DNA from: Pacificibacter marinus
GTDB taxonomy: Bacteria; Pseudomonadota; Alphaproteobacteria; Rhodobacterales; Rhodobacteraceae
Reading direction: 5' to 3'
Assembly: GCF_018860505.1 (NCBI RefSeq)
Contig: NZ_JAHKPU010000042.1
Location: forward strand, 42,376 to 95,879
Length of the DNA stretch: 53,504 nt
A program made the translations under genes and the position numbers. Under the pieces are notes generated by a model. The model was not told where the DNA came from, did not search any database, and saw only the letters and a program-made list of their open reading frames with translations. Every line of letters begins with the position of its first letter. The first letter of the stretch is position 1. This document shows positions 1 to 53,504 of this stretch, one piece after another.

Positions 1-37
1 GACAGGCCGGTACTCTAACCAACTGAGCTACAACCGC
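1..37 (-). tRNA. tRNA-Asp (GTC), 3' half cut off by window edge
   Basis: Read on the minus strand, the acceptor 5' strand GCGGTTG starts at 37. It is followed by a normal D-arm (AGCTCAGTTGGTTAGAG) and the 5' side of the anticodon stem (CCGGC). The anticodon GTC occupies bases 3-1, the very edge of the window. The T-arm and 3' end lie outside. The identity rests on the anticodon and the acceptor sequence typical of bacterial tRNA-Asp. It is tandem with, and downstream of, tRNA-Val on the same strand. Confidence 0.9.
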
Positions 38-235
38 TCGCTACCATTCCGACGTTACCGTCTGAACGTTGTGGCGTTCTATGGCTCGGCGGGCTGCGCG
101 TCAAGCGCCATATGCACGAAATGTGAGTTGGTTTGTAAAAAAAATGCTTCGCCTCAAATGCACGGGCCACAACATAGGTTAAAGACAAGCAGAGCGCCTG
201 ATGTAATGTGGATACATTCTGAAACAAAGGAGAAA

Positions 236-311
<76 letters not shown>

Positions 312-486
312 GGTGAGGGCGATTTACCGAATGCATCGGGCGGACACAAGAGGCTTTGTGCAATTAATGTAAACTTCTTTTCACGTCCCGCTCATGTCTT
401 GGTGCACATCAGCGCCCGTTCGGCGAAAAATGTTCAAAAATATTATTACAAAACAACACGATAACAACATCACCACACAACAAGCA

Positions 487-1245
487 TTAGCCACGCGCCG
501 CACGCCAGCCTGCGGCCTTTGCATCGTTTTCCGAGCAGAACCACCGCTCCCCCTGCCCCTCATTGATACGCGTGCCATCATACCAACGTGATCCTGGTAG
601 GTGGTACAGACGTCCCGATTTTGAAATATTACCCTTGATGGCGCATCCCTCTGGGCTTGGAACCTCTGCGGCCGCCTGTCGGGCCTGTGTGGCGGCCCGT
701 TTGTCGCTACGATAATCAGATGGAGCCTGAACCCCAGAACGCCACATACCAGCAGCCACACGGCGCGCTTGGGCTTCATGGCTGACGTAATCACGAGAAT
801 ATTGCACATAGGCAAAGGCAGCGCCCTTGGCGACCATCGCGGCGTTCATATCGACGCCTTGGGCAAAGCACGTCCCAACAATGCGCCCATAGCGATCGAT
901 GTCTTTTTGCACACATGTGATCGTGCCAGTCGCAAGCCGCTCAAGCGCCGCTTTCGACCACTGCCCGCAGGTCCAGATGGCACCATGCATGTCACTACAG
1001 GTTTGCGCAATTTCGGGAGCGTCAATCCCGTGAAGGCGAATCTTTACCTCACCCAAGGCCAATGTATCGCCATCAATAATGCGTGCTGCGCCAGTATACT
1101 GAGGCGAGCTGTCTTGAGGCCCAGAGGCCGCGACACTTGGGGATTGTGCAGCCTCTACCCGACCTGTTTTCACAGAGGGAAAAGCCACTCCTAGCCCCAC
1201 AACGGCCGAAAAGACCGCAACATATTGTATAATACCCCATCTCAC
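487..1245 (-). CDS. Exported thermonuclease (SNase)-family protein with C-terminal Cys/Trp module
   Basis: This is a predicted secreted or periplasmic nuclease of 252 residues, starting at a GTG codon. Residues 1-21 form a hydrophobic signal sequence. The staphylococcal-nuclease-like fold covers about residues 52-170, with the usual landmarks IDGDTL (57-62), GIDAPE (73-78) and DRYGR (117-121) that carry the calcium-binding and catalytic residues. The C-terminus (about 200-249: GCAIKGN, YHLPG, GERWFCSE, AAGWR) is a small module often joined to SNase domains in alphaproteobacteria. Many family members are annotated only as thermonuclease family, so real nuclease activity is likely but not certain. 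No good Shine-Dalgarno precedes the GTG, so the start is provisional. Confidence 0.85.
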   Translation of the reverse strand: MRWGIIQYVAVFSAVVGLGVAFPSVKTGRVEAAQSPSVAASGPQDSSPQYTGAARIIDGDTLALGEVKIRLHGIDAPEIAQTCSDMHGAIWTCGQWSKAALERLATGTITCVQKDIDRYGRIVGTCFAQGVDMNAAMVAKGAAFAYVQYSRDYVSHEAQARRVAAGMWRSGVQAPSDYRSDKRAATQARQAAAEVPSPEGCAIKGNISKSGRLYHLPGSRWYDGTRINEGQGERWFCSENDAKAAGWRAARG

Positions 1246-1281
1246 ACCTCAGCATTTGGGGTAAAACAGGAACAAAAGCAA

Positions 1282-1314
1282 GAGGACATGTTACCTTACG
1301 GTTAACATGTCCTC
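1282..1314 (-). terminator. Strong hairpin, likely terminator of the DUF465 gene
   Basis: A perfect 12-bp inverted repeat (GAGGACATGTTA with TAACATGTCCTC) lies 35 bases past the DUF465 stop codon. On the minus strand it is followed by the T-rich run TTGCTTTTGTT, as in Rho-independent terminators. It also separates the gene from the downstream nuclease gene, whose promoter must then lie in about 1246-1281. Confidence 0.6.
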
Positions 1315-1349
1315 AGCTTTATAAACTCAAATCTGCCTTCAGGCGCGAC

Positions 1350-1592
1350 TTAAGCCGCAGCGGAAAGCATCTGATACAACTCGTCTTTCAGCGCCATGCG
1401 TTTTTTACGCAATTCCGCCTGCGCCAAATCTTCCATGGGTTCTACATCCGTCTCAGCGCGATGCACTTCGCGGTTAAGCTCATGGTACTCTTCCATCCGG
1501 CGCGCGAAATGCGCATCAGCGGCTTTCAACGCAGAGATTTTATCTGCAAGCTCGGGAAAATCAGCTGACAATTCGTGTGGTGTATTGGACAT
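1350..1592 (-). CDS. DUF465 (YdcH-like) small helical protein
   Basis: An 80-residue, charged, predicted all-helical hairpin protein of the DUF465/YdcH family. The function of the family is not established. The start at 1592 (MSNTPHEL) is preferred over the longer reading frame because AAAGGAGA sits about 8 bases upstream. The pattern of alternating Leu and Lys/Arg/Glu (for example ADKISALKAADAHFARRMEE, then AQAELRKKRMALKDEL) is typical of the family's antiparallel coiled coil. It appears monocistronic, ending in the hairpin at 1282-1314. Confidence 0.8.
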   Translation of the reverse strand: MSNTPHELSADFPELADKISALKAADAHFARRMEEYHELNREVHRAETDVEPMEDLAQAELRKKRMALKDELYQMLSAAA

Positions 1593-1678
1593 AGTGCGTC
1601 TCCTTTGATCCATTTCTTGATTCAACTGTCCAGCATTTCAGACCGTCAGACCTTGATTGGGATCAACTCGTGAAACGT

Positions 1679-2608
1679 TTAATGAAGCGCTTTTGCTGAT
1701 TCCGTCCGACTTTTGGTGCGGGCTTCGCGAATCGTAATGAATGTGACCGAAGCCATGATCATAAGACCGCCAAAGATCACAAAGCTATCAAAGCCTTCAC
1801 CAAATAGAGCCGCACCAAACACTGTGGCCCAAAGCAACTGTAAAAACGAAACCGGCTGAATGACGGATTGCGGCGCACAGGCAAACGCACGTGTCATACA
1901 GTAATGTGCCAGCGTGGCGAAAAAAGACGTACAGAACAGCAACAGCAGCTCAAGCATGGTTGGCGTTTGCCAAACAGGTATAACCAACGGCAACAGCAGC
2001 AAAGGCACAATGGTCGATAGCATAAAGACCACCACAGTGGCCGGCACACGACGCGACAAGGCATTGGCAAACAAATAACTTCCCGCGCCCGCGATCGGTG
2101 TAAACATCATCGCGATATGGCCGGGATCAAGTTCACGAAACCCAGGGCGCAACACGACAAGCCCGCCAATAACAGCAACAATCAACGCGATGATGCGCGG
2201 CGCTGCGATTTTTTCACGAAAGAAAAACACCGCTCCAATTGTGACATAAATCGGGTTCATAAAGTTCATCGCGGTGACTTCGGCGATCGGAATGCGCGTC
2301 ATAGCATAAAACCACAACAACACAGCGATCGTATGGATGACTCCGCGCCCCACCATCAAGCCGACGATTTCGCGCGTGTAGACCACAGAGCGGACCATTT
2401 TAAGCATTGGTATCAAAAACACCAATCCCAAGACGAAGCGTAAAAATGCAGTTTGAACCACAGGCAACCCTGTGCCCACGTATTTGACCAAAACATTCAT
2501 CGTGACGAAACTGATGGTGGTGATCGACATCCAAAGGATGCCTGCGAGGGGTCTGGATTGTGCAGATTGTGTCATTCGGCGAACATCTGCCTTTGCCCCG
2601 AAAAGCAC
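1679..2608 (-). CDS. EamA/DMT-family transporter
   Basis: A 309-residue integral membrane protein with about ten hydrophobic segments arranged as two EamA repeats. This is the standard architecture of drug/metabolite transporters (RhaT, YdcZ and S-adenosylmethionine-transporter-like proteins). Landmarks include the EVTAMNFMNPIYVTIGAVFF segment in the first repeat and PVSFLQLLWATVFGAALFGE in the second. The substrate cannot be read from sequence. The start shown is GTG with AAGG a few bases upstream; an ATG 33 bases later (2575) is possible. It follows the LysE exporter gene by 8 bases, so the two are probably cotranscribed from the promoter at about 3220-3300 and may share control by the divergent LysR-type regulator. 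Confidence 0.85.
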   Translation of the reverse strand: MLFGAKADVRRMTQSAQSRPLAGILWMSITTISFVTMNVLVKYVGTGLPVVQTAFLRFVLGLVFLIPMLKMVRSVVYTREIVGLMVGRGVIHTIAVLLWFYAMTRIPIAEVTAMNFMNPIYVTIGAVFFFREKIAAPRIIALIVAVIGGLVVLRPGFRELDPGHIAMMFTPIAGAGSYLFANALSRRVPATVVVFMLSTIVPLLLLPLVIPVWQTPTMLELLLLFCTSFFATLAHYCMTRAFACAPQSVIQPVSFLQLLWATVFGAALFGEGFDSFVIFGGLMIMASVTFITIREARTKSRTESAKALH

Positions 2609-2616
2609 AAGTGACC

Positions 2617-3219
2617 TTAGGCGCTAACACTCAAATTTAATGCGATTGACCACATGATTAGGCAGATGGACCCGTCCAAAACCCGCCACGACATCTCTTT
2701 GGCAAAGAGCGGCGCGAGTAAACGAGCGCCAAAACCAAGCGCAAAAAAGAACACTGTCGATCCCGTCACAGCCCCCAAAGCAAACAGGCCAGACGATGTG
2801 CCAAATTCAGTCGAAATCGCGCCCAAAAGCACCACAGTGTCCAAGTATACATGCGGATTGAGCCATGTCAGCATCAAACAGGTGGAGAGCGCAGCCACCA
2901 AGGATTGGGTGGCGCCCCCAGCAGGCATCAAATGTTGTCCGCCGCGCCACGCAGAACGCAACGCAAGCCCGCCATAGACCGTCAAAAACACCACACCACC
3001 CCAGCGCATCACCGGCAAGGCCAAAGGCATCGCTGTGGCGATCCAAGATGATGCAAAGACGCCGATGCAAATAAGAATCGCATCAGACAACGCACAGACG
3101 ATGACGATAGGCAAAACATGCGCACATCGCAGACCTTGGCGCAGAACAAAAGCATTTTGACTGCCAATTGCCACGATCAAAGACAGGCCTGTGATAAATC
3201 CGGTGATGGCTGCGTACAT
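2617..3219 (-). CDS. argO: LysE/ArgO-family basic amino-acid exporter
   Basis: A 200-residue inner-membrane protein with six predicted membrane segments and the N-terminal LysE signature GSQNAFVLRQG (residues 19-29). The proline- and asparagine-rich TWLNPHVYLDT stretch lies in the middle, as in LysE and ArgO, which export lysine or arginine in exchange for the membrane potential. It starts at ATG 3219 with AAGGA upstream. It is divergent from a LysG/ArgP-type activator, the classical arrangement for this exporter, and leads a two-gene unit with the EamA transporter. Whether it prefers lysine or arginine cannot be decided from sequence. Confidence 0.88.
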   Translation of the reverse strand: MYAAITGFITGLSLIVAIGSQNAFVLRQGLRCAHVLPIVIVCALSDAILICIGVFASSWIATAMPLALPVMRWGGVVFLTVYGGLALRSAWRGGQHLMPAGGATQSLVAALSTCLMLTWLNPHVYLDTVVLLGAISTEFGTSSGLFALGAVTGSTVFFFALGFGARLLAPLFAKEMSWRVLDGSICLIMWSIALNLSVSA

Positions 3220-3262
3220 GGTTTATCCTTTCGTTTCGCCAACTGTCTAGCGCGACACAAAG

Positions 3263-3287
3263 CTTAGTGATAGTAAATATTACTAAG
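3263..3287. promoter_or_regulatory. Probable LysG/ArgP operator between divergent exporter and regulator
   Basis: The 86-base divergent region contains the dyad CTTAGTGAT-N7-ATTACTAAG (9-bp arms, one mismatch) with an AT-rich centre. LysR-type proteins bind such T-N11-A dyads. It lies 19 bases from the regulator's start codon and 44 from that of argO, suitable for argO activation together with autoregulation. Confidence 0.55.
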
Positions 3288-3305
3288 TCAAATGAAGGAA
3301 ATCTA

Positions 3306-4184
3306 ATGCTTGATTATGCAAGCCTCGATGCTCTCGCGGCCGTACTACGCGGCGGGTCTTTTGATCATGCAGCCAAAATGCTGGGGGTGACACCATCAGC
3401 CATTTCGCAGCGCATCAAAGCATTAGAAGAGCGTCACGGATGCGCCTTGGTAATACGTGGCACGCCGTGCACAGGCACAGACATCGGTAAACGGTTGGCG
3501 CGGCATGCCGAAGATGTCGGACTGTTGGAAGCCGAGCTATCGCAAGATATCTTTCCAAACGCGGCGACACCGAAAACCGTGCGTATTGCCGTGAACGCCG
3601 ACAGTCTTGCCACATGGTTCGTCGATGCGCTCGCCCCTGTTGACGGCTTGATGTTTGATTTGGAAATCGATGATCAAGATACAGCTGGGGATTGGCTCAA
3701 ACGTGGTGACGTGGCCGCTGCAGTGTCTTCACATGCGGGACCGATTGCGGGCTGCGACAGCTTTGCTTTGGGCGCGCAACGTTACCGCGCCACCGCGTCG
3801 CCCAAGTTTGTGGCCAAACACTTCCAACAGGGGATCTCGGCGCACAGTCTAAGCGCCGCACCCGCGATGATTTACAGTTCCAAAGATCAACTACAAGACA
3901 CTTGGGTGGAACACCACATAGGGCACAAACTCGCCCTGCCCCATCACCGCCTACCTTCGACACAAGCATTTTTAGATGGCGCAATTGCTGGGCTGGGCTG
4001 GGGCTTAAACCCTGAGCACTCTTTTCAAACGGCACAGGCCAAAGGGCAACTGTGCGAACTGATCCCGGACACGCCATTGGACATCGATTTATTCTGGCAT
4101 GTCTCGCGCGCGGTTAAAGCACCTTTGCGCGGATTAACGGCCTCAGTACGCAAAGCCGCGCGTGCTGCACTGGTCCAGCCATAA
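3306..4184 (+). CDS. LysR-family regulator, LysG/ArgP (IciA) type
   Basis: A 292-residue transcription regulator. The N-terminal winged helix-turn-helix (about residues 3-62; GGSFDHAAKMLGVTPSAISQ) matches the ArgP/LysG subgroup, and an effector-binding domain follows. The start chosen is ATG 3306, because GAAGGAA precedes it and homologues begin with a short LDYxxLxAL segment. ArgP/LysG proteins activate the LysE/ArgO exporter when intracellular Lys or Arg rises. The divergent gene here is exactly that exporter, and a dyad operator sits between them. The gene ends at a hairpin shared with the convergent yebC gene. Confidence 0.85.
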   Translation: MLDYASLDALAAVLRGGSFDHAAKMLGVTPSAISQRIKALEERHGCALVIRGTPCTGTDIGKRLARHAEDVGLLEAELSQDIFPNAATPKTVRIAVNADSLATWFVDALAPVDGLMFDLEIDDQDTAGDWLKRGDVAAAVSSHAGPIAGCDSFALGAQRYRATASPKFVAKHFQQGISAHSLSAAPAMIYSSKDQLQDTWVEHHIGHKLALPHHRLPSTQAFLDGAIAGLGWGLNPEHSFQTAQAKGQLCELIPDTPLDIDLFWHVSRAVKAPLRGLTASVRKAARAALVQP

Positions 4185-4220
4185 AAAAGCCCCGCACGGA
4201 AAACCGGCAGGGCTTTGAAA
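4184..4220. terminator. Bidirectional terminator between lysG-type gene and yebC
   Basis: The sequence A6-GCCC, an inner GC-rich arm, loop, then GGGCTTT-GA7 forms a hairpin with A-runs on the left and T or A runs on both sides. It sits between two convergent genes whose stops lie at 4184 and 4238, so it can terminate both transcripts. Confidence 0.7.
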
Positions 4221-4237
4221 AAAATAGAAAACAAGGC

Positions 4238-4981
4238 TTAGCCGAGCTGTTCCATAACCTCGTCAGAGGCCTCAAAATTCGTGGTGACTGTTTGCACGTC
4301 GTCATCATCTTCCAAAGCATCGACAAGCTTCATCAACTTTTCCATGCCTTCAAGATCAAGTTCGGTTTGAATATTTGGCTGCCAGATCAACTTGGTGCTT
4401 TCAGATTCGCCCAACTCAGCCTCAAGCGCTGTTGAAACTTCGTGCAGGTCTGTGCCTTCACAGGTGATCACGTGACCCTCTTCTGTGCTTTCGACATCTT
4501 CCGCGCCCGCCTCAATCGCCGCCATCATCACGGTGTCGGCATCGCCAACGGATGCGGGGTAAGTGATCGAACCTTTGCGGTCGAACATAAAGCCAACAGA
4601 ACCGGTTTCACCAAGGTTGCCACCGTTTTTAGAAAACGTGGAGCGCACAGTCGAGGCAGTGCGATTGCGGTTGTCCGTCATGGTTTCCACAATCACGGCC
4701 ACGCCATTTGGACCGTAGCCCTCATAACGGATTTCATCGTAGTTTTCTGCATCGCCGCCGATGGCTTTTTTGATCGCGCGATCAATCACGTCCTTGGGCA
4801 CAGAAACAGATTTCGCCTCTTTCACAGCCATACGCAAACGCGGGTTTTTGTCGGGATCAGGGTCACCCATTTTGGCTGCCACGGTGATTTCCTTGGCCAG
4901 CTTAGAAAAGAGTTTCGAGCGTATTTTGTCCTGACGACCTTTACGGTGTTGGATGTTTGCCCATTTTGAATGGCCTGCCAT
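4238..4981 (-). CDS. yebC: YebC/PmpR (TACO1) family protein
   Basis: A 247-residue cytoplasmic protein starting at [15 protein letters not shown], the hallmark N-terminus of the YebC family. The start at ATG 4981 has GGAGG 8 bases upstream; the 17-residue longer frame is rejected. Three-domain YebC proteins were long annotated as DNA-binding regulators. Recent work on the family shows ribosome association and relief of polyproline stalling (as for mitochondrial TACO1). The conserved [12 protein letters not shown] and [14 protein letters not shown] segments are present. It appears to be transcribed alone. It is not next to ruvC here, unlike in many alphaproteobacteria. Confidence 0.95.
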
Positions 4982-5090
4982 GAGGAGCCTCCGCACTAGA
5001 ATTTCAGCTTTGCACCCGTATAGGCGATGCACCCCCTGACCTGCAAGGCCACGGGGGGCGTCTAAATATGCAAATGGGCTGTAATTATGT

Positions 5091-6872
5091 TTAAAGCGGC
5101 CATAAAAACGGGATCACGGCTGAGGCAAGCAAACCGATTGATATGTTTAGCGGTATGCCCACTTTCATGTAATCGGTGAACTTGTACCCACCTGGGCCGT
5201 AAACCATCGTGTTGGTTTGATAGCCAATTGGCGTAGCAAAACTGGCAGAGGCGGCCACCATGACAGCCACGACAAGACCGCGTGGATCAAGCCCCATTTG
5301 ATGTCCCAAAGCGATGGCAATCGGCGTGACGACCACCGCCACCGCGTTGTTAGACACCAGTTCGGTCAACACAGAGGTCATCAAATAGACGGCCCAAATC
5401 ACAAAGAAAATCGGCAAGCCTTCAAGCAAAGGTGCAACCCATCCGACGATCATAGTCACAGCACCTGAGGCCTGAAGCGAAGCCCCTACCGCCAACATCG
5501 AAAAGATCAGTGTCAGCAGGCGAATGTCGACAAACGAAAACGCTTCTTCGGCGTCGATACAGCGCGTCACCAAGACAACAGCAACTGAGACCACAGACAG
5601 CATCAAAATCGGAGCCACACCAAGCGCGGCCAAAATCACGATCGAAAACATTGCAATCAGCGCAATCGGCGCATGGGATCGATGATAAGCACGTTCCGTC
5701 GGTTTGGACACATCGCCTAAATCCATATCAGACGCGAGCCTTTGAATATCCGCAGGCGCGCCCTCAATCAGCAAAGTGTCCCCGACTCGCACGACAAGAT
5801 CATTGATCTTTTGGCCGACATTTTGATTGCGCCGATGCACAGCTAAAACGTAAATCCCGTAACGACGACGCAATCGCATAGAGGTCAGCGAGCGTCCGAC
5901 CATTTTACAGCCCGGCGTGATCAAGGTTTCAACGGTGGTGGTTTCAACGGCAGAAACCTGATCAACCCGCTTAAGCGATTTATCGCGTTGCAGGCTCAAA
6001 AGTTCCGAAATTTTTGAACGCAAAATGATGCGATCTCCGACCTCTAAAACGACACCATTCAACGCGTGGCGCAGCGAATTGTCCCCGCGCACAACATCAA
6101 TCAACCGCACACCTTCGCGCTTAAACAACTGAACATCCAAAACCTCGCGCCCGATCAAGTTGCTATCGGGGGGCACGATGGCTTCGGTGAAAAACTTCAT
6201 CTTGGCGCGCGAGCCACTGAGCATATTGGCCAAGCTGTCGCGTTCCGGCAGCAGGTGCCGTCCAATGAAATACAGATAGATCATGCCCCAAACGACGATG
6301 ATCACCCCTAAGATAGAGACCTCGAAAATGGAAAACGGCTCAAGCCCCTCGGCGCGCGCGACACCATCAACAAGCAAGTTTGTCGATGTACCGATCAACG
6401 TCATTGTGCCCCCCATAATAGCGGAGTAAGACAATGGAATCAAAAGCTTAGAGGCAGACACCCCCAACTTGGAACTCAGTTGAACAAAGACTGGGATCAT
6501 CACAACGACAACAGGCGTGTTGGCTACAAAGGCCGATAAAATCACAACTACGCCCAAAAGCATCGCGATAGATAAAGAGGGGCGTTTTTCTGCATGCAGC
6601 CCAGCAAGACGCGTGAACCATTCTAACCCGCCGGTGCGCACCAAAGCGCCCATGACAACAAACATCGCCGCGATGGTCCAAGGCGCTGGGTTAGACAACA
6701 CGGCCAGACCTGCGTCATAAGGCAAGATGCCAAAGACAATCATCAAAGCAGCGCCAGCCAAGGCCACCACCTCAGTCGGAAAAACCTCGCGCACAAACAG
6801 CACGAACATGAAACCGACCACCACCAAGGACACAATGGCTTGTGTCATCGGATCAAAATGAAAAATCTCCAT
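5091..6872 (-). CDS. SLC13/DASS-family permease with two TrkA-C domains
   Basis: A 593-residue inner-membrane protein. The N-terminal half has the DASS-type membrane segments (including the SxxNT-like [20 protein letters not shown]). A central soluble part with two RCK_C/TrkA-C units follows (about residues 235-300 and 310-385; both end in VxVGDxLxLxG-like strands). The C-terminal membrane half has [20 protein letters not shown] and the second NT motif [18 protein letters not shown]. This topology is that of bacterial sulfate, tungstate or dicarboxylate permeases of the SLC13 group. The substrate is undetermined. GAGG lies 5 bases before the ATG. There is no obvious operon partner. Confidence 0.85.
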
Positions 6873-7010
6873 GCCGCCTCAATATCCAATTGCACATATT
6901 GTCCATAATGGACGCGGATGCAAAGACACTACAAGCGGCAAAATGCCCCTATGAGGCCCGAGCCAGCAAAACGGTGAGAAATGTCACAAAGTCAGGTCGA
7001 AAGATCACCG

Positions 7011-7823
7011 CTACGGATGGCTTTGTTCCAACCGTCCGCCATGACGAATTTGTTTCACTCGCGTGGCCAAGCCTGTGCGATCATCGGTTTCGACATAAAC
7101 ACCTGATAGGGTTGCCTCGCCTTTTGCCGGTTCAAAACGCCCTTTGGACATGCCGGTGATAAAACGGCGCAAGGGCTCAGCTTTATCCATGCCAATGACC
7201 GAATTGTAATCGCCACACATGCCGGCATCGGTCAGATAAGCCGTGCCACCCGGCAATATCTGCGCATCGCCAGTGCACACATGGGTGTGCGTGCCAACAA
7301 CGACCGAGGCTTTGCCGTCGCAAAAATGCCCCATAGCCATCTTTTCTGACGTGGCTTCGCAATGCACATCGATCAAAGCGGCTTGAATTTGACCGCCCAA
7401 TTTATGACGCATGAACACCTCGTCAAGCGCTGAAAACGGATCATCAAAGGCGCGCTTCATGAACACTTGTCCCAAAATCTGCGCGACCAAAATACGACGC
7501 CCGCGAGCATCTTCAAAGATGCGCATGCCACGCCCAGGAGCGGTCTTGGCAAAATTTATCGGGCGAATGATCCGCGTTTCCGTTTCACAAAATTGCATCA
7601 TATCGCGTTGATCAAATGAGTGATCGCCAAGGGTCAAACAATCGACACCCGCGTCCAACAACAATCGGGCGTGATCCGCAGACAGCCCCATGCCATTGGT
7701 GCAGTTTTCACCATTGACCACAATAAAATCGAGCTTCCACTCTTTGCGCAAAGTGGGAAGCCGCTGGATCACCGCATCGCGCCCTGCGCGACCGACGATA
7801 TCGCCGAGAAATAGGATTTTCAT
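7011..7823 (-). CDS. ymdB: YmdB-family (TIGR00282) metallophosphoesterase
   Basis: A 270-residue calcineurin-like phosphoesterase of the YmdB group. Metal-ligand motifs are visible: FLGDIVGRAGRDA near the N-terminus, VNGENC, GDHSFDQ, then DVHCEATSEK and GTHTHV. In Bacillus, YmdB is a 2',3'-cyclic-nucleotide phosphodiesterase that influences biofilm and sporulation decisions; the role in alphaproteobacteria is unknown. The ATG at 7823 is chosen over the GTG two codons earlier because it aligns with MKILFLGD-type starts. It lies 71 bases downstream of the 5-formyl-THF cyclo-ligase gene on the same strand, a pairing that is common in alphaproteobacteria. Confidence 0.88.
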   Translation of the reverse strand: MKILFLGDIVGRAGRDAVIQRLPTLRKEWKLDFIVVNGENCTNGMGLSADHARLLLDAGVDCLTLGDHSFDQRDMMQFCETETRIIRPINFAKTAPGRGMRIFEDARGRRILVAQILGQVFMKRAFDDPFSALDEVFMRHKLGGQIQAALIDVHCEATSEKMAMGHFCDGKASVVVGTHTHVCTGDAQILPGGTAYLTDAGMCGDYNSVIGMDKAEPLRRFITGMSKGRFEPAKGEATLSGVYVETDDRTGLATRVKQIRHGGRLEQSHP

Positions 7824-7894
7824 GGTCACGACTTACCCGTCCTTGCCCCCAAAACGCAAGCCCTGCGTGACGGACACAGAGGCACAGCCGCGCG

Positions 7895-8464
7895 TCAAAG
7901 GGTGAAAACTTCGTTCTCGGTGACAATAGCGTTCAACGGCACATCATAGCGCGAGGTCGGGAAATCTGCCATTTCTTGCCCGCTATAGGCAAATCCAACG
8001 GCAAGAATATCGCGCTCGGCACGCAATTTGGCCAAGGTGCGATCATAAAACCCGCCACCATAGCCCAATCGGTGCCCCGCGCGATTGAACGCCACAAGTG
8101 GTACGATCAGCACATCCGGCACGACAGGTACAGAACGCTTGGGCACCGATGCCCCAAATGCACCGGGAATCATCTCTGTGTTGGGTGTCCACAGGTCAAA
8201 CCGCAACGGTGCCGCTTTGACTTCGACAATAGGCACTGCGATGGGGCCATGCTCAGACAAAACTCGCATTGCAGGCAATGGATCGATCTCTGATTTGATC
8301 GGCATATAGCCTGCGATCACTTTACCATAATGCGGCACCAAAAATGTCGCCAAAAGCTGTGAGGCGACCCCTGTATGACAGCGGTCGCGCGTATGAACAG
8401 CGCCACGCTGCGCCAACGCCCGTTTGCGTGCTATCGCTTTCAGATCAACGCTCACATCACTCAA
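7895..8464 (-). CDS. 5-formyltetrahydrofolate cyclo-ligase
   Basis: A 189-residue cytoplasmic enzyme that converts 5-formyl-THF to 5,10-methenyl-THF with ATP. The family signature GYGGGFYDRTL is present near residue 135, along with the PIKSEIDPLPAM segment that lines the folate site. The start is an unusual TTG at 8464, supported by AAAGGGG about 7 bases upstream; a GTG three codons later is the alternative but would place the ribosome site too far away. It is cotranscribed in order with ymdB. No 6S RNA precedes it, although that RNA often sits upstream of this gene; only 38 bases separate it from mgtE. Confidence 0.9.
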   Translation of the reverse strand: MSDVSVDLKAIARKRALAQRGAVHTRDRCHTGVASQLLATFLVPHYGKVIAGYMPIKSEIDPLPAMRVLSEHGPIAVPIVEVKAAPLRFDLWTPNTEMIPGAFGASVPKRSVPVVPDVLIVPLVAFNRAGHRLGYGGGFYDRTLAKLRAERDILAVGFAYSGQEMADFPTSRYDVPLNAIVTENEVFTL

Positions 8465-8502
8465 AACTCAGCCCCTTTCGCAGATGACAACAATTTCGCA
8501 GC

Positions 8503-9894
8503 TTACAGCAAAAATGTTGCGGCCAGCCCAAGGAACGCGAAGAAACCGACAATATCCGTCACTGTGGTCACAAACGCGCCAGAGGCCAAAGCAGGATCAA
8601 CCCCGATCCGCTCAAGCACGACAGGCACACCTATACCAGCAAGTCCCGCAACCACCAAATTGATCACCATGGCCACGGCAATAACACCGCCCAGCGCCAG
8701 TGATCCGAACCATACAAGGCCGACCAAGCCCATGATAACAGCGAATATAATCCCGTTAACCAACCCGACTAAAATTTCACGACGGATAACCCGCCAAACG
8801 TTAGCGCCAGTCAAATCGCGTGTGGCGATGGCGCGCACCGCCACAGTCAGGGCTTGAGTACCGGCGTTGCCACCCATGGAAGCCACGATGGGCATCAACA
8901 CAGCCAAGGCGACCAGAGCCGTGATCGTTCCTTCGAATTGGGAAATGACCAATGAGGCCATGATGGCCGTCAACAGGTTCACCCCCAGCCAAGGCAAGCG
9001 CTGTTTGACCGTATCAAAAACGCGGTCAGTCAAGGTGCCTTCACCGACCCCCGCCAGACGCAGAATGTCTTCCTCGTGCTCTTCATCGAGCACGTTCATC
9101 GCGTCATCGATGGTAATCACGCCGATCAAACGGTCATCTTCATCCACGACAGGCGCTGAAATCATATGGTATTGGTTGAACGCGTAGGCCACATCGGATT
9201 CGCTCTCATCAACGCGAAAGGTGCGAAACCCCGGCTCTAGAATATCATTCAGCTTTTGCGCCCGTGGCGCGCCCAAGATTTTGCCCAAGGTCACATGACC
9301 AATAGGATGCAACAAAGGGTCAGTGATCACCATGTGATAGAAATCTTCTGGCAACCCTTCGGCTTCGCGCATGTAGTCAATGGCTTGGCCAACGGTCCAG
9401 TGTTCTGGCCCCATCACCACCTCGCGCTGCATCAAACGACCAGCTGAGAACTCTGGGTAGGACAAGGATTGCTCGACGGCGACACGATCTGCGTCCTCAA
9501 GAGAGGCCAGAATGGTTTCTTGTGCCCCCTCTTCAAGATCTTCGATCAGATCGACAACATCATCCGAATCCAAATCACGCACAGCATCGGCCAAGACTTC
9601 TGGCCGCATGAGCGCTATGACTTCTTCGCGAATACCATCATCGACTTCTGACAGAATCTCACCATCAAGCTCGCGTCCGTACAATTCGATGATCCGCCGG
9701 CGATCAAAGGCGTTCACCTGCTCCAGAATATCGGCGATATCGGCCGCGTGCAGCGGCTCCATCAGCGCGACAAGTTGCGCTTGGTCCTGAGTTTCCAGCG
9801 CAAAAATAATCGACGACAACAGGCGCGGCGCTAGTACATAGGCATCCTCGTCATGGGGGTCGTTTTCTGTCTCGGGTGTTGTCTCTTCGACCAT
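8503..9894 (-). CDS. mgtE: Magnesium transporter MgtE
   Basis: A 463-residue MgtE channel. It has an N-terminal helical superhelix domain (about residues 20-130, HAADIADILEQV and acidic repeats such as LDSDDVVDLIEDLEEGAQE), then a CBS pair (about 135-260, with MISAPVVDEDDRLIGVITID), then the C-terminal five-helix pore domain (about 290-463, MPIVASMGGNAGTQALTVAV). The GGNAGTQ motif lines the Mg2+ path and is the family hallmark. The acidic cytosolic part gates the channel by binding Mg2+. The upstream 133-base region is divergent with guaD and contains no Mg2+ riboswitch that I can recognise. Confidence 0.95.
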   Translation of the reverse strand: MVEETTPETENDPHDEDAYVLAPRLLSSIIFALETQDQAQLVALMEPLHAADIADILEQVNAFDRRRIIELYGRELDGEILSEVDDGIREEVIALMRPEVLADAVRDLDSDDVVDLIEDLEEGAQETILASLEDADRVAVEQSLSYPEFSAGRLMQREVVMGPEHWTVGQAIDYMREAEGLPEDFYHMVITDPLLHPIGHVTLGKILGAPRAQKLNDILEPGFRTFRVDESESDVAYAFNQYHMISAPVVDEDDRLIGVITIDDAMNVLDEEHEEDILRLAGVGEGTLTDRVFDTVKQRLPWLGVNLLTAIMASLVISQFEGTITALVALAVLMPIVASMGGNAGTQALTVAVRAIATRDLTGANVWRVIRREILVGLVNGIIFAVIMGLVGLVWFGSLALGGVIAVAMVINLVVAGLAGIGVPVVLERIGVDPALASGAFVTTVTDIVGFFAFLGLAATFLL

Positions 9895-10027
9895 AATGTG
9901 CTCGCGGTCTTTTAAGGTGCCTGTTTTACAGACTTTACGTCACGACGGCCCTGAGAAACAGAGGCAAGATCGATTTACCTTCGAAAATCATCCCCCTAAA
10001 CTGCAGCAACACATATCGGAGCCTTCT

Positions 10028-11338
10028 ATGATCCCTCATGCCCAAAAAGACTGCATCATCGCAGGCCAAATCCTGTCGTTTCACGGCGATCCGTTTGTGA
10101 TGCCCCCAACCGAGGCCGTCACAGTGCGCGCCGGTGCGCTGCAGATCGCGGATGGGCGCATCAAAGACATCGCGGATCTGGCGGTTTTGCGCACCAAGCA
10201 CCCCGATTTACCCGTGATTGACCATGGTGACGCCCTGATCACGCCTGGGTTTGTCGATGCCCATGCGCATTACCCGCAAACAGGGATCATCGCCTCATGG
10301 GGCAAGCGGCTGATTGACTGGCTCAACACCTATACATTCCCCGAAGAGCAGCGGTTTCACGATGCCGCTTACGCCCGCGAGATCGCAGCACTTTACTTGG
10401 ATTTTCTGCTCGCCAATGGCACGACATCTGTCACATCCTTTTGCACCATTCACCCCGAATCTGTAGAGGCCCTGTTTGAAGCGGGTGAGACACGCGGGAT
10501 GCGCATTATCGCGGGTAAAACCTGCATGGACCGTGACACAGCACCCGAAGGCCTGCGCGATACGGCGCAGACAGCTTATGATCAATCGAAAGCTCTGATT
10601 GAACGTTGGCACCTAAAATCACGCGCCACCTATGCGATCACACCACGGTTTTCGCCGACTTCGACGCTTGAACAGCTTGAGGCGCTTGGCGCACTATGGG
10701 CCGAAAACCCCAGTTGTTTGATGCAAACTCATTTGAGCGAACAAACTGACGAAGTCGCTTGGGTCAAATCACTTTATCCCGAATCTCGTGATTATTTGGA
10801 CACCTATGAACAGTTCGGCCTGATCGGCAAAGGCGCTTTGTTCGGCCATGCTATCTATTTGGAACCGCGCGAAATCGCACGGCTGCAAGAGACTGGCAGC
10901 TCGCTGGTTCATTGCCCGACCTCCAACACGTTTATCGGCTCAGGTCTATTTGACATGGCCGCGCGCAAAGCTGACGGGCTGCGTGTGGGCCTAGCGACGG
11001 ATACAGGTGGCGGGTCGAGTTTTTCAATGTTGCGCACCATGGCGGCAAGTTATGAAATCGGCCAATTGCGCGGCACGGCCTTGCACCCTGCTCAACTCTT
11101 GTGGCTCGCGACACGCGGATCATCCGAAGCGCTGCATCAAGAACACCAGATCGGCAGCATCGCTGTCGGGATTGAGGCTGATTTGACGGTGATCGATTTG
11201 GCCTCCACCCCCGCCATAGCGCAACGCGCACGGCAGTCTACAGACGTCTGGGAAGCGATTTTCCCGACCATCATGATGGGCGACGATCGGGCTATTGTGG
11301 AGACTTATGTGATGGGACGGGCGATGCGCCCCACCTGA
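10028..11338 (+). CDS. guaD: Guanine deaminase
   Basis: A 436-residue amidohydrolase that converts guanine to xanthine. The metal-binding HxH is in VDAHAHYPQTG, a long guanine-deaminase-specific region follows (KTCMDRDTAPEGL, YAITPRFSPTST), then the later ligands QTHLSEQ and LATDTGGGSSFSM. The start ATG 10028 is chosen because CGGAG precedes it and the protein then begins with a short strand before the amidohydrolase core; an upstream ATG at 9896 would add 44 unlike residues. It converges on the CAP lipoprotein gene with a 9-base gap. The nearby second purine deaminase (11886-13229) suggests a local purine-base salvage or catabolic role. Confidence 0.93.
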   Translation: MIPHAQKDCIIAGQILSFHGDPFVMPPTEAVTVRAGALQIADGRIKDIADLAVLRTKHPDLPVIDHGDALITPGFVDAHAHYPQTGIIASWGKRLIDWLNTYTFPEEQRFHDAAYAREIAALYLDFLLANGTTSVTSFCTIHPESVEALFEAGETRGMRIIAGKTCMDRDTAPEGLRDTAQTAYDQSKALIERWHLKSRATYAITPRFSPTSTLEQLEALGALWAENPSCLMQTHLSEQTDEVAWVKSLYPESRDYLDTYEQFGLIGKGALFGHAIYLEPREIARLQETGSSLVHCPTSNTFIGSGLFDMAARKADGLRVGLATDTGGGSSFSMLRTMAASYEIGQLRGTALHPAQLLWLATRGSSEALHQEHQIGSIAVGIEADLTVIDLASTPAIAQRARQSTDVWEAIFPTIMMGDDRAIVETYVMGRAMRPT

Positions 11339-11347
11339 CATGTCTAT

Positions 11348-11842
11348 CTAGCAGCGACTGCCAAACACCGTCACGTAACGCGCCCCTTCGCCAATCCCGA
11401 TGCCGATCTCGTTAAATCGGCGGTTCAAGATGTTATCACGATGACCTTTTGAGGCCATCCAGCCTTGCACAGCGGCTTGGATCGAAGCGTGCCCCATCGA
11501 GATGTTTTCGCCTACGATGCAATATTGATATCCCACTTGCCGCGCACGATCAGCTGCGGTGCCACCACCAGAGCCAATGTGCGAGAAAATGTTATTGCTG
11601 ACCATATCGTCCACATGCCCGCGTGCGGCGCGAGTCAGCAGGCCATTGTACTCCAAAGGCTGCAAGCCGTAGTTCGCACGTTCAGCGTTGATGGCGGATA
11701 AGACTTCTCCCTCGGCCGCAATAGCGGTATTCACACCACTGACCTGCACGGGCACTGTTTGCGTAAATCCCGCACCTGTTTGGCTTTGGCAGGCGGTCAA
11801 CGCCAATGCGGCGCACAAGCCGAAAAGTGGTATTTTCAACAT
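11348..11842 (-). CDS. CAP (SCP/PR-1)-domain lipoprotein
   Basis: A 164-residue exported protein with a lipoprotein signal (LTAC, modified Cys18) and a CAP domain from about residue 45 to the end. CAP landmarks are present: NAERANYGLQPLEYN, AARGHVDDMV with FSHIG, VGENI, and GWMASKGHRDNILN. A pair of Cys near the end of the domain (Cys in YQYCIVGEN and the C-terminal GSRC) could form a disulfide. Bacterial CAP proteins are cell-surface or periplasmic and of unknown function; some may be proteases or lipid binders. GAGGAACC precedes the ATG. It follows the deaminase gene on the same strand by 43 bases and may be cotranscribed with it. Confidence 0.85.
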   Translation of the reverse strand: MLKIPLFGLCAALALTACQSQTGAGFTQTVPVQVSGVNTAIAAEGEVLSAINAERANYGLQPLEYNGLLTRAARGHVDDMVSNNIFSHIGSGGGTAADRARQVGYQYCIVGENISMGHASIQAAVQGWMASKGHRDNILNRRFNEIGIGIGEGARYVTVFGSRC

Positions 11843-11885
11843 CGATTTGGTTCCTCATAAAATTATCAACTGCGCCATAGACGCT

Positions 11886-13229
11886 TTAAAAGTCCATCAG
11901 GCCACGCACCAATCTGGATTGCTCTTGCAACACGCGCGCCATGTCCATCGTCGTGAGCCAACCGTCTTTTACAACAGGCTTGCCTTCAACGAACAGGTGT
12001 TTGACCTGTGTTGGCCCCGCCAACAACAAAGCGGCGGGGTCCCAACTGCCGGAAGATTCGATATCTGACACATCCCAAACCGCAATATCTGCGCGCATTC
12101 CCACAGCGATTTGCCCCAGATCGTCGCGACCTAACACTTGCGCACCACCGCGTGTCGCAATTTCCAGCGCCTCACGGGGGCTCATTTTATCTGCGCCATT
12201 CATCACCCGCTGCAACAGCATGGCTTGGCGTGCCTCGGACACAAGATTGCTGGCGTCATTTGAGGCCGACCCATCGACCCCAAGGCCCACAGGCACGCCC
12301 GCATCACGCATCGCACGCACAGGGGCGATGCCTGATCCAAGCCTGCAATTGGAACAGGGGCAATGAGCCACGCCTGTGCCTGTTTTAGCAAACAGCTCGA
12401 TTTCTGAAACATCCAATTTGACGCAATGGGCGTGCCAAACGTCAGGTCCAACCCACCCCAAATCTTGTGCGTATTGACCCGGCCGACATCCAAACGCTTT
12501 CAGAGAATAGGCGATATCTTCATCGTTTTCCGCCAAATGCGTGTGCATCATCACGCCCTTATCACGCGCCAAAATCGCGGCATCGCGCATCAAATCTTGA
12601 CTGACGGAAAATGGCGAACAGGGCGCCACGCCGACACGGATCATCGCGCCTGGATTTGGATCGTGAAAAGCATCTATCACGCGTAAACTGTCGTTCAAGA
12701 TATCGCCTTCGCGCTCGACCAAACTGTCGGGGGGCAAACCGCCGTCACTTTCGCCGATGCTCATCGCGCCGCGCATTGCGTGCAAGCGTAGACCGACTTG
12801 ATTGGCCGCATCTATCGTATCCTCAAGACGCGATCCGTTGGGGTAGAGATACAGATGATCGGATGTGAGAGAACAGCCAGAAAAAGCCAATTCAGCCAAG
12901 CCAACCATAGCTGAGACACGTATGTGATCCGGAGTAAACTTCGCCCAGATCGGATAGAGTTTTTGCAGCCAGCCGAACAGTAACGCGTTTTGTGCCTCAG
13001 GTACGGCACGAGTCAGAGTTTGAAACAGATGGTGGTGCGTATTCACGAGGCCCGGCGTGACAACGCAGCCGCGCGCATCAATGATCTGAGCGTCATCATC
13101 ATAGAGCAATGCGCCGACAGCTTCGATCACGCCATCGCGCACCAAGACATCACCGCCTTTAATCTCTCGGCGCCTGTCGTCCATTGTGACAAGAACGTCT
13201 GCACCACGGATGATAAAACATGAGTGCAT
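11886..13229 (-). CDS. 8-oxoguanine deaminase-like amidohydrolase (AtzB/TrzN group)
   Basis: A 447-residue metal-dependent hydrolase. N-terminal metal ligands are in GLVNTHHHLFQTLTR, followed by HTHLAEN, WHAHCVKL, and the aspartate region GLGVDGSASNDASN. The VDGSASND motif and the LYPIWAKFTPD segment are typical of the group that contains 8-oxoguanine deaminase and hydroxydechloroatrazine ethylaminohydrolase. Deamination of 8-oxoguanine to uric acid is therefore the best guess; cytosine, isoguanine or triazine derivatives are alternatives. Together with guaD about 0.5 kb away it gives two purine deaminases in one locus. Gene order suggests transcription with the CAP lipoprotein gene downstream. 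Confidence 0.8.
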   Translation of the reverse strand: MHSCFIIRGADVLVTMDDRRREIKGGDVLVRDGVIEAVGALLYDDDAQIIDARGCVVTPGLVNTHHHLFQTLTRAVPEAQNALLFGWLQKLYPIWAKFTPDHIRVSAMVGLAELAFSGCSLTSDHLYLYPNGSRLEDTIDAANQVGLRLHAMRGAMSIGESDGGLPPDSLVEREGDILNDSLRVIDAFHDPNPGAMIRVGVAPCSPFSVSQDLMRDAAILARDKGVMMHTHLAENDEDIAYSLKAFGCRPGQYAQDLGWVGPDVWHAHCVKLDVSEIELFAKTGTGVAHCPCSNCRLGSGIAPVRAMRDAGVPVGLGVDGSASNDASNLVSEARQAMLLQRVMNGADKMSPREALEIATRGGAQVLGRDDLGQIAVGMRADIAVWDVSDIESSGSWDPAALLLAGPTQVKHLFVEGKPVVKDGWLTTMDMARVLQEQSRLVRGLMDF

Positions 13230-13283
13230 CTACTGCTTTTCACCTCGCCTGTTTTTAACGCCACATATAACCAATATTTGTGG

Positions 13284-14093
13284 TTACACGTCTTTCAACA
13301 ATTCTAAAGCCTCGGCCAACAAAGCCTGAGATCCCGCAGCCAAAATACGCCCACCGTTTTGCGCAGATTTTCCTTGCCAGTCCGTTACCACGCCCCCTGC
13401 GGCCTCGATCACACCGATCGGCCCCAAAATATCATAGGGTTGCAAACCCGCTTCGATTACAAGATCAATCTGCCCTGCCGCTAAAAGCGCATAGGCGTAA
13501 CAATCCATGCCGTACCGTGTCAGCTTGCACTGATTTGCCACGTTTTCAAAGCCCCTGCGGTCTGCGGCTGTGCCAACTTCAGGGAAAGTGGTGAAAATGA
13601 TAGCATCGCTTAAGCTCACGTCTTTGCGCGCCGCAAGCGGCCTTACGCCATGCGGCCCTGTCACTTCAGCAAGACCAAAGCCGCCAAAGAAGCGTTCCCC
13701 AATATAGGGTTGATCAATCACCCCCAGATGCACGCTTGCGTCATCGCGACAGGCAATCAAAACACCCCAAGTGGGTGTGCCAGAAATAAAACCCCGCGTC
13801 CCGTCGATAGGGTCCAAAACCCATGTCAGGCCAGATGTCCCCTCTTTGGGGCCGAACTCTTCGCCGTGAATGGCATCATCGGGGCGCATCTCGCTGATAA
13901 CTTTGCGCATGATTTCTTCAGCGCCGCGATCCGCAACGGTGACAGGATCAAAGCCAGCCGCTAATTTTGATTCTGTGCCCAGCGATGTACCGCGAAAATA
14001 TTGCAACGTCACCTCGCGCGCAGCGTCGGCTGCGGCATGTGCGGTTGCGATGAGGCTTGCTTGTTGCTCTGTGCCAATTTTTAACTGCGTCAT
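13284..14093 (-). CDS. hisN: Histidinol-phosphatase, inositol-monophosphatase family (HisN)
   Basis: A 269-residue Mg2+-dependent phosphatase. The IMPase motifs are GEEFG (metal ligand Glu), WVLDPIDGTRGF (the Asp-Pro-Ile-Asp-Gly-Thr metal centre) and YGMDCYAYALLAAGQIDLVIE. In actinobacteria and alphaproteobacteria this branch (HisN) removes phosphate from histidinol-phosphate in histidine biosynthesis; inositol-1-phosphatase or CysQ-like activity would be alternatives. The start ATG 14093 matches the conserved N-terminus; the upstream in-frame extension has no family similarity. No other his genes are in view, which is usual for hisN. Confidence 0.82.
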   Translation of the reverse strand: MTQLKIGTEQQASLIATAHAAADAAREVTLQYFRGTSLGTESKLAAGFDPVTVADRGAEEIMRKVISEMRPDDAIHGEEFGPKEGTSGLTWVLDPIDGTRGFISGTPTWGVLIACRDDASVHLGVIDQPYIGERFFGGFGLAEVTGPHGVRPLAARKDVSLSDAIIFTTFPEVGTAADRRGFENVANQCKLTRYGMDCYAYALLAAGQIDLVIEAGLQPYDILGPIGVIEAAGGVVTDWQGKSAQNGGRILAAGSQALLAEALELLKDV

Positions 14094-14271
14094 ACCGAGA
14101 ACACATCCTTTTGTGTTTTGATCTGCGCGGCGCGGGCTGTCTGATGCGGTGAAAAACCTCAAAGGCCATCACGCGCCAGCCTAGACCTTTGCGGTAAAGA
14201 CTCATACGCGATGCGTCAAGACGCAAGACCTCGTACTGAAAATGTAAAAAACCTGAACTAAAATATGCAAA

Positions 14272-14300
14272 GGTCCCGTGCCATAAGTGGCATCGGGACC
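14272..14300 (-). terminator. Rho-independent-like terminator after the PraR-type regulator
   Basis: GGTCCCG paired with CGGGACC, with additional inner pairing TGCC/GGCA around a short loop, forms a stable hairpin. Read on the minus strand it is followed by TTTGCATATTTT. It lies between the regulator's stop (14353) and the hisN start (14093). Confidence 0.6.
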
Positions 14301-14352
14301 ATTGAAAGACATCGTATTGATCAACAGTTACACTTGTAAGGCGCCACTTATA

Positions 14353-14727
14353 TCATGCGACGTCGGATAAAACTCGAGCCAATTCGAACAAACGACGGCG
14401 TTGGTTCTCTGGAATAGAATAGTAAGACCGCACCAACTCAAGTGCTTCTTTATCCGCAAGGATGTCCGCAGGAACTGATCCTGATACGGCGACATCCGTG
14501 TTTGCAGTGACATCTACACCTTCAAAGAAAAATGCGACAGGCACACCCAAGGCTTCTGAGATATCCCACAGGCGGGATGCCGATACACGATTCATTCCAG
14601 TTTCATATTTCTGAATCTGTTGAAACTTAATACCCACCTTTTCGGCGAGCTGCTGTTGCGTCATCCCGACCATCCAACGCCGATGGCGAACGCGCTTTCC
14701 TACATGTACATCCACAGGATGTTTCAT
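14353..14727 (-). CDS. XRE-family regulator of the PraR/PhrR type
   Basis: A 124-residue DNA-binding protein. The helix-turn-helix fills about residues 10-66 (HVGKRVRHRRWMVGMTQQQL, then VGIKFQQIQKYETGMNRVSA), followed by LGVPVAFFFEG. This is close to the rhizobial PhrR/PraR group, which represses quorum-sensing, attachment and acid-responsive genes; that comparison comes from my memory of the family, not from a search. AAGGAG lies 7 bases before the ATG. It is divergent from the quinone oxidoreductase across a 339-base AT-rich region with two palindromes that could be autoregulatory sites. It is followed by a hairpin terminator, so it is probably monocistronic. Confidence 0.83.
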   Translation of the reverse strand: MKHPVDVHVGKRVRHRRWMVGMTQQQLAEKVGIKFQQIQKYETGMNRVSASRLWDISEALGVPVAFFFEGVDVTANTDVAVSGSVPADILADKEALELVRSYYSIPENQRRRLFELARVLSDVA

Positions 14728-15066
14728 TCTAACCGCTCCTTACTGAGGTACACAAAATAACCTATGCGTGTGTAACAGAGTTCATCTGACTCGTGGTATT
14801 CCTCAACCTGTCTTTTTGGACAGGCCAGAAGAACAAACATATAACCACATGATAACTAATAACATTTATCACATTTTTCGCAAAGTTTAATAATTATCAT
14901 CGCTGCTAAAATCGATTTTTTGACTAAACCGCAGCGCGAGCATCTCATATTTTTCGCATTTTGCGAATATATTTAGCAATAAGCAACTTATCAATGCAGA
15001 GTGCAAAACTTAAAATGCGTCAATTCAACTTATTCATTTTCAGTGGCATTCGAGTATTGTTGCGCC
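14728..15066. other. AT-rich divergent control region with two hairpins, no gene
   Basis: No plausible coding sequence is visible. Two perfect inverted repeats stand out. CCTGTC-TTTTTG-GACAGG is at 14807-14824, about 80 bases upstream of the XRE regulator. TTCGCA-TTT-TGCGAA is at 14953-14967, about 100 bases upstream of the oxidoreductase. A partial copy, TTTTTCGCAAA, lies near 14874. The TTCGCA/TGCGAA words could be a regulator's binding sites. The whole stretch is clearly richer in A and T than the flanking genes, consistent with promoters for both. Confidence 0.5.
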
Positions 15067-16041
15067 ATGTCAAAACACACACCCGCATATCAAGTAATCG
15101 CAGCCAACACGCCCCCAAAATTAGTGACGCACCGCCTTCCGATCCTTCAAGCGCAGGACGTTCTTATAAAAGTACACGCTTGCGGCTTAAATTTTGCCGA
15201 CCTGTTGATGTGCTCAGGCAAATATCAGGACACGCCAGAGCTACCATTTACTTTGGGAATGGAATTCGCGGGCGAGATCATCGCCTTGGGCATCGGCGCA
15301 CCAAGCCATCTTGAAATTGGCTCACGTGTGGCGGCCTATACAGGACAAGGCGGCCTTGCGAATGTGGCGATAGCACCAGCACAGCGCTGCATCCCATTGC
15401 CCGACGCGCTGTCCTATGACGATGCAGCAGCTTTGCAGATTGCTTACGGCACCTCGCATATGGCGTTGACGTATAAAGCACACCTGCAACCTGGCGAACG
15501 CCTTGTTGTCACGGGGGCTGCAGGGGGCGTGGGTTTGACGGCAGTCGAACTGGGAAAACAACTTGGAGCCGAGGTGATTGCCGTTGCGCGTGGCGGTGCA
15601 AAACGTGAGATCGCGCGCAAAGCTGGTGCAGACCACGTGATCGATGCCGATGATCCAGACTTACGCGACAAGATCAAAGCACTGGGGGGCGCCGATGTTG
15701 TCTATGACGCAGTTGGTGGCGATCTGTTCGAGGCCTGCTTTCGTGCAACCAACCCCAATGGGCGTATCCTATTGATCGGCTTTGCGGGAGGCAACCTGCC
15801 GACAATAAAGCCCAATCACATGCTGGTCAAAAACATCACAGTGATCGGATTCTACTGGGGCGCTTATTTTGGCTTTGCGCCCGAAATCATCACAACGTCT
15901 CTGGGCCAACTGTTTGACTGGGCGGCGGCGGGCAAAATCACCCCGCATATTTCGCACCGTTTGCCTTTGGACCGCGCCGCCGAAGGTCTTGCCTTACTGA
16001 AAAACCGCCAAGCGGCTGGCAAGGTCATCATCACCCCCTAG
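15067..16041 (+). CDS. NADPH:quinone oxidoreductase-like zinc-free MDR protein
   Basis: A 324-residue medium-chain dehydrogenase/reductase of the quinone-oxidoreductase group. It has an N-terminal GroES-like domain (VHACGLNFADLLMCSGKY, LGMEFAGEI) and a Rossmann domain with the nucleotide motif VTGAAGGVGLTAVELG. The zinc ligands of alcohol dehydrogenases are absent, as expected for the QOR/crotonase-like branch. In family members the reaction is NADPH-dependent reduction of quinones or 2-alkenals. The ATG at 15067 is selected because the family starts about here; there is no clear ribosome site. It converges with the LysR gene with a 26-base gap. Confidence 0.87.
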   Translation: MSKHTPAYQVIAANTPPKLVTHRLPILQAQDVLIKVHACGLNFADLLMCSGKYQDTPELPFTLGMEFAGEIIALGIGAPSHLEIGSRVAAYTGQGGLANVAIAPAQRCIPLPDALSYDDAAALQIAYGTSHMALTYKAHLQPGERLVVTGAAGGVGLTAVELGKQLGAEVIAVARGGAKREIARKAGADHVIDADDPDLRDKIKALGGADVVYDAVGGDLFEACFRATNPNGRILLIGFAGGNLPTIKPNHMLVKNITVIGFYWGAYFGFAPEIITTSLGQLFDWAAAGKITPHISHRLPLDRAAEGLALLKNRQAAGKVIITP

Positions 16042-16067
16042 CCTCTGTGCCGTCATCACCCAAATCT

Positions 16068-16949
16068 TTACTGAGCCGCCAGACCGCGCGCCGTGAGACG
16101 CATATCATAAGAGGCGCGCAGTAAATCCCTGAGCGCGTTAAAGGCTTGGCCGCGTGCCATGTCTGAACTGTATAGATTAACCTGCTTGCTTTGCAATTCA
16201 GGCAAGGCTCCGCCATGCTGAACGGTCTCTGATTGCGGTGGCGTTGAACCGACCAGCATCGCATGAACCGCTAAATCTGCAGACACTGACGCCTCGATTG
16301 TGCGCGATTGATCGCTTTCAATAGCCATGTGCCACGGAATGCCGGCATCATCCAACGCTTTTTGCACGCCTTTGCGGAACAAACACTTGTGCTCAAACGC
16401 CAGTCGCAAAGGTCGTTGACGCCAAGCAACACCATTGACCGCGCCAACCCACACCAACGGCAATTCGACCAAAGTCTCGCCCCCTGCATCCAAAGTGTCT
16501 TCGGTGGTGAGAATCAAATCCACTTCGCCTTTGGCCAACATCTCTTTCAATTTCAGAGTGAAGGAAGACACAAGATGCACCCGCATCCGAGGATAGGCAT
16601 GGTTGAATTGTTGCAGCACCTGCGGAATCGAGGGATAAACGATATCATGAGGCACACCCAAAGTGATTTCGCCTTCAAATTCTTGCGCAGTCAAACGCCC
16701 GAACACTTCGTCGTTCAAATCCAGCATTCGGCGCGCATAGGACAACAACTGTTCGCCGTTGGCGGTTAAGGCGATGGTACGCGCCGTGCGATCCAGCAAT
16801 TTAAGATCAAGACTTTCCTCAAGGCGTTTAAGTTGCATCGAAACGGCAGACTGCGTGAGGTTCAAAAACCCTGCCGCACGCGTGACACCGCCGCAATCAG
16901 CCACGGCCACAAAAGACCGCAAAGCCGTCAGATCCAAATTTCGCGCCAT
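16068..16949 (-). CDS. LysR-family transcription regulator
   Basis: A 293-residue regulator with an N-terminal helix-turn-helix (LTALRSFVAVADCGGVTRAA, LTQSAVSMQLKRLEESL) and a periplasmic-binding-like effector domain (EGEITLGVPHDIVYPSIPQV). The helix-turn-helix resembles that of the IlvY/LrhA-type branch, but the effector cannot be deduced. GGAGATTGAT precedes the ATG. It is divergent from the DUF1127 gene, and a 9-bp inverted repeat with wide spacing lies between them, so control of the DUF1127 gene or of itself is possible. The only other gene close by is the convergent quinone oxidoreductase. Confidence 0.87.
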   Translation of the reverse strand: MARNLDLTALRSFVAVADCGGVTRAAGFLNLTQSAVSMQLKRLEESLDLKLLDRTARTIALTANGEQLLSYARRMLDLNDEVFGRLTAQEFEGEITLGVPHDIVYPSIPQVLQQFNHAYPRMRVHLVSSFTLKLKEMLAKGEVDLILTTEDTLDAGGETLVELPLVWVGAVNGVAWRQRPLRLAFEHKCLFRKGVQKALDDAGIPWHMAIESDQSRTIEASVSADLAVHAMLVGSTPPQSETVQHGGALPELQSKQVNLYSSDMARGQAFNALRDLLRASYDMRLTARGLAAQ

Positions 16950-16977
16950 ATCAATCTCCGTGATACATCAGTCAACA

Positions 16978-17031
16978 ATCATTCATTTTACTTATCATAA
17001 CAAATCGACGAAACATATCAACATGAATGAT
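16978..17031. promoter_or_regulatory. Paired ATCATTCAT / ATGAATGAT sites in LysR-DUF1127 divergent region
   Basis: A perfect 9-bp inverted repeat has arms at 16978-16986 and 17023-17031. The arms are 36 bases apart (centre-to-centre 45 bases, near four helical turns). It fits two half-sites bound by a regulator dimer or tetramer with looping, as LysR proteins do. The sequence between the arms is AT-rich and may hold the promoters. Confidence 0.4.
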
Positions 17032-17070
17032 ACGTAGATAGTGAAACATCACAAATAGGAAAGTAAAGCC

Positions 17071-17283
17071 ATGCTAACATTGACGCTTCAGCGCGCCTCT
17101 CGCGCCCGCCCCGCCAAATCCCTGTTGTCCCGCGTGATCCAAGCGCGCGCAGTGGCACGTCAACGCAAAGCATTGGCAGAGCTTGATGATAGCATCCTGT
17201 CAGACATCGGTATCACACGCGCACAAGCCGAATACGAATCTGAACGCCCAGCTTGGGATGTTCCGCAACACTGGATGAAATAA
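17071..17283 (+). CDS. DUF1127 (YjiS-like) small Arg-rich protein
   Basis: A 70-residue basic protein. The C-terminal DUF1127 motif is complete: RQRKALAELDDSILSDIGIT, then RAQAEYESERPAWDVP. Short DUF1127 proteins in alphaproteobacteria have been linked to RNA metabolism and phosphate or carbon adaptation (for example CcaF1-type proteins in Rhodobacter), but this member's role is unknown. It is preceded by GGAAAG, 10 bases from the ATG, and followed by its own terminator. The divergent LysR gene suggests conditional expression. Confidence 0.85.
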   Translation: MLTLTLQRASRARPAKSLLSRVIQARAVARQRKALAELDDSILSDIGITRAQAEYESERPAWDVPQHWMK

Positions 17284-17346
17284 GCCACGTTACTTCTCAT
17301 CAATATCGCCTGATTGGAATCATTGTCCCCGAACCATCAGCGATCC

Positions 17347-17379
17347 AGACCGCGCCCCACACAAAGGCGTGGTCTTTTT
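17347..17379 (+). terminator. Rho-independent terminator after the DUF1127 gene
   Basis: AGACC and CGCC pair with GGCG and GGTCT around a short ACACAAA-type loop and are followed by TTTTTACGTTTT. The hairpin lies 64 bases past the DUF1127 stop and 121 before the next start. Confidence 0.75.
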
Positions 17380-17499
17380 ACGTTTTATCCCCCCACTGAC
17401 ACCGCTTAAGCCTTGAAAAGCTCTGTCAGCGCGCCAATATGGATATGGAAACCAAGCAATCCGCTTGGAGTAACGTTTAATTCCCACAGGAGACAGTTA

Positions 17500-18273
17500 A
17501 TGGCTGACTACAGAACGATTGATGCAGGCGTTGGCGCCCGCTCATCCGCCCAAATCGATGCAGGGCTTCGCACCCACATGAACAAAGTTTACGGCACGAT
17601 GTCTGTAGGTCTTTTGATCACGGCCTTGGCCGCTTGGGCCATTGCCAATCTGGCTGTGACGTCAACGCCAACAGAACTCATGTTCCGCGAAGGTCAGTAT
17701 CTGACCGGTCTTGGTCAGGCTCTTTACACATCCCCCCTTAAATGGGTTGTGATGCTTGCGCCCCTCGGAATGGTCTTTGCTTTCGGCGCAGCCGTGAACC
17801 GCTTGTCCGCCGCTGGCGCGCAAACATTCTTTTACGCATTCGCAGCCTTGATGGGCGTCTCTATCAGCTCGATCTTTTTGGTCTACACCGGCATGTCCAT
17901 CACGCAGACCTTCCTTGTGACATCCATTTCCTTCGCCGGTCTGTCTATCTTTGGCTACACCACCAAAAAAGATCTGTCTGGCATGGGCACATTCTTGATG
18001 ATGGGTGTGATAGGTTTGATCGTGGCGTCCATCGTCAACATTTTCTTAGGCTCAGGCGTTTTGAGCTTTGCGATTTCGGTCATCGGCGTTTTGATCTTTG
18101 CGGGCCTCACAGCTTTTGACACGCAAAAAATCAAAAACGACTACATTGCACATGCACATGCGATGGACTCAACATGGCTTGCAAAATCAGCGATCATGGG
18201 TGCGTTGAACCTCTACCTCGACTTTATCAACATGTTCATGTTCTTGCTGAACCTTCTGGGCAATCGTAACTAA
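17500..18273 (+). CDS. Bax inhibitor-1/YccA-family membrane protein
   Basis: A 257-residue protein with seven hydrophobic segments from about residue 32 to the end. The conserved loop FDTQKIKND follows the sixth segment. The C-terminus ALNLYLDFINMFMFLLNLLG is the typical BI-1/YccA ending, whose aspartates form the proposed pH sensor of the Ca2+ leak. In Escherichia coli, YccA interacts with the FtsH protease. The start ATG 17500 has CAGGAGA upstream; a longer frame back to 17413 lacks support. It is monocistronic with a strong terminator. Confidence 0.92.
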   Translation: MADYRTIDAGVGARSSAQIDAGLRTHMNKVYGTMSVGLLITALAAWAIANLAVTSTPTELMFREGQYLTGLGQALYTSPLKWVVMLAPLGMVFAFGAAVNRLSAAGAQTFFYAFAALMGVSISSIFLVYTGMSITQTFLVTSISFAGLSIFGYTTKKDLSGMGTFLMMGVIGLIVASIVNIFLGSGVLSFAISVIGVLIFAGLTAFDTQKIKNDYIAHAHAMDSTWLAKSAIMGALNLYLDFINMFMFLLNLLGNRN

Positions 18274-18294
18274 GGCTGATGCAATAGATTTGAT

Positions 18295-18323
18295 AAAGGC
18301 CGGTCTTAGGACCGGCCTTTTTT
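18295..18323 (+). terminator. Rho-independent terminator after the BI-1 gene
   Basis: A perfect 10-bp stem AAAGGCCGGT / ACCGGCCTTT with a 6-base loop CTTAGG is followed by a T-run (T6 in total). It lies 22 bases after the stop codon. Confidence 0.92.
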
Positions 18324-18356
18324 GTGCCTACTCGGCAGTGATTGCCCTGCAGCATA

Positions 18357-18932
18357 TCAATTTAATGTGCGGCGCATTTGAATGGCGGGCAAGTACAGGC
18401 CAGGCTCAAGCGTCAATTCCACTTCGCCTGTCGCATCGAACCCTTTGGCTTTGTAAAAATCTTCCGCCGCCAATGTGGACAGGCAAAACATACTTTCCAC
18501 GCCCTGTGTGCGAGCATGTGCCAATGCGTGATCCACGATCAGCGACCCCACACCAGACCGGATCACATGCGGCAAGACCGCAACACGGCGCATATGTCCA
18601 TTGGTTGCCGGACCAACACCGCCAAATGGGGTGGCCTGCGACCAGCCCCCTGCCCCCAAAAGCGCACCGCCAGCATCAGCCACAAAATAGCTGCCGCCAG
18701 ACAGTAAACTTGGCGCGGTGCGCATCAAACGCGGCAGAGCACGTGATAGAATGTCATCGTGATAAACGGGCCGCATCAACGCGCCATAACTGGCCGCAAT
18801 CAAGCCATCGATGGCCAAGGCATCAGCCGGTGTGGCCGTACGCACGACAAAAGAAGGTAGAACATTTTTCGGTTCTTCGGCTAGGCTGAGACTGTCGTTT
18901 TCGCTCAAAGGGCTCTCTTGTAGTAAACACAT
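18357..18932 (-). CDS. GNAT-family N-acetyltransferase
   Basis: A 191-residue acetyl-CoA-dependent acyltransferase. The GNAT core runs from about residue 28 to 175. Motif A is visible as MRRVAVLPHVIRSGVGSLIV (V-x-P-x-x-R-x-G-x-G/A type), and the C-terminal motif B lies in LSTLAAEDFYKAKGFD. The N-terminal 27 residues are variable and low in structure. The substrate is unknown. GGAG lies 9 bases before the ATG. It is followed by the convergent BI-1 gene and its terminator, so the unit is single. Confidence 0.85.
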   Translation of the reverse strand: MCLLQESPLSENDSLSLAEEPKNVLPSFVVRTATPADALAIDGLIAASYGALMRPVYHDDILSRALPRLMRTAPSLLSGGSYFVADAGGALLGAGGWSQATPFGGVGPATNGHMRRVAVLPHVIRSGVGSLIVDHALAHARTQGVESMFCLSTLAAEDFYKAKGFDATGEVELTLEPGLYLPAIQMRRTLN

Positions 18933-19003
18933 ATCGGGGTCTCCTGTGTCACGCTTGTGCGTCGTGATTTGGGGGAGGTCCGCGAGAGCAATCTTAAATA
19001 AAG

Positions 19004-19040
19004 AAAAGCCGCGCGAACCTTGGTGGTTTGCGCGGCTTTT
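19004..19040 (-). terminator. Terminator of rpmG
   Basis: AAAAGCCGCGC-AACC pairs with GGTT-GCGCGGCTTTT around TTGGT, with one mismatch. It starts 23 bases past the rpmG stop (read on the minus strand) and has four Ts on the exit side. It could also act on the plus strand. Confidence 0.75.
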
Positions 19041-19063
19041 GCATTTTGTCGTTCAAGTCAGGC

Positions 19064-19231
19064 TTACTTGATTTTGCCTTCTTTGTACTCAACATGCTTG
19101 CGCACAACCGGGTCGTACTTTTTCATGACCATCTTTTCGGTCATGGTACGCGCGTTTTTCTTGGTCACATAAAAGTGGCCCGTGTCCGCAGTTGAGTTCA
19201 GACGGATTTTGATTGTGGTTGGCTTAGCCAT
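19064..19231 (-). CDS. rpmG: 50S ribosomal protein L33
   Basis: A 55-residue basic protein. The minus strand from ATG 19231 encodes [20 protein letters not shown] and, further on, [25 protein letters not shown], ending at TAA 19064. This is the normal alphaproteobacterial L33, a small protein at the E-site region of the large subunit. The zinc-binding Cys pairs of the Zn-type L33 are absent, so this is the zinc-independent form. It is monocistronic with a strong hairpin terminator. Confidence 0.95.
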
Positions 19232-19567
19232 TTTAAAGTCTCCAGTCTTACGTACAACGGGTCAGTCGGGCACTTACGCGTGACACCCCGTGAAATCCTT
19301 GAAGCCCGCCTTTTAAAGTGTTGCACCCACGAGTCAATGGGGTTGGCACTAAAAAAACAAGCGGAGCCACCATGGCCCCAAATAATGGCAATTTAAGTAA
19401 GACAATCACTTAAATCACCGCTCTTGCGCTTCCTATGCCATAGATTCGCGGGGTGGACCAGAGAGATAACGACTGAATGTAAAAGATACACGAAGACCCC
19501 AACATTTCTGTTGAGGCCCCCAGCATTTCAGCCGAGTGGCTTTGCCAATGCCACATTGATCACTGCG
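19232..19567. other. Intergenic region upstream of rpmG, no gene recognised
   Basis: These 336 bases hold the rpmG promoter region and the 3' flank of the DUF533 gene. No credible coding sequence or known RNA family was recognised. One perfect inverted repeat, ATTTAAGT-N9-ACTTAAAT at 19391-19415, stands out and could be a regulator site or an RNA hairpin. An open frame that runs through here on the plus strand (19424-19864) is the antisense shadow of the DUF533 gene. Confidence 0.4.
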
Positions 19568-20278
19568 TTACAGCGCAGGTTTGCCCATCGCTTGATGAAT
19601 CTCGGTTTGCTTGACTGCGTCGATTTGCAAGGCTGCGGCCAAAGCGTTCAAGAATGTTTTTTCCGCGTCTGTATCGACAGAAATTGCCATCAAGGCGGCG
19701 GAGTAGACTTTTGCTTTTGTGCCCTCGGTCGCGTCCTTGGCCAAAGCCACAGGATCAACTGGGGCATCCAATTCTTGCTGCACGAAATCTATCTCGTCTT
19801 TCGAGGCATCCGTAAGGTGATCCAAAATCTTGGTCCGCTCTTCAGCATCGATCTCGCCATCTGATTTGGCGGCCATGATCATCGCACGAATCATAAGCTT
19901 AGCGTGTTCTTCTGCGGCATCCCCCATAGGCGTGCCTTGCGTCACAGCCCCAAACATATCTGACAAGCCACCAGCACCGGCGGCAGCCGCACCGCCCATG
20001 GCCGCAAACAGCGACCCAAGGCCCGCTTCTGTCGCCTCAGAGGCATCAGCCGCCTGACCGCCAAAAGTGCCCATCATTTTGCGAATGGCGTCTGCGCCAC
20101 CGGGGACACCGAATTTTTCAGCCATCTGCCCCGCTTGATCTGCCAAGCCGCCTTCATCGCCAGCCTTGCGCAGCGCGTCACGCACGCCATCCATGCCGCC
20201 CATTTGTTTGACTTTGGTGACGCCCTTAGCGGCCGCGAATCCTACGGCCAAAGTGGCCAATGTTTTTACAAAGCTCAT
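19568..20278 (-). CDS. TerB-like protein with DUF533 architecture
   Basis: A 236-residue protein. The N-terminus is a Gly/Ala-rich hydrophobic region (MSFVKTLATLAVGFAAAKG, later AAMGGAAAAGAGGLSDMFG). The C-terminal half (about residues 120-236) is an all-helical TerB-like domain with the acidic loop AAKSDGEIDAEERTKILDHL, whose Asp/Glu residues resemble the metal site of TerB. DUF533 proteins are inner-membrane-associated proteins of unknown function, annotated as tellurite-resistance TerB family. GAGGGA precedes ATG 20278. It is separate from the TelA/XpaC array 8 kb away, but the two families co-occur in stress systems. Confidence 0.82.
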   Translation of the reverse strand: MSFVKTLATLAVGFAAAKGVTKVKQMGGMDGVRDALRKAGDEGGLADQAGQMAEKFGVPGGADAIRKMMGTFGGQAADASEATEAGLGSLFAAMGGAAAAGAGGLSDMFGAVTQGTPMGDAAEEHAKLMIRAMIMAAKSDGEIDAEERTKILDHLTDASKDEIDFVQQELDAPVDPVALAKDATEGTKAKVYSAALMAISVDTDAEKTFLNALAAALQIDAVKQTEIHQAMGKPAL

Positions 20279-20492
20279 GTGGATATCCCTCATTTAAAAT
20301 CACTGTCTGTTCTGAATATGAGGTCAAGAGACGGTTTTTCCTAGTACTAGGGGCTTTTAGGGGGAACGATTAGCAATTCGGCCCCCTGCTGCAAGCGCAC
20401 ATCTCGCATCGCTCAAGAAAGTATATTTGGGCTGCGCAAGCAACAACGCATGCTGGTTGCTGATCGAAAAGGTCCGCTGCGATTTGGGCAAA

Positions 20493-21002
20493 CTAGCGCA
20501 AAACCCAAGCGGCACGCATAAGTATGGCGAAAGCGCCGACTTCAATCAGCTCTTCCATAAACATACTTTTCGGCAAATTAAGTCCACCTTGCTCAAACGC
20601 ACTCGACACCCCGAAGAGCAAAATGGCAACATATATATTCTGGCTTGTTGGGTGTGTCAGGTAGTGCTTTATAGCCGTCAGTTTTGGCGAGACTCGTGTA
20701 ATGAAAAGTCCCAGCGCGCACAGGGTTAAGCTCGCCCAGATTGTGGCCATTACGGTTTGAATAGTCACGACCAAATCAGGCCCAGCACCAAGAGTTGCCC
20801 CAAAGCTCAATTCACGCCCCGCACCGACAAAAGATATGTTTGAAATGAATAGACCAAATGCCAACAAGTGTAGGTTTTTGACGCTGAATAGCCCAAAAAG
20901 GCGATACCAAAAGACGAGAGTTGTCAAAACAAGCACACCAACTTGAGCACTTTCAAGCAAACCATTTTCGTTCGTCAATACAGCAAGATCAAAAAATGCC
21001 AT
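20493..21002 (-). CDS. Unknown four-helix integral membrane protein
   Basis: A 169-residue protein that I do not recognise. It has four clear hydrophobic segments (about residues 17-38, 45-62, 78-103, 122-140) and a possible fifth near the C-terminus. A few charged residues sit at segment ends: the N-terminal NENGLLESAQVG, SFVGAGRELSFG between helices 2 and 3, and SSAFEQGGLNLP before the last helix. These conserved-looking Glu and Gln residues facing the membrane could be functional. It stands alone between the DUF533 gene and rnpB, with no clear operon partner. Confidence 0.6.
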   Translation of the reverse strand: MAFFDLAVLTNENGLLESAQVGVLVLTTLVFWYRLFGLFSVKNLHLLAFGLFISNISFVGAGRELSFGATLGAGPDLVVTIQTVMATIWASLTLCALGLFITRVSPKLTAIKHYLTHPTSQNIYVAILLFGVSSAFEQGGLNLPKSMFMEELIEVGAFAILMRAAWVLR

Positions 21003-21065
21003 TCTATCTATCCTTATTTAAAACCAAGCCTCTATTGGCCAACACGGACATGGTAACCTAAAATT

Positions 21066-21470
21066 GCACGGATGGCCTATAAGCCGGATTTTGTCTGGGG
21101 TTGCCCCCTCGATGACCATTCCTCTAGGCGCAGTGTTACCAATACGCTCAAGCTGCCAACCCGGGTCTCTCGGGCTTGAACCTCCCTATGATCACTCTGC
21201 GCGAACGCAGAATCTCACACGAAACCCCTATTTGGCATTGCTCCCAGTGGGGCTTGCCGTGCCGCTTGCGTTGCCGCGCGCGCGGTGAGCTCTTACCTCA
21301 CCGTTTCACCCTTACCTCCGATTTAGAAGGCGGTCTGTTCTCTGTGGCGCTATCCCTAGGGTTACCCCCGCCGGGCGTTACCCGGCACTGTTGTTCAATG
21401 GAGTCCGGACTTTCCTCGCGTTCCAGTATGCTTACGCACCCAAAACCCGCGGTCACCCAGCCATCCGTGC
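21066..21470 (-). ncRNA. rnpB: RNase P RNA (type A)
   Basis: The catalytic RNA that matures tRNA 5' ends. On the minus strand the 5' end GCACGGATGGC (21470-21460) pairs perfectly with the 3' end GCCATCCGTGC (21076-21066) as helix P1. Universal core sequences are present: GAGGAAAGTCCGGACTCC after P2/P3, the GGGTAACCC region, the AGANNRA-type ACAGA segment, and ACAAAATCCGGCTTATAGGC near the 3' end. The length of about 405 bases suits alphaproteobacteria. Several open frames cross this interval but none is a real gene. It begins 11 bases past the amidase stop. Confidence 0.97.
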
Positions 21471-21477
21471 GATTTGG

Positions 21478-21506
21478 GACTTAGGCTGTCACGGCTGTGC
21501 GGTCAA
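21478..21506 (-). promoter_or_regulatory. Probable rnpB promoter overlapping the amidase stop codon
   Basis: On the minus strand, TTGACC (21506-21501), 17 bases, then TAAGTC (21483-21478) lie 7 bases upstream of the RNase P RNA 5' end. The -35 box is near-consensus and the -10 box is weak. The stop codon of the amidase gene is part of the -10 hexamer, so the promoter sits inside that gene's end. Confidence 0.55.
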
Positions 21507-22179
21507 CGGGAAAGCGCATGGCAAGATCACGCGCCAGTGCCATGTCTGTGCCATCAAGGGGACCGGAATGACGCGGGCGAAATCGATCACGAAAGGCAGA
21601 CAGGCGCGCCTCTGCAGATGTTTCGCAGGAATACCCAAACACAGCAAGGTCAGCGAAAAACGCTTCATTATCGACTTTACGAGGCGCAGATGTTTCAGGC
21701 CAAATACTCAAACCCTGCACAGCCAAGCGCCGCCAATCAAATCTTGGGCCTGGATCGATTTTACGTTTAGGAGCCATATCAGAATGACCGATGATGCGCT
21801 CAGGCGTGATGGAATGGCGGGCAGTGATGTCATGTAGCAGTGCCTCAAGCGCGTCCATTTGCGCGGCGGCAAAAGGTACCAAACCGCAATTGGCCAATTC
21901 AATCCCAATAGAGCGCGAATTTATGTCCGTCACATCGCCCCATTGCCCCGCGCCCGCGTGCCATGCCCGATTGGTCTCATCGACCATACGTACGATACGT
22001 CCGTCGATATCGATCAAATAATGAGCAGAGACTTCAAATTCAGGATCGCACAACCGCGAGACAGCCGCGTCCCCCGTTGCCATCGCCGTATAATGAATGA
22101 CGATCATATCAGGCACCGCACCGCCCTTACGTTCGCCAAAATTGGGCGAGGCTTGGCTATGGCAGGATAGTGCAGTCAT
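21481..22179 (-). CDS. N-acetylmuramoyl-L-alanine amidase, AmpD-like
   Basis: A 232-residue zinc amidase of the Amidase_2 fold, expected to cut anhydro-muropeptides in cell-wall recycling. The zinc ligands are His in MIVIHYTAM, His in GHSDMAP and the Asp in KIDPGPRFDW. The conserved HAGAGQWG and SIGIELAN motifs are also present. No signal peptide is evident, in keeping with a cytosolic AmpD role rather than a periplasmic AmiD. The gene starts 6 bases after the stop of the excalibur lipoprotein gene, so both are one unit. Its last bases overlap the rnpB promoter. Confidence 0.9.
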   Translation of the reverse strand: MTALSCHSQASPNFGERKGGAVPDMIVIHYTAMATGDAAVSRLCDPEFEVSAHYLIDIDGRIVRMVDETNRAWHAGAGQWGDVTDINSRSIGIELANCGLVPFAAAQMDALEALLHDITARHSITPERIIGHSDMAPKRKIDPGPRFDWRRLAVQGLSIWPETSAPRKVDNEAFFADLAVFGYSCETSAEARLSAFRDRFRPRHSGPLDGTDMALARDLAMRFPVDRTAVTA

Positions 22180-22185
22180 GCAAGA

Positions 22186-22893
22186 TTAATTGCGACCAGC
22201 GGCCAAGCGAAAGGGTCTAGGATCCCATGAACAGGCAAAACCATCACCATCTGGATCAAGACCTTTGACATTGCGCTCAGGCCCACCACCAGCCAAAAAG
22301 GCATCTTGCGCCAAATCAGGCGACGGGTATTTGGCACAATTGCGCAAGGCGCGCGCTTCGGCGCCTAGTGTCAAACGTGAATAGATCGGCTGGCCAACCG
22401 AGTTGGTCGTAGACAGCGCAAATTGAACCAAAGACGTGCCCGAACCCGAGGGGCGACTTGGGATCGTTGTCGGCGCAACCGTTTGATATATTTCGCGATT
22501 TGCGGCCACACGCGCCGCATCTTCTGCGATTGAACGCTCAGATGCCACTGCATCAAAGTCATTTTCCGCTGAAATGCCTGCGCCATTTTCAACGCCGGCA
22601 GAAATCGGCGTTGATGCAAATTGGCCCGTCGGATCAGCCGGTACACCCACAGAAGACTGGCTTTGACCGATTGCTGCCAAGGCTTCGTCCGAAATGTCTG
22701 AAACCGCCACAGATGAGGTCGTCGCAGAAGTCGCGGATCGCCCTTCGCCATTGGCAATCAGTTCAGCCTCGCGGCGGGCTTGATATTCAGAATAGGTTCC
22801 AAACCCCACGCCGGCACCACTGTCGGGCACGGCAGGATCACAAGCAGCCAAAACGGCCAAAGACATCACAGCAAAAGCGGCACGACGCATCAT
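22186..22893 (-). CDS. Lipoprotein with C-terminal excalibur-like Ca2+ motif
   Basis: A 235-residue exported lipoprotein. A signal peptide ends in the lipobox LAAC about 18 residues from the start, and a long Ser/Ala/Thr-rich spacer follows. The last 45 residues form an excalibur-like module, CAKYPSPDLAQDAFLAGGG, with the DPDGDGFAC calcium-type loop. Excalibur domains often occur with secreted nucleases and surface proteins. The start is one of two adjacent ATGs (22893 or 22890), with GGGAG just upstream. The function is unknown. It is cotranscribed with the downstream amidase, which suggests an envelope role. Confidence 0.75.
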   Translation of the reverse strand: MMRRAAFAVMSLAVLAACDPAVPDSGAGVGFGTYSEYQARREAELIANGEGRSATSATTSSVAVSDISDEALAAIGQSQSSVGVPADPTGQFASTPISAGVENGAGISAENDFDAVASERSIAEDAARVAANREIYQTVAPTTIPSRPSGSGTSLVQFALSTTNSVGQPIYSRLTLGAEARALRNCAKYPSPDLAQDAFLAGGGPERNVKGLDPDGDGFACSWDPRPFRLAAGRN

Positions 22894-22927
22894 GCATCTC
22901 CCGAAAAAATGAACGTTGTTAGCAGAG

Positions 22928-24409
22928 TTACCACCATTTGCTCGGCTTGGAAACAAAGCCCGCAGACTGTTCAAGACTATGAGCAATATTCAGCAAATCG
23001 CCTTCTTCCCAAGGACGCCCGATCAGTTGCAATCCCAACGGCAAGCCTTTGGACGACAATCCAGTCGGCACAGACACACCCGGCAAGCCTGCCAAGTTGA
23101 GCGTCACGGTGAACACATCGTTAAGATACATCTCGACAGGGTCGGCTTTGGACACTTCGCCAATACCGAATGCAGCGGAAGGCGTGGTCGGCGCCAAAAT
23201 CGCGTCAACGCCAGCGGCAAACACCTGTTCGAAATCGCGTTTGATCAAGGTGCGGACTTTGCGGGCGCGGTTGTAATAGGCATCGTAGAAACCAGCCGAC
23301 AACACATAGGTGCCGACCATGATACGGCGCTGCACTTCGCGACCAAACCCTTCGGCGCGGGTTTTCTCGTACATATCATCGATGCCATCGCCTTCGCCGA
23401 TTTTCGCGCGATGACCGTAACGCACACCATCATAACGCGCCAAGTTTGACGAAGCTTCCGCAGGTGCAATCACGTAATAAGCTGGCAACGCGTATTTGGT
23501 GTGCGGCAAGGACACATCAACGATCTCAGCCCCCGCATCTTTCAGCATCGCAGCGCCATCATCCCAAAGCTTCGCAATTTCAGCGGACATACCATCGAGA
23601 CGGTATTCTTTAGGAATACCAATCTTTTTGCCTTTAATGTCACCCGTGATCATCGCTTCGAAGTCAGGCACAGCCAGTTCCATCGATGTGGAATCTTTCG
23701 CGTCGTGACCTGCCATGGCTTCCAACATGATCGCCGCGTCGCGCACGGTTTTGGTCATCGGACCCGCTTGATCCAATGAGGATGCGTATGCGATGACACC
23801 CCAGCGCGAACAGCGGCCATAGGTTGGCTTGATGCCCACTGTGCCTGTAAAGGCAGCAGGCTGACGAATAGACCCGCCCGTGTCAGTACCGGTCGCAGCC
23901 AAACACAGATCCGCGGCCACAGCAGCCGCAGAGCCACCAGAGGACCCACCCGGTGTCAGGTTGCGGTCGTCGATTTTCCATGGGTTGATCGCAGGGCCGT
24001 AGACCGAATTTTCATTCGACGAGCCCATCGCGAACTCATCCATGTTCAATTTGCCCAACATAACAGTGCCAGCGTCGAACAATTTGGATGTGATCGTGCT
24101 TTCATATTCGGGCTTGAACCCGTCCAAAATATGCGAAGCCGCCTGTGTCGGCTGGCCTTTGGTCGCGAACACATCTTTCACGCCAATCGGTAAACCGCAC
24201 ATGCTCGGCGCGTCGCCAGCAGCAATACGAACGTCCGCCGCTTTGGCCTGTTCGCGCGCTTGCTCGGATGTGTCATGCACAAAGGCGTTGAGTTTGCCAG
24301 CAGCCGCAATCGATGTCAGGCAGGCTTCGGTCAGATCGGATGAGGTAAAATCGCCCTTGCGCAAACCATCACGCGCAGCGGCCAATGTCAGTGTGTTCAG
24401 ATCAGTCAT
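22928..24409 (-). CDS. gatA: Asp-tRNA(Asn)/Glu-tRNA(Gln) amidotransferase subunit A
   Basis: A 493-residue amidase-signature enzyme that releases ammonia from glutamine for the GatCAB complex. The Ser-cisSer-Lys triad motifs are visible: [10 protein letters not shown] (Lys), [15 protein letters not shown] (cis-Ser) and [15 protein letters not shown] (nucleophile). The start ATG 24409 lies 5 bases past the gatC stop, and the GGAG within gatC's last codons serves as its ribosome site. A GTG overlapping the gatC stop is an alternative. gatB is not in view, as is common in alphaproteobacteria. Confidence 0.97.
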
Positions 24410-24414
24410 AGCGC

Positions 24415-24702
24415 TCACTCCACCACTTTGGGCACAGCGAAAAAGCCTTCGCGCGCGTCTGGTGCGTTTTTCAAAATTTTTGCTTGTTGATCGCCATCGG
24501 TGATCACATCGGTGCGACGCTTGAGGCGCTGCGGGGTCACAGAGGTCATCGGTTCGATACCTTCTACGTCCACTTCAGACAGTTGCTCGATGAAGCCCAA
24601 AACGGCGTTGAATTCTTGGGCCAACTCAGGGAGGGCATCTTCCTCAACCCGAATGCGTGCAAGCGATGCAACGCGGCGTGCGGTATCAATGTCGATCGAC
24701 AT
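24415..24702 (-). CDS. gatC: Asp-tRNA(Asn)/Glu-tRNA(Gln) amidotransferase subunit C
   Basis: A 95-residue subunit that clamps GatA to GatB. The family motif is clear: [20 protein letters not shown], then [20 protein letters not shown], and the C-terminal [21 protein letters not shown] lies 7 bases before the ATG. The 200 bases upstream to the XRE gene contain no gene and should hold the gatCA promoter. Confidence 0.97.
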
Positions 24703-24902
24703 GGGGCAACTCCGTTATCTCAACAGCGCTTTGAGGGCGCTTAATTCAATCTAATTGCATTGGCTTTATCGCGCCGCGCGCCCCGCTTCAAGCTTATGGC
24801 GCGACAAAGTTTGGCTCTGATCTGATTAGATGGGACTTGATGTGACGCAATGCAGCAGCACGCGGTTGTTGTTTGTGCAATTCCAGCCGCAAGCCCTGCC
24901 CG

Positions 24903-25751
24903 TCAGTTTTGCGCTTTAATCAGGCTGCGAATATGCGCGGAAACGCCTCGTGCGTCCACGATGGCCTCTCTGACAAGCCAATCGAAATGACTAGACAAAG
25001 ATTTAACTCGCTCGATTTCGCGAAAAGCCAGATAGAATTGCCCCACATATATAACGGCCAAATTTGGACCAAAAACGGTGACGGGAGAGCTAAAAACCCG
25101 ATGCGCGTCAAATAAAAATATACGCAACCTCGGGAACAGTTCATCACATTGATCTGCAATAAAATTCAACTGGGCATGGCGCACGTCTTTTCCCACACCC
25201 TCATAATAGGCGGTTCCAGCAGCGCAGGCTTCGATCTCGTGAATTGGCAGCGCAATTTCATAATCAGACACTCCAGAAGACACCCACTCCATTTGATCTT
25301 GCAGGGCATCATAGGCCTGTGGCAGCTGGCGCGCGCGCACTGACGCATATTCCCATTCCAACATCTGCTTGGTTTTCAACATATCGGGCAAAGTTGCTGG
25401 CACGTGTCGCACTTTATAGCCCGCAGATTCGTGATGCCATTCAAGAAGTTGCGCATCCGCAGACGACCGTTCAGCTGGACTGAGCGACAAGGCTGCCGCC
25501 ACAATATTACCTGGGGTTTCTGGCCTGTTGGTGAGACCGAGCAGCCAATCCGTGCTAACGCCCAATACATTTGCAGCCTCAGCAGCCAATTGTGCATTCG
25601 GCAAACGCGGTTGATCAACATTTAACAACTGGCCAATCGTAGATCGATCGACCTGCGTTGCGCGCGAGAGCGCGCTCTTTGTAACGCCCTTAAGCACCAT
25701 CGCGTCCGATAGGCGTTCTCGAAATAAGGCTGCTCGCTTACGCTTGTCCAT
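24903..25751 (-). CDS. XRE-family regulator with a large C-terminal domain
   Basis: A 282-residue protein. The N-terminal helix-turn-helix (about residues 1-65) reads RLSDAMVLKGVTKSALSRAT, then VDRSTIGQLL and VSTDWLLGLTNR. The remaining 215 residues are a single globular-looking domain without a known motif that I can name; its central GTAYYEGVGKDVRHAQLNFI and RVFSSPVTVFGPNLAVIYVG segments look like alternating strands and helices, possibly a ligand- or protein-binding sensor. ATG 25751 is preferred to TTG 25760, though both lack a good ribosome site. It is divergent from the DUF2061 gene across 133 bases. The target is unknown. Confidence 0.7.
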   Translation of the reverse strand: MDKRKRAALFRERLSDAMVLKGVTKSALSRATQVDRSTIGQLLNVDQPRLPNAQLAAEAANVLGVSTDWLLGLTNRPETPGNIVAAALSLSPAERSSADAQLLEWHHESAGYKVRHVPATLPDMLKTKQMLEWEYASVRARQLPQAYDALQDQMEWVSSGVSDYEIALPIHEIEACAAGTAYYEGVGKDVRHAQLNFIADQCDELFPRLRIFLFDAHRVFSSPVTVFGPNLAVIYVGQFYLAFREIERVKSLSSHFDWLVREAIVDARGVSAHIRSLIKAQN

Positions 25752-25884
25752 TAAGATCAACTTTGTAGGATTAAATCTGCAAAGTGTAGTTTAGGCAGCT
25801 AATTTCCCTAATGTCCATAGCGCGATATTCACGATAGCCCAATCACAACACAACACTTTACGCAACTTTACGCAGAGGGCCCCC

Positions 25885-26094
25885 ATGGACAGCAAGATCA
25901 GACTCATCGCCAAATCTATTACGTGGCAACTGGCTGGACTTTTCACCATGACGCTCATTGGCTTTGTATTCACGGGGTCATTTGCAGCAGGCGGCGGCAT
26001 TGCTATTTCTGGCGCAGTCGTGGGCTTCATCTGCTATTTTGCGCATGAAATCGTCTGGTCGAAAATTAATTGGGGCAGACGCAGGCGCGAATAG
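25885..26094 (+). CDS. DUF2061 small membrane protein
   Basis: A 69-residue protein with two hydrophobic segments separated by a short Gly-rich turn (TGSFAAGGGIA), preceded by KSITWQLAGLFTMTLIGFVF. The hallmark HEIVWSKINWGRRR ends the protein, and the SITWR/Q pattern near residue 11 is typical of the DUF2061 family. Family members are often fused or adjacent to sulfate-assimilation or cell-envelope genes, but no role is settled. It has no strong ribosome site. It converges on tadA and is divergent from an XRE regulator, which may control it. Confidence 0.8.
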   Translation: MDSKIRLIAKSITWQLAGLFTMTLIGFVFTGSFAAGGGIAISGAVVGFICYFAHEIVWSKINWGRRRRE

Positions 26095-26142
26095 GCACAA
26101 CAAACGCCAAGACCACCCAACGACAGCACATAAAACGACGGC

Positions 26143-26595
26143 TCAGCGGCGCCGACTTGCAAAGAAATCTTTAAGTAAGTCTTCGGAATCTTGAGCAGAA
26201 ATGCCATCATAAACCTCAGGCGCGTGATGGCATTGCGCGTGGGAAAAAACGCGCGCCCCCTGGGCCACACCGCCTGATTTCACATCCTCTGCCCCATAAT
26301 ACAGACGCGCAATACGTGCATTCGAAATCGCCGCCGCACACATCGGGCAAGGTTCAAGCGTCACGTATAAATCATATCCCGACAGGCGTTCTTGCCCCAA
26401 AGCGGTGCAAGCTGCACGGATCGCGACCACTTCGGCATGAGCCGTCGGATCATTCCATTCACGGGTGCGATTGCCCCCCTGTGCCACGACATCTCCTGTA
26501 GGCGACACAATCACAGCCCCCACAGGCACCTCGCCACGGGCCGCAGCCGCATGCGCCTCGCGCAATGCTATATCCATGTAAGATCTAAAGCTCAT
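26143..26595 (-). CDS. tadA: tRNA-specific adenosine deaminase TadA
   Basis: A 150-residue zinc enzyme that converts adenosine 34 of tRNA-Arg(ACG) to inosine. The cytidine-deaminase-type zinc site is complete: THAEVVAIRAA (His and catalytic Glu) and EPCPMCAAAI (PCxxC). YGAEDVKSGGV and the C-terminal SEDLLKDFFASRRR fit the family. The start ATG 26595 is selected because TadA proteins begin with a short segment before the first helix. It is divergent from rluB, so two RNA-modification genes share the 132-base region between them. Confidence 0.95.
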   Translation of the reverse strand: MSFRSYMDIALREAHAAAARGEVPVGAVIVSPTGDVVAQGGNRTREWNDPTAHAEVVAIRAACTALGQERLSGYDLYVTLEPCPMCAAAISNARIARLYYGAEDVKSGGVAQGARVFSHAQCHHAPEVYDGISAQDSEDLLKDFFASRRR

Positions 26596-26727
26596 GACCT
26601 GTATCTGCCCCCAAAATCGGCCTATGACAAGCAAATGCGCGCCCAAACCCGCTCAATCTAGGCTCAATGCAGGCCCAATGCACAGCACCCCCTTCCCAAC
26701 TGCGCAAACCCCAGCTATGGCAATCGT

Positions 26728-28029
26728 ATGACACGAGATTCCGATAAAAAACCCGCCCGCGGCGCAAAATCTGGCGCACCCTCCTTTGTTTCAAAAAGCA
26801 AAGGCTCCCGCAGCCATGGTGACACGGAAGGCAAGTCTTACAAAAAGCCCCCCGCGAATCCCTATGCCAAGAAAGGCGCACCTAAAATCGCGCCAGCCAA
26901 AGGCCCCGAGGCTGGCGCGGATGGCACACGCCCCGGTGATCGGATCGCCAAAGTTCTGGCCCGCGCGGGCGTTGCCTCGCGCCGCGATTGCGAAGTGATC
27001 ATCGATGAGGGTCGCGTGACCGTGAATGGCCGCAAGGTTGTCTCACCGGCGCTGAACGTATTGCCCGGTGATCGCATCACCGTGGACGGGCAACAAATCG
27101 GCGAAGCGGAACCGCCCCGTTTGTGGCTGTACCACAAACCTCTGGGCCTCGTGACCACAGAAAAAGACGAGCTTGGCCGCAAGACCGTCTTTGAAAACCT
27201 GCCCGCAGGCCTTCCACGGGTTTTGTCTGTTGGGCGTCTCGATTTAAACTCTGAGGGGCTTTTGCTGCTCACCAATGATGGTGAATTGAAACGCAAGCTT
27301 GAGCTGCCAGACACAGGTTGGCTGCGCAAGTACCGTGTGCGCGTCAAAGGTTCTCCGTCTGAGGCGTTGCTAGATCAGCTGCGCAAAGGCGTGACGATTG
27401 ATGGCGAAGATTTCCAACCAATGGAAGTTGTGTTCGACCGTCAACAAGGGGCCAACGCTTGGCTAACTGTAGGCATCCGCGAAGGGCGCAACCGCGAGGT
27501 TCGCCGCGCGATGGAACACATCGGCGTTATCGTGAATCGATTGATGCGCATCTCATACGGCCCATTCCGTTTGGGCACCATTCGCCCCGGTCAAGCCGAA
27601 GAGGTTAAGGCCCGCGTGTTGCGTGATCAGCTGGGCGTTGATCCCTTCGCGTCAGATATCGAACACCCAAGCGAGCCACGCCGTCAAGTCAGCCGTGGCG
27701 GCAAACCTGCTGGTCCGCGCAAGGAAAGCTTTGGCCGCACAGATTCCCGTGATCGCGATGATCGTGGCCCAAAGGGCGCAGAGTTCAAATCGCGCGGCGA
27801 GCGTGATGATCGCGGCCCAAAAGGCAGCGGCTACAAAGGCAAATCTGTTGATCGTGACGGCAAACCTGATTTCAAATCGGCAGGCTACAAATCACGCGGT
27901 GGCCCTGATGGCGGTCGCGCCAAAGGGTTCAAATCTCACGGCGACAAACCCACAGGCGGCCGCGATGGCAAGCCGTCCGGCGGACCACGCGGCGGTAACG
28001 GTTTTGGCGGCGGCAAAAAACGCAGCTAA
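26728..28029 (+). CDS. rluB: Pseudouridine synthase RluB-type with long repetitive basic tail
   Basis: A 433-residue protein. A disordered Lys/Ser/Gly-rich lead (residues 1-66) is followed by an S4 RNA-binding domain (about 69-115, RIAKVLARAGVASRRDCEVI). The RsuA/RluB catalytic domain (about 128-290) has the catalytic Asp in VGRLDLNSEGLLLLTNDG and GREGRNREVRRAMEHIG at its end. The last 130 residues are low-complexity Gly, Arg, Lys and Asp with repeats such as RDDRGPKG and FKSHGDKP, a common trait of alphaproteobacterial RluB. Expected target: U2605 of 23S rRNA; RsuA or RluE specificity cannot be excluded. It is followed by a hairpin without a T-tract. Confidence 0.9.
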   Translation: MTRDSDKKPARGAKSGAPSFVSKSKGSRSHGDTEGKSYKKPPANPYAKKGAPKIAPAKGPEAGADGTRPGDRIAKVLARAGVASRRDCEVIIDEGRVTVNGRKVVSPALNVLPGDRITVDGQQIGEAEPPRLWLYHKPLGLVTTEKDELGRKTVFENLPAGLPRVLSVGRLDLNSEGLLLLTNDGELKRKLELPDTGWLRKYRVRVKGSPSEALLDQLRKGVTIDGEDFQPMEVVFDRQQGANAWLTVGIREGRNREVRRAMEHIGVIVNRLMRISYGPFRLGTIRPGQAEEVKARVLRDQLGVDPFASDIEHPSEPRRQVSRGGKPAGPRKESFGRTDSRDRDDRGPKGAEFKSRGERDDRGPKGSGYKGKSVDRDGKPDFKSAGYKSRGGPDGGRAKGFKSHGDKPTGGRDGKPSGGPRGGNGFGGGKKRS

Positions 28030-28049
28030 GCAACCTTAGTTCTGAGCAA

Positions 28050-28075
28050 GGGGGAGCAACTTATGAAGCTTCCCC
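28050..28075 (+). terminator. Hairpin after rluB
   Basis: GGGGGAGC pairs with GCTTCCCC (8 bp with one G-T pair) around AACTTATGAA, 20 bases past the stop. No T-run follows (ACGCTTAACCC), so termination is not certain; it may be Rho-dependent or protect the 3' end. Confidence 0.45.
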
Positions 28076-28177
28076 ACGCTTAACCCTTTCATGAACCGCA
28101 TTTGTTACCTATATCTTATGGCAAGACCCGCACGGGCAAAGGGGCATAAGCCCGCAATAGGATGGAGTGAGAGCGAC

Positions 28178-28255
28178 ATGAGCGCCAATAAGGCCCAAAA
28201 ACTTGCGTATTATCTGCTGGTTGCATTGACCTTTTACGCCACTTTGGGCGCATAG
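28178..28255 (+). CDS. Putative 25-residue membrane microprotein upstream of xpaC
   Basis: A short frame beginning MSANKAQKLAYYLLVALTFY and ending at TAG 28253-28255, 11 bases before the XpaC start. It has a polar N-terminus and one hydrophobic segment, the profile of a single-span microprotein. GGAG lies 10 bases upstream of ATG 28178. The frame is open further back to ATG 28118 (45 residues), but that extension is Arg/Lys-rich with no ribosome site. Its position as the first gene of the XpaC-TelA array makes a functional role possible. No homologue is known to me, and translation is an inference. Confidence 0.4.
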   Translation: MSANKAQKLAYYLLVALTFYATLGA

Positions 28256-28266
28256 GGCATCTGATC

Positions 28267-29154
28267 ATGGCGCAAAAATACGGCTCAAAATACTCACCTG
28301 ACAGTAACAATGACGCGAACACATCGATGGACGCCCCAAAAGCACGTCCTTTTGATGGCAAAGAACCATCCCGTGTGGGCGCGCGCTCAAACATCTTGTT
28401 TTATGCTGCCCTGCCCTTGGCGTGGAAAGCTTTTGGCGCTGAACCCATTGTCATGGCGCAATACATTGTCGCTCTGGGATTGTTGTTGGGGGCCGCTTGG
28501 CTGACCCGCGAAGGCCTGAAAGCGCAAGAAGCCTATGAAGCGCGCAAAGTCGCTCGCCGCCCTGCGATTCCACGCAAAATTTTCGGGTCTGCTTTAACAG
28601 GCCTTGGACTTAGCCTTGTTGGTATCGCGGGTTGGGGCCCACTTGAGGCTGCCATTTTCGCGGTTCTCGGCACAGCTTTACACAGTTTTGCCTTTGGCAT
28701 TGATCCTTTGAAACACAAAGGCATAGAAGGCATCGACACCTTTCAACAAGATCGCGTGGCCAAAGCTGTCACCGAGGCAGAACGCCATTTGGCCTCTATG
28801 CGTGAATCCCTAGAGCGCGCGGGCGACCGCGAGACGCAAACCCGCCTAGATCAATTCGCCAAAACCGCCCGCGCCATGTTTCGTACTGTCGAAGAAGACC
28901 CGCGCGATTTGACCGCAGCGCGCAAATATTTGAGCGTCTATTTGCAAGGTGCGCGTGACGCGACGACAAAATTCGCCGACATCTGGGGCCGCAGCCGTAA
29001 CATGGACGCCCGCACATCCTACCTTGCGCTTTTAGACGACCTTGAAAGCAATTTCACAGCACGCAACAAAGCGTTACTTTTAGACAATAAGGTCGATCTT
29101 GACATCGAGATCGACGTGCTTCGCGACCGGTTGGCCCGCGAAGGTATCAAGTAA
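28267..29154 (+). CDS. XpaC-family protein (5-bromo-4-chloroindolyl phosphate hydrolysis family)
   Basis: A 295-residue protein. The first 40 residues are polar. Two pairs of hydrophobic segments follow (about 42-57 and 61-80; 105-121 and 124-144), then a 150-residue charged helical C-terminal domain (FQQDRVAKAVTEAERHLASM, DLTAARKYLSVYLQGARDAT). This is the XpaC domain, found next to TelA in many genomes; despite its name no phosphatase motif is present. It is probably an inner-membrane partner of TelA. AGGG lies about 11 bases before the ATG. It is the first large gene of a five- to six-gene array on the plus strand. Confidence 0.8.
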   Translation: MAQKYGSKYSPDSNNDANTSMDAPKARPFDGKEPSRVGARSNILFYAALPLAWKAFGAEPIVMAQYIVALGLLLGAAWLTREGLKAQEAYEARKVARRPAIPRKIFGSALTGLGLSLVGIAGWGPLEAAIFAVLGTALHSFAFGIDPLKHKGIEGIDTFQQDRVAKAVTEAERHLASMRESLERAGDRETQTRLDQFAKTARAMFRTVEEDPRDLTAARKYLSVYLQGARDATTKFADIWGRSRNMDARTSYLALLDDLESNFTARNKALLLDNKVDLDIEIDVLRDRLAREGIK

Positions 29155-29181
29155 ATCAAATCGTTATCTCTGGGGGACTTC

Positions 29182-30372
29182 ATGTCAGATACCACTCGCC
29201 AAAAAGCCGAAGCCACGTTGAAAGACGTCGAAGCAGTCACCGCCGTTGTTCTGCCTGAGCCCGCGGGCGATCTGGTCGTATTTGACGCAGCAGAACCTGC
29301 ACAGGCTGACGCGATCCGCAGCGCTATGACTGAAATCGATATGAGCGATACAAATTCCATCGTGCGTTTCGGCTCTGGTGCGCAAGCTGAATTGCAAGAG
29401 ATTTCCCAAGCCATGCTCGCAGATGTGCGTAACAAAGACGTCGGGCCAGCGGGCGACAGCCTACGATCCATCGTAACCACCATTCGCGGCTTTTCAATCT
29501 CTGAACTCGATGTGCGCCGAGATCGGTCTTGGTGGGAAAAACTTCTGGGGCGCGCTGCCCCTATGGCGAAATTCGTTGCCCGCTTTGAGACTGTCCAAGG
29601 CCAGATTGATGACATCACAGACAATCTTTTATCGCATGAGCACACGCTTTTGAAAGACATTAAATCCTTGGATCTTTTGTACGATCGCACGCTGACCTTC
29701 TACGACGAATTGGGCATTTACATCGCCGCTGGCGAAGAAAAGCTCAAAGAGCTTGATGGCGTGACCATTCCCGCGAAAGAAGCAGAGGTGGCAGCTGCGG
29801 CAGAGAACGATCAAGTCATGGTCGCGCAAGAGCTGCGCGATCTACGTGCCGCGCGCGATGATTTGGAACGCCGTGTGCATGACCTAAAACTGACGCGCCA
29901 AGTCACCATGCAGTCCTTGCCATCCATCCGTTTGGTGCAAGAAAACGACAAATCCTTGGTCACAAAAATCAATTCGACCTTGGTCAACACAGTCCCGTTG
30001 TGGGAAACCCAATTGGCCCAAGCCGTGACCATTCAACGCTCTTCAGAGGCGGCACATGCCGTGCGCGAAGCCAATGATCTGACCAACGAATTGCTGACAT
30101 CCAACGCCAAGAACCTGCGCCAAGCCAACAAAGTTGTGCGCGAAGAAATGGAACGTGGCGTGTTTGACATTGAGGCCGTGAAAACCGCCAACGCTGAATT
30201 GATCGCGACTATCCAAGAAAGCCTGCAGATCGCCGACGATGGCAAAACCAAACGCGCAGCAGCAGAAGCAGACCTGAAGCAAATGGAAGCAGAACTGCGT
30301 GATACATTGGCTTCTGCTAAAGCCAAACGCACAGGCACCGGCGACAATGCTGGCACAGCTGTTCCGAGCTAA
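29182..30372 (+). CDS. telA: TelA-family toxic anion resistance protein
   Basis: A 396-residue soluble helical protein of the TelA/KlaA family. The N-terminal 90 residues are variable. Then comes the family core with FSISELDVRRDRSWWEKLLG, LSHEHTLLKDIKSLDLLYDR, TFYDELGIYIAAGEEKLKEL and VTMQSLPSIRLVQENDKSLV, followed by long coiled-coil helices. TelA proteins are linked to tellurite and other toxic anion resistance and to envelope stress, but no biochemical activity is settled. GGGGGA lies 5 bases before the ATG and 27 bases separate it from xpaC. Its 3' end overlaps the DUF2927 gene by 26 bases, a sign of coupled translation. Confidence 0.88.
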   Translation: MSDTTRQKAEATLKDVEAVTAVVLPEPAGDLVVFDAAEPAQADAIRSAMTEIDMSDTNSIVRFGSGAQAELQEISQAMLADVRNKDVGPAGDSLRSIVTTIRGFSISELDVRRDRSWWEKLLGRAAPMAKFVARFETVQGQIDDITDNLLSHEHTLLKDIKSLDLLYDRTLTFYDELGIYIAAGEEKLKELDGVTIPAKEAEVAAAAENDQVMVAQELRDLRAARDDLERRVHDLKLTRQVTMQSLPSIRLVQENDKSLVTKINSTLVNTVPLWETQLAQAVTIQRSSEAAHAVREANDLTNELLTSNAKNLRQANKVVREEMERGVFDIEAVKTANAELIATIQESLQIADDGKTKRAAAEADLKQMEAELRDTLASAKAKRTGTGDNAGTAVPS

Positions 30373-31345
30373 GGTGACACAAGGCGGCACATATAAAACT
30401 CAACGCGCTGCGGGGTTTGTCCTCGCAGCCGCGATGACGCTGTCCGGCTGCGTCCAATCCACAACTGTGTCGCCGATCCCTCAATCACGCCCTACCACTG
30501 TACCCACAGCAGTAGAGGCCGACACGACGCCTCAAGGGCCCTCAGCGCAAAGTAACGCCATGCGTGATTATTACGCAAAAGTTCAAAATAACCTGCTGCT
30601 CAATGATTTGCTGCGCACAGATGGCGGCGGCAGTGATACGCCGTTCACAACCCACCAGCTGGCCAATAATTTCGACGCCATCGCGCTGAACGACGAATAC
30701 ACCAGTGTCGGCGGCACTTATGTGGCCCGCACCACGCCGTCATCACTGCATAAATGGGCTGGTCCTGTACGCATCGGTTTGGAATTTGGCGCCAGTATTC
30801 CCGATGCACAACGCGCCACAGACCGCGCAACAGTTGCCGCTTTGACAGGGCGACTTGCACGGGCAACAAACCATTCGATTTCGATGTCCGCACGCCCCAA
30901 CTTTCATGTTTTGGTGTTGAACGAAGACGAGCGCCAAGTGATCGGCCCGCGCCTTGAACAGCTTATTCCTGGCATCGGCCAAGCTGCCATCAATTCCATC
31001 GAAAACATGCCGCGATCCAACTATTGTTTGGTGGTGGCGTCTGACCCTTCAGACAATGGCGTTTATCAAACGGCCGTGGCGATCATTCGCGGCGAACACC
31101 CTGAGTTGATGCGAAAGTCATGTTTTCATGAAGAAATTGCGCAGGGGCTTGGCCTTGCCAATGACACGCCGCGCGCCCGTCCGTCAATTTTCAACGACGA
31201 CGAAGAATTCGCGCTGCTGACGGGGCATGATGAATTGCTGCTGCGCATTTTGTATGATCCGCGCCTTTACCCCGGTATGCAGCCCGAAATCGCCCGTCCT
31301 ATTTCTGCGCAAATCGCCAACGAGCTGATGCGCGACGCCACTTAA
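30347..31345 (+). CDS. DUF2927 lipoprotein, putative degenerate zincin-like protein
   Basis: A 332-residue protein anchored as a lipoprotein. The signal peptide ends in TLSGC (modified Cys35 if ATG 30347 is the start). The mature part begins with a Pro/Thr-rich linker to about residue 70 and continues as the DUF2927 domain. Near the C-terminus (residues 259-270) CFHEEIAQGLGL, followed by the acidic SIFNDDEEFALLTGHDELLL, looks like a zincin helix whose second His is replaced by Gln. The ATG lies inside the end of telA, and an in-frame upstream ATG exists. The function is unknown; it is probably periplasmic, facing the envelope side of this array. Confidence 0.75.
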   Translation: MLAQLFRAKVTQGGTYKTQRAAGFVLAAAMTLSGCVQSTTVSPIPQSRPTTVPTAVEADTTPQGPSAQSNAMRDYYAKVQNNLLLNDLLRTDGGGSDTPFTTHQLANNFDAIALNDEYTSVGGTYVARTTPSSLHKWAGPVRIGLEFGASIPDAQRATDRATVAALTGRLARATNHSISMSARPNFHVLVLNEDERQVIGPRLEQLIPGIGQAAINSIENMPRSNYCLVVASDPSDNGVYQTAVAIIRGEHPELMRKSCFHEEIAQGLGLANDTPRARPSIFNDDEEFALLTGHDELLLRILYDPRLYPGMQPEIARPISAQIANELMRDAT

Positions 31346-31363
31346 CCGCCACAGGAGCCTCCC

Positions 31364-32467
31364 ATGGGAATTTTCGATTTTCTATCTGGTGAATTTATTG
31401 ATGTCATCCACTGGACCGATGACACCCGCGATACAATGGTGTGGCGTTTTGAGCGTGAAGCGCACGAAATTAAATACGGCGCGAAGCTGACTGTACGCGA
31501 AGGTCAAGCAGCTGTTTTCGTGCATGAAGGTCAATTGGCGGACGTCTTCACACCGGGTCTTTACATGCTTGAGACCAACAATATGCCGATTTTGACGACC
31601 TTGAACCACTGGGATCACGGTTTCAAATCACCGTTCAAATCTGAAATTTATTACGTCAACACCACACGGTTCTCAGACCTCAAATGGGGCACAAAGAATC
31701 CGATCATGTGTCGCGACCCAGAGTTTGGCCCAGTCCGCATTCGCGCCTACGGCACCTATACGGTCAAGGTCTCAGACCCTGCGCTGTTTTTGACGGAAAT
31801 CGTTGGCACCGACGGCGAATTCACCATGGACGAAATCTCGTTCCAAATCCGCAATATCATCGTGCAGGCCTTTTCACGCATCGTCGCCTCAAGCGGCATT
31901 CCTGTCTTGGATATGGCCGCGAACACTGACGGTCTTGGCAAATTGGTTGCGACAGAAATTTCCAAAGTCGTCGCCGAATACGGCCTTGTTATTCCTGAAT
32001 ATTACATCGAGAACATCAGCTTGCCTGAAGCTGTTGAAGCAGCCCTTGATAAACGCACCTCGATGGGCATTGTCGGCAATCTGGACAACTACATGAAATT
32101 CAACGCAGCCGAAGGCATGGGCGCGGAGAACTCTGCCATGGCTGCCTCGATGGGCGCAGGTATCGGCGCGGGTCTTGGCATGGGCATGGCGCAACAGGCA
32201 GCAGGCCCATGGGGCGCACGCCCAACAGCCGCCGTCCAAGCCCCTCCGCCGCCGCCTGTTGAACATGTTTGGCACATCGCTGTGAATGGCGAAACCAAAG
32301 GCCCGTTTTCAAAAGCCGAAATGGGGCAGATGGCCGCCAAAGGCACCCTTACCCGTGCCTCTTATGTTTGGACCCAAGGCCAAGATGGCTGGTTGGAAGC
32401 CGATGATGTGGTCGAGCTGTCACAACTGTTTTCCGTCGCCCCGCCCCCACCACCGCCCGGCGCCTAA
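31364..32467 (+). CDS. SPFH-domain protein fused to a GYF_2 domain
   Basis: A 367-residue protein of the YdjI/virion-core-like SPFH family. The SPFH part spans about residues 20-240 (EIKYGAKLTVREGQAAVFVH, then VFTPGLYMLETNNMP, and ISLPEAVEAALDKR). A glycine- and alanine-rich hinge follows (250-280), then a Pro5 tract (294-298), a GYF_2 domain (302-348, with GPFSKAEMGQMAAKG and WTQGQDGW), and a C-terminal Pro6 tract (360-365). SPFH proteins build membrane-associated scaffolds; GYF domains bind proline-rich peptides, so self-association is possible. There is no transmembrane segment. AGGAG precedes the ATG. It is 18 bases from the DUF2927 gene. Confidence 0.85.
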   Translation: MGIFDFLSGEFIDVIHWTDDTRDTMVWRFEREAHEIKYGAKLTVREGQAAVFVHEGQLADVFTPGLYMLETNNMPILTTLNHWDHGFKSPFKSEIYYVNTTRFSDLKWGTKNPIMCRDPEFGPVRIRAYGTYTVKVSDPALFLTEIVGTDGEFTMDEISFQIRNIIVQAFSRIVASSGIPVLDMAANTDGLGKLVATEISKVVAEYGLVIPEYYIENISLPEAVEAALDKRTSMGIVGNLDNYMKFNAAEGMGAENSAMAASMGAGIGAGLGMGMAQQAAGPWGARPTAAVQAPPPPPVEHVWHIAVNGETKGPFSKAEMGQMAAKGTLTRASYVWTQGQDGWLEADDVVELSQLFSVAPPPPPPGA

Positions 32468-32491
32468 AGCGGCGATTGGACAGACTTGACC

Positions 32492-32881
32492 ATGCAGCCC
32501 AAAAACAAGCCGCCCAAAGTGACCCGCAAAGCCGAGGGCCATGCCCGCAAAGATGCTCGCGCCGAAGACATCGCGCTGGCGTTGATGGGCGTTGGCCCTT
32601 TGCCCGTTGACATGATCGCAGATGATGCCACTTGGGAATGCGGACAAGACGCCCCAGCCGCCGGTCGCACGGCCATTGCAAAAGTATTTGACGCCCTGAC
32701 CGCCCCCGACACCATCACTGTGGATCAAGTTGTAACGCACGGCAAAGCCGCGTCGGTATCGGGGCGACTGACACGCGGCGCGCAAGAGCGCATCTTTTGC
32801 CACGTGATTCGGCATACCAGTGAGGCAGCAACGCAAATCGCGCAGATCGTCAGCTTTGAACATGCCGGAGGGTCGTCATGA
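32492..32881 (+). CDS. Small NTF2-like (SnoaL-type) protein, function unknown
   Basis: A 129-residue protein. A basic 25-residue lead is followed by an alpha-plus-beta pattern of the NTF2-like fold: EDIALALMGV helix, DDATWEC, AGRTAIAKVFDALTA helix, then strands ITVDQVVTHGKAASVSGRL, ERIFCHVIRH and ATQIAQIVSFEH. This is a fold-level inference, without a family match. A TTG two codons upstream is an alternative start. Its stop overlaps the next gene's start (ATGA), so translation is coupled. It may bind a small ligand or act as an adaptor for the zinc-ribbon protein. Confidence 0.6.
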   Translation: MQPKNKPPKVTRKAEGHARKDARAEDIALALMGVGPLPVDMIADDATWECGQDAPAAGRTAIAKVFDALTAPDTITVDQVVTHGKAASVSGRLTRGAQERIFCHVIRHTSEAATQIAQIVSFEHAGGSS

Positions 32882-33990
32882 CCGGTAACGACGGATTACC
32901 AGCACAAGACGTTTTACAAGATCACCGCTTTCCCTGCACCACCTGCGGGGCAGACATGCGGTTTTCACCCGACACAGGCGCACTGGCCTGTGATCATTGC
33001 GGGGCAACTGAGACTTTGGACATCGGCGGCGCAACAGGCCCCTATGAGTTGGATTACAGCCGCGCAATCAAAGACCTATTGCCGCAACAAGATATGGAAG
33101 ACACCCGTGTCTCTGAATGTCCAAATTGTGGCGCACAGGTCGAATTTAGCGCCGAGATCCATGCCACAGAATGTCCGTTTTGTGCAACGCCAGTGGTTAC
33201 AGACACGGGGCTACATCGCCAAATCAAACCGCGTGGGCTGCTACCCTTTGCGCTATCAGAAGCGACAGCACGCGACGCGATGAATGACTGGCTAGGCGGA
33301 TTGTGGTTTGCTCCAAACGGGTTGCAAAACTACGCCCGCAAAGGACGCAAGCTGTCTGGTATTTACGTCCCCTATTGGACCTTTGATGCCGATACAAAGT
33401 CGCAATATTCTGGTATGCGCGGGGATGATTATTATGTCACCAAAACCGTTATGCGCGATGGCAAACGTAAACAAGTGCGCGAGCGGCGTACCAAATGGCG
33501 CAACAAATCAGGGCGTGTCGCACGGTTTTTTGATGATGTTTTGGTGCTGGCCTCAACGTCTTTACCCAAGAAATACACTGAAGGGCTAGAGCCGTGGGAT
33601 TTGCAAGCGATGGAACCCTATGTTCCTGACTACATTGCTGGGTTTCGCGCCGAAAGTTACTCTGTTGATTTGGAAGACGGCTATCGGTCTGCGCGCAGCT
33701 ATATGGATCGTGTGATTTTGCGTGACGTTAAATTTGACATCGGCGGTGATCGTCAACAAGTGGCCAGTGTAAACACACAAGTCTCAAACGTGACATTCAA
33801 ACATGTGCTGCTGCCGGTTTGGATGGCCGCCTATAAATACCGCGGGAAAACCTATCGCTTTGTCGTCAATGGCCGTACTGGTCGGGTACAAGGCGAACGC
33901 CCTTGGTCCGCTTGGAAAATCGCTTTTGCCGTCATTTTAGGCGCAATCGTTGCAGGCGCCATCGGGTTTATCGCATCACAATACCAATGA
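32878..33990 (+). CDS. Double zinc-ribbon protein with C-terminal membrane anchor
   Basis: A 370-residue protein. Two rubredoxin-like zinc knuckles lie near the N-terminus (CTTCGADM...CDHCG at about residues 20-42; CPNCGAQV...CPFC about 85-105). A middle domain follows with SGIYVPYWTFDADTKSQYSG and VLLPVWMAAYKYRGKTYRFV strands, and a single membrane span near residues 345-366. Proteins like this are often mis-annotated as primosomal protein N' or helicase-like; no helicase motif is present. The arrangement places zinc ribbons in the cytoplasm, tethered to the membrane. It overlaps the preceding gene by 4 bases and closes the array. Confidence 0.8.
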   Translation: MTGNDGLPAQDVLQDHRFPCTTCGADMRFSPDTGALACDHCGATETLDIGGATGPYELDYSRAIKDLLPQQDMEDTRVSECPNCGAQVEFSAEIHATECPFCATPVVTDTGLHRQIKPRGLLPFALSEATARDAMNDWLGGLWFAPNGLQNYARKGRKLSGIYVPYWTFDADTKSQYSGMRGDDYYVTKTVMRDGKRKQVRERRTKWRNKSGRVARFFDDVLVLASTSLPKKYTEGLEPWDLQAMEPYVPDYIAGFRAESYSVDLEDGYRSARSYMDRVILRDVKFDIGGDRQQVASVNTQVSNVTFKHVLLPVWMAAYKYRGKTYRFVVNGRTGRVQGERPWSAWKIAFAVILGAIVAGAIGFIASQYQ

Positions 33991-34076
33991 CTTTGAATGC
34001 GTGATTGATCAAATAACGCTTGCCCTGATAGCGCTAACGAACTTAAAACGACAGCAACTCAATAAGGAATTGTCTC

Positions 34077-34997
34077 ATGATCCTCTGCGCTGGTGAAGCT
34101 CTGATCGATATGTTGCCCCGCACGTCCACTTTGAATGAGGATGCATATGCTCCGCATGCTGGTGGTGCTGTGTTCAACACCGCCATCGCGTTGGGGCGTC
34201 TTGGGGCTGGTCCTGCGTTTTTCCATGGGTTGTCGAATGATTTCTTTGGCGATTTACTCAAATCAAAATTGGCGGAGAGTGGTGTGGATGCGTCATTGGC
34301 CGTGACAGCGGATCGGCCTTGCACCGTGGCCTTTGTGAAATTGGTCGATGGCCATGCGACCTATGCGTTTTATGATGAAAACACAGCGGGCCGCATGCTG
34401 ACACCTGCGGATTTGCCCAATATTCCTGACACTGTGGACGCGCTGTTCTTTGGCGGTATTTCCCTGCCAGTTGAGCCCTGCGGTGAAGCATACGAGGCCC
34501 TGTGCGCCCGCGAGGCAGCCACCCGTGTGATCATGATGGACCCGAATATTCGCCCCTCGTTTATCAAAGATGAGGCGCGGTATCGCGCACGAATGGAACA
34601 CATGCTGAGCCTGTGCGACATCGTTAAAGTATCTGACGAAGACCTTTTGTGGATCATGGGTGACGGCGATATTGAAGAACATATTCAAACGCTTTTGACC
34701 AAAGGCCCCAAGCTGGTCTGCTTGACCGAAGGTTCTGAGGGCGTACGCGGGTTTACCAAAAACGGGGTTGTACAAGTCACGGCGACCAAGGTTGAGGTGG
34801 CCGATACAGTTGGCGCGGGCGATACATTTAATGCAGGTCTTTTGGCCTCATTGCAACAAAGCGGCAAGCTGACCAAAGCAGGTGTGGCCGATCTGGATGA
34901 CGAGACCATCCGCGCGGCCTTGGCAATGGGATCAAAAGCGGCAGCAATCACGGTGTCACGCGCAGGCGCAAATCCTCCTTGGACCCATGAGATGTAA
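34077..34997 (+). CDS. PfkB-family carbohydrate kinase (fructokinase-like)
   Basis: A 306-residue ribokinase-superfamily enzyme. The N-terminal [10 protein letters not shown] and [16 protein letters not shown] form the sugar-binding part, and the C-terminal [14 protein letters not shown] carries the catalytic Asp and anion hole. MDPNIRPSF and [10 protein letters not shown] are typical of the fructokinase branch. Fructose or 2-keto-3-deoxygluconate are the likeliest substrates; no sugar operon is adjacent to decide. AAGGA lies 8 bases before the ATG. The dtd gene starts 2 bases after its stop, so the two form one unit. Confidence 0.87.
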
Positions 34998-34999
34998 TC

Positions 35000-35443
35000 A
35001 TGCGGGTTCTGGTTCAACGGGTGCTCGAGGCCAGCGTTAAGGTTGATGGCAAAACCGTCGGCGAATGCCCGCAGGGGCTATTGGTCTTTGTTTGCGCGAT
35101 GCGTAATGACACCGAAGCCGAGGCGCAGAAACTGGCGACCAAGCTGTCCAAGCTGCGAATTTTTCAAGACGATACCGGAAAAATGAACCTATCGCTGCGC
35201 GACATCAATGGGTCCGCTTTGGTCGTGAGCCAATTCACTTTGGCTGCCAATACCAAAGGCAATCGCCCCGGTTTTTCCAACGCTGCTGACCCGCACACCG
35301 GCAAGGTGCTCTATGATGCTTTCACGGGGTTTCTGTCCGCCACAGGTGTGCCAGTTCAAACCGGTGAATTTGGCGCGGATATGAAAGTGAGCCTGATCAA
35401 TGATGGCCCTGTGACCATTTGGATGGATACAGACGACACATAG
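35000..35443 (+). CDS. dtd: D-aminoacyl-tRNA deacylase
   Basis: A 147-residue proofreading enzyme that removes D-amino acids (and glycine from tRNA-Ala) from tRNA. The family signature is nearly complete: [18 protein letters not shown] at the start, [16 protein letters not shown] at the active site, and the C-terminal [11 protein letters not shown] with the Gly-cisPro motif. The usual RRPSF reads NRPGF here, a mild variation. The gene follows the PfkB kinase by 2 bases and is followed by a hairpin between it and the convergent chrR. Confidence 0.93.
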
Positions 35444-35444
35444 A

Positions 35445-35466
35445 AAAGGCCCCCAACGGGACCTTT
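35445..35466. terminator. Short hairpin between convergent dtd and chrR
   Basis: AAAGG-CCCC-AA-C-GGG-CCTTT pairs imperfectly around a short loop and has A-runs upstream and Ts on the far side. It lies 1 base past the dtd stop and 27 bases before the chrR stop, so it may serve both directions. Confidence 0.5.
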
Positions 35467-35493
35467 AAACATAATCCAACAAGTTCATAACGT

Positions 35494-36132
35494 TTAAATA
35501 CGAAACAAAGGCTGCAAAAGACGCGGCACAAAGGCGCTGAACTTCAATGGTGCATCGGTCGCGGCCAAGCAGATGCAGGGCAAGCCTTCTTCGGCAACTG
35601 GCGTATGCTCTAACGTATCGTCAGCCACTTCCAAATCACCACGTGCGAACCGACCTGTTTCGTCCTTGAACGCGCCTTGCAGCACCAAAGTCAGCTCAAG
35701 CCCGCCATGGGTGTGATCAGGCACTGCAAAACCCGGTGCGATGTACAACAAACGCACAGATCCATCTTTGCCCGCATTCAAAATGCACTGTTTGGCCCCA
35801 GGCCCAAGCGAGCGCCATTTGGGTGGTTTGCTGCCCAACGCTTCCAACACAGGTGTTGGATAGGTGTTATCGCCACGCGGGCGCACAGGCTCAGGCACGA
35901 TATCATCGTCCAGCCCTGCCATCACGCGGTTGCGCAGATCATCCGTGATTGAAATAGGATCGAAAGCATCCAATAACGCACCGCCAACGGCCTCATGAGC
36001 CGCCAAATTGGCGCGACACTCTTCACAAATCGACACATGAGCCGCCACAACCAAAGCAAAAGGCTGCGCCAAAGTACCGGAGACATAAGAGGCCAAAAGT
36101 GCCTCTGGGATATGGTGAGCAATATCAGTCAT
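35494..36132 (-). CDS. chrR: ChrR-type anti-sigma factor with cupin domain
   Basis: A 212-residue anti-sigma factor for RpoE. The N-terminal zinc anti-sigma domain carries His6, His32, Cys36 and Cys39 (HVSICEECR), the ligand set known for Rhodobacter ChrR. The C-terminal cupin domain (about residues 105-205, PDHTHGGLELTLVLQGAF) senses the oxidant-derived signal. In Rhodobacter sphaeroides singlet oxygen triggers ChrR proteolysis and frees RpoE. The gene follows rpoE with a 3-base gap, and the GGAGAG inside rpoE's last codons is its ribosome site. Confidence 0.93.
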   Translation of the reverse strand: MTDIAHHIPEALLASYVSGTLAQPFALVVAAHVSICEECRANLAAHEAVGGALLDAFDPISITDDLRNRVMAGLDDDIVPEPVRPRGDNTYPTPVLEALGSKPPKWRSLGPGAKQCILNAGKDGSVRLLYIAPGFAVPDHTHGGLELTLVLQGAFKDETGRFARGDLEVADDTLEHTPVAEEGLPCICLAATDAPLKFSAFVPRLLQPLFRI

Positions 36133-36135
36133 GAC

Positions 36136-36702
36136 TTACCGCTCTCCTTTCAATTCATGGCGCAAACGCTCGAGCCCGAGGCGAATGCGGGATTTGATTG
36201 TGCCAAGCGGAAGACCCGTTTCGGCTTGGATTTCGCTGTGTGACAGCTCACCCAGATATGCCTTTTGCACCAAATCGCGTTGCTCTGGGTTGAGCCGCGA
36301 AATGGCTGCGCGCAGACTGGCTGCTTCTTGTTCGATGCCCAAAACCTGTTCGCCGTCGATATCCGTGCTTTCGGGCATGGCGAGTTCTTCTGGCATGGGG
36401 CGGCGATCTTTGCGGATGACATCAATTTGGCGATTACGGGCGATTTGGAAAATCCAACCCGACACATTGGCTCGCTCAGGGTTGAATGAATGGGCCTTGC
36501 GCCAGACAGATAGCATCACGTCTTGAATGACATCATCGGCTTGGGCGGCGCCAAAACCGTTTTTCATCAACATCCCACGCAACCGTGGCGCGAAATGATC
36601 AAATAGCTTTGCAAAGGCCGCACGATCACGGGCGTCGCGCACTTTGAGCATCCATTCTGTCTGCTCTGTAAACGTTGTCGACATATCACAAGTCACGGGC
36701 AT
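36136..36702 (-). CDS. rpoE: RNA polymerase sigma factor RpoE (ECF11-like, ChrR partner)
   Basis: A 188-residue ECF sigma factor. Region 2 (about 20-85: RAAFAKLFDHFAPRLRGMLM, ADDVIQDVMLSVWR, WIFQIARNRQIDVIRK) binds the -10 element. Region 4 (about 125-185: LNPEQRDLVQKAYLGELSHS, GLPLGTIKSRIRLGLERLR) binds the -35. Starts at 36702 (GGGAG just upstream) or 36684 (ATG, 182 residues) are both possible. A longer frame back to 36891 is rejected because the gene's own sigma-E promoter lies inside it. It is followed immediately by chrR. Its regulon in Rhodobacter protects against singlet oxygen from photosynthetic pigments. Confidence 0.93.
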   Translation of the reverse strand: MPVTCDMSTTFTEQTEWMLKVRDARDRAAFAKLFDHFAPRLRGMLMKNGFGAAQADDVIQDVMLSVWRKAHSFNPERANVSGWIFQIARNRQIDVIRKDRRPMPEELAMPESTDIDGEQVLGIEQEAASLRAAISRLNPEQRDLVQKAYLGELSHSEIQAETGLPLGTIKSRIRLGLERLRHELKGER

Positions 36703-36819
36703 CCTCTCCCGAGAAACCTTGCGCGTCTGTGGCGCTTGTCCCGACAGTCGCGCGTGTCGCGGAGTGGGCACAATCTTAGCGCCATCCAAAATTTTATGTT
36801 CATCAACTATCATACCAAG

Positions 36820-36847
36820 CTTACGCAGCCCGTCGATAGATGGATCA
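36820..36847 (-). promoter_or_regulatory. Sigma-E promoter for rpoE-chrR
   Basis: On the minus strand TGATCC (36847-36842), 18 bases, then TAAG (36823-36820) matches the RpoE consensus described for Rhodobacter sphaeroides (TGATCC-N18-TAAG-like). Transcription would start near 36813, giving a leader of about 110 bases before the chosen rpoE start. It implies that rpoE is autoregulated. Confidence 0.75.
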
Positions 36848-36883
36848 CATTCTTTGCGAATTATTTTGCGCCCTGTAAATAAA

Positions 36884-36911
36884 TGATCCAAATGGAGTGA
36901 GATCGCGTAAC
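36884..36911 (+). promoter_or_regulatory. Sigma-E promoter for the FAD oxidoreductase operon
   Basis: On the plus strand TGATCC (36884-36889), 18 bases, then TAAC (36908-36911) lies 26 bases before the ATG of the flavoprotein gene. It is back-to-back with the rpoE promoter (36 bases between the two -35 boxes). The -10 box differs by one base from TAAG, so it may be somewhat weaker. Confidence 0.7.
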
Positions 36912-36936
36912 CTGTGTAAGCAACATAGGATTTCCG

Positions 36937-38241
36937 ATGTCATTTGATATTCCCACCCAAGCCCGCTCACGCATTGCCATTGTCGGTTCGGGCATTTCCG
37001 GCCTCGCCAGCGCTTACTTACTATCGCCACAACACGATGTGACGATTTTCGAAGCCGAGCCGCGCTTGGGTGGACATGCACGCACGCGGATCGCAGGCAA
37101 AAACGGCGATCAACCGGTGGATACAGGGTTTATCGTGTTCAATTATGCCAATTATCCCAATTTGACCGCGATGTTTGATGCACTCAATGTACCTGTGATC
37201 AAATCGGACATGAGCTTTGGCGCGACCATCAACAGCGGTGCCATAGAATACGGATTGCAAGGGTTGGGCGCGCTGTTTGCGCAAAAATCCAATATGGCAC
37301 GACCTGCTTTTTTGCGCATGGTGCGCGATATTTTCAAGTTCAACGCCCACGCAGAAAGCACAGTGCAAGACGAGACGACGACCATCGGCGAGCTGACGAA
37401 ACAATTGCGCCTTGGCGATTGGTTCGTGCACTATTACCTGATGCCAATATGTGGCGCGATCTGGTCGACGCCCCCATCCGAAGTGCGCAACTATCCCGCC
37501 GCAAGCCTGCTGCGGTTCTTTCGCAATCACGCGCTGCTATCAGCCACAGGTCAGCACCAATGGTACACCGTCAAAGGTGGATCGATTGAATACGTGAACC
37601 GTCTCGAGACACATCTGAAAATGATGGGCTGCACCTTGCGCCTTAACACACCCGTTGCTGCCGTGACGCGCTCACCACTTGGCGTTACGGTCAAAGCCGA
37701 AAACGGAATGTCTGAACGTTTCGACCAAGTCATCTTTGCCTGCCATTCAGATCAGGCCCTCAAGCTGATCGCCAAGCCTACCCCGATTGAGCAAAAGGCC
37801 CTGTCTGATCTACGCTATCAAGCCAATCGCGTGACGCTGCATTCAGACCCGAACCAAATGCCAAAACGCCGCGCAGCATGGTCATCTTGGGTTTATAAAT
37901 CTGACACTGTCGGACAAGAGCAATCACTTGGGGTCACCTATTGGATGAACAAATTGCAAGCGATTGACGAACATGATCCTTTGTTTGTAACCCTCAATGC
38001 AGCCACCCCGATTGATGAAGCAAAAATCTATGACGAGACGACGCTTTATCACCCCGTGTTTGATAATGCGGCTTTGTCGGCGCAAAAGACCATTCAATCC
38101 ATCAATGGCGACAACCGCACGTGGTTTGCTGGGGCTTACCTTCGCAACGGATTCCACGAAGACGGGTTTCATTCCGCCGTGCAAGTGGCTGACAAAATGG
38201 CAGAACGGTCGCCTGCGAAACTGGATGTGATTTTGGCATGA
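36937..38241 (+). CDS. FAD-dependent amine oxidase-like protein
   Basis: A 434-residue flavoprotein. The dinucleotide-binding motif IVGSGISGLASAYLL is at about residues 15-29, and the second FAD motif EAEPRLGGHARTR follows. A C-terminal FAD segment reads TWFAGAYLRNGFHEDGFHSA. It resembles the NAD(P)-binding amine-oxidase group that neighbours DUF1365 and cyclopropane-fatty-acid synthase genes in many bacteria, and that belongs to the sigma-E regulon in Rhodobacter. Lipid desaturation or oxidation is a reasonable guess, not shown. AGGA lies 7 bases before the ATG. The stop overlaps the next start by 4 bases. Confidence 0.85.
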   Translation: MSFDIPTQARSRIAIVGSGISGLASAYLLSPQHDVTIFEAEPRLGGHARTRIAGKNGDQPVDTGFIVFNYANYPNLTAMFDALNVPVIKSDMSFGATINSGAIEYGLQGLGALFAQKSNMARPAFLRMVRDIFKFNAHAESTVQDETTTIGELTKQLRLGDWFVHYYLMPICGAIWSTPPSEVRNYPAASLLRFFRNHALLSATGQHQWYTVKGGSIEYVNRLETHLKMMGCTLRLNTPVAAVTRSPLGVTVKAENGMSERFDQVIFACHSDQALKLIAKPTPIEQKALSDLRYQANRVTLHSDPNQMPKRRAAWSSWVYKSDTVGQEQSLGVTYWMNKLQAIDEHDPLFVTLNAATPIDEAKIYDETTLYHPVFDNAALSAQKTIQSINGDNRTWFAGAYLRNGFHEDGFHSAVQVADKMAERSPAKLDVILA

Positions 38242-39011
38242 CTTGTCATCGACCCGAGCACATCGCAGGCCACACCAGCCATGCGCGGCGCGGATCGATA
38301 AAAAACGCCTTTCGCTATGGCGTGGATTTCGTATTGATCAATCTTGATGCACCCACATCCGAGCTGCCCGCGTTGTTTTCCCGCAATCGGCTCAATCTCG
38401 CCTCCATTCATGATCGCGACCACGGCGGAAAATTGAAACAGGGTATCGGTGCCGATTGGGCGAGACAGCATTTTACCCATGCAGGCCTAAAGGATATTCG
38501 TATCGATCTGCTGACCCAGCCGCGTTTTTTGGGCTATGGCTTTAACCCCGTCAGTTTTTGGCTGGGCTGGCGCGGCCAGGATTTGGTGGGGGTGATCGCG
38601 GAAGTGTCGACACCCTTTAACGATCGCCATTCTTATCTTTGCGTGCAAGATGATCTTGGCCCTATCACCAAAGCCGATCAGGTCACAGCACCCAAAGCGC
38701 TGCATGTTTCGCCATTTCAACAGGTTGATGGGCATTACGCGTTCCAATTCGACATCACGCCGAACCGCGTCGCGATCCGTATTTTCCACGGCAATGGGGA
38801 TGAGGGCGTGATCGCCACACTTTCTGGACCACGCCAGCCTGTGACCAATGTATCGCTGTTAAAGGCTTATTTACGCCGCCCATTTGGCCCTTTGCGCACC
38901 ATGGCTTTGATCCACTGGCAAGCATTGGCTTTGAAACTGAAAGGCGCGACATATCGCAAGCGACCAGCCCCACCCTCACATGATCTTACAAAATCTGGAG
39001 ATCCGAAATGA
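38238..39011 (+). CDS. DUF1365 protein
   Basis: A 257-residue protein with the DUF1365 landmarks HTSHARRGSIKNAFRYGVDF, RIDLLTQPRFLGYGFNPVSF and the central YAFQFDITPNRVAIRIF. No transmembrane segment or catalytic motif that I can name is visible. Members of the family lie with the amine-oxidase-like flavoprotein and CFA synthase and are thought to take part in membrane-lipid modification. Start and stop both overlap their neighbours by 4 bases (ATGA), so translation of the three genes is coupled. It is likely under the sigma-E promoter at 36884. Confidence 0.85.
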   Translation: MTCHRPEHIAGHTSHARRGSIKNAFRYGVDFVLINLDAPTSELPALFSRNRLNLASIHDRDHGGKLKQGIGADWARQHFTHAGLKDIRIDLLTQPRFLGYGFNPVSFWLGWRGQDLVGVIAEVSTPFNDRHSYLCVQDDLGPITKADQVTAPKALHVSPFQQVDGHYAFQFDITPNRVAIRIFHGNGDEGVIATLSGPRQPVTNVSLLKAYLRRPFGPLRTMALIHWQALALKLKGATYRKRPAPPSHDLTKSGDPK

Positions 39012-39736
39012 CAGACGCTTTTATCGGCAAAACATGGTGGATCGTGGGTGCCTCAGACGGGCTTGGCGCGGCTTTGAGCAAACAGATCGCGGCACGCGGT
39101 GCGCATGTTATTTTGTCTGCACGATCATTGGACAAATTGACGGCCCTCGCCGCCACCTTGCCCAACGCAACAGTTTTGCCCATGGATGTCACCGATGCGA
39201 AAAGTGTACGCGAGGCCACCCCAAAAGCTGCCCACGTCGATGCGATGCTCTATTGTGTTGGCACCTACGAGCCGATGAATGCGCGCGAGTGGGATGCAGA
39301 GACCGTGGAGCGGATGATCGATACCAATTTCACCGGTGCGACACGGGTGCTGGCTGATGTTGTGCCGCACTACGTCACCCGTGGGTTTGGTCACATTATG
39401 CTGATCGGATCGCTGTCGGGCTATCGCGGCTTGCCTAGCGCTGTTGGGTATTCTGCATCGAAAGCCGCGCTGATGCATTTGGCTGAAAACCTGCTGATTG
39501 ATCTGAAGGGATCGGGTGTAAAAATCCAGATGGCCAACCCTGGTTTTATCAAGACCCGTCTGACCGCCAAAAACGATTTTGCCATGCCGCAAATCATGAC
39601 CACTGACGTCGCCGCGCAACATGTTATTGCCGCCATTGATAGCGGACGGTTTGAAACCGCCTTTCCTCGACCATTCGCTTGGGTATTCAAATGGGGGCGT
39701 TATTTGCCACGCGCGTTGTTCAACACATTGTTTTAA
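39008..39736 (+). CDS. Short-chain dehydrogenase/reductase
   Basis: A 242-residue classical SDR. The cofactor motif GASDGLG is at residues 14-20, the YCVGTYEPMN segment stands for the NNAG-like loop, and the catalytic Ser-Tyr-Lys lies in SLSGYRGLPSAVGYSASKAA (S, YSASK). The start overlaps DUF1365 by 4 bases. The substrate is unknown; a lipid aldehyde or ketone is plausible from the operon context and the sigma-E control. It is the last gene of the operon; 85 bases with no strong hairpin separate it from tsaE. Confidence 0.85.
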   Translation: MTDAFIGKTWWIVGASDGLGAALSKQIAARGAHVILSARSLDKLTALAATLPNATVLPMDVTDAKSVREATPKAAHVDAMLYCVGTYEPMNAREWDAETVERMIDTNFTGATRVLADVVPHYVTRGFGHIMLIGSLSGYRGLPSAVGYSASKAALMHLAENLLIDLKGSGVKIQMANPGFIKTRLTAKNDFAMPQIMTTDVAAQHVIAAIDSGRFETAFPRPFAWVFKWGRYLPRALFNTLF

Positions 39737-39821
39737 TCACACATCAAACGCGGATCCCATGGACCTTTGGGCATTTTTGACCTAAATCCGCCTTGGGAAT
39801 TCATGTTTAAGGATCAACAGC

Positions 39822-40310
39822 GTGGCCGCGCATAAGCTTCACTCCATTACGCTTCATGCCTCTGATGAGGCGCAAACCACCCGTGTCGCAAGCCAGCTTG
39901 GCAAGCAAATGTGCGCGGGCGATGTTGCGCTGCTGGATGGGTCTTTGGCAGCAGGCAAAACCTTTTTCATTCGTGCGCTTGTGGGGGCTTTGGGCAGCTC
40001 GGAAGACGTCACCAGCCCCACCTATACAATTGCCAACATCTACGAGACGCCCAAAGCGCCCGTTTTGCATGTCGATGCATATCGCCTTGAAACAGCAAAA
40101 GAGTTTTATAATTTAGGCTTGGATGACTATTTCGATACTGCCATATGTTTGATCGAATGGGGCACGCGGATTGACGGGTTCTTTGACGCGCCATTGCAAA
40201 TTGAGATCGCATTTGGCCCGACGGATACGGACCGTATTTTCACTCTCTCGTCCACTGATATACGTTGGGCATCTGTCTTTGCCGATCTTGAGGCGACACT
40301 CAATGACTGA
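39822..40310 (+). CDS. tsaE: tRNA t6A synthesis ATPase TsaE
   Basis: A 162-residue P-loop ATPase that resets the TsaB-TsaD complex in t6A37 synthesis. The Walker A motif is GSLAAGKT (more often GDLGAGKT), the switch segment DVTSPTYTI follows, and the Walker B-like ICLIEWGTRID region is present. The start is GTG with AAGGA about 8 bases upstream. Its stop overlaps the tsaB start by 8 bases. The operon contains the three other bacterial t6A genes. Confidence 0.92.
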   Translation: MAAHKLHSITLHASDEAQTTRVASQLGKQMCAGDVALLDGSLAAGKTFFIRALVGALGSSEDVTSPTYTIANIYETPKAPVLHVDAYRLETAKEFYNLGLDDYFDTAICLIEWGTRIDGFFDAPLQIEIAFGPTDTDRIFTLSSTDIRWASVFADLEATLND

Positions 40311-40908
40311 CCTGAGTTTTCTGCTGCAAACATCAAACGGTGTGCCTGTTTTGGGGCTGGCACGCGGTGATGAGATCGTGTTCGACAGCGCCACCGACGA
40401 GTCTCTGATCGGATCGCGCAATTACCGAATGGTACTGGAAACGGGATTGGACCGGTTGGGCGCGACACTTGGCGATATCAAACAGATTTTTGTCGACATC
40501 GGCCCCGGTGGCCTTGGCGTGACGCGCACGGGCGTTGCCTTTGCCAATGCTTTGGGCTTTTCCCTTGGCCTGCCCACCACCGGACTGCCCGCGTTTGAAC
40601 TGCTCGGCAATGAAATGTCCCTTGATGGTGTGCCTGTTGTGATCTTACGAAAAGCGGCGAAGCCTTTCGTGCATTTCGGGATATTTGAAAACGGCGCGCT
40701 AGCACATTACGAACATTGTGAACGTGATATTGCTTTAGATATGATTGCAAAATTAGATAAATGCCGCATCGCTGGCAATGTCGTGGATGACGGGCTGAAA
40801 TCACCCGAGACCAATGTTGCATCGATGGAAACCATGCTAAAAGTGGCGCGCAGCAAAGCATTGCCAGCATCAGACACCCGTGCTTACCCAATCGTAGAGG
40901 TCCTGTGA
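40303..40908 (+). CDS. tsaB: tRNA t6A synthesis subunit TsaB
   Basis: A 201-residue pseudo-ATPase scaffold of the t6A complex. The ASKHA fold segments are visible: LLQTSNGVPVLGLARGDEIV, VDIGPGGLGVTRTGVAFANA and LGLPTTGLPAFELL. In most TsaB proteins the second segment reads GPGSFTGLR; here it is GPGGLGVTR, a clear variation. The start at ATG 40303 has GAGGCG upstream; an in-frame region back to 40171 overlaps tsaE and is ignored. The stop overlaps the next gene's ATG by one base. Confidence 0.88.
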   Translation: MTDLSFLLQTSNGVPVLGLARGDEIVFDSATDESLIGSRNYRMVLETGLDRLGATLGDIKQIFVDIGPGGLGVTRTGVAFANALGFSLGLPTTGLPAFELLGNEMSLDGVPVVILRKAAKPFVHFGIFENGALAHYEHCERDIALDMIAKLDKCRIAGNVVDDGLKSPETNVASMETMLKVARSKALPASDTRAYPIVEVL

Positions 40909-41522
40909 TGTCTGTCGACCAGCGCATTTTAGGCGAGGCGCAAGAAACGCTTACAGCTGGCGGCGTGGTGCTTTTGGCCACGGACACGGTCTTGGGGCTT
41001 GTGGCATTGCCAAGTGACAGTCGCGCTGTCGATAAGGTCTATGCGCTCAAACAACGCCCAACAGACAAAAACCTGCCGATCATCGTGGCCTCTGCCGACC
41101 AGATCACAGCTTTTGGTGGTCAAATCACCCGTAGCGCGCGCGCCTGTTTGGACAGTCCATATATGCCGGGGCCGTTGACCATTGCGATTGGATTGCAAGC
41201 AAAGACGACACCGAACTGGCTTTCGGGCCGCGCAGAATGTGCCGTTCGCATCCCCGATGATGCGCTTTTGTTGGCATTGCTCACAAACTTGGGACCTTTG
41301 ATGGCCACCTCCGCAAATCTATCGGGTCAGGACACGCCGCAGACCACGCAAGAGGCCGCAGATCAACTGAACGGCACACCGGATTACGTCGTTGCAGGAC
41401 ATGCCAAATCGCAAGCGCCATCAACATTGGTCAATTGCCGTGTGACGCCGCCCAGAATTGAGCGCATCGGGGCCGTACCTGAGGAAGAGATCACAGCCAT
41501 TTTGGAGTGTGCCGATGACTGA
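40908..41522 (+). CDS. Threonylcarbamoyl-AMP synthase, YrdC/TsaC type
   Basis: A 204-residue YrdC-domain enzyme that makes threonylcarbamoyl-AMP from threonine, bicarbonate and ATP. The KxR-SxN motifs are visible: VYALKQRPTDKNLPIIV, the CAVRIPDD segment and MATSANLSGQ. There is no C-terminal Sua5 domain, so it is of the short TsaC/YrdC type. The start ATG 40908 follows AGAGGTCC and touches the tsaB stop. The 3' end overlaps tsaD by 8 bases. The clustering supports a role in t6A rather than in ribosome assembly alone. Confidence 0.9.
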   Translation: MSVDQRILGEAQETLTAGGVVLLATDTVLGLVALPSDSRAVDKVYALKQRPTDKNLPIIVASADQITAFGGQITRSARACLDSPYMPGPLTIAIGLQAKTTPNWLSGRAECAVRIPDDALLLALLTNLGPLMATSANLSGQDTPQTTQEAADQLNGTPDYVVAGHAKSQAPSTLVNCRVTPPRIERIGAVPEEEITAILECADD

Positions 41523-42507
41523 CTATGTATTGGGAATCGAGAGTTCTTGTGATGATACCTCTGTGGCGCTGGTCGCAAAGGATGGCTCTGTCAAAGCGAT
41601 CAAAACCGTGTCGCAATACGAGATTCATCAAGCCCATGGCGGGGTCTACCCTGAACTGGCATCTCGTGCGCATTTGGAAGCTATTTTGCCAACGATTCAA
41701 TCTGTTATGGATGAGGGGCACGTCACACCAAAAGACCTTAAAGCCATCGGCGTCACCCGTGGCCCCGGTTTAATCGGGTCGCTTTTAATCGGTCTGGCAA
41801 CAGCAGAAGCGCTGTCGATGGGCTGGGGGGTGCCGGTTTACGGCGTCAATCACTTGCGCGGCCATATGCGGTCTGTCGATCTGGAAGAGGTTCGCACCAC
41901 CTACCCCGCTGTTGTGTTGCTTGTCTCTGGCGGGCACACTTTGGTGGCCGAACTTAAAGACCCGTGGAGTTACCGTTTGCTCGGCACAACCCGCGACGAT
42001 TCTGTTGGGGAAAGCTATGATAAAGTGGCGAGGATGCTGGGGCTTGGCATGCCAGGAGGGCCTGCCATAGATGCGGCGGCCAAACGCGGCACGCCTGTAT
42101 TGCGCCTGCCCCGCCCAATGAAAAACGAAGGCTATGAGTTTTCATTCTCAGGCCTGAAATCATCCGTTGCGCGCCACATTGAAAAACATCCAGAAGTCAG
42201 CGTTGACGACATGTCCGCGTCTTTTGTGGCCGCCTGTATGGATGTGCTCATCGCCAAGGCCGAGCGAGCTGTCATTGAGTGTGCGCCAAAATCGCTGATC
42301 ATTGTTGGCGGGGTCGCCGCGTCGCCGCAAATACGTGACGGGATGGCAAAACTGGCACAGGTCCACGACCTATCCTTGTGCTTGCCTCCGATCAAATGGG
42401 CGACGGACAATGGGGCAATGATTGGCTTGGCCACATGGGATTACATAGAAAAAGGCATCAAGCCTGACTTGGTCCCCAAACCGAATCTAAGCCTTGAGAC
42501 GCCTTAG
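41515..42507 (+). CDS. tsaD: tRNA t6A transferase TsaD
   Basis: A 330-residue metalloprotein that transfers the threonylcarbamoyl group to A37 of ANN-decoding tRNAs. The metal-binding HxxxH is in VNHLRGHMRS, ATP-site segments are SSCDDTSVALV near the N-terminus and LLVSGGHTLVAE, and EFSFSGLKSSV and VVGGVAAS-like IIVGGVAASPQIRDG occur later. GGAG lies 7 bases before ATG 41515; the longer frame back to 41458 is rejected. It converges on the Anbu gene, the two stop codons overlapping by three bases. It is the last gene of the t6A operon. Confidence 0.96.
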   Translation: MTDYVLGIESSCDDTSVALVAKDGSVKAIKTVSQYEIHQAHGGVYPELASRAHLEAILPTIQSVMDEGHVTPKDLKAIGVTRGPGLIGSLLIGLATAEALSMGWGVPVYGVNHLRGHMRSVDLEEVRTTYPAVVLLVSGGHTLVAELKDPWSYRLLGTTRDDSVGESYDKVARMLGLGMPGGPAIDAAAKRGTPVLRLPRPMKNEGYEFSFSGLKSSVARHIEKHPEVSVDDMSASFVAACMDVLIAKAERAVIECAPKSLIIVGGVAASPQIRDGMAKLAQVHDLSLCLPPIKWATDNGAMIGLATWDYIEKGIKPDLVPKPNLSLETP

Positions 42508-43241
42508 ACGTCGAGACTGTAATTCGGCAGACTGTCCAAAGCTGTTTTCAAAGCCTCGCCCCAACCATTTGAAATGGTTTGAAAATACTTATTATCTGCT
42601 TCGATACGCGTTTGCGCCCCGATCTTAAAGCTGTCGGTCTCATAGGTATGCACATCAAAGGGGAGCCCGACTGAAAGGTTGGCCTTGATCGTGCTGTCAA
42701 AAGACACAAGCAGCAGTTTGATCGCCTCTTCAAAAGACATTTTCGGATCATAAGCGCGCACCAAAATAGGCTTGCCGTATTTGGTTTCGCCGATTTGAAA
42801 GAACGGCGTGTCGGTGCTGGCCTCGATAAAATTACCTTGGGGATAGATCAAAAACAATCGTGGTGGCGCGCCTTTGATTTGGCCTGCCAAAATCACAGTC
42901 GCGTTGAAACCGCTATCGGCTTTTTGGCCCTCATCCGCATGATCGGAAATGACGTTTTTCAATGTGTCTGCAATAAGCTGTGCGGCTTGAAACATCGATG
43001 GCACGGCAAAGATAGAGGGTTCACGATCCTCAGGCGCTTTGCTGCGTTCATCCAGTAGACTGATCAAGGCTTGTGTGGTGGCCAAGTTGCCAGCGGTCAT
43101 CACGGTGAGCACACGTTCGCCAGGCTCTTCCCAAGTGGCCATTTTGCGAAACATAGAGATGTTATCAACGCCTGCGTTTGTGCGCGTGTCTGACATCATA
43201 ACAAGCCCGCAATCGAGCATCATTCCAACGCAATATGTCAT
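42504..43241 (-). CDS. Anbu, bacterial proteasome-like peptidase
   Basis: A 245-residue Ntn-hydrolase of the Anbu (ancestral beta subunit) group. It starts MTYCVGMMLD, so removal of Met exposes a catalytic Thr1, and the following LVMMSDTRTNAG carries the Asp and Arg of the active site. FNATVILAGQIKG and LLVSFDSTIKANLSVGLPFD fit the proteasome beta fold. Anbu rings have been seen as open helical or dodecameric assemblies, and their substrates are unknown. It is encoded downstream of the transglutaminase, alpha-E and ATP-grasp genes, as in other Anbu operons. Confidence 0.9.
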   Translation of the reverse strand: MTYCVGMMLDCGLVMMSDTRTNAGVDNISMFRKMATWEEPGERVLTVMTAGNLATTQALISLLDERSKAPEDREPSIFAVPSMFQAAQLIADTLKNVISDHADEGQKADSGFNATVILAGQIKGAPPRLFLIYPQGNFIEASTDTPFFQIGETKYGKPILVRAYDPKMSFEEAIKLLLVSFDSTIKANLSVGLPFDVHTYETDSFKIGAQTRIEADNKYFQTISNGWGEALKTALDSLPNYSLDV

Positions 43242-43256
43242 AGTATCGTGTTTGCC

Positions 43257-44054
43257 TTACTGTTGAGCGACTTCGATTTGAACGCTCAAGCGTTCGCCAG
43301 AGCCGCCATATCGCGTACCAGTTACAGGAGCTGCCCCCGCATAGTCCAGCCCTGTCGCAACGCGCACATAACGCACATCAGGGGAAATGCCATTAGATAC
43401 ATCAAATCCCACCCAGCCAAGACCCGTTATATGTGCCTCGGCCCATGCATGTGTGGCCTCTTGATCTATCCGATCATCCATCATCAAATAGCCTGAAACA
43501 TAGCGCGCAGGAAATCCCATCGCGCGTGCGCAGGCCAAAAAGATATGACTGTGATCTTGGCAAACACCTTTGCCAGCACTCAAAGCATCCTCGGCGGTGC
43601 CAGTGGGCAAAGAGCTTCCAACCTCATAGACCACGGAGGCGTGGATAACCTTTGACAAGCTGTGCAACCGGTCCAAATCAGTGTCGCCTTCAACCTGTTT
43701 GATCAAGGCCCGCGCGCCCTGTCCTGCTTTGGTCAAATCTGTAGATGTATCATAGAGCCACAAAGGCGCAGGGCCACGGTGCTTGCCCATCATGCCCTGC
43801 GATTCTATCATTTCGACCTCACCTTCGCTGACCAAGGTCACTTCGGTGGCATCACGATCAAAGGAAATAAGGTCCACATGATTGTTGTTGTGATCATTGT
43901 AGGCCACTTCTTTTGCCCCACCAATCACTGTTGTTTGCCAATTGGCAATTCGTTGAAACGGGCTTTCCTTAGGGGTCAGTCGCACTTGTTGAAGCCCATA
44001 AGATACGGGCGTCTCAAAGACATATCGCGTTGTGTGGCGGATTTTCAATTTCAT
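43257..44054 (-). CDS. Transglutaminase-like protein of the Anbu operon
   Basis: A 265-residue protein. An N-terminal beta domain (about 1-100: LKIRHTTRYVFETPVSYGLQ) is followed by the transglutaminase-like core. The catalytic triad is Cys165 (GKGVCQDHSH), His202 (EATHAWAEAHI) and Asp218 (GWVGFDVSNG). No signal peptide is seen. Bacterial proteins of this group may cleave or form isopeptide or gamma-glutamyl bonds. The gene is 3 bases after the alpha-E gene and 15 bases before the Anbu gene. Confidence 0.9.
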   Translation of the reverse strand: MKLKIRHTTRYVFETPVSYGLQQVRLTPKESPFQRIANWQTTVIGGAKEVAYNDHNNNHVDLISFDRDATEVTLVSEGEVEMIESQGMMGKHRGPAPLWLYDTSTDLTKAGQGARALIKQVEGDTDLDRLHSLSKVIHASVVYEVGSSLPTGTAEDALSAGKGVCQDHSHIFLACARAMGFPARYVSGYLMMDDRIDQEATHAWAEAHITGLGWVGFDVSNGISPDVRYVRVATGLDYAGAAPVTGTRYGGSGERLSVQIEVAQQ

Positions 44055-44057
44055 GAG

Positions 44058-44999
44058 TTACTCATAGAACCTAAAGTCAATTTCGACCTGACGCCCCAAG
44101 TCTGAGAAGGCTTGTAACACCGATTGAATGTATTCGTGTAAGCCTTCTTCGAAAATCACATCAATGTCATTATGCGCAAACCGAGAGACCAAGGTTTTGG
44201 CCAGCTCCAAAGATTTTGGTTCAATACCGTAATCCGAAGAAAGGTGCTCAAGGTTATCAAGCACTTTGCGCGCACAAAAATTCAAACTGCGCGGCATACG
44301 TTTATCGAGGATCAAAAACTGCGCAATATCACGTGGATTGGTGTTGTTACCATGCACCATGCGATAGCCGCCACGCCCCGATACAGACCGTAAAATGGTT
44401 TCCCATTGCACGTTATCAATCGATGATCCGACGGAAAAGACCGAAGGCAACAAGACGTAGTATTTCACATCCAAAATGCGCGCTGTTGCATTGGCACGCT
44501 CTAAAAACGTTCCGATACGGGCAAAGTTATACATGTCATTGCGCAGCATCGTGCCATGAGTTGCCCCACGCACCAGCGCGGTGCGTTGGCGTACCAACCC
44601 CAAAGCTGTGGGCAAATCGCGCTCTGACACTTTACGGGCCAACGTCTTTTGTGCGGCCATGAAACAGCCGTTCATCGCCTCCCACACTTCATGGGTCAAA
44701 GCCGTGCGCACCAAACGCGCATTTTGGCGTGCGGTCGAGATGCCCGACTGCACTGACGACGGATTGTCTTTCGAGCGCAGCATCCAGTCAATCACATCGT
44801 CTTTGCTTATGTCATCATGCGTGGCAAGATACCCTTGATCAACGCCCGCAGTTTTCATCACAGAGCGCCATTCATCATCATCCGCGCCGGTGCGTGTCAA
44901 ACCAATACGTTGACCAGTTTCGATCAAACGCGATGTGTTCTCAGCCCGTTCCAGATAACGATACATCCAGTAGAGGCCATTTGCAGTTTTTCCAAGCAT
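44058..44999 (-). CDS. Alpha-E domain protein (DUF403)
   Basis: A 313-residue all-helical protein. The DUF403/alpha-E signature is clear: MLGKTANGLYWMYRYLERAE at the start and later ALVRGATHGTMLRNDMYNFA and IGTFLERANATARILD. Alpha-E proteins accompany circularly permuted ATP-grasp ligases and transglutaminases, probably as partners in peptide synthesis or as carriers. ATG 44999 lies 1 base past the ATP-grasp stop, with GAGGA in the end of that gene as ribosome site; the longer frame is ignored. Confidence 0.92.
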   Translation of the reverse strand: MLGKTANGLYWMYRYLERAENTSRLIETGQRIGLTRTGADDDEWRSVMKTAGVDQGYLATHDDISKDDVIDWMLRSKDNPSSVQSGISTARQNARLVRTALTHEVWEAMNGCFMAAQKTLARKVSERDLPTALGLVRQRTALVRGATHGTMLRNDMYNFARIGTFLERANATARILDVKYYVLLPSVFSVGSSIDNVQWETILRSVSGRGGYRMVHGNNTNPRDIAQFLILDKRMPRSLNFCARKVLDNLEHLSSDYGIEPKSLELAKTLVSRFAHNDIDVIFEEGLHEYIQSVLQAFSDLGRQVEIDFRFYE

Positions 45000-45000
45000 A

Positions 45001-46425
45001 TCAGTCCTCCAGCACCCATGTGTCTTTGGTCCCGCCCCCTTGAGAGGAGTTGACCACAAGCGATCCCTTTTTCAGTGCCACGCGGGTCAAACCACCCGGC
45101 GTGATGTTGATGCCCTTTGGCGAGCATTGCACATAAGGTCGCAGATCCACATGGCGTGGGGTCAAACCGGCTTTATTGAAAATCGGCACTGTCGACAGGC
45201 TAAGCGTTGGTTGCGCGATGTAATTTCCGGGACGCGCTTTGAGTTTGCGACGGAAGGCTTCGATTTCGCGTTTACTGGCTGTAGGGCCAATTAACATGCC
45301 ATATCCGCCAGATCCGTGCACCTCTTTGACGACCAAATCCGACAGGTTATCAAGAACATAGGCCAAAGGTTCTGCTTCCGAGCAGCGCCATGTCGGCACG
45401 TTTTTCAAGATCGCTTTTTCGCCCGTATAGAATTCAACGATATCCGGCATATAACTATAGATCGCTTTATCGTCCGCAATCCCAGTGCCCGGCGCGTTGG
45501 CGATGGTAATGCCCCCCGCACGGTAAACATCCATAATGCCCGGCACGCCCAATGCACTGTCAGGGTTGAAACTAAGCGGATCTAAATATTCGTCATCAAT
45601 GCGGCGATACAGCACATCAATCGGTTTATAACCACGGGTCGTGCGCATGCAGACGCGTCCATTCACGACACGCAAATCATGACCTTCGACCAATTCCACA
45701 CCCATCTGATCCGCCAAAAACGCGTGTTCATAATAAGCGGAATTATACACACCGGGCGTCAAGACAGCCACCGTCGGCGTGCCCTCACAGGCAGCCGGTG
45801 CGCAAGCCGCCAAAGAACGGCGCAAATCTGTGGGATAGTTTTGAATCGACTGCACTTTGTTTTTCGCAAAGAGTTCAGGGAACATTTGCAGCATCGTTTC
45901 GCGGTTTTCCAACATATACGACACACCTGACGGGGTGCGCGCGTTGTCTTCTAACACGTAAAAATCATCGTCCCCCGTGCGGACCAAGTCGACCCCCACG
46001 ATATGAGTATAAATACCACCGGGGGGCGTCATGCCCAACATCTGCGGCAAAAAGGCTTCGTTGTTGGCGATCATTTCACGCGGCACACGACCTGCTTTGA
46101 TGATCTCTTGCCTGTTATACACATCATGCAAAAAGGCATTAATAGCCCGCACCCGTTGCTCAATACCTTTGGACAGCTTTTTCCATTCGCGGGCTGCAAT
46201 AATACGCGGAATGATATCAAATGGGATCAACCGCTCTTCGGCCTCGGTACGCCCGTAGACGTTAAAGGTGATGCCCATCAGGCGAAACACTTCTTCGGCC
46301 TCGCGCTGCTTGGCTCGCAATCGTGCGGGGTCTTCGCCTTCAAACCAGTGGTTAAATTCTGCATAAGGTGCGCGAAGCTGCCCCTCAGTGCCCAACATTT
46401 CGTCAAAGATATTTTTTTCACTCAT
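45001..46425 (-). CDS. Circularly permuted ATP-grasp ligase
   Basis: A 474-residue protein of the CP_ATPgrasp family. Landmarks include GGIYTHIVGVDLVRTGDDDF, YVLEDNARTPSGVSYMLENR, VAVLTPGVYNSAYYEH, IANAPGTGIADDKAIYSYMP, and the C-terminal VVKEVHGSGGYGMLIGP (ATP-phosphate loop). The family is predicted to ligate amino acids or form isopeptides, but the product is unknown. It is first in the Anbu operon. The start codon lies in the loop of a small palindrome (46418-46432) and lacks a ribosome site. Confidence 0.9.
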   Translation of the reverse strand: MSEKNIFDEMLGTEGQLRAPYAEFNHWFEGEDPARLRAKQREAEEVFRLMGITFNVYGRTEAEERLIPFDIIPRIIAAREWKKLSKGIEQRVRAINAFLHDVYNRQEIIKAGRVPREMIANNEAFLPQMLGMTPPGGIYTHIVGVDLVRTGDDDFYVLEDNARTPSGVSYMLENRETMLQMFPELFAKNKVQSIQNYPTDLRRSLAACAPAACEGTPTVAVLTPGVYNSAYYEHAFLADQMGVELVEGHDLRVVNGRVCMRTTRGYKPIDVLYRRIDDEYLDPLSFNPDSALGVPGIMDVYRAGGITIANAPGTGIADDKAIYSYMPDIVEFYTGEKAILKNVPTWRCSEAEPLAYVLDNLSDLVVKEVHGSGGYGMLIGPTASKREIEAFRRKLKARPGNYIAQPTLSLSTVPIFNKAGLTPRHVDLRPYVQCSPKGINITPGGLTRVALKKGSLVVNSSQGGGTKDTWVLED

Positions 46426-46819
46426 GGAGTGAGGCTAGGTCTGAAAATCTTGGCTTGCAACAGGATCTGATCGCCAAAGCCCCCCAAAACAAGATGTGAC
46501 TAAGTTTTAATCAACAAATAATCTTCCTCAAATTCCATGCCCTTACGTCACCATATCGACGGCATGAGGCGATTCTTTGATTTGCCAGAAAACGCCCATT
46601 GGCATCGGATAAGTTCAAGAAATCCGCCCCCTTCGTGACTTACGCAGGATTCACTGGTGTTTTGGCAAAGATTTACGCTTTGTATACCATTGCACACATT
46701 GACTTAAACGGCGGTCTCATTTACCTCGAAGTCAACAGCGTGGACTGGGGGACGTGGATGCCCTGCGAGCCTCTGCCACGCAGGTATTTGTCCGATCATA
46801 TCGTGAAAGAGACCACAAC
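46426..46819. other. Control region between the Anbu operon and icd, no gene
   Basis: These 394 bases separate the divergent ATP-grasp and icd genes. No real coding sequence is visible; a 112-residue open frame (46599-46937) runs into icd in another frame and has no ribosome site. The region presumably contains both promoters, but no strong match to a consensus could be picked by eye. The TCACTC-ATG-GAGTGA palindrome at its left edge overlaps the ATP-grasp start. Confidence 0.4.
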
Positions 46820-49018
46820 ATGGCCAATCAAACCCCAGACATTATCTACACAATCGTTGACGAAGCCCCCGAGCTTGCGCGCCACTCACTGTTGCCGATC
46901 ATTCGCTACTTTGCGAAAGCGGCCGACATCAGTGTAGAAACCCGCGACATCTCATTGGCTGGCCGTATCTTGGCGCTTTTCCCTGATCTATTGACCGACG
47001 AGCAACGCGTATCCGACGATCTGGCAGAACTTGGCAAATTGGTGAAAACACCAGATGCCAACGTGATCAAATTGCCAAACGTTTCTGCCTCTGTTCCACA
47101 GCTGACAGACGCGATCACAGAATTGCAATCCAAAGGCTATGCGATCCCTGACTATCCAGCCGCGCCAGAAACAGACGCAGAAAAAGCGATCCGTGCAAAA
47201 TACGACACGGTCAAAGGCTCTGCCGTGAACCCTGTTTTGCGCGAGGGCAACTCTGACCGCCGTTCTGCAAAGGCTGTGAAATCCTATGCGATGGCCAACC
47301 CGCACCGCATGGGTGAATGGACTGCCGACAGCAAAACACATGTTGCGTCAATGTCCGGCAATGACTTTTTTGCCAATGAAAAATCCGCGACCATCTCAGC
47401 CGCGCAAGCAGGTGGTGCGAAAATCGTTTTCACCGCAACTGATGGCACCGAAACCGTTCTTAAAGACGGTCTGACATACCTTGAGGGCGAAATCGTTGAC
47501 GCGACATTCATGTCCGTTGCCGCATTGCGTGACTTCATCAAAGCCGAAATCGCCTCCATGGAAGACGGCGTGCTGTTTTCTGTGCACCTCAAAGCGACCA
47601 TGATGAAGGTCTCTGACCCGATCCTCTTTGGTCACTTCGTGTCTGTATACATCGAAGACTTCTTGGCCAAACATGGTGAGACAGTCAAAGCGCTCGGCTT
47701 TAACCCGAATGCTGGTCTTGGCGATCTCGAAGATCGTATCAAAGGCAATGCCGAACTCGAAGCCGACCTAAAAGCGGCTCTCGCGGGAAAACCTGACATG
47801 TACATGGTGAACTCTGACAAGGGCATCACCAACCTGCACGTGTCCTCAGACGTTATCATCGATGCGTCCATGCCTGCTGTCATCAAAGCGGGCGGCATCG
47901 GTTGGGGTCCAGACGGCAAAGCCGCTGACACCAAATGCTGCATCCCAGACAATTGCTACGCTGGCATCTATGACGAGACCATCAATTTCTTCAAAGAAAA
48001 CGGCGCATTGGACGTCACCTCTTGTGGTGCCGTGTCCAACGTTGGCTTGATGGCACAAAAAGCCGAAGAATACGGCTCGCACCCAACAACGTTTGAGCTG
48101 CCTTCTGCTGGTACAGTTGAAATCGTTCTCGACAATGGCGGCGTGCTGCATTCACACGCTGTTGAGGCTGGTGATATCTGGCGGTCTTCCACTGCGAAAA
48201 AAGCGCCTATCCTTGACTGGATCAAAACAGGTATCGAACGTTTCGACGCTGTTGGCACAGCCGCTTTCTGGCTAGACGCCAACCGCGCGCATGACGCAGA
48301 GCTGATCAAATACGTCGACGCAGCACTTAAAGCTGCTGGCAAAGATATCCCGATCATGGCGCCTCGCGAAGCCACGCGTTTCTCATGGGTTGAAATGACC
48401 AAAGGCAAAGACGTTGTGACCATTTCTGGCAACGTTTTGCGTGATTACCTAACCGACCTGTTCCCAATCTTGGAACTTGGCACATCTGCAAAAATGCTCT
48501 CCATCGTGAAACTGATGAACGGTGGCGGGTTGTTTGAAACAGGTGCTGGTGGTTCTGCGCCGAAACACGTGGAACAGCTGGTCGAAGAAAACCACTTGCG
48601 TTGGGACAGCCTCGGCGAATTCTGTGCGCTAGGCGAAAGCTTCAACTTCTTGGCGACAGCCAAAGGCAAAACCAAAGCAGCCGTTTTGGGTCAAGCCGTA
48701 GAAGACGCCACAGTAAAACTTTTGCTGGAAAACAAATCGCCAGAGCGCAAAGTCGGCCAAAACGACAACCGTTCTTCGCACTACTGGTTTGCACGTTTCT
48801 GGGCCGAAGCCTTGGCAGCACAAGACACCGATGCAGAGCTCAAAGCACACTTTGCACAAGTGGCTGAAAAGCTCGAAACAGGCGAAGCGGCAATTTTGAG
48901 CGAGCTCAAAAAAGACGAAGGCGCACCTGCGGACATGGATGGCTACTATAAAGCAGACGCCACCAAAACATCCGCGATCATGCGCCCGTCAACCACGCTC
49001 AACGCCATCATCGGCTAA
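46820..49018 (+). CDS. icd: Monomeric NADP-dependent isocitrate dehydrogenase
   Basis: A 732-residue enzyme of the monomeric IDH type, in length and sequence ([60 protein letters not shown]). It oxidises isocitrate to 2-oxoglutarate with NADP in the TCA cycle. ATG 46820 is preferred to the longer frame from 46754 because homologues start here. It ends in a strong terminator. The island integrase follows 320 bases after the stop codon. Confidence 0.96.
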
Positions 49019-49043
49019 ACTACGCGCAAATATACAAGCATTT

Positions 49044-49070
49044 GGGGAACCTTTGGGTTCCCCTTTTTTT
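49044..49070 (+). terminator. Rho-independent terminator of icd
   Basis: A perfect 8-bp stem GGGGAACC / GGTTCCCC with a TTTG loop is followed by seven Ts. It lies 25 bases past the icd stop and marks the last recognisable core feature before the mobile region. Confidence 0.95.
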
Positions 49071-49337
49071 ATGCGCACCTGACACAAAGAGTTGGGTAAA
49101 GTGACAGGATGTTCACGTAAACGACGAGGGCTTTGGGTCAATTCCAATCAATGGAAGGTGGTGCGGGCGGGGCGCAAGGAACCGAACTATTTCCTGCTAT
49201 CTTATTATCTCATTACGTCTATTAAATAAACAAAAACAGTAACTAAGTATCTCACTGAGTATTATCCCCTATCATCGAATCTCGGTCTATCTTACACTTT
49301 TAGGTGGACTGAAGGGGGGATAGAGAGAAGCTGTATT

Positions 49338-50525
49338 ATGGGTGCAACGAACAAATTGACTGCAAAAGGGATTGCTGCGGCTAAGGTAGGAAAATACAAT
49401 GATGGCGCGGGACTATGGTTTTATAAGCGCAAGGATGGCGGGGCACAGTGGTTTTTTAGGTACACTATTCATGGCGGGCGCAAAGAAATGGGTTTTGGCG
49501 CTTATCCGGCTGTCTCTTTGGCCGAAGTGCGCCGCAAGGCAGTCGATGCCCGCGAACAAGTTAGGAATGGTATCGACCCTATTAAAGAGCGCGAAAAATC
49601 AAAACGTAACGCAGCTCGTAACCTCCACCTACTTTCTGAAATTGCACATGATACCTTCGAAACACGAAAGGCTCAACTAAAGGGCGATGGAGTGTCTGGC
49701 AGGTGGTTTAGCCCGCTTGAACTTCATGTCCTCCCTAAGCTCGGAAAAATGCCCGTCACAGAAATCGACCAAGTTGATATTAGAGACACACTATCCCCAA
49801 TCTGGCACACGAAGTCAGAAACGGCACGCAAAGCTCTTGGCCGCCTCGCGATCTGCATCAAGCATGCCGCAGCGCTAGGCTTACCTGTTGATATACAGGC
49901 CTGTGAAAAGGCTAAGGCACTACTCGGAAAACCACGCCACAAAGCTCAACACATCCCAGCATTACTTTGGCAGGAGGTACCCGAATTCTACGCCAGCTTA
50001 AATGATGGCAGTATAACACATCTTGCTCTGCGCTTTTTGATTTTGACTGGTATGCGCACTGGTTCCGTGAGGTTCTTACACGAGGACCAAGTTGAGGGAG
50101 ACCTATGGACCATTCCTAGCGAAAACATGAAGGGGGCCAAAGATGTTGCTGAAGATTTTCGCGTGCCGCTTTCACCGCAAGCATTGCAGATCATTCAAGC
50201 AGCGCGGCAGTTTTCTAGGGATGGCCACTTATTCCCCAGCGTTAAGAAAGGTGTAATTTCGGATGCAACAATGGCGCGGTTGATGGAGCGTAGGGGGATG
50301 GAGGCACGCCCTCACGGCTTCCGCACCAGCCTACGCGTTTGGGTTGCCGAAACAACCGACGCACCACACGAGGTGGCTGAAACGTTGCTGGCACACTCAA
50401 CGGGTAGCAAGGTGGTTAAAGCATATCGCCGCACAGATTTTTTGGAACAGCGACGAACACTATTGGACAGTTGGGCGCAGTTTGTTTCGCCACCTAAGAA
50501 AAAGATCAAATTGCGGCGTATTTGA
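49338..50525 (+). CDS. Tyrosine-type site-specific integrase (P4-like, DUF4102 arm)
   Basis: A 395-residue integrase. The N-terminal DUF4102-type arm-binding domain (GAGLWFYKRKDGGAQWFFRY, KEMGFGAYPAVSLAEVRRKA) occupies about residues 1-85, a core-binding helical domain follows, and the catalytic domain runs from about 205. The active-site set is complete: Arg240 (GMRTGSVRF), His326 and Arg329 (PHGFRTSLR), His353 (LAHSTGSK) and nucleophile Tyr363 (KAYRRTDF). P4-type integrases usually insert at tRNA or other RNA gene ends, but no such gene is visible here. The ATG follows GAGAGAAG. Confidence 0.93.
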   Translation: MGATNKLTAKGIAAAKVGKYNDGAGLWFYKRKDGGAQWFFRYTIHGGRKEMGFGAYPAVSLAEVRRKAVDAREQVRNGIDPIKEREKSKRNAARNLHLLSEIAHDTFETRKAQLKGDGVSGRWFSPLELHVLPKLGKMPVTEIDQVDIRDTLSPIWHTKSETARKALGRLAICIKHAAALGLPVDIQACEKAKALLGKPRHKAQHIPALLWQEVPEFYASLNDGSITHLALRFLILTGMRTGSVRFLHEDQVEGDLWTIPSENMKGAKDVAEDFRVPLSPQALQIIQAARQFSRDGHLFPSVKKGVISDATMARLMERRGMEARPHGFRTSLRVWVAETTDAPHEVAETLLAHSTGSKVVKAYRRTDFLEQRRTLLDSWAQFVSPPKKKIKLRRI

Positions 50526-50680
50526 CGGCTGCACGCTAGAGTTCGCGCAAACTTTATGCGCTTTTTATCGCTCAAACCAAACAATACAATTGACTTGTAA
50601 AATACTCGAAAAATTAAAGACTCTTCACTTCCTGCGAATCACCTTACAATGGCCCTATAGATCAACTTAAGGAATGAAGA

Positions 50681-50935
50681 ATGTATAATGATATACAACT
50701 ACTTAACGTGTCCGATGTAAGTAAAATTCTCAACTGTGGCGTATCAACGATTTGGCGGTGGGTTTCTGACGGAAAATTTCCAGCGCCAACCAAGATTGGA
50801 GGATGCACCCGCTGGAAGGCCAGTGACGTGCTCAACTTCATCGACAAACCCAATCAAGAGACCTCAAAAAATACACAACCTAAAGCGCCCTCGAAAAAGC
50901 GCCGCCTTCGCCGCACAAAACTTTCAACAAAATAA
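50681..50935 (+). CDS. AlpA-like helix-turn-helix excisionase/regulator
   Basis: An 84-residue protein. The winged-helix DNA-binding domain of the AlpA/MerR-like group fills residues 5-55: LLNVSDVSKILNCGVSTIWR, WVSDGKFPAPTKIGG, CTRWKASDVLNFI. A basic tail (KKRRLRRTK) follows. AlpA proteins activate excision of P4-type islands by regulating the integrase. AAGGAATG precedes the ATG. It lies 155 bases after the integrase, with the AT-rich gap as the likely promoter. Confidence 0.85.
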   Translation: MYNDIQLLNVSDVSKILNCGVSTIWRWVSDGKFPAPTKIGGCTRWKASDVLNFIDKPNQETSKNTQPKAPSKKRRLRRTKLSTK

Positions 50936-51318
50936 AATAAAGAGCCCCCCTCCTATCCCTAGATGTGAAAAATTTTGGCAGTTTTTTCGAAATGTGCAGA
51001 ATGTCGAATGCCTTTCGTGCGCCCCTACACACACCTGATCCCTATAGGCCTTTTCTCTGTCACCAACTTTCGGCTAACTCGATGAATATAAAAAGGGAAA
51101 CCTGTTTTAGTAGCCCATACAGACAAGCGGCACACCTCAACCTACCAACACGCCAACCGTATTTGACCTAGTACCCGAGTATATCAGGCGAACTGAGACT
51201 TAATTAGAACGGCTTAGAGCGGATGAAACACAATACCATACTTGGCTTTACTGGAAGATGGTCGTTGATCAGGTGTTCACAGGCAAACGAACATTAACTT
51301 GTGCAGAAAGCCATAACA
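50936..51318. other. AT-rich island region without a recognised gene
   Basis: These 383 bases lie between the AlpA-like gene and the serine recombinase. Only very short frames (under 30 residues) without ribosome sites are present. No complete pair of long inverted repeats typical of a res site was found, although the weak TGTTC...GAACA dyad near 51275-51295 lies just upstream of the recombinase start. The region may contain the recombinase promoter and its cognate site. Confidence 0.4.
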
Positions 51319-51981
51319 ATGAGTTCACGTTACATCGCCTACTACCGCGTTTCCACACAGCAACAAGGCCAGAGCGGCTTGGGTCTTGATGCCCAGCGCG
51401 CAGCAACCAACGCATTCCTTTCGACCTCACCTTCTGATCTCATTTCTGAATTTACTGAGGTAGAAAGCGGAAAGCGTGCTAAGCGCCCAAAGCTAGCCGC
51501 AGCCATTGCGGCATGCCGTAAAGAAGGTGCAATTTTGCTCATTGCCAAACTCGACAGGCTGGCTCGTAATGTCCATTTCATATCTGGCCTCCTCGAAAGT
51601 GGGGTCCGCTTTACTGCTGTTGATATGCCGAACGCCGACAAGTTCATGTTGCACGTTTACGCTGCGATGGCTGAAGAAGAAGGGCGCAGAATTAGTGAAA
51701 GAACGAAAGCTGCCCTTGCAGCAGCTAAAGCCCGTGGGGTCCGCCTTGGCGCTAACGGTTCAGTCCTCGCTCGTCGCAATCGCTCTACTGCAGATAAAGT
51801 TGCGTTAGAATTTGGGCCAAGGCTTATACACCTCAACGAAATCGAAGGCATGAGCTATCGCGCTATCTCGGATTACCTCAACACCACACAATCTCTAACT
51901 GCAAATGGTGCTCGGTGGCATCCCACTTCAGTCTATCGGCTTACCTCAAGATACAGATCACTGTCAGCTATTTCTCTATAA
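51319..51981 (+). CDS. Serine recombinase (resolvase/invertase family)
   Basis: A 220-residue recombinase. The catalytic Ser12 is in IAYYRVSTQQQGQSGLGLDA; the catalytic core continues with ILLIAKLDRLARNVHFISGL and the E-helix AAMAEEEGRRISERTKAALA. The C-terminus (about 150-220) has a helix-turn-helix (MSYRAISDYLNTTQSLTANG) as in resolvases with small DNA-binding domains. ATG 51319 is preferred to GTG 51301. It could invert or resolve a segment of the island or maintain a plasmid-like form. The adjacent DNA has no obvious inverted segment in this window. Confidence 0.9.
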   Translation: MSSRYIAYYRVSTQQQGQSGLGLDAQRAATNAFLSTSPSDLISEFTEVESGKRAKRPKLAAAIAACRKEGAILLIAKLDRLARNVHFISGLLESGVRFTAVDMPNADKFMLHVYAAMAEEEGRRISERTKAALAAAKARGVRLGANGSVLARRNRSTADKVALEFGPRLIHLNEIEGMSYRAISDYLNTTQSLTANGARWHPTSVYRLTSRYRSLSAISL

Positions 51982-52043
51982 ACTATATAGACCTCTATAA
52001 CACATGCCTCATACACCACTAATCAACCCCAAAAGATGTACAT

Positions 52044-53345
52044 ATGTCCCGAGAAAATTATTTAGACGAGTTTAGCAATGATTTGTCATTTCCACTAGAA
52101 AGGGCCTGCATTGATAAAGTTGACTGCACGATTGGTAAATGGGTTATTCGCGGTGAGCCTGAAGCCATCCGAAGTTATATCGCACATTCTGCAGAGGATA
52201 TGCTGGCTTGCCAATCCGATGAAGAGCAAAAAATTTTTAGAGATGCAGCACCGTCTAGCCTAACCAGACGAGTGATAATCGAAACACGTGGAAACCCACG
52301 CTCGCCGGACGAGCAACATTTGATCTTTGCTGGAGCCCTCACAGGGACCAATCCAACAGCGCCAAAACAGACCTTAACGCTAGTAGCCAAGCTAAACGTA
52401 ACTCGCGGCATTCAAGCTCAACAACTCATTGGACGCGTGAGGCCTCCGCAACCTAAAATTAAAGGGCCCTATCGCTTAACCATTTGCCCCAGTGAAAACG
52501 CAAGCAACGATGAAAGTGCGTATATCCCTGCCACAAACATTCTAATGGGCAGCAACTTCAGGTATGCATATGCCGCATCAAAACCCCCATCTATGCACCT
52601 CATAGACAACGTAAAGGCCGTTTATGAAGCGATACACGCTGGCTTCAACAAATCTGTTCGCTGGAGCGGCGTCAATGTTGAACCGTCATTCCAATTTGGC
52701 ATGCGCGGTATAGAAGTCTATTGGGAGTTTGCTTGCAAAAGCCCACTCTCTGCCGTTGAGTTACTAACACCCCAACTTGTATCAGCCGTGGATAAAAGCC
52801 GGACTCGTAGCGTTGCCATCATTGACACCGAAATCTCGCGTCAAAGCAAATCCATCCAACTTGAACTCGAACAAGATATGATTGTTCGTGCGTACGCCAA
52901 AACCACCAAGCGCATTCGCGTAGAGGTATCTTTCGGCAAGAAGGCAATTGAAAAACTAGTCGGGAAACGGACATGCACGTCAGAAGCTGATATTACTACA
53001 AAAGTGGATCGCTTGGTTTTAGAGGCATCCACCCGATTAACCGAATTGTTTGGGTATATAAAAAGCACGCGCGACATTAGCCACAGTCATATCCTGCCAG
53101 ATGACCTTTTGCGCGAGATCAATGGCGCAACCGACGATCCCAATATAGCTGCCCATATCTTAGATGGCCTTACACACCACGGGCGCATTATACCCGAGTA
53201 CAACCCCAGCTTGCTAAAAGCAGTAAGAAAGCTAAGAGCGCGGCGCGTCATGCGCTTAATCCGCAAACAGGTGAGCGCATACGCACTAACGCCGGCCTAT
53301 CAGCGCGCCTTTGAGGATATGCGACTATCGACTAAGTCGAAGTAA
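52044..53345 (+). CDS. Unknown 433-residue island protein, possible replication initiator
   Basis: I do not recognise this protein with confidence. It has no signal or membrane segment and is rich in charged and polar residues. The segment DMIVRAYAKTTKRIRVEVSF (about residues 285-305) recalls the YxK-x-RxEV pattern of rolling-circle initiators of filamentous phages (gpII/CRI families), and RSVAIIDTEISRQSKSIQLE precedes it. The C-terminus is basic (KAVRKLRARRVMRLIRKQ). Being the last gene seen in an island with two recombinases, a replication role fits, but the resemblance is weak. ATG 52044 has a poor ribosome site (AAAGATG). Confidence 0.5.
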   Translation: MSRENYLDEFSNDLSFPLERACIDKVDCTIGKWVIRGEPEAIRSYIAHSAEDMLACQSDEEQKIFRDAAPSSLTRRVIIETRGNPRSPDEQHLIFAGALTGTNPTAPKQTLTLVAKLNVTRGIQAQQLIGRVRPPQPKIKGPYRLTICPSENASNDESAYIPATNILMGSNFRYAYAASKPPSMHLIDNVKAVYEAIHAGFNKSVRWSGVNVEPSFQFGMRGIEVYWEFACKSPLSAVELLTPQLVSAVDKSRTRSVAIIDTEISRQSKSIQLELEQDMIVRAYAKTTKRIRVEVSFGKKAIEKLVGKRTCTSEADITTKVDRLVLEASTRLTELFGYIKSTRDISHSHILPDDLLREINGATDDPNIAAHILDGLTHHGRIIPEYNPSLLKAVRKLRARRVMRLIRKQVSAYALTPAYQRAFEDMRLSTKSK

Positions 53346-53504
53346 AGCAGGGTATGGTCGCATGGAGCTGCAATGCTCTGGCGATGTGGTGTAATCATTA
53401 TGGGCGGGAAGCGGAAGTTTGCTGCAGCTGCACGGTTCTAGCATCGGGATCGCGAAAGCGGACAATCAGGACGCGAAATGCCCTTTGGTCTTGCCACGGT
53501 TTAG

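Follow-up and report, generated by a model that had tools for sequence, protein, structure and literature searches.

The window, a 53,504-nucleotide stretch of the Pacificibacter marinus genome, contains six large open reading frames (ORFs) between positions 28178 and 33990, all on the plus strand and in the place where the initial annotation had put them, as judged from the ORF list and Pfam matches. They are led by a short frame for a putative microprotein, and the whole set is as follows.

28178..28255, plus strand: transmembrane (TM) microprotein, 25 aa (MSANKAQKLAYYLLVALTFYATLGA), which opens the gene set; profile match, without a Pfam family
28267..29154, plus strand: XpaC-like protein, 295 aa; PF10112, E 1.6e-24
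29182..30372, plus strand: TelA, 396 aa; PF05816, E 2.1e-106
30374..31345, plus strand (start at GTG 30374, or at ATG 30347): DUF2927 lipoprotein; PF11150, E 1e-58
31364..32467, plus strand: SPFH (Band_7_1) and GYF_2 protein; PF13421, E 9.6e-99, and PF14237, E 3.5e-20
32492..32881, plus strand: "NTF2-like" protein, 129 aa; label taken from the initial annotation, without Pfam support
32878..33990, plus strand: zinc-ribbon (ZnR) membrane protein, 370 aa; eight cysteines and a C-terminal TM segment

The genes are closely packed, with intergenic gaps of no more than 27 nt throughout (27 nt between XpaC and TelA). Two start-stop overlaps had been proposed; that between the NTF2-like and zinc-ribbon ORFs is a true ATGA overlap (32878–32881), but that between telA and the DUF2927 gene depends on the use of ATG 30347, and initiation at GTG 30374 leaves a 1-nt gap. 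A scan for internal signals gave one promoter-like site (3.9 expected) and seven terminator-like sites (8.6 expected), counts that neither support nor oppose the presence of internal transcription units. The flanking genes (tadA-rluB ... pfkB) recur around the locus across the order Rhodobacterales.

The microprotein, previously listed only as possible, is supported by a profile constructed from 24 other loci, which matches the window directly 5′ of XpaC with 26.9 bits and an E-value of 7.6e-6. At E < 0.01 the profile identifies 59 loci (its 24 seeds and 35 non-seeds including the window), and 80 of its 83 matches lie within 350 nt upstream of an XpaC body. Across the order the microprotein is 25–30 residues long and heads the row just 5′ of XpaC; residues 9–25 are hydrophobic, suggesting a single helix, and a Pfam scan finds no family for it. 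XpaC, which takes its name from a colour reaction, has hydrophobic segments at approximately 58–80 and 105–145 followed by a C-terminal remainder that hydropathy predicts to be soluble, and its gene adjoins that of TelA, named after tellurite, in 75 of 80 related loci (74 on a strict count, which the split TelA frame of locus L152 fails).

TelA is predicted from hydropathy and from a structural model to be nearly all helical and to have no TM-like segment. The model, which is of moderate confidence (mean pLDDT 69.5, pTM 0.54), includes two long helices at 125–205 and 208–322, and its best Foldseek matches in the PDB are to subunits of helical pore-formers (AhlC, ClyA), to BAR domains and to further coiled-coil proteins. 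All 965 PDB matches have E-values above 0.001, and the names of the best 50 of these include no PspA or ESCRT-III chain, so that a PspA/ESCRT-III fold for TelA is without Foldseek support; we therefore keep the likeness of TelA to PspA as a functional analogy.

The SPFH protein has no TM-like segment by hydropathy, and an alignment of 19 sequences places a GYF_2 domain at 303–352 together with a conserved proline tail. Its ZnR partner has two four-cysteine ribbons, C20/C23/C38/C41 and C81/C84/C99/C102, each formed by two CxxC motifs; all eight cysteines are invariant across 37 aligned sequences, and in a wider set of five the Tsukamurella copy is without C38. The ZnR model (pLDDT 88.4, pTM 0.81) suggests a beta-rich middle domain, and hydropathy a C-terminal TM segment at 343–369. 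Zinc-ribbon matches in Pfam are weak and all below the cut-off, a sequence-profile search with the middle domain gives only weak matches of zinc-ribbon type (best E 0.02), and among 417 PDB matches to the model or its middle domain there are none at E ≤ 0.001. The protein is homologous to the ZnR member of an Enterococcus SPFH-ZnR-TPM set (hhalign E 1.6e-37), where it is encoded between the SPFH and TPM genes.

The DUF2927 protein contains a lipobox, LSGC, with the cysteine at position 26 of the GTG form, and this reading together with the hydropathy of the other proteins agrees with the proposal that the set covers both faces of the inner membrane. It has no relative of solved structure at E ≤ 1. 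We considered a metalloprotease function on account of an HEExxQ stretch and rejected it, as the second histidine of HExxH is missing; the first histidine is at least 90% conserved in 15 sequences, a level that it does not keep in a broader set of 36.

Pfam does not confirm the "NTF2-like" label of the fifth ORF, for which there is no convincing family. The gene is present in 18 of the 19 genomes of the window's genus and in none of 12 genomes from other families of the class, and it lies between the SPFH and zinc-ribbon genes in all eight loci of the genus, one of which is the window itself. Among the loci compared by blastp at E 1e-8 the window copy is the sole match for the 129-residue protein, and the gene is thus found only in the window's genus.

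The remaining genes are far more widely distributed. Among 121 Rhodobacterales genomes, TelA is present in 119 (including a diverged copy in G085, E 8e-12), SPFH in 117 (not 118, as the row of G011 falls below threshold and is left out) and the zinc-ribbon gene in 117. The linkage table has one row per genome and gene; it leaves out weak second rows for SPFH in five genomes (G008, G064, G015, G114 and G083) and for TelA in three (G050, G039 and G085), as well as second rows for ZnR (a second strong copy in G118 and weaker ones in G013, G074, G077 and G102), and in seven genomes the first ribbon of ZnR appears as a separate match. TelA and SPFH are no more than 6 kb apart in 115 of 117 genomes, where unlinked genes in 4 Mb would be expected to lie this close in about 0.3% of genomes, and the clustering thus exceeds chance by far. 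A scattering of these genes away from telA and xpaC in most relatives, which the initial annotation had named as evidence against its proposal, is therefore not what is observed. SPFH and ZnR are both present in 117 of the 121 genomes and both absent from four, and neither is ever found alone; they are more than 6 kb apart in 14 genomes, in eight of which they fall on separate contigs, in several cases at the end of a contig, and ZnR is far from SPFH in six genomes of one genus.

The genes are also lost together. The whole G106 genome is without TelA, SPFH and ZnR, and its locus is without XpaC, between the same flanking genes that enclose all four in G099, a member of the same genus. TelA, SPFH and ZnR are likewise lost jointly in G011. 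There are departures from this pattern: G081 keeps XpaC-TelA-DUF2927 but is missing SPFH and ZnR, TelA and SPFH are not together in G132 and G463, and about 8 kb of sequence beyond TelA is without SPFH at three loci (L093, L098 and L113).

At the level of the class, TelA is found in all seven genomes with a strong SPFH match and in four of the 135 without one (p 1.7e-9); with the window's own family excluded the figures are five of five and four of 135 (p 3e-7). Of the 142 genomes in this set, 46 match PF13421 at E ≤ 0.001; the seven strong matches were counted and the other 39, which are short and partial (E 7e-7 or worse), were not; two genomes with weak TelA matches, G182 and G212, were also uncounted. 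The genes for XpaC, TelA, SPFH and ZnR stand side by side in four further families of the class, and the same row without DUF2927 occurs in eight of 80 loci found through TelA, six of the eight being gammaproteobacterial. Outside the class, 14 of 17 SPFH genomes are without TelA at E 1e-20, and outside the order the SPFH-ZnR pair has no adjoining TelA in eight of 14 loci, nor in Vibrio, Tsukamurella and Enterococcus records.

The operon is thus conserved, with a core of XpaC, TelA, SPFH and zinc ribbon that is led by the microprotein within the order, and the linkage in the order, in the four other families and in the gammaproteobacterial loci bears out the proposal that SPFH and zinc ribbon are core partners of XpaC-TelA. 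The same cannot be said of DUF2927. Its gene is at most 3 kb away from that of TelA in at least 113 of the 119 genomes of the order, but it is missing from the row in the four other families and in genome G023, and it is retained in G106 and G011, where TelA, SPFH and ZnR are gone; DUF2927 is accessory and not a core part as had been suggested. By predicted topology the conserved set consists of a membrane microprotein and XpaC, a soluble TelA, a TM-less SPFH/GYF protein and a single-TM protein with two zinc ribbons.

The nearest parallel for the SPFH-ZnR pair is the pspA-ydjGHI system of Bacillus subtilis, in which the SPFH protein YdjI is reported to bring PspA to the membrane with a requirement for YdjG and YdjH, and in which loss of YdjG/YdjH mislocalises cell-wall synthesis under stress (PMC8581546). 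In its published description YdjG combines a pair of zinc ribbons with a middle domain and a TM segment (PMC11237479, which prints "YdjL" for the Bacillus band-7 protein, taken here as YdjI). In both systems a Band_7_1-type SPFH gene (a control search with Band_7_1 also matches in B. subtilis) lies beside a gene for a two-zinc-ribbon, single-TM protein, YdjG being compared by its description. The SPFH protein may thus be regarded as YdjI-like and ZnR as YdjG-like, the latter by layout and through the Enterococcus homologue and not by YdjG sequence. There are also clear differences, as TelA and XpaC are additional here, GYF_2 stands where the Bacillus band-7 protein is said to have a C-terminal zinc ribbon (PMC11237479), and a search for PspA (PF04012) finds nothing in the window's genome and nothing in 81 of the 121 genomes of the order. 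The other 40 have PspA alongside TelA, SPFH and ZnR (on TelA's contig in 18 of them, the nearest 21.6 kb away), and the operon is therefore not simply a PspA substitute. None of the six operon proteins has a TPM domain (PF04536).

The XpaC-TelA half resembles the Firmicutes XpaC-TelA (YaaN) pairs lmo1966-lmo1967 and llmg_1115-llmg_1116, with PF10112 directly upstream of PF05816 on the same strand, a membrane XpaC and a soluble helical TelA; it differs in being tied to SPFH/GYF, the zinc-ribbon TM protein, the microprotein and, in the order, DUF2927. The Lactococcus pair is reported to be part of the envelope-stress CesSR response and to go up upon membrane-protein overproduction; one of the 11 mutants made lacked both xpaC and telA, but those named as notably impaired are others (ftsH, oxaA2, llmg_2163 and rmaB; PMC3139573). 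In Listeria the pair is assigned to the LiaSR regulon, as are Psp genes, and a mutant of the TelA-like lmo1967 is reported as four-fold more susceptible to nisin and two-fold more to tellurite (Collins et al. 2010, via PMC12791056); the same 2026 paper describes the XpaC-TelA mechanism as not known. A survey of PSP systems describes operons with PspA or Band-7 in which a Band-7 protein is likewise associated with an effector of coiled-coil type and with partners in the membrane, and its main text does not contain the terms TelA, XpaC or GYF (PMC11237479). In the literature within open-access reach, which takes in few subscription journals, no title points to a TelA/XpaC-SPFH link, although an earlier mention is possible, and no paper with DUF2927 was found. 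Envelope stress is thus a likely theme, as proposed, being reported for relatives of both XpaC-TelA and YdjGHI (PMC8581546, PMC11237479, PMC3139573, PMC12791056), and "uncharacterised" is too strong a label because the SPFH/zinc-ribbon pair is related to a studied module.

By analogy with that module, our preferred reading, for which we think the chances evenly balanced, is that the operon encodes a scaffold for inner-membrane stress and repair that is PspA-YdjGHI-like but PspA-free, with TelA and XpaC standing for PspA and YdjH. ZnR, XpaC and the microprotein would tether an SPFH oligomer to the membrane on its cytoplasmic side, and the GYF domain could conceivably lock SPFH subunits by gripping their proline tails. 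The assembly would collect TelA at damaged sites, where it might stiffen or seal the membrane, the job of PspA elsewhere; DUF2927 would be a periplasmic lipoprotein added in the order, as a sensor or cell-wall-side helper, and the NTF2-like protein an extra found in the window's genus alone. A more specific version, which we put forward tentatively as possible but not probable, is a machine that repairs membranes independently of PspA in Alphaproteobacteria and in some Gammaproteobacteria, with TelA as a polymerising effector, an SPFH/GYF ring recruiting it, ZnR, XpaC and the microprotein as anchor, and the microprotein tuning XpaC or starting assembly.

A rather unlikely alternative is a housekeeping role in membrane-protein quality control or envelope organisation, with SPFH and ZnR forming a microdomain or cage, for which HflKC provides a comparison, with TelA and XpaC organising envelope growth, and with stress merely raising demand. 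The near-universal presence of TelA, SPFH and ZnR in the order, the SPFH-ZnR pairs without adjoining TelA, the Bacillus cell-wall phenotype and the Lactococcus response to membrane-protein overproduction are all in its favour, but the XpaC-TelA relatives are reported as stress-induced and not constant, and no protease or cell-wall synthase is prominent among the inserted genes scanned (the annotation covers flanks in the order only). Less likely still is a Ter-type system for toxic-anion or metal stress with TerC as the original partner. A TerC-like gene does lie 69–261 bp upstream of XpaC in 19 of 100 sequences that carry XpaC (PF03741 in the one copy scanned), TelA is listed among the sub-membrane components of Ter systems in a review of jumbo phages (PMC7824862), and TelA relatives of about 29% identity are common on enterobacterial conjugative plasmids (549 of 595 records being conjugative); however, the window's genome has no TerC (PF03741) match, and nisin reportedly affects the Listeria mutant more than tellurite. 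Among the operon proteins a Pfam scan finds no TerB, TerD or TerF.

Phage attack had been suggested as a trigger, and a Vibrio plasmid carries a related SPFH-ZnR pair close to a gene for a TIR-domain protein, which is consistent with anti-phage defence. We consider this very improbable, and the suggestion is not upheld, as the six proteins give a single match in PADLOC-DB 2.0.0 (E 0.092), the genes are nearly universal in the order with recurring flanks, and 111 candidate stretches from viral contigs yielded no confirmed relative of TelA. The recurrence of the flanking genes could also suggest that unrelated genes have come to lie together by chance among housekeeping genes, but this is the least credible explanation given that the same set occurs without those flanks in other families and gammaproteobacterial loci, that its members are jointly lost in G106 and G011, and that they co-occur at class level. 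The original proposal of one machine sensing envelope stress or phage thus survives in its conserved gene set, its SPFH/ZnR core and its envelope-stress theme, but not in the core placement of DUF2927 or the phage trigger.

The stable linkage of TelA and XpaC to an SPFH/zinc-ribbon module gives both proteins a concrete and testable role as parts of the membrane-repair scaffold considered here. The operon adds a TM microprotein that is conserved but belongs to no Pfam family, and a ZnR protein that passes no Pfam cut-off and for whose confident model the PDB offers nothing at E ≤ 0.001, and it might explain how membranes are protected in the 81 of 121 sampled genomes of the order that have no PspA match.

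The operon is real and conserved. ORF reading of the window places six ORFs on one strand from 28267 to 33990, preceded by a short one:

28178-28255, + strand, microprotein ORF, 25 codons
+ strand, XpaC (Pfam match PF10112)
+ strand, TelA (Pfam match PF05816)
+ strand, DUF2927 lipoprotein (Pfam match PF11150)
+ strand, SPFH protein, Band_7_1 with a C-terminal GYF_2 domain (Pfam matches PF13421, PF14237)
32492-32881, + strand, NTF2-like ORF, 129 aa
+ strand, zinc-ribbon protein (ZnR)

Pfam families are assigned for four of the six large ORFs; in the same scan the fifth matched no family and the sixth gave weak zinc-ribbon matches only, its product having two full four-cysteine sets and a hydrophobic C-terminal segment. 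The layout is as the initial annotation described it, with six large same-strand genes, a possible microprotein and intergenic gaps of no more than 27 nt; of the two start-stop overlaps that it listed, the ATGA shared by the fifth and sixth genes is present, and that of telA and DUF2927 requires ATG 30347 as the DUF2927 start.

A microprotein profile made from 24 seed loci, the window excluded, was searched against all six reading frames of 125 sequences totalling 1.81 Mb and gave 83 matches at E ≤10, 80 of which are within 350 nt upstream of the XpaC body; one more (in locus L032) is also just upstream of the XpaC ORF, beyond this body-based limit, and the remaining two score weakly, at 10.0 and 9.5 bits, against 26.9 bits for the copy in the window. 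Of 98 XpaC loci with sufficient upstream DNA, 59 have the microprotein at E < 0.01. Among the 73 of these that also have DUF2927 or rluB, 58 pass that threshold and 69 have a match at E ≤10; these counts include all 24 seeds. Differences by codon position (0.46, 0.34 and 0.61) are in keeping with a coding gene, and the copies scanned match no Pfam family. Outside the Rhodobacterales, inspection of 21 loci by eye shows this place occupied in about 13 by short ORFs (29-75 aa) that have a single hydrophobic stretch and an LRKxIGxLLLxxT-like pattern. The one-helix small proteins directly upstream of XpaC there (L077, L079, L080, L081, L083, L085, L093, L099, L101, L103, L125, L140 and L154), with an LRKxIG...T.G..SC-like pattern, are perhaps the microprotein's own family.

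Among 121 sampled genomes of the order, TelA is present in 119; SPFH passes the family cut-off in 117, and one further genome has a weak match; ZnR is present in 117; and 120 have DUF2927, usually as two or more copies. TelA and SPFH are within 6 kb of each other in 115 of the 117 genomes having both, SPFH and ZnR in 103 of 117, and at least 113 of the 119 TelA genomes have a DUF2927 match no more than 3 kb from TelA; not one of the 121 genomes has SPFH without ZnR or ZnR without SPFH. The genes therefore do not lie far from telA and xpaC in most relatives, an arrangement that the initial annotation had named as evidence against its proposal, and the linkage survives.

That proposal, that the lipoprotein, SPFH/GYF and ZnR genes are all core parts of one candidate envelope-stress machine, holds for SPFH and ZnR and fails for DUF2927 and the NTF2-like gene. 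Genome G106 has rluB-DUF2927-pfkB at a locus without XpaC, TelA, SPFH and ZnR, and no TelA, SPFH or ZnR was found in its whole genome; G011 likewise retains DUF2927, with TelA and ZnR absent and a weak SPFH match. Conversely, DUF2927 is not within the XpaC-TelA-SPFH-ZnR row of G023, and four genomes from four other families of the Alphaproteobacteria have this row without DUF2927 or the NTF2-like gene. In G099, a congener of G106, all four genes stand between the same flanks, so that the two loci (L036, and L034 of G106) form a ready-made within-genus pair with the four genes present or missing. The NTF2-like gene is found in the window's genus only (18 of 19 genomes), with no match in 12 genomes of other families or in the fetched loci of other genera, and is between SPFH and ZnR in all eight loci examined.

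Other small genes occupy the SPFH-ZnR gap in some relatives: a membrane-protein gene in 12 loci (e.g. L047, L094, L106 and L110, the L110 copy matching no Pfam family), and in five (e.g. L096, L106, L127 and L131) what we take to be a cytochrome-b561-like protein. A TerC-like gene directly precedes XpaC, at a distance of 69-261 bp, in 19 of 100 XpaC-bearing sequences (L047, L051, L092, L105, L108, L111, L112, L115, L116, L118, L123, L127, L132, L133, L138, L143, L145, L151 and L155); the one copy scanned matches PF03741 (E 2e-26), and there is no TerC match in the window's genome.

The exceptional genomes show separable modules. G081 has XpaC-TelA-DUF2927 without SPFH and ZnR, G048 has TelA-DUF2927 on one contig and SPFH-ZnR on another, and six genomes, all of one genus, have the ZnR gene elsewhere. 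In the class sample (n=142) all seven genomes with strong SPFH have TelA, as do 4 of the remaining 135, and in one (G132) TelA and SPFH are apart. In the phylum sample (n=249), 14 of 17 SPFH genomes outside the class lack TelA at E 1e-20, and by tblastn a ZnR gene is beside SPFH in 8 of 14 loci, these 14 being the ones fetched around SPFH outside the class and in G463. The four-gene row thus brings together XpaC-TelA and SPFH-ZnR, two units older than itself. We note that L045 (genome G110) has about 13.6 kb between TelA and SPFH, and two diverged DUF2927 copies near SPFH.

Among the best 80 of 504 TelA-similarity loci, XpaC adjoins TelA in 75 (74 by strict count), and SPFH, ZnR and DUF2927 are present in 66, 58 and 59. 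Eight have XpaC-TelA-SPFH-ZnR without DUF2927, two alphaproteobacterial by title (L078, L154) and six gammaproteobacterial by title or the named taxon's lineage (L077, L079, L083, L099, L114, L125). Some of the 14 loci without SPFH end soon after TelA; L093, L098 and L113 continue for about 8 kb with no SPFH there. TelA relatives of about 29% identity are widespread among plasmids of Acinetobacter, Enterobacter and further genera, with 595 records of which 549 are typed conjugative; taken as a whole, the TelA family is therefore mobile elsewhere. A Vibrio coralliilyticus plasmid (NZ_CP048695.1; L164, 1-7154) has SPFH and a ZnR homologue near TIR-domain and TRAFs-binding-domain genes, in what looks like a conflict island. 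In L065, L073 and L058, SPFH is near what we presume, from sequence, to be spermidine-synthase-like and DUF350-like membrane proteins. So named, these neighbours resemble polyamine-linked Band-7 operons described in a PSP survey (PMC11237479).

In Bacillus subtilis, PspA is described as brought to the membrane by the SPFH protein YdjI, which requires YdjG and YdjH (PMC8581546), and YdjG is reported to combine two zinc ribbons with a middle domain and a TM (PMC11237479). The window ZnR shares this reported layout, and its link to YdjG is by layout and by an Enterococcus gallinarum set. The Enterococcus order is SPFH, a ZnR homologue (26.6% identity by tblastn; E 1.6e-37 by hhalign) and a TPM-domain protein, which is the YdjI-YdjG-YdjH composition. 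A PspA match is lacking from the window's genome and from 81 of the 121 genomes of the order, and where PspA and TelA share a contig they are at least 21.6 kb apart. These parallels, and the absence or distance of PspA, lead us to propose that TelA and XpaC may take the places of PspA and YdjH; SPFH would gather TelA, TelA would act on the membrane, and the GYF domain could grip the SPFH proline tail.

The TelA model (pLDDT 69.5, pTM 0.54) has helices at 125-205 and 208-322, and its top PDB hits comprise helical pore-former subunits (AhlC, E 2.7e-3) as well as BAR domains and further coiled coils; the ZnR model (pLDDT 88.4, pTM 0.81) has long strands and a C-terminal helix, and neither has a PDB match at E ≤0.001. 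Sequence search gave no convincing solved relative for TelA, DUF2927 or XpaC; for the GYF portion of SPFH it gave a match to a gliding-motility protein, 7z3c (E 4e-4).

Relatives of XpaC-TelA have links to envelope stress: those of Lactococcus are reported up 10.3-fold and 3.4-fold with the CesSR regulon on membrane-protein overproduction (PMC3139573), and those of Listeria are placed in the LiaSR regulon together with Psp genes, with higher nisin susceptibility reported for an lmo1967 mutant (PMC12791056). However, the mutants singled out as notably impaired in Lactococcus do not include the xpaC-telA double deletion (PMC3139573). The function of the operon is one that we infer; in its composition it joins two known stress modules, and this joining is a new variant.
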